Part shown: piece by piece, positions 1 to 22,143 of the stretch | Layout: each line of letters opens with the position of its first letter | Numbering within the stretch: position 1 is the stretch's first letter | The notes under the pieces: generated by a model | What the model was told of the DNA's origin: nothing | Databases searched by the model: none | What the model saw: the letters and a program-made list of their open reading frames with translations, nothing else | Source: a virus | IMG/VR virus record: IMGVR_UViG_3300049893_002668 | Location: 1-22,143 of that record | DNA length: 22,143 nt | Strand: one strand, 5' to 3' | Position numbers and translations under genes: made by a program

Positions 1-31
1 CACGGTTTATTGTGTCGGTTGTCATCAGTCT

Positions 32-499
32 TCAATCGCATCGGGTTAAAGTCGGTAGCTTACCTCGTTCATAATTTTTCGCCCGTTTAATCCCCCACGA
101 TTTTGCGAGTCCAATGTTTGGAAAAATTCTGCAACCAATCTCGACTTTTCTTTTGAACAATGAGCAACACCATCGCCCTTTGATTTGCCACGACAAGAGC
201 ACAAGAATCTTGCCGATCTTGGCCTGATAGTCGCCCCCGTCTTTTTTCCATTTAATCATGCTCAGTTTTCCAATAGTACCGCTTTTTTTCGGCTCAATTA
301 CACTGTTAGCGGACTCGCGCAGGTAGTTGTCCGGCAGTTCCACGTCTGCGAACGCCGCACAGTCAATGTCGGCAGGCGGTTCGATGCGTTTCCCGCATTT
401 CTGGCAGACGCACACGCCTTTGTCGTCCACGTCCATTATTTCGTCACAGCATTCCGGTGGTTCGGGTTGCTCCGGTGGGTCGTTCCAGTAGTCATTCAT
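32..499 (-). CDS. Hypothetical protein with Cys-rich N-terminus, possible chimera
   Basis: I do not recognise this 155-residue protein. Its first ~60 residues are acidic and proline-rich and contain cysteines at 17, 18, 30, 32, 35 and 47, with a CxCxxCG motif like half of a zinc ribbon. From about residue 75 the character changes to a basic, Trp- and Lys-rich tail. The change lies just past a GTT core (305-314) that is the exact complement of the AAC core of attC-like site A. The N-terminal part therefore belongs to the methyltransferase cassette and the C-terminal part may come from the neighbouring DNA, making this a junction chimera. The start ATG lies 8 bases inside the end of the methyltransferase gene, so the two are probably translationally coupled. 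The N-terminal half looks genuine; the C-terminal half is less certain. Confidence 0.55.
   Translation of the reverse strand: MNDYWNDPPEQPEPPECCDEIMDVDDKGVCVCQKCGKRIEPPADIDCAAFADVELPDNYLRESANSVIEPKKSGTIGKLSMIKWKKDGGDYQAKIGKILVLLSWQIKGRWCCSLFKRKVEIGCRIFPNIGLAKSWGIKRAKNYERGKLPTLTRCD
305..314 (+). repeat. Half-site H: left boundary core of the methyltransferase cassette
   Basis: GTTAGCGGAC is the exact reverse complement of GTCCGCTAAC at 1304-1313 (site A). A right-arm-like CGGCTCAATTACACT precedes it. No matching left arm is found further left, so only a half-site is visible, lying inside the first ORF of the window. Confidence 0.5.
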
Positions 500-1367
500 G
501 GTATAGTTTCCTCAGTGTTGAGTATGCGATTGCAGCCACTCGCGGAACTTGGGAGTTGCCGAGCCGTGCGAGTCTGTCCATCCCATCGGGTAGCCCATAA
601 AATGCTCTGCGGCCTTCGGCGTAGGAAGATACCCGTGATACAACATCCACAGTGGCCAACTGGCCGAGCCAGGTTCTCCAGCCTTCGAGGTTTTCTGGAC
701 GTATCCACTCGATGACACTTGGATTTGCCCCGCATCCATCGGGCTTTCCTTCTCCAGAATCTGCGTTTTTAGTATCGTTGGCATATATCCAGCATCGCTC
801 TCGCTTGTGCGCAAGACCGGCATGGCAAGCCCCCATAATTCCCCACGTCGCATCATACCCCATTTCGGCAAGGTCACAGAGCACCACGGCAAGTCCTCGT
901 CCCACAAGCATTGGAGAGTTTTCAATGAATACGTTCGCGGGACGCACCTCAGAGACAATTCTTGCCATCTCCGACCACAGACCCGAACGGCTTCCGGTGA
1001 TTCCTTCGGCCTTGTAGTTTGCGGCGCTGATGTCCTGACACGGGAAGCCGCCAGAGACGACATCCACCAGTCCACGCCAAGGCTTGCCGTCGAAGGTTCG
1101 CACATCGTCCCAGATTGGGAATGGTTCAAGGCATCCGTCGTCTTGTCGTGCCTTGAGCACGTCTCTTGCGTGTTCGTCGTATTCGACGGCGCACACTGTT
1201 TTCCATCCGAGGATTTTACCCGCGAGTATTCCTCCACCGCAGCCCGCGAAAAGTGCCAGCTCATTGAAAGTCCTTTCTTGTTTGGTTTGTTGTAAATTCG
1301 ACCGTCCGCTAACCACCTGCTGCAGCGAACTCGCGCCGGGCGTCTCTGGTAAATTCGGAGCGTTCAT
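492..1367 (-). CDS. C5-cytosine DNA methyltransferase (Dcm-like)
   Basis: This enzyme transfers a methyl group from S-adenosylmethionine to C5 of cytosine in DNA; phages often use it to resist host restriction. The motif order is canonical: motif I FAGCGGG at residues 40-46 (cofactor binding), motif IV GGFPCQD at 106-112 with catalytic Cys110, a motif VI ENS at 149-151 (usually ENV), a motif VIII-like HKRER at 187-191, and motif X LGNSQVP at 269-275. Only about 60 residues lie between motifs VIII and X, so the target-recognition region is small. The first ~33 residues are outside the catalytic fold and are partly encoded by one arm of attC-like site A. The start ATG overlaps the previous stop as ATGA inside the loop of that site. 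No good ribosome-binding site precedes it, so coupling is likely. The target sequence cannot be read from the protein. It is the largest gene of the cassette-like array. Confidence 0.93.
   Translation of the reverse strand: MNAPNLPETPGASSLQQVVSGRSNLQQTKQERTFNELALFAGCGGGILAGKILGWKTVCAVEYDEHARDVLKARQDDGCLEPFPIWDDVRTFDGKPWRGLVDVVSGGFPCQDISAANYKAEGITGSRSGLWSEMARIVSEVRPANVFIENSPMLVGRGLAVVLCDLAEMGYDATWGIMGACHAGLAHKRERCWIYANDTKNADSGEGKPDGCGANPSVIEWIRPENLEGWRTWLGQLATVDVVSRVSSYAEGRRAFYGLPDGMDRLARLGNSQVPRVAAIAYSTLRKLYHE
512..1264 (-). CDS. Overlapping +1-frame ORF inside the methyltransferase gene
   Basis: A 250-codon frame runs without a stop through almost the whole methyltransferase gene, shifted by one base. 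It opens with MSWHFSRAAVEEYS, read from the same DNA that encodes motif I, and ends in a MGYPMGWTD...KFREWLQSH segment read from the DNA for motif X. From memory, proteins with this beginning and a GWPIGWTD...RFQQW ending are frequently annotated in phages beside or over dcm genes. Directly before its ATG there is an AAGAAAGGA Shine-Dalgarno-like sequence with 6-base spacing, better than the one serving the methyltransferase. It may be a real dual-coding gene, or an artefact of strong conservation in the main frame; sequence alone cannot decide. Function unknown. Confidence 0.35.
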   Translation of the reverse strand: MSWHFSRAAVEEYSRVKSSDGKQCAPSNTTNTQETCSRHDKTTDALNHSQSGTMCEPSTASLGVDWWMSSLAASRVRTSAPQTTRPKESPEAVRVCGRRWQELSLRCVPRTYSLKTLQCLWDEDLPWCSVTLPKWGMMRRGELWGLAMPVLRTSESDAGYMPTILKTQILEKESPMDAGQIQVSSSGYVQKTSKAGEPGSASWPLWMLYHGYLPTPKAAEHFMGYPMGWTDSHGSATPKFREWLQSHTQH

Positions 1368-1397
1368 GGGCGCGAGTCGCTGAGCAGGACGTTCGGC
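1307..1397 (+). repeat. attC-like site A
   Basis: CGCTAAC (1307-1313) and GTTCGGC (1391-1397) are the outer cores. The arms pair almost perfectly (GGCGCGAGT, CGCTG and AGCAGG on the right) except for single unpaired bases A and G in the left arm. The methyltransferase start and the upstream stop overlap in the 30-base loop. Confidence 0.75.
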
Positions 1398-1666
1398 GAC
1401 TCGTCAGGTTCGTTCTCCCAGCCCGGATGCAATCGCGTCATCATCTCATTTACCACGTCCCAGTCCGCCGCCTCAGTGCCGAGACATTCGCGCACCAATT
1501 CCGCGTTGGTCATCGCCCGAATGCGGTCGTGGTTGTGCAGCCAGTGGCACAGATTTGCAGCGAGGTCAGCAGGTGGTCGATTACGCCACGTCGCCGAACC
1601 AGTCGCTGGAGGCAACAGCGCCCCCGCTTCTGGCTTCGTCAACGTCTCTGATGATTCTGTAGTCAT
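1364..1666 (-). CDS. Small hypothetical cassette protein
   Basis: This 100-residue protein is not recognised. Residues ~50-85 (MTNAELVRECLGTEAADWDV onward) look like a compact helical segment. The first ~28 residues (GALLPPATGSAT region) are encoded by one arm of attC-like site B and the last ~10 by an arm of site A, so the body of the protein is the cassette-specific part. The start overlaps the upstream stop as ATGA, and the stop overlaps the methyltransferase start as ATGA, both inside hairpin loops. An internal Met52 is an alternative start if translation does not begin in the loop. Confidence 0.65.
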   Translation of the reverse strand: MTTESSETLTKPEAGALLPPATGSATWRNRPPADLAANLCHWLHNHDRIRAMTNAELVRECLGTEAADWDVVNEMMTRLHPGWENEPDESPNVLLSDSRP

Positions 1667-1720
1667 GGTTTCATTCCTTCGGTTTCTGCCGGGGCGCTGT
1701 GCCTCAGCTTGTCGTTCTGC
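1593..1720 (+). repeat. attC-like site B
   Basis: Cores are GCCGAAC (1593-1599) and GTTCTGC (1714-1720). The arms GGGGCGCTG, TGCCTC and AGC pair with the left arm, leaving one extra A and one extra G on the left. The left core with three flanking bases is complementary to the right core of site A over 10 bases. Confidence 0.8.
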
Positions 1721-2091
1721 CAGTAGCGCACACGCTTCCCCCGAGCTTGCGCGTAGGCGATTTCGCGGCGCGTGCTGCTCCCGAAGTAGCCATCTTCCGA
1801 GACGACGAGGATTTCGTCCGCAAGGTCTATTTTCTGATAGTGCAACCGGTCGAGCATCTGCTTCACGGCAGTTGCTTCGTCGCCGTCATTCGTCACAGCT
1901 TTTGCGCCGGGAGGATAGTCGGCGTGCCCATAGAGTCCCATCGGTATCACGATGTTTCCCGCGAGCGTTTCAGCCATCATTGCGCGATGATGCAGTTCGG
2001 GCCAGCGAGACGAGCCGCACAGGCACACGATAATGGCAGAACCAGTCGCTGCACCCAATGAGTCGGGCGGTTGAGTTTCAGTGGTATTCAT
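1663..2091 (-). CDS. Nucleoside 2-deoxyribosyltransferase-like (Rossmann-fold) protein
   Basis: The 142-residue protein begins its core with a strand and glycine turn (IIVCLCGSSRW, residues ~20-30). It ends the core with DLADEILVVSEDGYFGSSTR, then REIAYAQARGKRVRYW, where the Ser-Thr-Arg-x-Glu-Ile stretch is the usual ligand-binding and catalytic-type signature of small nucleoside 2-deoxyribosyltransferase-like or DUF4406-like proteins. Such proteins bind nucleosides or nucleotides; in phages they may act in nucleotide salvage or in nucleotide sensing. The central IPMGLYGHADYP segment fits the same group. The first ~18 residues and the last ~16 (starting NDKL) come from attC-like arms. The start overlaps the upstream stop as ATGA. 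Family placement is from motif memory and the exact reaction is not proven. Confidence 0.75.
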   Translation of the reverse strand: MNTTETQPPDSLGAATGSAIIVCLCGSSRWPELHHRAMMAETLAGNIVIPMGLYGHADYPPGAKAVTNDGDEATAVKQMLDRLHYQKIDLADEILVVSEDGYFGSSTRREIAYAQARGKRVRYWQNDKLRHSAPAETEGMKP

Positions 2092-2133
2092 ACGTCTTGT
2101 GCGCCCGCCTCATGGGTGAGCTTGTCGTTATGC
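2036..2133 (+). repeat. attC-like site C
   Basis: Cores are GCAGAAC (2036-2042) and GTTATGC (2127-2133). CTCAT, GGGTG and AGC of the right arm match the left arm with one unpaired A and one G. The left core complements the site B right core over 9 bases. Confidence 0.78.
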
Positions 2134-2378
2134 TTGAACCATCCGCCCACATACTTTCTCAGGCTGCGGAGGTTGCACTCGGTTGGATTGTGTCCCGGCG
2201 TGAGCGCGATGAGTTGCTTTCCACGCTGCACAAGTTTGGATTTCACGCACACAGGCGGGATGCCGTAGTTGAAGCACACCACGTCGCCAGCAGATACTCG
2301 GTTGCCGTCGTCATCAAGCATAACAAGTCGCTGCACACAACGGCGCTCCCGCACGTCATTTGGCAATTCGATAGTCAT
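2088..2378 (-). CDS. Small hypothetical cassette protein
   Basis: I do not recognise this 96-residue protein. The middle (residues ~20-80) alternates hydrophobic and polar residues like a small beta-barrel: DGNRVSAGDVVCFNYG, then VCVKSKLVQRGKQLIAL. It contains three cysteines with no zinc-like spacing. Residues 1-19 are translated from an arm and the loop of attC-like site D. If the conventional cassette layout applies, the natural start is Met20, whose ATG falls in the GTTATGC core of the site. The C-terminal NDKLTHEAGAQDV is read from site C. The stop overlaps the next start as ATGA. Confidence 0.65.
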   Translation of the reverse strand: MTIELPNDVRERRCVQRLVMLDDDGNRVSAGDVVCFNYGIPPVCVKSKLVQRGKQLIALTPGHNPTECNLRSLRKYVGGWFKHNDKLTHEAGAQDV

Positions 2379-2411
2379 GGTGTCGCGCCGTGTGTGAGCT
2401 TGTCGTTAGCC
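2318..2411 (+). repeat. attC-like site D
   Basis: Cores are GCATAAC (2318-2324) and GTTAGCC (2405-2411). The arms are the cleanest of the set: GCGCCG, TGTGTG and AGC on the right match the left with exactly one extra A and one extra G. The left core complements the site C right core over 11 bases. Confidence 0.82.
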
Positions 2412-2647
2412 GAATATCGCGCCATGAAAGCATCGAACTTCATTCGGCGCACACCCATCGTGCAGCTACACGGTTCAATTCTCCCCCATTTGCGGCGTCC
2501 GCTCTTTATCATGTCGCAGTTTGAGTCGTGGACGCCTCCCCATCGGTCGTGCATTTCCTTGAGGAGAGCAACGGCCTCGGCTAACAAGTCACTGGAGCGA
2601 ACAGCCGCCCCGCCTTCAGGTTGTTCGATGGTTTCTTGCGTATTCAT
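2375..2647 (-). CDS. Small hypothetical cassette protein
   Basis: This 90-residue protein is not recognised. Visible features are an amphipathic helix at residues ~20-36 (DLLAEAVALLKEMHDRW), a CSC pair at 59-61, a Lys/Arg-rich middle, and a short helix near the end (KFDAFMARYS). The C-terminal NDKLTHGATP is encoded by attC-like site D and repeats the tail peptide of the two neighbouring downstream genes. The ATG lies in the loop of site E with no clear ribosome-binding site. The internal Met32, preceded by AAGGA, is an alternative start. The stop overlaps the next gene as ATGA. Confidence 0.6.
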   Translation of the reverse strand: MNTQETIEQPEGGAAVRSSDLLAEAVALLKEMHDRWGGVHDSNCDMIKSGRRKWGRIEPCSCTMGVRRMKFDAFMARYSANDKLTHGATP

Positions 2648-2692
2648 GTCGTTAGTGATTCGGGGCGGCTGTCGCTCAGCTTGTCGTTAGAC
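2579..2692 (+). repeat. attC-like site E
   Basis: Cores are GGCTAAC (2579-2585) and GTTAGAC (2686-2692). GGGGCGGCTG, TCGCTC and AGC of the right arm match the left arm with single extra bases. The left core complements the site D right core over 9 bases. The upstream gene's TAA stop is inside the right core. Confidence 0.82.
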
Positions 2693-3007
2693 CAAAACAC
2701 CGATTACCTCCTTGCCAGCGAGCGGGTTTGGCTGCGCTGCGTATCGCTCGAACATAGCCTTGCGGTCGGCCTCGCTCGATGTCGGCAGTTCGATTTCTCC
2801 GACGTGCGTGGTGTCGTATTCGCCGTCCCAGAAGCGCGCGTCAGTGACGTGCTCACGCAGCCACGGTTCACAGGCCCGCATTGCCCTCGGCAGCATGTGA
2901 GTCATCAGCCCGGTTTCTCCGGTGATGATGCCAAGGTCTTCGTAGATGTGCTCCATTTTGGTGTGGAGTCGTCCGGTGGTCAGGTTTCTCAGTCGTTGGA
3001 TGTTCAT
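2687..3007 (-). CDS. Conserved phage-type hypothetical protein (possibly DUF7736-like)
   Basis: The 106-residue protein begins MNIQRLRNLTTGRLHTKMEH and continues with IYEDLGIITGE, THMLPRAMRA, VTDARFWDGEYD and AMFERYAAQPNPLAGKEVI. I recall this pattern from small phage proteins grouped under DUF7736, but I cannot confirm it. The layout is exactly that of a conventional integron cassette: the ATG lies about 8 bases after the GTT core of site F, and the TAA stop is formed inside the core of site E. Unlike the neighbouring genes it does not take its ends from the hairpin arms. Function unknown. Confidence 0.8.
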   Translation of the reverse strand: MNIQRLRNLTTGRLHTKMEHIYEDLGIITGETGLMTHMLPRAMRACEPWLREHVTDARFWDGEYDTTHVGEIELPTSSEADRKAMFERYAAQPNPLAGKEVIGVLV

Positions 3008-3011
3008 AATG

Positions 3012-3137
3012 GTCTAACAAGGCGCTGCACCGAACTGCCGCCCCGCTCGTCCGTTTCAGAGTCACTGTTCATTCGTTTCCTTTCCGTGCGCTACACCGTG
3101 CCGGTCGGCGGCAGTCGCTGAGCTTGGGTCGTTAGGC
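3012..3137 (+). repeat. attC-like site F
   Basis: Cores are GTCTAAC (3012-3018) and GTTAGGC (3131-3137), both perfect matches to the integron RYYYAAC and GTTRRRY consensus. The arms (CGGCAGT, CGCTG, AGCTTGG on the right) pair with one mismatch and the same unpaired bases. The left core complements the site E right core over 9 bases. Confidence 0.84.
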
Positions 3138-3316
3138 GGACTGATACGTTCGATGGTCACTTTGCGCGCTCCAGCCTCAAATGCGAAGGCCGCATCCCAT
3201 CCAGCATCCTCTGAGTTATCTGAGTCCCATTGTTTTTCTGGGTCATCATCAGCCGTTACGCGCCACACGTCCGCCGAACTAGTCGCGGCATTAGATTTGC
3301 GTGGGGCGGGGGTCAT
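3062..3316 (-). CDS. Small acidic hypothetical cassette protein
   Basis: I do not recognise this 84-residue protein. Residues ~20-42 are highly acidic (TADDDPEKQWDSDNSEDAGW), followed by DAAFAFEAGARKVTIERI, which looks like a helix and a strand and may be the folded core. The ending is read from attC-like site F, and its stop lies in that loop. A very good AGGAGG-type ribosome-binding site precedes the ATG, and the start also overlaps the upstream stop as ATGA. The N-terminal MTPAP and the DNA around it duplicate the start of the next gene upstream. Confidence 0.65.
   Translation of the reverse strand: MTPAPRKSNAATSSADVWRVTADDDPEKQWDSDNSEDAGWDAAFAFEAGARKVTIERISPPNDPSSATAADRHGVAHGKETNEQ
3269..3300 (+). 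repeat. Half-site G: right end of the cassette-like array
   Basis: GTCCGCCGAAC (3269-3279) complements the site F right core over 10 of 11 bases and is followed by a left arm AACTAGTCGCGGCATTAG like the others. No right arm or GTT core is recognised downstream, so the site seems truncated where the array meets the phage operon. Confidence 0.55.
3294..3316. repeat. 23-base imperfect direct repeat, copy 1
   Basis: The segment covering the start codon of the acidic protein gene matches 3488-3510 at 21 of 23 positions, including 16 identical bases in a row up to the start codon. Confidence 0.7.
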
Positions 3317-3510
3317 CTCCTATTCCTCCTATCATCGCGACACAGCCCGCAATAGTCGCCGCTCCCCGGCTGGATGCGTTCTCCGCATTGGATACACGTT
3401 TCGCGCTCCTCATCGGCCGCAGCGCGCAGCCATTTATTGTTGGGGAACCCGCGATACCACGGGTGAGCCAGCGAGTGTTTGCGTTTTGATTCGAGTGGGG
3501 CGGGGGTCAT
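3313..3510 (-). CDS. Small zinc-ribbon protein
   Basis: The 65-residue protein holds two paired cysteines in CIQCGERIQPGSGDYCGLC (residues ~40-58), a typical four-Cys zinc ribbon, followed by a short arginine-rich tail. I chose the internal ATG at 3510 because it overlaps the stop of the small membrane ORF upstream and because MTPAP matches the start of the next gene; the frame itself extends to 3573. It probably binds nucleic acid or a protein partner; the specific role is unknown. It is the last gene before the cassette-like array. Confidence 0.7.
   Translation of the reverse strand: MTPAPLESKRKHSLAHPWYRGFPNNKWLRAAADEERETCIQCGERIQPGSGDYCGLCRDDRRNRR
3488..3510. repeat. 23-base imperfect direct repeat, copy 2
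   Basis: It covers the start codon of the zinc-ribbon gene and gives both proteins the N-terminus MTPAP. The copies are 194 bases apart and frame the zinc-ribbon gene at the truncated end of the cassette array. Confidence 0.7.
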
Positions 3511-3608
3511 TGCATTGCAATCCATTTCGACCACAAGTAAAAGTTTATCGCCAGCCCGTTTGTGGCGAGGCAAATGATGATGCCGCAGATTAAATCATCG
3601 TCGCTCAT
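3507..3608 (-). CDS. Tiny single-pass membrane protein
   Basis: A 33-codon ORF between the exonuclease and the zinc-ribbon gene. It begins MSDDDLICGIIICLATNG and has one hydrophobic segment covering residues ~6-26, ending in a Trp/Lys interface (LWSKWIAMQ). Both ends overlap neighbours as ATGA: its start with the exonuclease stop and its stop with the next ATG. This filled coupling chain is the main reason to believe it. Possible roles include a lysis accessory or membrane-associated regulator, but nothing in the sequence decides. Confidence 0.5.
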   Translation of the reverse strand: MSDDDLICGIIICLATNGLAINFYLWSKWIAMQ

Positions 3609-4237
3609 GGTCTTTTTGGTTCGCCGCCGTTGACTTCGATCAGCCTGTCCTTGGCTTCCGAGAAAGATCGCAGAAATGAACTTAGTGCTGCGGCAATTGC
3701 CCCCGCCTTTTCCTCGTCCCTGGCGACGACTAAGTTTAGTGCAGGAAACCGCCGGCAATACGACAGAAACCTCCAGCTTTGCGCACCTGTAACAAACATT
3801 GCGCCGTGCACTTGAGGTCCATACTCCGGTGGAAGATCGCCGTTCAGCAGATATTTTGTGTGAGTATGCACCGCGGGACATTTAATCTCGATTCCGCTGC
3901 CGTCGTCTAACAATCCATCCGGGGAACAACCATAAGTTCCATCATCATTCGTGATGAATCCGACGCGCCGCAAACTAAGGCCGGAGACTAGCTCGAAAAA
4001 AGGTAAGGCTTCCTCTTCCAAAACCTGGCCTTGGTCCATATCAAACGTGTTGAGTGTCGCTATGGGACCGCCTAACCACCACTCAGCCAGTTTTTTTGCC
4101 AGGTATGTGCGCGGCATTTCGCCTTTCCGGATTTCAAACCCGGGAGTGACAAGTTGGTCGAACTCGCTTGCAGTGGGAATGCCAGCACGCAACTGCATCC
4201 ACTCGACTGATCCCTGCGCAACCTCGTGAATCTTCAC
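3605..4237 (-). CDS. YqaJ/lambda-exonuclease-type recombination nuclease
   Basis: This 210-residue protein belongs to the YqaJ-like viral exonuclease group, which resects double-stranded DNA ends to give single strands for annealing. The signature pieces are QGSVEWMQLRAG at 8-19 followed by TASEFD, GQVLEEEA at 70-77, GCSPDGL at 103-109 with Asp107, EIKCP at 117-121 giving Glu117 and Lys119 of the PD-(D/E)xK site, and QVHGAMFVTG near 142-151. The length is normal for the family. It starts with GTG, overlapping the stop of the ERF-type gene upstream. That adjacency is the classic pairing of an exonuclease with its annealing protein and supports both assignments. Confidence 0.93.
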   Translation of the reverse strand: MKIHEVAQGSVEWMQLRAGIPTASEFDQLVTPGFEIRKGEMPRTYLAKKLAEWWLGGPIATLNTFDMDQGQVLEEEALPFFELVSGLSLRRVGFITNDDGTYGCSPDGLLDDGSGIEIKCPAVHTHTKYLLNGDLPPEYGPQVHGAMFVTGAQSWRFLSYCRRFPALNLVVARDEEKAGAIAAALSSFLRSFSEAKDRLIEVNGGEPKRP

Positions 4238-4953
4238 CGGCCACCCCGCTCTTTCATCGCCAAAAAATTTTCGATCACCTCAGCCTTTGCCTCCGTGATG
4301 TCCTCAAATCGGGTTACGCCGGCTAACTTAAATAGCTTGGCTATGTCGGAATTAGTTTCCTTTGCGCGCCGTTCGATCTCAAAAGCTCGATCAGAGTGGA
4401 TACGACCCCCCTCCATCTTAGCATCAACTCGCTTGTTGAGAATGCGCAGACATAACCCGGCCTCCATTGCTCCCCGTTGGGCGTATGTATGGCCTGCCAT
4501 GTCCGCTTGCGATTCGTTGCACCCTGTTGGTCCCCGGCCCGCTCGGACCGTGTAGGGTATGCTCCGGGTATGTCCGCCACGGTGCGTTAAATCCATTGTT
4601 ACTGTGACCCGGCCGTCCTGAAACGAGTCCTCCCGGAACGCGTACGTGAATCCGTGTCGGAGACAAATCGGGCGGACAATCGCATCTATATCTTCAAAAG
4701 TTGCGTAGACAATTCCCTTGTGCATCCCTTCTTTCATGCCCTGGATGACGGGAAGCGCGGCCTGAAGTTCAAGGAATGCCTCAGCAAATTCTTTTTCCGC
4801 CTGGCGTTTCTCCTGCCGTTCGGCAAGCTCTAAGATTTTCTCCACAGTTGCAACATTCTCCGCGGTTACCCCGCCCTGGATAACTGCACGGAGCATGTCG
4901 GCAGGAGAAAGAGCCGGTGGCGCCGCACTTGATTTTTCAATCTCTAATTTCAT
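4234..4953 (-). CDS. ERF-family single-strand annealing protein
   Basis: The protein promotes annealing of single-stranded DNA during phage recombination and works with the exonuclease encoded immediately downstream. The ERF core is visible as EFAEAFLELQAALPVI, then YATFEDIDAIVRPICLRHGF, then a TMDLTHRGGHTRSIPY stretch and a later conserved segment around AQRGAMEAGLCLRIL. I chose the ATG at 4953; the frame also permits a GTG at 4974, and neither has a good ribosome-binding site. The start overlaps the end of a small zinc-ribbon ORF, so coupling is likely. A basic, Glu-rich C-terminal part follows the core, as in other ERF proteins. Length (about 239 residues) is usual. Confidence 0.9.
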   Translation of the reverse strand: MKLEIEKSSAAPPALSPADMLRAVIQGGVTAENVATVEKILELAERQEKRQAEKEFAEAFLELQAALPVIQGMKEGMHKGIVYATFEDIDAIVRPICLRHGFTYAFREDSFQDGRVTVTMDLTHRGGHTRSIPYTVRAGRGPTGCNESQADMAGHTYAQRGAMEAGLCLRILNKRVDAKMEGGRIHSDRAFEIERRAKETNSDIAKLFKLAGVTRFEDITEAKAEVIENFLAMKERGGR

Positions 4954-5113
4954 GGCATGTTGGTTTGTTCGCACTTTTTGGCATTAGCCCGACATTCTCT
5001 CTACCGCACTGTATGCACTCCCCGACCCAGCTAGCCTGCGTCCAGTCTAGCGATTTGTCCGGGTGGCAGAGATTGCACACCCAGATGGACTCTGCGGCGT
5101 CATCGACTTTCAT
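4937..5113 (-). CDS. Small zinc-ribbon protein
   Basis: A 58-codon ORF between the VRR-NUC nuclease and ERF genes. It encodes MKVDDAAESIWVCNLCHPDK, later GECIQCGREN, and a final TCHEIRD. The CxxC pairs at residues 13-16 and 33-36 make a clear four-Cys zinc ribbon. Its stop lies 17 bases inside the ERF gene and its start overlaps the stop of the micro-ORF upstream as ATGA. The spacing and fold suggest a small DNA- or protein-binding accessory of the recombination operon; that role is inferred from position only. Confidence 0.65.
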   Translation of the reverse strand: MKVDDAAESIWVCNLCHPDKSLDWTQASWVGECIQCGRENVGLMPKSANKPTCHEIRD

Positions 5114-5157
5114 TTATTTCCCACTTGCCGCTCTTTTGCTTCGGATTGTTTGCTCAT
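5110..5157 (-). CDS. 15-codon micro-ORF bridging two genes
   Basis: The frame reads MSKQSEAKERQVGNK. It exactly fills the gap between the VRR-NUC stop and the zinc-ribbon start, overlapping both as ATGA. It has no recognisable domain and may serve only as a translational relay between its neighbours. Evidence is positional, so confidence is low. Confidence 0.3.
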   Translation of the reverse strand: MSKQSEAKERQVGNK

Positions 5158-5531
5158 TTCAGATTTAGCGCATGATTTACTGCTCCCAAAAATTCTTGGA
5201 GCGAACGCACCATGTAGACCCGGTGCCCAAGTTTTTCCGCATGCACAGCGATTGCCTGTTGCGCGTTGCTTAGTTTTCCGCTCCTGGATTTACACTCGAC
5301 CATGATCATTTTGCCGCCATCTGCGAGAATGATAAAGTCCGGCTCGCCCTCGGTGCGATGTGTCCTCTCGGCCATTGAACCGTGGAACGCAATCCACCCC
5401 TTGCTGCGCACATAATCAAAAATCTGCGCGTGTAGATCGGACTCTACCTCGACGCCATCTTGCGCTGATTCCCGGCGGCGCGAACTGCGCCTATCCTCAT
5501 AAGCCAAATATTCCGCTTGAGTCATTCTCAT
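5154..5531 (-). CDS. VRR-NUC domain nuclease
   Basis: This 125-residue protein carries a stand-alone VRR-NUC fold of the PD-(D/E)xK superfamily, which cuts branched or otherwise structured DNA and is common in phages as a possible Holliday-junction-type nuclease. Visible parts are the helix with SDLHAQIFDYVRSKGW (31-46), GEPDF at 62-66 with Asp65, VECKS at 78-82 giving Glu79 and Lys81, and Gln91 in LSNAQQA. The first ~25 residues are a charged extension. The start overlaps the upstream stop as ATGA. Its place just ahead of the ERF and exonuclease genes fits a recombination or replication role. Confidence 0.9.
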   Translation of the reverse strand: MRMTQAEYLAYEDRRSSRRRESAQDGVEVESDLHAQIFDYVRSKGWIAFHGSMAERTHRTEGEPDFIILADGGKMIMVECKSRSGKLSNAQQAIAVHAEKLGHRVYMVRSLQEFLGAVNHALNLK

Positions 5532-5725
5532 TTGCTGATCTCTTCTATCTGCTTCGACAGTTCACAGACCGCGTGCAGCAAATTGTAAATCGCATAGTCA
5601 GTGGGTGACATGTCTCCGGGTCGGAATGTGTTTCGTCTATCCAGCGTCCGGAGCCCAATTTCACAAGACAATTGGCACCGATATGCAGACCATTCGCGCT
5701 CGGTCTTGGGTTTTTTACTTGGCAT
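5528..5725 (-). CDS. Small hypothetical helical protein
   Basis: A 65-residue protein with a basic N-terminus (MPSKKPKTEREW) and a helical C-terminus (YAIYNLLHAVCELSKQIEEI) that could form a short coiled coil. Not recognised. A strong GGAGG ribosome-binding site lies four bases before the ATG. The start lies 11 bases inside the end of the lytic enzyme gene, and the stop overlaps the VRR-NUC start. Confidence 0.65.
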   Translation of the reverse strand: MPSKKPKTEREWSAYRCQLSCEIGLRTLDRRNTFRPGDMSPTDYAIYNLLHAVCELSKQIEEISK

Positions 5726-6458
5726 TAAACCTCCGAATGAGTTGCTTTGTCCGTGCCGGCACCCGTTCGAGAGAGAAGCCCGCGCGGCGGAATCCCGTAG
5801 GACCGAGATTCCACGCTGCCAGGAGTTGTTCCGGGGTAGGGTTGTGCAGCCCCGCGCGGGTTAGGGTAGAGTGTAGCCATTCAAGATAACAAGCGGCCAG
5901 GCTGGAAGCAATCCGCGGATCGTCGGCGCAAACGAACGGCACTCGAAGTCCGCTTTGTCCTGCCAACTTACATGCTTGCTCCCAGCCCGCCGCCGAAAAT
6001 TGATACAGGCCGCGCTCACCACACAGCCCGCGAGCGTTCGGGTCGCCGCCCGACTCAGCAAACGCGAGACGCGAGAGAAAGTTCCCGCCGGGGTTGTTAT
6101 GCCCTAACCAGCAAACTCCGACCGCTTGCGCAGTCTCGATTTTTGCTGCCCCGGCGGGGAAAATGAGCCCCCCGGGCGGTGGCAATGGAATCCGCGCCGG
6201 GGGGTGGGACATTCCATGTCCCATGGGCAGGGTGTGGCCCCGCCTAAAATCCTGTGCGCCCGCAACCCAACAAAGTAGCAGCACTGCGCCCAGCGTCGCA
6301 AGCGCCGCCCATGCGATTGCAGAAAGCAACGAGTGCGTTGGTCCCTCGACGTAAAGGGAAGTCGCTTCGTCGAGAATCCTTTGATTCTGGCGCCGCAGAG
6401 CGCGCTCGAAGCGCCGGCGCGAAAATTCTAGGACGGAAAACCAGAAGGATGTGCTCAT
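5715..6458 (-). CDS. Membrane-anchored lysozyme-fold lytic enzyme (SLT-like)
   Basis: The 247-residue protein probably cleaves peptidoglycan, either for lysis or during entry. The N-terminus is basic and cytosolic-looking. One transmembrane segment spans residues ~43-67, followed by a Pro/Gly/His-rich linker (70-105), then a lysozyme-like domain. The domain shows the catalytic AFAESGGDPNARG stretch with Glu135, ERGLYQFS at 148-155, and AAWNLGPTGF near 213-222, the usual order in soluble lytic transglycosylases. Membrane anchoring by a single N-terminal segment is reminiscent of signal-anchor endolysins. It sits among early-type genes rather than beside a holin or the tail genes. Confidence 0.8.
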   Translation of the reverse strand: MSTSFWFSVLEFSRRRFERALRRQNQRILDEATSLYVEGPTHSLLSAIAWAALATLGAVLLLCWVAGAQDFRRGHTLPMGHGMSHPPARIPLPPPGGLIFPAGAAKIETAQAVGVCWLGHNNPGGNFLSRLAFAESGGDPNARGLCGERGLYQFSAAGWEQACKLAGQSGLRVPFVCADDPRIASSLAACYLEWLHSTLTRAGLHNPTPEQLLAAWNLGPTGFRRAGFSLERVPARTKQLIRRFNAK

Positions 6459-6661
6459 CGTTTTTTTTGGGCGTCACGCTCGTGACACCGCTCGTCGTGT
6501 TGGCAATTCAGGCACCTGGAGTCGTTTGACTCCAAGTCGCGTCGGTAGTTTTTGCAAATTCGGAACCACCCGCACCAATCCATTCCAGGGCAAACACACG
6601 CCCTCGGCCGGCGCTTGCATGGGATGCGGCCAGCGCTTAGGTAAATCCATGTTGCACTCAT
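6455..6661 (-). CDS. Small Cys-rich hypothetical protein
   Basis: The 68-codon frame holds eight cysteines, the last four in RICKNYRRDLE and RCLNCQHDERCHERD, arranged like a small metal-binding knuckle. Both ends overlap neighbours as ATGA (start with the upstream stop, stop with the lytic enzyme start), which favours this frame over a second open frame on the same strand beginning MDLPKRWPHPM. Not recognised. Confidence 0.5.
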   Translation of the reverse strand: MSATWIYLSAGRIPCKRRPRACVCPGMDWCGWFRICKNYRRDLESNDSRCLNCQHDERCHERDAQKKR

Positions 6662-6843
6662 TCGAGTGCTCGCCTAATAAACTCCGCGGTGTCCCAGCGC
6701 GGCACCTCGCCGAACGGGGTAGGACCTTGCTCGATTGCGACTACCATAGCCTCAGCGGCGAACCTGCTATGTAGGGCGCCGATCAACTCCCCGTCGATGA
6801 CGACGAGCCACATTCCGTTGTCCGGAATAAGTTTTGCGCTCAT
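6658..6843 (-). CDS. Small hypothetical protein
   Basis: A 61-residue protein, MSAKLIPDNGMWLVVIDGEL onward, then a helical RFAAEAMVVAIEQG and a C-terminal TAEFIRRALE. It looks like a small alpha/beta protein and is not recognised. I chose the ATG at 6843, preceded by TTGGA with five-base spacing, over a TTG nine bases earlier. Its stop overlaps the next start as ATGA. Confidence 0.65.
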   Translation of the reverse strand: MSAKLIPDNGMWLVVIDGELIGALHSRFAAEAMVVAIEQGPTPFGEVPRWDTAEFIRRALE

Positions 6844-6886
6844 GATGTCCAAGCAATTCTGTCACTCGCGTTGTAAGGTGTCAGCC

Positions 6887-7072
6887 TCATTTCCCCCCCC
6901 GTTCGGCTCGTCGTTTTTCCGATCGCGCCCAGGCCTCGATCGCCTCCCGAAGGAATTCCGAAGTCGGAACACGAGGGTTAGCTTCGCGCCAGCGGGCCAA
7001 GACTTCTAAGAATGGGCCCGTTCGGACGCTGATGATGTCCGGGACTGGGTCCCCGCTACTGTTTTTCGGCAT
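6887..7072 (-). CDS. Ribbon-helix-helix-like DNA-binding protein
   Basis: The 61-residue protein has the shape of an RHH transcriptional regulator: a short strand (DIISVRTG), a first helix (PFLEVLARWREANP), a turn, and a second helix (TSEFLREAIEAWARSEKRR). RHH dimers bind palindromic operators; several palindromes lie upstream of this operon at 8205-8281 and could be targets, which is inference. A good AGGAGA ribosome-binding site precedes the ATG by seven bases. Family assignment rests on pattern, not on a search. Confidence 0.6.
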   Translation of the reverse strand: MPKNSSGDPVPDIISVRTGPFLEVLARWREANPRVPTSEFLREAIEAWARSEKRRAERGGK

Positions 7073-7102
7073 AAAGTTTCTCCTGCGCCGATGTTCGGCT
7101 CG

Positions 7103-7438
7103 TTAGATGTTTCGGCTATAAACACGCACCCACGCCCGATGAACAAACGTAGGCTTTCCCACTTCGGGCGTTCGGGATTCATTCCAAGCCTCCCACGCTT
7201 CGACCGGGGCCGTTGCCGGCGCGTCTAACCACTGCGCCCGCATCGGCGCGGGGAACACGCCGAACACGACGCGTCCCTCAATCTTCTCACAAGCCCGCCA
7301 TACGGCCGGCTCGTCGTTGAGAGCCACCGCGCCGGCAGCCATGCCGTCGTCGATTTCAGTGATTTCATAGCCGCGCCGGGCGGCATCCTCAATTTGCTCC
7401 CGGCTCGGTTGGTGCCGGGAAAACCACATGGCTTTCAT
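7103..7438 (-). CDS. Hypothetical protein
   Basis: The 111-residue protein begins MKAMWFSRHQPSREQIEDAA and ends with THR/Val-rich strands. It has an alternating alpha/beta pattern (RRGYEITEIDDG, EGRVVFGVFPAP). The N-terminal F-S-R-H-x-P opening recalls a small family I have seen in phages and metagenomes, but I cannot name it. An AAGGA ribosome-binding site with five-base spacing supports the start. Function unknown. Confidence 0.7.
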   Translation of the reverse strand: MKAMWFSRHQPSREQIEDAARRGYEITEIDDGMAAGAVALNDEPAVWRACEKIEGRVVFGVFPAPMRAQWLDAPATAPVEAWEAWNESRTPEVGKPTFVHRAWVRVYSRNI

Positions 7439-7446
7439 TTTTTCCT

Positions 7447-7878
7447 TTATAGTCCGAGTGCTGCAAATGCGCCGCCAAGATCGGCCAGCCCTTTGCTGGC
7501 CTTTTCGTCCCTGTGCACATAGAACCGGGTGGATGAGCAGGAGCGGTGTTCCGCCCCAAATTCAATCCGCCGGCCTTCCGCCGCGTTTCCAAACTCTGCG
7601 GCAGTGGCTGGGACATAATCCCCAGCCGTCACCAGCCACACTTTGTAGCTTCGGCCCCGGCCATCGTAACCGGTGCCGTCGAACCCCCGGAAATCCGCCG
7701 GGGTGAATTGGAACCCGGCGTCAGATGCCGGGTCCACGCCGGGTGCATAGATAAAAATCTCGCCGCCAGCCCGGTAGGAGTCTCCGAGTGGCTCCACTGA
7801 CACGGTGCATCCCTTGGCGGTAAAAATTGACCGAATTTCCCCGGAAGACCGGGGAGCCTGCTTGTTTTCTGTAATCAT
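7447..7878 (-). CDS. Hypothetical protein
   Basis: I start this 143-residue protein at the ATG at 7878 (MITENKQAPRSSGEIRSIF); the longer frame to 8049 adds a Pro/Arg/Gly-rich stretch that looks like read-through of a GC-rich gap. The protein has an N-terminal helix, a strand-rich middle (TVSVEPLG, GEIFIYAPG), and a C-terminal helical region (KGLADLGGAFAALGL). Not recognised. It lies eight bases from the next gene in a leftward operon. Confidence 0.65.
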   Translation of the reverse strand: MITENKQAPRSSGEIRSIFTAKGCTVSVEPLGDSYRAGGEIFIYAPGVDPASDAGFQFTPADFRGFDGTGYDGRGRSYKVWLVTAGDYVPATAAEFGNAAEGRRIEFGAEHRSCSSTRFYVHRDEKASKGLADLGGAFAALGL

Positions 7879-7963
7879 ACCCATTGCCTGCGGGCCTTTC
7901 ACCCGACCCGCTCTGGGGGTTTGCCCTCGCCCCCGGCCAGAGTGCCCGGGGGAAAGGGGAAAT
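7879..7963 (-). other. Short GC-rich gap with a possible hairpin
   Basis: The 85-base gap between two early genes contains CTCTGG and CCAGAG arms (about 7913-7944) around GGG/CCC runs, enough for a stem-loop. There is no T-run, so it is not a clear terminator. Confidence 0.3.
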
Positions 7964-8140
7964 TCACGCGACAACCGCATCCCATACATAACCGTCTGGA
8001 TGCAGGATTTCCACGGTCCGGCCGGTGCGCCGGGCGAGTGAGCGCGCACGATCCCGTAGTGCTCGCGCGAGCACGTCGGCCGTGCGCTGGTCGCCCGACA
8101 ATCCGCGGGCGGTTTTCTTTGATATTGTTATACTCTTCAT
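7964..8140 (-). CDS. Small basic protein, first gene of the leftward early operon
   Basis: A 58-codon ORF too short to stand out but well formed: MKSITISKKTARGLSGDQRT, then a long basic helix (ADVLARALRDRARSLARRTG), then strands ending in DGYVWDAVVA. The pattern resembles antitoxin-like or accessory DNA-binding proteins, but I do not recognise it. A longer overlapping frame (7899-8156) is compositionally biased and less convincing. It is the promoter-proximal gene of the operon that runs left to the recombination genes. Confidence 0.6.
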   Translation of the reverse strand: MKSITISKKTARGLSGDQRTADVLARALRDRARSLARRTGRTVEILHPDGYVWDAVVA

Positions 8141-8204
8141 GCGCCGACAATCTCACAATCCCGTAAACACGTCAACAAGTTTTCTCAAATATTTTTCTGA
8201 GCTC

Positions 8205-8281
8205 TCGCAACACGTTGCGATTCAACGCGAAAAAGATGAAGATTTTTTCGCGTCCGTCGGCAAACCATCCGGAATTTCCGG
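8205..8281. promoter_or_regulatory. Cluster of three palindromes upstream of the early operon
   Basis: Three different inverted repeats lie within 77 bases: TCGCAAC and GTTGCGA arms at 8205-8220; ACGCGAAAAA and TTTTTCGCGT arms at 8225-8253; and the 13-base palindrome CCGGAATTTCCGG at 8269-8281. They sit 65-140 bases before the first leftward gene, where operators are expected. Binding proteins are unknown; the ribbon-helix-helix-like protein of the same operon is one candidate. Confidence 0.45.
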
Positions 8282-8337
8282 AAAGTTGCCCGGCGCTAGC
8301 AATGCGCGTGCCCCCGTCAACGGGTATTTTAGCCTAC

Positions 8338-8364
8338 TTTATACCTAAGCGAAAGCCGTTGCAA
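8338..8364 (-). promoter_or_regulatory. Candidate promoter for the leftward operon
   Basis: Read on the minus strand, TTGCAA (8364-8359) is followed after 15 bases by TATAAA (8343-8338). The spacing is shorter than ideal. A second option nearer the gene is TTGACG at 8175-8170, but its -10 match is poor. Assignment is by pattern only. Confidence 0.3.
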
Positions 8365-8415
8365 ATCAACCACTTGCCCTGTCGGAGTCTCCCTGACTTT
8401 AATTCTGCACTTCAA

Positions 8416-8445
8416 AATTAAAGGATTAAGTCTCATCCTTTAATT
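8416..8445. repeat. Perfect 11-base inverted repeat
   Basis: AATTAAAGGAT (8416-8426) and ATCCTTTAATT (8435-8445) are exact complements around an 8-base loop. It could be an operator or a weak transcript end; it borders the tandem-repeat tract. Confidence 0.5.
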
Positions 8446-8452
8446 AGCGGCC

Positions 8453-8496
8453 AGCTTGCAGCTTGCAGCTTGCAAAGCCAAACTGCGCAAACTGCG
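8453..8496. repeat. Iteron-like short tandem repeats
   Basis: Three copies of AGCTTGC run head to tail at 8453-8473, followed five bases later by two copies of CAAACTGCG at 8479-8496 and a partial third. Such tracts can bind replication initiators or regulators. No initiator gene is recognised in the window. Confidence 0.6.
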
Positions 8497-8511
8497 CAAG
8501 CTGGAATCCAT

Positions 8512-8532
8512 CTTGTAAGCGTTCCTTACAAG
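8512..8532. repeat. 8-base inverted repeat
   Basis: CTTGTAAG (8512-8519) and CTTACAAG (8525-8532) flank a 5-base loop just after the tandem repeats. A T-rich stretch follows on the plus strand, so a weak terminator is possible. Confidence 0.45.
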
Positions 8533-8547
8533 TTCCTGATTTTCCCC

Positions 8548-8574
8548 TTGACGTGCCGCCCATGATGGTAGAAT
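8548..8574 (+). promoter_or_regulatory. Candidate rightward promoter
   Basis: TTGACG (8548-8553) and TAGAAT (8569-8574) are separated by 15 bases, two short of optimal. It lies immediately before the structured, terminator-ending segment and would start a short transcript near 8581. Confidence 0.4.
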
Positions 8575-8580
8575 ATCCCC

Positions 8581-8718
8581 CCGTCGGTGGCCGGCTGTGA
8601 TGGGTCGGTATTGCGGTCCAGTTAACTGCCGAGCGAATTTCTCGCTCAACGTGTCCGGAGTGAAAGCCTGGACAACTCTCCCGCAATCGAGTCTATCACC
8701 GTTGAGCGGGTCTTTTTT
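8581..8718 (+). ncRNA. Candidate attenuator-like or small structured RNA
   Basis: No convincing ORF lies here, but the RNA can form two mutually exclusive structures. One is a small hairpin, GAGCGA (8631-8636) with TCGCTC (8642-8647). The other is a long stem, CGCTCAACG (8643-8651) with CGTTGAGCG (8700-8708), which encloses a second hairpin (GTCCGG at 8653-8658 with CC plus GGAC at 8667-8673) and is followed by six T at 8713-8718. The second form is an intrinsic terminator; the first would disrupt it. This is the logic of an attenuator or riboswitch, but could also be a terminated small RNA. No known class is recognised. Confidence 0.4.
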
Positions 8719-8944
8719 GTGCCTATCAACACCGACCGCGTAGCGCCCGGGAATCGCGTCAGGCGGCCCGCGCGTGAAATGCCTGTCCCGGGGTTTGTCT
8801 ACCGGGTGAAACTAGCTACGGCTCGAACCGCAGCACTCTACGCTCCGGTCTGCGAGAATAGACCACCGCACCATGAGGTAAACAGACGCGGGATGAGCGG
8901 AAAAATGCGAAGCGACCGACCGACCGGGTTAGGGTTGATTGCAG
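8719..8944. other. Non-coding stretch between two terminators
   Basis: I see no convincing gene. A plus-strand frame starting at 8719 crosses the strong terminator and has biased composition. A GGTTCGAGCC-like sequence on the minus strand near 8820-8832 suggests a tRNA T-arm at first sight, but no matching cloverleaf follows. The stretch could be the body of a second small RNA ending at the 8945 terminator. Confidence 0.35.
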
Positions 8945-8973
8945 AGAGTCCCCTGTTATCGGGGGACTCTTTT
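8945..8973 (+). terminator. Strong intrinsic terminator
   Basis: AGAGTCCCC (8945-8953) pairs perfectly with GGGGACTCT (8962-8970) over an 8-base loop, followed by a short T-run. It would stop rightward transcripts from the control region 44 bases before the plus-strand gene. Confidence 0.8.
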
Positions 8974-9016
8974 GCTCGCTCACTCCCTCCCAGGTTATGG
9001 TCGAAGTATTCTTTCC

Positions 9017-9391
9017 ATGAAGATAAAACCTACCCCCAAAGGGCTAGAACGGTTCCGATACTTCTCGCTTTGTGCCGACTCTAAGCGACTCCCACCATTA
9101 GCAATGGACCTAACCGGGTACACAGCCTCCGAATGTTTCCACGCTCATGAGACCTACGGGAAAACCCTACCATGCCGGGAGCCGGAGCTTTTGGCTCGTG
9201 CGCTGAACGGTAAAGAGTGGCACGGACTCACCGTGACGATGGTGGCTGAGGATTTAATCGCCGGCCTTTGCTCGGCTGCCGAAATACGCAGCACGTACCC
9301 TGTGTGGGTAGTCCGCGATATATTAGGTCGTGCCGGTCAGCTTGCGCATCTTAAGTTGGGTTTTGTCCCGAGGTTCATCCGAGAGGGATAG
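9017..9391 (+). CDS. Hypothetical protein, only plus-strand gene
   Basis: I start this 124-residue protein at the ATG at 9017 (MKIKPTPKGLERFRYFSLCA); the open frame extends back through the terminator and that part looks non-coding. The protein contains a helical PELLARALNGKEW stretch, a Val/Ala-rich helix (TVTMVAEDLIAGLCSAAEI) and a Leu/Val-rich C-terminus. Not recognised. It runs against all other genes and its end overlaps the end of the leftward structural operon by 17 bases. No clear ribosome-binding site is seen. It may be expressed separately from both operons, for example as a regulator, which is inference from its isolation. Confidence 0.6.
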   Translation: MKIKPTPKGLERFRYFSLCADSKRLPPLAMDLTGYTASECFHAHETYGKTLPCREPELLARALNGKEWHGLTVTMVAEDLIAGLCSAAEIRSTYPVWVVRDILGRAGQLAHLKLGFVPRFIREG

Positions 9392-10361
9392 CTGGTAGGC
9401 GCCTTGAAACCCATGCAACCGCGTTTAGGAACAGTGATGTTGAGTCGTATATCGGAGACAGCGGATTAGAGCCTAGCGCCCAGTCCATAATTGCTGGATT
9501 CCCTACCCACAGCACGCGGCCGGCTCCTAGCTCTGTTGCGACCATCGCATGCGGGTATTGCACGCCACCGGGTTGGCCGAATCCTCGGGTTGATGTGTAG
9601 GACGCCAGGGCAACGGACTGCCCGCCGGTAATGCGAAATGCGCACGGGCAAAGGTAGCGACGGAATCCTGAGGCGATTGGATTTGTGACTGGAATCCACC
9701 TCGGATCATTGCTCGCCTGAAAATTAGCGTAGGCGAATGTATCTGGCAGAGTTGATATGTTACCGAACGCGCCGCGGAATACTCCGTGCGTTGGGAATGT
9801 GATCTGAGTTCCGATCGGTTGAAAGTCGGCCGCACCAAAGAAGAACTGGTCTCGTGTCCAAAGGAACGAATTCTCCTCGCCGAAAACCTCTATACCGAAT
9901 TCGGCCAGGTTGATGACGTTTGCGGCCACGGTATCGGCTGCCCAGGACATGTGCATGATAACTCCGCCGCCGGCCCGAACGTAATCCTGTAGCGTCCCGC
10001 CTGGCCGCCAGACGAATGGTTCGTTGGCAGTGAAATCAACCCAGCGCACATAGTTAGGTTGTGCTGGGACAGGCAATCCAGTTTGGTTGGTTATTTCCTT
10101 AAACCCGAAGTTCCGTCGGAATGCTGTCTGTTGGTCTAATCGCGGGAATGCTTTTGCGTTCAGAACTGGGTCGACCACTAGTTGGGAGAAAGGTCGTAGG
10201 AGTGCGTGGCCAAGATAAGAGTTTGTAACGACCTCCAAAGGCGCCAGAGCGTAATTGCCCACCATGTAACGCAAGCCTGCAATCGGGATCGTTTCGCGAG
10301 TTTCTTTATCCGCCGACGTGCGAACCGATGTTGAGCCCTTGTATAGTTCGACTGTTGGCAT
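9375..10361 (-). CDS. Structural-operon protein with glutamine-amidotransferase-like fold
   Basis: The 328-residue protein has no sure family. The middle segment LQDYVRAGGGVIMHMSWAAD and the later ATELGAGRVLWVGNPAIMDW, followed by STSLFLNAVAWVS, resemble the strand-turn-strand and C-terminal portions of class-I glutamine-amidotransferase-like or ThuA-like domains, where a glycine-rich turn precedes the nucleophile position. I see no obvious nucleophilic Cys in the turn, so it may be non-catalytic. It is the last gene of the tail operon, separated by a single base from the gene upstream (TGAGATG). It may be a virion or tail-tip accessory. Confidence 0.7.
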   Translation of the reverse strand: MPTVELYKGSTSVRTSADKETRETIPIAGLRYMVGNYALAPLEVVTNSYLGHALLRPFSQLVVDPVLNAKAFPRLDQQTAFRRNFGFKEITNQTGLPVPAQPNYVRWVDFTANEPFVWRPGGTLQDYVRAGGGVIMHMSWAADTVAANVINLAEFGIEVFGEENSFLWTRDQFFFGAADFQPIGTQITFPTHGVFRGAFGNISTLPDTFAYANFQASNDPRWIPVTNPIASGFRRYLCPCAFRITGGQSVALASYTSTRGFGQPGGVQYPHAMVATELGAGRVLWVGNPAIMDWALGSNPLSPIYDSTSLFLNAVAWVSRRLPAIPLG

Positions 10362-10362
10362 C

Positions 10363-10956
10363 TCACACGTTGTATGTTACGGAGCGGACGGCCCACTCGC
10401 GGCCATGGTCCAACGCGATAAGCGTGACCGGTTGGCCTGACACTTCTACGCCGATATTCTCGGACACGCCGGCCAGGCAATAGATAATGTCGCCCTGGAA
10501 ATTCGCGGTGAACTCGTGGTACGGTGGGGAAACTTCCTCAATCTGATTTACTGTCCCCGGGACTATAGCTCGACGCAGCGTGCCGGCCTGCGGAATGAGC
10601 CCTGTGTCCGGGTCGATTGTTAGGATTGAGAATTGCACGCTGTTGATTGTTTTCCCATCCCAGGTCGAACGCCGGAACCACGGTGGTTTAGCGGCCCAGA
10701 CTTGAGTTCCGCTGCCGGTAATTGCACCGCCGGCGCCGAACGTTATGGACTCTACTAGGAGCGCGTTATCCTCGACCCCGCGCAAGCGGTATGGTCTTAG
10801 GTTCACTGTAGCTACTCCGCCGCCGCCAGAGCCTAGATCAAAACCGCTAGGGCGAGGCGCCGAGAAGTAGCGCTGAAAATCAATCGAGCCAGATTGCGGG
10901 CTGGCCCCGGTCAGGAACGTGTTGCTGCCGGTGGATCGGAACCTGTCTCGATTCAT
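10363..10956 (-). CDS. Virion protein, tandem paralogue 2
   Basis: I begin this 197-residue protein at MNRDRFRSTGSNTFLTG (10956) because the start overlaps the upstream stop as ATGA and because it aligns with the neighbour's MNRDRNRFTGATTFLSG. Both continue with PRPSGFDL and a GGGG turn, then a hydrophobic beta-rich body. This copy ends with beta-rich ALDHGREWAVRSVTYNV. It is likely a small tail or baseplate protein. The N-terminal ~50 residues are the conserved attachment-like part; the rest differs. Confidence 0.75.
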   Translation of the reverse strand: MNRDRFRSTGSNTFLTGASPQSGSIDFQRYFSAPRPSGFDLGSGGGGVATVNLRPYRLRGVEDNALLVESITFGAGGAITGSGTQVWAAKPPWFRRSTWDGKTINSVQFSILTIDPDTGLIPQAGTLRRAIVPGTVNQIEEVSPPYHEFTANFQGDIIYCLAGVSENIGVEVSGQPVTLIALDHGREWAVRSVTYNV

Positions 10957-11540
10957 GGTATGTAATCGTTTAGCGCTGCCATGATCTGATGCCACCGCCG
11001 CATGTCCGCGTTCAGATCAATCCAGTATTGGAGGAAGTCATCGACATCGGAAACCCCGGTTCTGTCCGATGTGCGAAGAGCGTAAATGATTGAGCCTCCG
11101 GTCGGATTTGAGACAGCACCAGCGGCAAGGTATGGCGGGTTAATTCTTTGAGTAAGAGAAGGTGATCCAGCTCTGGATGCTGTGCGCGTATGGATTCCCG
11201 CGGCTGTATATCGCCATCCGCCGAGGGTAGCCTGATTCCACGCTGATTCCCGGAGCCAGACCGGGAGCGCGATGTTTTGCGTTGCTGTGCCAGAGGGAAA
11301 TGAGAATACGCCCGATGACGACACGGCCACTTGCTGGCATTGCAGATACTCTCGATTGACTGTGACTACGCGGAATTGTCTCACCTCCGCCTCAGCGGTC
11401 CCACCGCCGCCGGACACGAGGTCGAATCCGCTGGGCCGCGGCCCGGAAAAAAACCGCGGGATGTCCACGTCACCGGGCTGTGCATTGGTCCCGGAAAGAA
11501 ACGTGGTCGCCCCGGTGAACCTATTCCGGTCGCGGTTCAT
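10953..11540 (-). CDS. Virion protein, tandem paralogue 1
   Basis: The 195-residue protein shares its first ~50 residues (MNRDRNRFTG, TFLSGTNAQPGDVDIPRFFS, PRPSGFDLVSGGGG) with the next gene and then diverges. It has a beta-rich centre and a C-terminal helix (DLNADMRRWHQIMAALNDYI). A conserved N-terminus with variable remainder suggests a shared docking site on the tail with different exposed parts. Both ends are coupled by ATGA overlaps. Confidence 0.75.
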   Translation of the reverse strand: MNRDRNRFTGATTFLSGTNAQPGDVDIPRFFSGPRPSGFDLVSGGGGTAEAEVRQFRVVTVNREYLQCQQVAVSSSGVFSFPSGTATQNIALPVWLRESAWNQATLGGWRYTAAGIHTRTASRAGSPSLTQRINPPYLAAGAVSNPTGGSIIYALRTSDRTGVSDVDDFLQYWIDLNADMRRWHQIMAALNDYIP

Positions 11541-13090
11541 CGCAGTAGGTCGATTGTGTCGCCTACGGAAAGCCTGGAAACAGGCCCGACCTCGAGTACG
11601 GTTTCTCCGGTGTCGACGTTTTCAGTCACGCTCTGAATCAAAGCGGACATAGTTTCCCACTCTGCCGGCCCGCCGGTTATCCGGAGCTTCTGTCCAACCC
11701 TAAACCGACCGGTCAACTCGCGCTCTATGATGGTTGCGGTGCCGGCGAACTGTAGCACGGACCAGAAATCATACATCGCTTTTGCGAGTCCAACTGGCTG
11801 CGGATCGCCATCTGACGTGACTGTGGTCGAAGAATAACCACCAGTGATTAAGTTGGTTGACGTTATTTTTGTTGCAAGTACTCGAGTTTGCGTCGTTAAA
11901 AGATTTGTGATCGGGTCTTCCCTAGTTATCAGGACAGTTGCATAACATATTTCCTCTTCGACCGATCCCTGTATTGCGCCCGCCAGCATCCAATCGGCAA
12001 TCCCGCCGCGCGTAAGGCAATATGGCAGACCAAGAGTTCCAGTCCTGGACTGTGTTGTCCCGACATCGAACTGCACGGCAACAACGTCCTCATGTGTTAG
12101 TTCTGGATTAACTTCTATCCACCAATCGATGTCGAAAATATCAACAGGAATAACCTCAATATTTGCTCGCGATACAACGATTGAAGGCCCTCGCAAGTTT
12201 ATGGTCTGAACATACCCGTTTAAGCTTTCCTCGTTACCATCTAAGGGCCACTTGTCAGTGGATAAGGACAACCTAGGCGAGCCGTTAACTTCAGATACGA
12301 TCTCGTATCGTAACACCACAACGTCGCGCAAAAGGTGATACTGTGGGTCCAGTTCTACTGATTCGAAATCTTTCCAAGGAACCGTAACGGTATCGCAATG
12401 GGAGATGTCCCTGATATTTAACGTCGGCGGGCTTGTCGAATAATCGAACCACTGCGCAGCGCCAGGAACGTAGCGCAATTGATCTCGGATGGCTTCGGAA
12501 TATGTAACGTCGAGTCGTTCGACAATCTGAGGTTTGACCGCCTCCGGATCGCCGGCTGTTTCGTCAGCCGAAAGAATTTGTCCTTGGGACAGCGGAACTC
12601 CTGCGGCAATCGCGTCGTCGAGTAGGTTCCGGATTTGTTCGCCCGCTGTGATATGCGTTCCGGCTGCAATCAGAGGCGGGTCTGCTCGGTCTGAAAGGTT
12701 GAAAAGCCATCTCGTGGTAAGCCCAGGAGTAACACCCGGCCACTCTTGCTGAGCCACAACGCGGGTAAGGTACCACCACGGGTCTGAGATTGTGAAAACA
12801 TGGCTTTCCGTCTCCATGGAGCCAATCTTAGGAATTGAAGTGACGATGCCATAAAACCACTGCACTCCATCCGGACGCATGATGTTAATGGTGTCACCAT
12901 AAGCCATTATAGGTGGAGACTTCAGGTCGCGTTGAATGCAGTTTAGTTTTACCTCGCCAATAGTTTGCGAGCCTGTCCGTTTCGTGATTTCCTGTATTGT
13001 ATAGTTCAGCCCGCTACCGACTAGGCGTTTGCCAACACCCGTGAAAGGGATCACCTGGCCGGACATGAGATTTCTGATTTCCCACGGCAT
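11537..13090 (-). CDS. Tail hub / late-control-D-like protein
   Basis: The 517-residue protein resembles tail-hub proteins that connect the tail tube to the tip. The tell-tale stretch is a strand with YGDTINIMRPDGVQWFYGIV (~63-82), then KIGSMETESHVFTISDPWWYLTRVVAQQEW, which I recall from prophage tail clusters of Verrucomicrobiota. The C-terminal part (GRFRVGQKLRITGGPAEW, then VTENVDTGETVLEVGP) looks like a small beta-barrel domain. It starts directly after the stop of the tape-measure-like gene (TAAATG), with an AGGA ribosome-binding site. The neighbouring genes are all consistent with tail assembly. Confidence 0.72.
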   Translation of the reverse strand: MPWEIRNLMSGQVIPFTGVGKRLVGSGLNYTIQEITKRTGSQTIGEVKLNCIQRDLKSPPIMAYGDTINIMRPDGVQWFYGIVTSIPKIGSMETESHVFTISDPWWYLTRVVAQQEWPGVTPGLTTRWLFNLSDRADPPLIAAGTHITAGEQIRNLLDDAIAAGVPLSQGQILSADETAGDPEAVKPQIVERLDVTYSEAIRDQLRYVPGAAQWFDYSTSPPTLNIRDISHCDTVTVPWKDFESVELDPQYHLLRDVVVLRYEIVSEVNGSPRLSLSTDKWPLDGNEESLNGYVQTINLRGPSIVVSRANIEVIPVDIFDIDWWIEVNPELTHEDVVAVQFDVGTTQSRTGTLGLPYCLTRGGIADWMLAGAIQGSVEEEICYATVLITREDPITNLLTTQTRVLATKITSTNLITGGYSSTTVTSDGDPQPVGLAKAMYDFWSVLQFAGTATIIERELTGRFRVGQKLRITGGPAEWETMSALIQSVTENVDTGETVLEVGPVSRLSVGDTIDLLR

Positions 13091-14506
13091 TTATCGTCCT
13101 GTCGGGTTTGCTATTTGCTCACGAATTTTTTGTAATTCAGCAGCCAACTCTAAATGTTTTGTCTTGAGTGCCATAAGTGCGTCTTTATTGGCATCGCCGG
13201 CCGCTGTTTGAGCCTTTACGATTTCATCCCCTATTTTTGCCAACTCTCTTGCTAGAACCTGGCTGGCCAGCCCTAAGGCGCCAACGGCTCGCGATCCGAT
13301 CGCCGCCAGCCCGCTCCTGTGCGCAATGTCCTCGTCTATGCTGCGTGTCTGGGAACCTATGATTCTCAGTTGCTGTATTGCACCGAACCTAGCAGCGCGG
13401 GCTGCGGCAACGCCGGTTCTGCGAAAGTCTTCGGCCTGTTTCTTGGTTGTAACCGTTCCGCCAGTAGCTTCCGAAAGCGCTGACTCTGCGGCAGACAGCT
13501 GGGCGCCATAAGTTTTTAGGTCAGCATCCTTTTGGGCGAGGTTGCTCGAAACGGATGGTAGCGCTGTAAAAACTGCTCGGCGCAATGTTTCCGAGCCTCC
13601 GCGCAAAAATCCTCTCGGCAATGTTACGTCAAGATTTTCTGGGGTTATGCCCAGGTTGCCAAGGGCCTCCCGCATTGCAGGGTTGCTTGCAATTCCGCGT
13701 CGTGCAATATCAATTGCTTCTGGTGAAATTGGATTGTTAGTTAGTAAATCCTTAATTCGCCGAAGGTCGGTCTGAGCAGACGCCAGGTCATTTCGCTGTC
13801 CCGTTGCTTGGTTTACCCGCCCCAATGCCTCTTCTGCCGCAGCCTGCAACCCAGGAACCGCCTCAGCCCGAGCGCGTGCGCCTTCGCTGCTGGCTATGAT
13901 CGCCTCTTGGTGCGCTCGCTCCTGCGCAAGAATGCCCTTTCTTTTTTCTGCGCCCTGATTCCGAATAGCGGCTTCCCGTCCGGCGAAGTCTTTTAAAACC
14001 GCTGCCCTGCGCTTTGATCTCTCGACCGGATCGGCAACCCCTCGCGCTTCAGCCAGCGCAACAGTCTGTTCGGCGTTCAACGTTTCAAGTTGCCGTCCGG
14101 TTTCTTCTGAGATGTCACCACTTGCAATCTGCTGGCCGATGTCGAATGCCTGTTGTTCTTCAGCAGCAAGACGTTGCCTTTCAGTGAATTGATCGAAAGC
14201 TTTTTGCGCAATCCCGATGCGTTCAGCCAGGGTCCGAAACTGAGTTTCGATTGCTGAAGGACGGGACGCGATCTCCTGCAATTCTTCCCACCGCTGCTTT
14301 AGCGTGTTGATTTGCTGAAGCGCAAGCTCCCAAACGCTGGAAGCTCCAACCAATGCAGTTGTAAGTTGTGAGAATGTTACCTTAAGCGACGATGCCGAGT
14401 TACTCGCCTCCTTTGTCTGATCGGTCAGCTGCTTAAGGTCGGACGTTAGCTTGCGAAGCGATTCGGCCTGGACATCCGTCTTGAATGTGTATTTGACCTC
14501 AGGCAT
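13091..14506 (-). CDS. Tape-measure-like coiled-coil protein
   Basis: The 471-residue protein is almost entirely helical and rich in Ala, Gln, Glu, Arg and Lys, with long heptad-like stretches (LRKLTSDLKQLTDQTKEAS, WEELQEIA, ILAQERAHQEAIIASSEGAR and the C-terminal ALKTKHLELAAELQKIREQI). There is no clear transmembrane segment. Its position upstream of the tail-hub-like gene is the usual one for a tape-measure protein that sets tail length, though it is short for that role. A long GC-rich hairpin lies 12 bases before its ATG. Confidence 0.65.
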   Translation of the reverse strand: MPEVKYTFKTDVQAESLRKLTSDLKQLTDQTKEASNSASSLKVTFSQLTTALVGASSVWELALQQINTLKQRWEELQEIASRPSAIETQFRTLAERIGIAQKAFDQFTERQRLAAEEQQAFDIGQQIASGDISEETGRQLETLNAEQTVALAEARGVADPVERSKRRAAVLKDFAGREAAIRNQGAEKRKGILAQERAHQEAIIASSEGARARAEAVPGLQAAAEEALGRVNQATGQRNDLASAQTDLRRIKDLLTNNPISPEAIDIARRGIASNPAMREALGNLGITPENLDVTLPRGFLRGGSETLRRAVFTALPSVSSNLAQKDADLKTYGAQLSAAESALSEATGGTVTTKKQAEDFRRTGVAAARAARFGAIQQLRIIGSQTRSIDEDIAHRSGLAAIGSRAVGALGLASQVLARELAKIGDEIVKAQTAAGDANKDALMALKTKHLELAAELQKIREQIANPTGR

Positions 14507-14518
14507 AAGCTAACAAAG

Positions 14519-14555
14519 CTGGCGCCGGGGCGGGGCGAAACTCGCCCCGGGCCAG
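14519..14555 (-). terminator. GC-rich hairpin before the tape-measure-like gene
   Basis: CTGG (14519-14522) with CCAG (14552-14555) and CCGGGGCG (14525-14532) with CGCCCCGG (14543-14550) form a nearly perfect stem with a 10-base loop. The minus-strand transcript continues CTTTGTTAGCTT and then the ATG. The T-run is weak, so it may attenuate rather than end transcription, or protect an mRNA end. The rest of the 118-base gap holds nothing I recognise. Confidence 0.5.
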
Positions 14556-14624
14556 CCGGGGAATGGAACATGCCGGACCATACCCCTGAAATTGTTTGTG
14601 AGTGTTGGCATGTTTGAAACCAGT

Positions 14625-15377
14625 CTAAGGAATTGAGTTGAATGCCGGCCGTGCCTGCGGAGAGTTTGTTGCAATCATATCATTGTTCCACGGGCTTGAA
14701 TCATGATAGGCGCGGCCGCTCACAGTCGTGAATCCTGGAACCTCGTCGAAACGCCAATAACCTCGAAGCGAAGTCCCGTAGCGGTGTGGTTGGAGTTGCA
14801 ATCCGCTAGCAAGCGATTTGATCTCCACGTCGGACAATCGAATGTCCCATATTGCCAGGTCGTAGATCGCGGCTTTAGCATGTGTCCCGCCGCCATCGTA
14901 ACCCAATATGTCCATTTTTCCGTTATTTGTAATTGCTCCATTGCTTTGCGGTGAACCGAAGCTCGCCTGAACATTCGCACGCGCGCCATCAATCCAGAAC
15001 ATAGTGTTGTTCGTTGTCCCGAATTGATGCGTTACGACACAATGGATTGGAGTATTGCTACGAGCGCATTTAGTTACAGACTTCACTCCATGAAATGTTG
15101 CGTTCGGGCTTGCATAGTAAAGCTCCAAGCCTCCGGCAGCATCATCCCGGATTGAAAAATTGCAGATATTTCCGTTCGACCCGCGCCCCTTGTTGATATA
15201 CTCGCATGAGTTTGCAAGCCCAGCCTCCTTCACAAGCCAAAAAGAAATCGTCAGTTCATTTGTCAGGTTGAGGTTTGTGGATGTGGAGGAAGTATAAACC
15301 CTCGAAGACGTACCGTCGCCTCTGACAGCGGCCAAACACGACGAGGCCAACAAGAGAAATGTGAACAGCCTTACCAT
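14625..15377 (-). CDS. Secreted-type LamG-domain protein
   Basis: Starting at the ATG at 15377 the protein has a signal peptide (MVRLFTFLLLASSCLAA), then a concanavalin-like LamG domain. The domain shows TNELTISFWLVKEAG, HCVVTHQFGTTNNTMFWIDGARA, AAIYDLAIWDIRLSDVEIKSLASG and a final LRGYWRFDE, the usual order of the LamG_3 type that binds carbohydrate or protein surfaces. The frame extends further upstream, but that part only overlaps the preceding gene. The ATG overlaps the previous stop (ATGGTAA). It is likely an adhesive tail or surface protein; export through the Sec system is the odd part. Confidence 0.75.
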   Translation of the reverse strand: MVRLFTFLLLASSCLAAVRGDGTSSRVYTSSTSTNLNLTNELTISFWLVKEAGLANSCEYINKGRGSNGNICNFSIRDDAAGGLELYYASPNATFHGVKSVTKCARSNTPIHCVVTHQFGTTNNTMFWIDGARANVQASFGSPQSNGAITNNGKMDILGYDGGGTHAKAAIYDLAIWDIRLSDVEIKSLASGLQLQPHRYGTSLRGYWRFDEVPGFTTVSGRAYHDSSPWNNDMIATNSPQARPAFNSIP

Positions 15378-15778
15378 TGCACCTCGATTCGTTGGGAGCG
15401 CGGATCGCGATCGGCGCCGGCCCAATCTTTCAGCGCAGTGAATTCCTCGGGCTGAAGATAAAACACCAGCCGGCCCGACACCTGTGGGTTTTGTTCTAGC
15501 CTAGCGTTTGCTAGGAAGTTAGTCGCCGCAACCAAGCTTGGAAATTCATACATCATAAATACCCGCTGAATGCCGGCCGGATCAGCAAAAGATATGGCAG
15601 CAATACTGCGCCCAGCAATGGCGCCATTGGTTGCAACCCGAGCGCGGAAAGTGGCAGCAAGGGCATTCGCGATTCCAGGATTGTTGCAAGTCAAGTCAGC
15701 CTGTACTCGAGGGACAAGATTTGTCGTCTGTCCTGATGCGCAGAGCACAAACCAGAAGAGTGCTATCGCGTATCGCAT
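15371..15778 (-). CDS. Small secreted-type hypothetical protein
   Basis: The 135-residue protein begins with a hydrophobic signal-like segment, MRYAIALFWFVLCASGQ, followed by a mature part with two cysteine-poor alpha/beta stretches (GIANALAATFRARVATNG, FPSLVAATNFLANARLEQNP, QPEEFTALKDWAGADRDP). Not recognised. It overlaps the fibre gene by 16 bases and the LamG gene by 7, so it is translated from the same transcript. It may be a chaperone or partner for the neighbouring fibre, which is inference. Confidence 0.65.
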   Translation of the reverse strand: MRYAIALFWFVLCASGQTTNLVPRVQADLTCNNPGIANALAATFRARVATNGAIAGRSIAAISFADPAGIQRVFMMYEFPSLVAATNFLANARLEQNPQVSGRLVFYLQPEEFTALKDWAGADRDPRSQRIEVQW

Positions 15779-18183
15779 TGCAGTTTGAGATCAACCAAGT
15801 TCAAGGTTTGCAGTGTCCCATCCACAGTGTTCATCCGCTCAAGCTTAAGCAGCCCGGATTCGCCGGCCGCCATGGTGCAGTTTGTGATCGTGATCGCAGT
15901 GAACTGCACTTTGTTCGTCCCCTGATAATTCGCCGGCCAGATAGTGGTGAATTGAGATGTCCCGGCGTCAAACGGACCAACGCGCGCATCGTTAGTTGAA
16001 ACCTGACTCCCAACCGTATTATGTCGAAGCACCGTTGCTTTCCAGATCGCGTTCGAGGAATTCGGCCCGTTGGTGTAGGACAGCATTGAATAGATTCCGA
16101 TGCTCAGGGTGTTGGTCACGTAATTCGTCGGCGTGTTGAACTGCCAGCGCGCTTGCAAATCCACCGCGGCTCCGGCGCTATTGGTCCTCGGGAAAAGCAA
16201 CTCCCATTGTGCATATCCAGCTTCCAGAAGGGCCATGTTCGTTGACGGACGCCAGGCGCTTTGAACTTGGAGCGGAACAGAAAAAACAACTGTCTGATTT
16301 GTCTGTGACGATCCACCCGCGGAGCTGCTGAGATGCACGTCAACGTTGCCGCTAGTGTTTGTGGTCCGGATAACCATGTTACTGCCGTAAATGAAATTCA
16401 GGTTTGTCACGCTCCCGGAGACAGCAACTCCGTTTGTCCAAATCGACGCCAGCGCATTTGTGGCCTGAGCTGTTACTGGCCACACAGCAAACAATTTCCA
16501 GCGACTCTCTGAACTATCATAAACAAGCCTGGCCCACCCTCCGTTGGCGCATGACACGTCGGCGCCGGTCAGCGTCACGATCCTGTTAGCAACCACCGGG
16601 TCCACCGTGTTTTGCGCAAACGTGACGGTGTAGCCAGTGTCGTTCTCGACAAGCAACCATTGCCCATCGGTCCCGCCTGCGGTCCCGGAGCCAACGATTC
16701 CGCAGATTGAAGCCACTGCCGAAAGCGTACCAGACAACCGGACGTAGTTATTCGATCCGACCGGCACAGCAATATTATTTCCGTTCGCGAGTGTGGAGAT
16801 ATCATAGCGTGGGTTAGCCTCCGCACCGGCGATTGTGAGGTTGCCTGCCGCGGTCAGGTTTGTGGCGAATGCGCGGTCAACGCGCATGTTGGTTGAGTAG
16901 CCTCCGTAATTAGTCGAATTGGTGGCAACCAAGGACACCGCTTGGATATGTGCATTGGTCGCAAGCAGCGAATGGAAGGCTCCGTTGGTTGCCGTAAAGT
17001 TGATGAACGCAGCGGAGATGTTTGTAATGGTTCCGCCAGTGAATCGGACCGAGTTGTTGGTCAACTCTCCTGAAACATCCAAACGGCCGCCGACAATAAC
17101 GTCCTGAAATCCTCCAAGCCTGATTTCATTTGTTTTTTGAGTAGTTACAGCAGTTCCAATCGCAATTGAATTCAAATGTGTGGCTTGGGAATCGGTCCCG
17201 ATAGCGATGCTCTTTAATTCCGAGGCTATGGAATATGCGCCCAAAGCGATTCCACCATTTGCACCAAAACCACCGCCACCAGCAGTGGCAGTGTAACCTA
17301 TGGCAATACTGTATCCGCCAGTTGATACGCTGGAATTTCCAATCGCCACGGGGAAATAATTTGCCGCAAGCGCATTTCCACCAACCGCCAGCCCTCCAGA
17401 AATAGCATTTGTGACATCAGCTCCTAATCCGAATTGTTCCCCGGATGAAGAACTATTGGGCCGAGAAGAAAACGCCGATCCATAGTGAGTGGCGTTTGTA
17501 AAAAACGCCTTATCAATTCTAGAGTTAGTGTAATAACCGTTGGTCAAGGCGTGCACGCTACCGTGCAAACCAAAAAGGTTCGTGCCGCGGCTTTTTTCCA
17601 GAACTGAATTCGTGATCGTCTTGCTACCGGTAGTCTGCACGTTCGTTAGGCCAAGGAAGTTCGTCAGCGCAACTGAGTCCGGGGCAATCGCGTTGCTTGC
17701 CTTATTCAGCCAATACGTCAGCTCGCTTCCAACGTTGGTCTGACCTCCGGCCGGCCATGTCGATGCAGGAATGGTCAGCACAACCTGATTAGTCAAATTG
17801 TTGGTCGCAAAAGTAACCGTGCCCCACACTCCGCCAATTGTTACGGCCAATGCTTGGTTTCTATTAGCAGTAAGCTTAACTGAGTTTGTGGAGTTCCAGT
17901 AAAGCAATAGCCTGGAAGCTCCGTTGCCGAACGGATAAAGCGCAACGTGGCTGTAGAAATTCGTTGCGCCTTTCGTCATCGAATTCGTTCCGTAAAACAA
18001 CTGGCTCGGGTTACTGCTGATGATGTTAGTTGCAATGCGTGTATCGCCGTTGACGTTAACGTAATCCGTTCCGTTGGTCGCGATACCGCTAAAGTTTGTA
18101 ACTGTTATGGTGGCAGTTATGATCGAATCAGCGCCATTGGCGAGTCCGACAAGCGATAGTAAAAGCGCAAGAATCCGTTTCAT
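15763..18183 (-). CDS. Large fibre or adhesin with YadA-type head repeats
   Basis: The 806-residue protein starts with a signal peptide (MKRILALLLSLVGLANGA). It is very rich in Thr, Asn, Ser and Gly. Residues ~260-345 hold repeats of the form SIAIG...A (FPVAIGNSS, SIAIGYTAT, GIALGAYSIA, SIAIGTDSQ, SIAIGTAVT), the left-handed beta-roll of YadA-head trimeric adhesins and some phage fibres. A second part (~450-550) has TAAGNLTIAGAEANPRYD and VLLVENDTGYTV-like strands found in tail fibres. No C-terminal membrane anchor is seen, so it is not a classic autotransporter. It is probably the trimeric receptor-binding fibre. Confidence 0.8.
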   Translation of the reverse strand: MKRILALLLSLVGLANGADSIITATITVTNFSGIATNGTDYVNVNGDTRIATNIISSNPSQLFYGTNSMTKGATNFYSHVALYPFGNGASRLLLYWNSTNSVKLTANRNQALAVTIGGVWGTVTFATNNLTNQVVLTIPASTWPAGGQTNVGSELTYWLNKASNAIAPDSVALTNFLGLTNVQTTGSKTITNSVLEKSRGTNLFGLHGSVHALTNGYYTNSRIDKAFFTNATHYGSAFSSRPNSSSSGEQFGLGADVTNAISGGLAVGGNALAANYFPVAIGNSSVSTGGYSIAIGYTATAGGGGFGANGGIALGAYSIASELKSIAIGTDSQATHLNSIAIGTAVTTQKTNEIRLGGFQDVIVGGRLDVSGELTNNSVRFTGGTITNISAAFINFTATNGAFHSLLATNAHIQAVSLVATNSTNYGGYSTNMRVDRAFATNLTAAGNLTIAGAEANPRYDISTLANGNNIAVPVGSNNYVRLSGTLSAVASICGIVGSGTAGGTDGQWLLVENDTGYTVTFAQNTVDPVVANRIVTLTGADVSCANGGWARLVYDSSESRWKLFAVWPVTAQATNALASIWTNGVAVSGSVTNLNFIYGSNMVIRTTNTSGNVDVHLSSSAGGSSQTNQTVVFSVPLQVQSAWRPSTNMALLEAGYAQWELLFPRTNSAGAAVDLQARWQFNTPTNYVTNTLSIGIYSMLSYTNGPNSSNAIWKATVLRHNTVGSQVSTNDARVGPFDAGTSQFTTIWPANYQGTNKVQFTAITITNCTMAAGESGLLKLERMNTVDGTLQTLNLVDLKLQCDTR

Positions 18184-18890
18184 AGTTCGTTCACAGCCAG
18201 GACAAGCTTGTTGTTCGCGTCTCGCTCAAGTACCACGAGCGCTTTGCCACCATCCGCGCTTTGCAAAATATATCCGGCCCCGGCAGGGTTAAGTCCAAGC
18301 TTAACGCACTGAGCAAATCCAGCATCAATTTCCTGATCTGTTTTGGTGTAACTTACAGTTGGCAATATCGCTGCTCCGGCTCCGGTTGCTCCTGTTTTGA
18401 CTATGGTTACCAGACCACTCCCAAGAATAAACCTCCCGCTCGGGCCTGTCCCCTGTATCACCAGCCCCATCGTTTGCTCGTTGTTGGTCGGCGTGTCGCA
18501 CAATGCCGCCGTCGTCATGTTCGCTTCGGTAAGAGTAAATGCGCCGTGCCAAGGAAGCGCCGTCCCTGAATCGTTGTCCCACTGGTCCAAAGTTAGTGCG
18601 GGGTTGAAATCAACCACAGCCAACGTCACCGGGCCGAGCACCGCGGCGGCGGCAGTGTCAATTATTCCATTGGTTGCGTCCCTGATTTCAAGCGACATCG
18701 CAGTCAATCCCTCCAACGTAGAAAGCGTGTCGTGATCAAAAACGGCAACTTCAACCCGGACAGCTGACGCGAATGCCATCCGCGGTCTCCCGCCATAAAT
18801 TTTGTCGATAATCGATGATACGTCGTTGGGGCCGACGCCAACCGGGCGCGTGTTCCGCAGCTCTATGCGTAGGCGATTTATTGCGCTCAT
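18180..18890 (-). CDS. Hypothetical virion protein
   Basis: The 236-residue protein has no family I can name. It opens MSAINRLRIELRNTRPVGVG, contains a beta-rich middle (SAVRVEVAVFDHD, GPVTLAVVDFNPA), and ends with SYTKTDQEIDAGFAQCVKLG and a short strand (KALVVLERDANNKLVLAVNE). The stop overlaps the fibre start as ATGA and the start overlaps the previous stop. Similar small proteins occur upstream of fibres in prophage tail clusters I recall from Verrucomicrobiota. It may connect the fibre to the tail. Confidence 0.7.
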   Translation of the reverse strand: MSAINRLRIELRNTRPVGVGPNDVSSIIDKIYGGRPRMAFASAVRVEVAVFDHDTLSTLEGLTAMSLEIRDATNGIIDTAAAAVLGPVTLAVVDFNPALTLDQWDNDSGTALPWHGAFTLTEANMTTAALCDTPTNNEQTMGLVIQGTGPSGRFILGSGLVTIVKTGATGAGAAILPTVSYTKTDQEIDAGFAQCVKLGLNPAGAGYILQSADGGKALVVLERDANNKLVLAVNEL

Positions 18891-19348
18891 GTCGGCTGAA
18901 ATGGTGGGATTGTCGGGAGACTAAATCTAGTCATCCGCACTCGATAAAGGATCGTGGCCAGGCACCCGATATGTGTGGCTTGCACGCTCTCCAGTTCTGC
19001 GCTCTGGGCCGTAATCGTTCCCGCGGCCTGTGCCCCGGAGCCGAACGTGATTGTTGCTGTGCAGTTCATTGGTTGATTTATCACAGCCTCGAAACACATA
19101 TATTCAGCTTGTGCGGCCGTTGCGAATTGCCGGTGCACAGTGAACGAGATTGCAAGCGATTTGATCCCGCGGTTGAACAGTGTCTGCCAGGCGGCCCGGG
19201 TTGGCGAGGCAACCTGAATATGGTTTGCCGCCTCGATAACAAGGTCGCCCCCGGGATCGTCAACCTCGATGCCGGCCGAGATGGTCCGCTGTAACGATGA
19301 ATCTGTTCCGGATAGATTCCGGATTGTGCCTGTGAGTGTGATTCGCAC
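18887..19348 (-). CDS. Hypothetical virion protein
   Basis: I choose the GTG at 19348 as start, one base after the upstream stop (TAATGTG), giving 153 residues beginning VRITLTGTIRNLSGTDSSLQ. The longer frame to 19438 runs back over the previous gene. The protein is beta-rich with a helix around RAAWQTLFNRGIKSLAI. Not recognised; likely a small tail or neck component by position. Confidence 0.6.
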   Translation of the reverse strand: MRITLTGTIRNLSGTDSSLQRTISAGIEVDDPGGDLVIEAANHIQVASPTRAAWQTLFNRGIKSLAISFTVHRQFATAAQAEYMCFEAVINQPMNCTATITFGSGAQAAGTITAQSAELESVQATHIGCLATILYRVRMTRFSLPTIPPFQPT

Positions 19349-19349
19349 A

Positions 19350-20315
19350 TTAAGTGGAAGTGAACAACGGCTGCGGTGCGCCTCCAGTGATCTTGGGCTT
19401 GTTGTGGAACTGAATTTGCCCGTACCGCCAAGCCGCACTGGAGAAATTCAATCCGCCGGAACCCGGGCCCATGTTGACAAAGGTTAGAGTGCTCAGCTTT
19501 TTTGATGTCCCGTAAAACGTGACAACCAAGTCTTTGCTAGTTGTTCCGACAAAATCTCCAGGAACTTTTGCCGTAGTGCCGTCCAACAATAACGCAGTAT
19601 GGTAATCTTGTTCTTCTAGTAGCGCCGCAGCCTGTGCCACAGGAGTAAATGAGACTATCAGATTCAATCCAGTCAAACTAAGTTCAGATGGGCCCTCAGT
19701 GTTAGTCCTCAAATAGTTCCCGGTTTGCAGCTGGAAATCTACGGAAACACCGTCTTCATCTACCTCAAAAGTTACACCGTCATAAGTAACTGTAACAGCG
19801 GCCGAAGGAAATTCATTGTCGCCAACTGTTGGTGATGGCGGAGTGTTTGCCGACCAGGCCCCCCAATATTCTGCGTCAGTTATGCTTTTCGATGGATCGC
19901 CAAAAACGGTAAATTCCATCGGGCCAGAAAAAAACAAGGAGTTCGCCGAGAGCTTCGCAGAAGGCAATCGCGTGATGCATCCTTTTTGCCAGGTGATTTT
20001 TTGTGAACTTGCTTGGTCTGGGTAAGGGCAAATTTGCAACACCTGCCCAAGCGTCGCTCTGCAAAGCTTCCCCATGTCGGCCTGAGTATAGGGCCAATAC
20101 TTCGGAAGGATCGTTGTTGTTACCCAGCCCGCGGGCGTCATGGAAATCGTAGCGCGCGTTCCGAGATGTCTGGCTCCCATGGTCCCCCAATTGGCCGTTG
20201 CTGGAAGAAACACATCGCGCTCGTAACGCACCGAGATGCCGCCAGGGTCAGTGAAAAAGTTAAAGCTGTTAAAGTTGACTACGCCCGGCCCTGCGAATTG
20301 TGCGAATTCTGCCAT
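19350..20315 (-). CDS. Virion protein, possibly tail-tube-related
   Basis: The 321-residue protein begins MAEFAQFAGPGVVNFNSFNF, then FTDPGGISVRYERDVFLPA. It contains Thr/Ser-rich beta strands throughout (ATISMTPAGWVTTTI, AAVTVTYDGVTFEVDEDGVS, ELSLTGLNLIVSFTPVAQ). The alternation and length fit a tube or baseplate protein, and its position between tailspike-like and small virion genes supports that. I cannot name the family. It starts 26 bases after the tailspike-like stop without a clear ribosome-binding site. Confidence 0.65.
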   Translation of the reverse strand: MAEFAQFAGPGVVNFNSFNFFTDPGGISVRYERDVFLPATANWGTMGARHLGTRATISMTPAGWVTTTILPKYWPYTQADMGKLCRATLGQVLQICPYPDQASSQKITWQKGCITRLPSAKLSANSLFFSGPMEFTVFGDPSKSITDAEYWGAWSANTPPSPTVGDNEFPSAAVTVTYDGVTFEVDEDGVSVDFQLQTGNYLRTNTEGPSELSLTGLNLIVSFTPVAQAAALLEEQDYHTALLLDGTTAKVPGDFVGTTSKDLVVTFYGTSKKLSTLTFVNMGPGSGGLNFSSAAWRYGQIQFHNKPKITGGAPQPLFTST

Positions 20316-20341
20316 AAGATTTAATCAGTGTTGAAAGATGC

Positions 20342-22078
20342 TTAATAGGGAACCCCGACGGAAAAATTGGTGCCCTCAAGGCCCCACATTGCATTCCAAG
20401 TTGTATTAGTGAATAGCCCAGGGGTTCCAAACCATCCAAGCCTGGCTCCTGAACCGATGTGCCGATTGTTTCGCCAAACCACATTTGTAACTCCAGCGCC
20501 AATTAAGATACCGTAATCAGTTGCTTGGTTGTGGGCCAAGATTGTGTTTCCTTCAAAAACCATATTCCCGATTTTAATCATTCCCGCGTCCCACTGATTA
20601 GGAGAAACAAGGAATGCTGACCCGAAAGCCGAATCATAGGCGGCATCAATTACGGTATTATTTTTAACGATGATATTTGTTCCGCCGATATTGATAGCGT
20701 ATGTCGGAACCCCGTACACAGTATTTCCTTCAATGAAGGAATCGTAAATATTGTATAATCCCAGGTTGGCGTCCGTGTCAGGAACTACCCGGATTCCTTC
20801 ATGAGCATCCGGAGCAAAATTCCGAATCCACCCATCGCTGTAAATGTAATTGTTTTTGACTGATAAATTGCGTATGTCTCCGCCTTCTGGTTTTGTCCTA
20901 ATGCCAACCATTGCGTTTCGGATGTGACAATCAACAATTTTTACATCATAAGTAAATGGTCCAATCAAAATCCCGGCATTGCATGGGCCATCTCTTGCTC
21001 CAGTCGGTACGGTAAGATTTGTGTTGCCAGGCATTGAAGAAACAAAACAATTTTGAAACCGAACGTTTTCAAAACGATTCCCAGAACTGGAAAACAAAAC
21101 AAGCCCCTGGAACCATGAAAAAGTTGTGACGCCATCAATTAGCCAGTTGCGATTAGTTCTTGTGAACCCAGATGGATGGCCGCCGACTTCAACCCCGTAA
21201 CAAACATCCCAAAAATAACAATTTCTTACAACCCAATGGCTCCCGGCCCCGGACACTACAGAGCCGTCAGCTTGCATTGGATTGTTTGCAATCATCAAAT
21301 TGGTTGTGCCAGCACCAAAACACTGAAGACGTTCAACCAAAACATTGTTTGCCCTTAAAAATATTACGTTGTTCTGTGCCGGGTTAAACGTGATGTCATG
21401 AATGTAATAGTTACTAGATAGCGTTATGTCGTCTGTCTGATTGTAAATAACAGTCGAAATCTGATTAGAGATCACACCATTTGTGACAATCGGGGCAACT
21501 CCAGTTCGCGGCTGTTGAATCTGAAAGCCTCCTATCTCGATTCCGTTACTGTTGGTTCCAAAGTTAAAAATGTCACCCCACCTGGAATTGGTAATAATTG
21601 TCGAAGGGCCTGACCCTAAGATTTTAACATTGCTCAAGTTGTCGGCATCAAACGCCGCTAACTGCCCCTGATCGACATACCCAGGTGAAACCTCCCACAG
21701 TCCGGGACCAATCAGCATCGTCCAATTGTTTGAACCTCTCCCGACTAAATAATTCCACGCATTTGTGGGGTGCGCGAATGGATACCCGGGAGTATTACTA
21801 GCCATTGTGTTGTCCCCCCACTTCATGGCAGCCACAACTCCAAGACTCGAAAAAATTGAAGCCAGCGTAACCTGATTCGTGCCTGCGTTAGACGTGAATG
21901 TCCCAGCATCAATCCTGGCAGTTCCGTTTGTGTTCAGCGGATTGGTGTCAAACAATAAAAGCTGCCAGCCAGGAGGAACGGAGTTAGTGGAAGGAAACTC
22001 GTAGGCATATTGGCCGCTCCTTCGGATTTGCGCCTGAAGCGGAAACGCCAAAAGCAAAAGGAATGAAATTAATCTCAT
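20342..22078 (-). CDS. Right-handed beta-helix tailspike-like protein with signal peptide
   Basis: The 578-residue protein has a signal peptide (MRLISFLLLLAFPLQAQ), a short N-terminal domain, and from ~residue 130 a series of parallel beta-helix rungs (NVKILGSGPSTIITNS, NVLVERLQCFGAG, HWVVRNCYFWDVCYGVEVG, NRFENVRFQNC, VKIVDCHIRNAMVGIRT, NIIVKNNTVIDA, NMVFEGNTILAHN). Phage tailspikes of this fold bind and often cleave host polysaccharide. The catalytic residues cannot be assigned. It could instead be a non-enzymatic fibre domain. The ATG overlaps the stop of the partial gene upstream. Confidence 0.8.
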   Translation of the reverse strand: MRLISFLLLLAFPLQAQIRRSGQYAYEFPSTNSVPPGWQLLLFDTNPLNTNGTARIDAGTFTSNAGTNQVTLASIFSSLGVVAAMKWGDNTMASNTPGYPFAHPTNAWNYLVGRGSNNWTMLIGPGLWEVSPGYVDQGQLAAFDADNLSNVKILGSGPSTIITNSRWGDIFNFGTNSNGIEIGGFQIQQPRTGVAPIVTNGVISNQISTVIYNQTDDITLSSNYYIHDITFNPAQNNVIFLRANNVLVERLQCFGAGTTNLMIANNPMQADGSVVSGAGSHWVVRNCYFWDVCYGVEVGGHPSGFTRTNRNWLIDGVTTFSWFQGLVLFSSSGNRFENVRFQNCFVSSMPGNTNLTVPTGARDGPCNAGILIGPFTYDVKIVDCHIRNAMVGIRTKPEGGDIRNLSVKNNYIYSDGWIRNFAPDAHEGIRVVPDTDANLGLYNIYDSFIEGNTVYGVPTYAINIGGTNIIVKNNTVIDAAYDSAFGSAFLVSPNQWDAGMIKIGNMVFEGNTILAHNQATDYGILIGAGVTNVVWRNNRHIGSGARLGWFGTPGLFTNTTWNAMWGLEGTNFSVGVPY

Positions 22079-22143
22079 GGTGTTTGGATGATCTGCCCAC
22101 CGGCGCCGAGAATGCCCGCGCCACCGTGCCCAGAAACGGTTTC
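22075..22143 (-). CDS. 3' end of a Gly-rich virion protein (partial)
   Basis: Only the last 22 codons are inside the window: ETVSGHGGAGILGAGGQIIQ and two more residues before TGA. The Gly/Ala-rich ending is common in phage fibre or spike proteins. The stop overlaps the tailspike-like start as ATGA, placing it in the same leftward operon. Confidence 0.5.
   Translation of the reverse strand, partial: ETVSGHGGAGILGAGGQIIQTP

Follow-up and report, generated by a model that had tools for sequence, protein, structure and literature searches.

The window analysed here comprises all 22,143 bases of IMG/VR record IMGVR_UViG_3300049893_002668, a fragment of an uncultured phage genome represented by a single metagenome record. 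Its layout is ERF-YqaJ-[array]-contig end. An Erf-like single-stranded DNA annealing protein (4234–4974; phrog_155, 7e-19, and synteny) and, after it, a YqaJ-type recombinase/exonuclease (3605–4237; Pfam PF09588, 3.7e-17, and synteny) are encoded on the minus strand upstream of an array that is built into the phage operon and whose genes all lie on that same strand. Read from YqaJ towards the contig end, these are a gene overlapping the last, decayed cassette (3062–3316), a DUF7736 protein (2687–3007; Pfam PF24875, 2e-16) with relatives at 60–82% identity in 11 viral contigs, two genes with no assigned function (2375–2647 and 2088–2378), a gene with only a sub-threshold match to Nuc_deoxyrib_tr (1663–2091), a further gene with no assigned function (1364–1666), a C5 cytosine DNA methyltransferase (dcm, 492–1367; Pfam DNA_methylase PF00145, 4.2e-29) and a last open reading frame before the contig end (32–499). 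A single-protein search with the window ERF found no relatives, an Rfam search of the window gave no match at E ≤ 1, and the contig end sequence, searched for a possible extension, returned no match.

The first-pass annotation had reported six palindromes within this array, and all six were recovered by a home-written scan for class-1 attC geometry (AAC and GTT cores enclosing a spacer, 3–4 bp, one extra left-arm base, 5–6 bp, another extra base and 5 bp). They lie on the plus strand at 1308–1396 (attC 1, score 15.5), 1594–1719 (attC 2, 15.0), 2037–2132 (attC 3, 14.0), 2319–2410 (attC 4, 14.5), 2580–2691 (attC 5, 14.0) and 3013–3136 (attC 6, 12.5); the only further match in the 22 kb, at 8878–8999, scored 12.0. 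Across 40 dinucleotide shuffles the scan found a mean of 0.05 sites per window at scores of at least 12, with a highest score of 13, and it also recovered the attC sites of class 1 integrons, on the gene-sense strand only. By scan and alignment together, all six sites have R''/R' cores and L boxes, and in each of them the extrahelical bases occupy one arm at class-1 spacing. attC 4 is 95% identical to an attC of another viral contig, where it adjoins different genes.

Folded as DNA, the minus strand of each of the six sites gives a hairpin with unpaired bases in one arm. Fold energy was unusual relative to shuffles at four sites (z −4.2, −2.8, −3.6 and −4.0 for attC 1, 2, 3 and 5, respectively) and ordinary at attC 4 (z −1.0) and attC 6 (z −0.2), and we therefore dropped it as proof of attC identity. 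A home-made class-1 covariance model, which is too weak for long loops and also missed bona fide chromosomal attC of Opitutae, detected no significant site in the window.

The two half-sites described earlier are also present and differ in character. In the one at 295–315 (plus strand), which behaves as an attI-type junction, the GTT core lies at 305 and matches the R'' core at 1311 over 10 bases; this half-site is the single candidate attI in the window, is spanned by ORF 32–499 and marks the end of the array at which relatives carry intI. The other, at 3270–3300 (plus strand), behaves as a decayed attC that keeps an R'' core (AAC at 3277), has lost its right half and closes the distal cassette with a 9/10 core match to the GTT at 3131. 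Taken from G|TT to G|TT on the plus strand, the junctions delimit seven cassettes: 306–1391 (dcm and the 5' part of ORF 32–499), 1392–1714 (body of ORF 1364–1666), 1715–2127 (body of ORF 1663–2091), 2128–2405 (body of ORF 2088–2378), 2406–2686 (body of ORF 2375–2647), 2687–3131 (the DUF7736 gene) and the degenerate 3132–3290 (body of ORF 3062–3316).

As had been claimed, the AAC core at one end of each of the seven units is the reverse complement of the GTT core at the other, with one mismatch in the last unit. R' at the start of a unit thus complements R'' at its end, as in a former circle; over the seven units 66 of 70 bases agree, the best of 5040 possible pairings (mean 45.6), and pairing inside a single site, outside the core, reaches only 2–4 of 7. 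These observations bear on whether the likeness to attC is fortuitous and the palindromes are operon hairpins that serve as terminators or in RNA processing. Their position between operon genes and the stop and start codons that they contain would suit such hairpins, but the extra one-arm bases at class-1 spacing in 6/6 sites, the complementarity of cores within their own units, and the integron integrase and attI-like junction that adjoin such sites in other phages make this explanation extremely improbable. Instead, attC geometry and own-unit core complementarity bear out the earlier proposal and support the presence of integron-type gene cassettes within the phage operon.

Cassette genes usually, if not universally, run in the same direction as their attC. 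In the window, the extrahelical bases lie in the left arm on the plus strand, as in class-1 attC, and so mark plus as the canonical attC top strand (as at attC 1); the genes, all on minus, therefore run opposite to attC. Such bases direct which attC strand recombines (PMC2727003). The first-pass annotation had seen correctly that unpaired bases occur in one arm only, as they do at all six sites, and had missed that they show the genes to be inverted. Each of the five window cassettes in which orientation could be tested is antisense. Orientation was called from a dicodon score together with the attC scan, the dicodon score having replaced a longest-ORF test that proved uninformative in GC-rich DNA. 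Among distinct viral cassettes, from contigs collected by three routes and in part retrieved with a pattern taken from the window, 63 of 65 are antisense to attC, whereas bacterial arrays of Verrucomicrobiota gave 22 sense, 3 antisense and 11 unclear calls (viral versus bacterial, Fisher 1e-16). The antisense trend repeats in sets picked by IntI only and by YqaJ only, with one sense call among the 11 cassettes of the YqaJ-selected arrays.

Start and stop codons also lie within the recombination sites. All six window attC loops contain ATGA on the gene strand, and in four of them the stop and start of adjacent genes overlap. In attC 1, ATGA at 1364–1367 is both the stop of ORF 1364–1666 and the start of ORF 492–1367; in attC 2, ATGA at 1663–1666 likewise joins the stop of ORF 1663–2091 to the start of ORF 1364–1666. 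The loop of attC 3 has ATGA at 2088–2091, with the start codon of ORF 1663–2091, and that of attC 4 has ATGA at 2375–2378. attC 5 holds the start codon (2645–2647) of ORF 2375–2647 in its loop and the stop of ORF 2687–3007 in its core, and the loop of attC 6 contains the stop of ORF 3062–3316 and an ATG from which a short leader frame runs to the start of ORF 2687–3007. An initial impression that start codons lay in the attC of the neighbouring cassette was abandoned once the extrahelical bases gave the orientation. These loop codons had gone unnoticed in the first-pass annotation.

The same arrangement extends to other phages. Antisense ATGA occurs in 62 of 103 viral loops, against 3 for the sense direction, 14.5 (sd 3.4) in shuffles and 0/42 in bacterial loops. 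The frame of the loop ATG is open past the attC in 49 of the 62, compared with 21 and 30 for the other frames, and the frame of the loop TGA is open in 43 of them, compared with 28 and 31.

The array had been described as lacking an integrase. This is true of the record, in which no tyrosine recombinase or intI was found across 22,143 bases; however, only about 304 bases follow the last junction of the array before the record ends, at the place where relatives have intI, and the absence may reflect truncation. Three related array-bearing records (G499, G500 and G502), which may themselves be fragments, also lack intI. Around 60 viral contigs do encode an integron integrase, mostly within virus-only clades, and in four of them IntI exceeds the curated TIGR02249 cut-off. 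The closest solved structure is that of Vibrio cholerae IntI (2A3V, 5e-54); catalytic residues are conserved and the integron-specific insertion is present. Two relatives (G003 and L097) carry intI in cis with an array, and ERF-YqaJ-[array]-intI synteny recurs in relatives. Of 74 attC sites, 68 are located 5' of intI and on the other strand. Among 27 loci checked, 15 have an attI-like junction 39–86 bp before intI, which matches the R'' core of the nearest attC at 9–11 of 11 bases; at the other 12 the best junction falls outside this distance, and in some of them a nearer attC was probably overlooked.

These data also bear on the possibility that the array is an integrase-less attC cluster (CALIN), in which bacterial cassettes entered a phage and are now fixed, any mobilisation depending on a host integrase that acts in trans. 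The record, itself a fragment, has at least two attC and no intI, as in the definition of a CALIN in a phage genome. The related arrays without intI, the abundance of integrons in Verrucomicrobiota (the phage IntI has matches at E ≤ 1e-30 in 110 of the 388 genomes) and the CALINs known from phages (PMC9892861) all speak for it. We nevertheless regard this explanation as unlikely, since inverted genes and loop ATGA separate the phage arrays from those of Verrucomicrobiota, and an intI of their own and an attI-like junction occur in many phages that have this attC type, some of which also share the flank.

We also considered that a piece of a host chromosomal integron had been misbinned or misassembled as virus. 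The window is a single metagenome record, and bacterial and phage attC have arm sequences in common, but separate viral contigs repeat the ERF-YqaJ-array layout, the genes of host arrays are sense to attC, phage structural genes are present on IntI contigs, and the attC pattern matched 12 viral contigs as against one contig of 84,980 genomes; we judge this origin very improbable. In other phages this ERF-YqaJ flank is joined to different sets of cassettes, rather than to a fixed block of genes. Between near-identical phages no excision or movement of cassettes was seen, the close pairs being copies and sharing being partial. Most of the cargo that could be recognised serves DNA modification (Dcm, Dam-like, N6/N4, MT-A70 and Mom), which fits an exchange of anti-restriction genes.

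Mobile cassette arrays in phages had been thought rarely described. They are rare, but Qi et al. 2023 (PMC9892861) published phage attC clusters without integron integrase, of which 5 of 6 tested attC were active with IntI1. Those clusters resemble ours in having attC and cassettes with DNA methyltransferases inside phage genomes; a phage-specific intI lineage and an inverted layout were not reported there, and in TJE1 the single attC detectable here is sense to its methylase gene. Chromosomal integrons of Verrucomicrobiota (G001/L066, an Opitutae MAG) share related attC arms, a divergent intI and cassettes, but their genes are sense to attC, their loops lack antisense ATGA, and their IntI is at most 44% identical to the phage-clade query. 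In Treponema integrons (PMC3607928) intI and cassette genes also point one way, with intI directed towards attI and the cassettes beyond it; in the phage type intI points away from attI and the genes are inverted. The tailed phage Rctr41k (KX853513, annotated xerD) has an IntI homologue followed by five sites of attC geometry; these share the genes' strand and flank intI on the opposite side. Vibrio cholerae IntI (PDB 2A3V) and class 1 IntI1 share the catalytic residues and the integron-specific insertion with the viral enzymes, which form separate clades. In the open-access literature on phage integrons we found no description of cassettes that are inverted, of attC loops that are coding or of IntI clades specific to viruses.

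We conclude that the window most likely (about 85%) carries the array of a variant phage integron, with cassette genes inverted relative to attC. This reading draws on the sites, their orientation, core complementarity, the integrase and attI-like junctions of relatives, and shared flanks with different cassettes; from these we infer recombination activity, transcription, translational coupling and an anti-restriction role. The integrase, encoded downstream of the array in related phages, would here have been cut off or be supplied in trans. Of the two attC strands it would fold the one identical to the coding strand, and it would link cassettes at G|TT, with newcomers entering at attI, at the far end of the ERF-YqaJ operon. 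Being inverted, the genes would be expressed as part of the phage operon, in the direction of attI and intI, so that no integron promoter is needed. Each cassette would carry its own start codon in its attC loop, usually as ATGA, and take its stop from the neighbouring attC, where the core offers TAA and the arm or loop TGA; translation could thus continue from one gene into the next across the recombination sites.

Integrons are DNA systems by which bacteria collect resistance genes, and they are seen as bacterial platforms, with phage copies as strays. We lean, with less assurance, towards the broader view that phages, perhaps of Verrucomicrobiota and kin, maintain an integron lineage of their own, with virus-specific integrase clades, an attI that ends the recombination operon, and phage-adapted cassettes in which attC serves as a coding linker that couples stop to start; by passing such cassettes to one another, phages would trade small genes, those for anti-restriction among them. 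If so, virus-specific integrases and inverted cassettes would make phages users of integron recombination in their own right. attC tolerates sequence change, and here it would become coding without losing its fold; sites whose recombining strand equals the coding strand would make the strand-choice rule testable. Such a lineage would answer how compact phage operons acquire and swap counter-defence genes.

A scan built on class-1 attC geometry, with model sites taken from plasmids (AAC and GTT cores, spacer, 3–4 paired bases, a left-arm extra base, 5–6 pairs, a second extra base and 5 pairs), recovered all six attC-like sites that the first-pass annotation had proposed at 305–3316, each on the + strand with scores of 12.5–15.5. 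Dinucleotide shuffles gave 0.05 sites per window at scores of at least 12, and at class-1 loci the matches were confined to the gene-sense strand. The only other match in the whole window, a palindrome at 8878–8999 away from the array, has the lowest score (12.0) and is likely due to chance. All six sites fold into hairpins, with stability not above that of shuffles in two. Complementarity between the cores at the two ends of a unit, also noted in that annotation, holds at 66 of 70 positions summed over the seven units, which ranks first among 5040 permutations. A small duplication marks the array's distal end, with ATGACCCCCGCCCCAC common to the start regions of two neighbouring ORFs (3296–3316 and 3490–3516).

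The unpaired bases of attC determine the recombining strand and the place of recombination (Bouvier et al. 2009, PMC2727003). Class-1 attC have two such bases in the arm adjoining the end of the gene. The window sites show both in the left arm when read on the + strand, and the cassette genes are all on the − strand. The window genes are therefore antisense to their attC. Related viral cassettes were predominantly antisense, whether selected by IntI (27 antisense, 1 sense, 1 unclear), by the attC pattern (27 antisense, 0 sense) or by YqaJ (9 antisense, 1 sense, 1 unclear). In Verrucomicrobiota arrays adjoining IntI, 22 cassettes were sense, 3 antisense and 11 unclear. Genes are also sense in an Opitutae MAG whose attC are related and whose intI is divergent.

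Near viral integrases, 68 of 74 attC are located 5′ of intI and on the other strand, which is the normal integron relation; the genes alone are turned. Of 27 loci checked, 15 have the junction adjoining intI 39–86 bp ahead of the intI match. Bases in front of this junction agree with the nearest attC's R″ core at 9–11 of 11 positions, and a recurring sequence (AAGGATT..GCAACT in the main clade) comes after it. The junction is farther away in the remaining loci, in some of which a nearer attC probably fell below the scan threshold.

The attC loops also carry coding signals. In four window loops, ATGA combines a gene's stop codon with the overlapping start codon of its neighbour. A fifth loop contains the start codon of its own gene, and a short leader frame begins in the sixth and terminates at the next start. 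Several proteins therefore have attC-encoded tails, such as NDKLTH. Among 103 distinct viral sites, 62 loops had antisense ATGA and 3 sense ATGA, against 14.5 (s.d. 3.4) in shuffles; bacterial attC had none in 42. The frame from the loop ATG stays open beyond attC in 49 of 62, compared with 21 and 30 in the alternative frames, and the frame ended by the loop TGA enters from upstream in 43 (28 and 31). Both the ATGA and orientation results hold again in the IntI-selected (ATGA 26 antisense and 1 sense among 57 sites) and pattern-selected (31 and 1 among 41) sets. Within the cassette 1 methyltransferase gene dcm (492–1367, − strand), an SD-like AAAGGA precedes TTTCAATGAG at 1255–1280, whose ATG does not share the enzyme's reading frame; the in-frame start appears to be that in the attC loop or core.

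The attC arm pattern matched 12 viral contigs versus one contig among 84,980 genomes, and a looser pattern matched 27 viral stretches. Full-length matches to TIGR02249, the integron integrase family, were present in nine pattern-matched viral records, scoring above the curated cut-off in four and below it in five. An integrase-alignment scan found 76 viral loci, and a tree including open frames from 62 of these contained large virus-only clades. The best match in 388 Verrucomicrobiota genomes was 44% identical to the IntI query, and the best annotated phage among the matches listed 39.7%. Phage genes for structure (head, tail, head-tail adaptor, terminase) and for replication are found on contigs with IntI. 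One IntI frame (contig L093, 1483–2400; G117) has a C-terminus that is altered and without its usual end, and is possibly a frameshifted copy.

ERF and YqaJ genes precede the array in the window and in viral contigs L097 and G003; in the latter two the order runs on to intI. L097 also has, after YqaJ and ahead of the array (3518–4465), a protein that by eye alone resembles a second tyrosine recombinase. YqaJ homologues collected irrespective of attC revealed four more phages with an array at the equivalent place (L239, L243, L244 and L269), all with attC on the same strand; their cassettes differ, and their common ground with the window consists of attC stretches. Shared flanks with other cassettes, which the first-pass annotation had proposed to look for, were thus found. 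The description 'without an integrase' is accurate for the 22,143-base IMG/VR virus record, in which no tyrosine recombinase was found. Three YqaJ-selected array-bearing records, possibly fragments, likewise have no intI at all, so the window's contig either was cut off before intI or carries an array that genuinely lacks an integrase.

Most of 80 cassette proteins had no match, and recognized cargo was chiefly DNA modification (five Dcm, two N6/N4, one Dam, one MT-A70 and one Mom). L009/L118 and L116/L118 have a 104-base stretch with 99% identity and a Dcm cassette with ~77% identity, located differently from phage to phage.

Phage CALINs have been published (PMC9892861), and we found no description of inverted-cassette phage integrons in the open-access literature. 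In the Treponema-type integron intI and genes likewise run in one direction, but its intI points at attI (PMC3607928). In Virus Rctr41k (KX853513, L236; 4680–10100), the gene annotated 'xerD' encodes an IntI homologue, and five attC-geometry sites come after it; these lie on the gene strand, whereas window attC are antisense to the genes, and the locus is apparently an overlooked phage integron of different layout. We infer that the array would undergo excision, integration, transcription and coupling. Resemblance of attC and IntI sequences prompts the guess that the host may belong to the Verrucomicrobiota.
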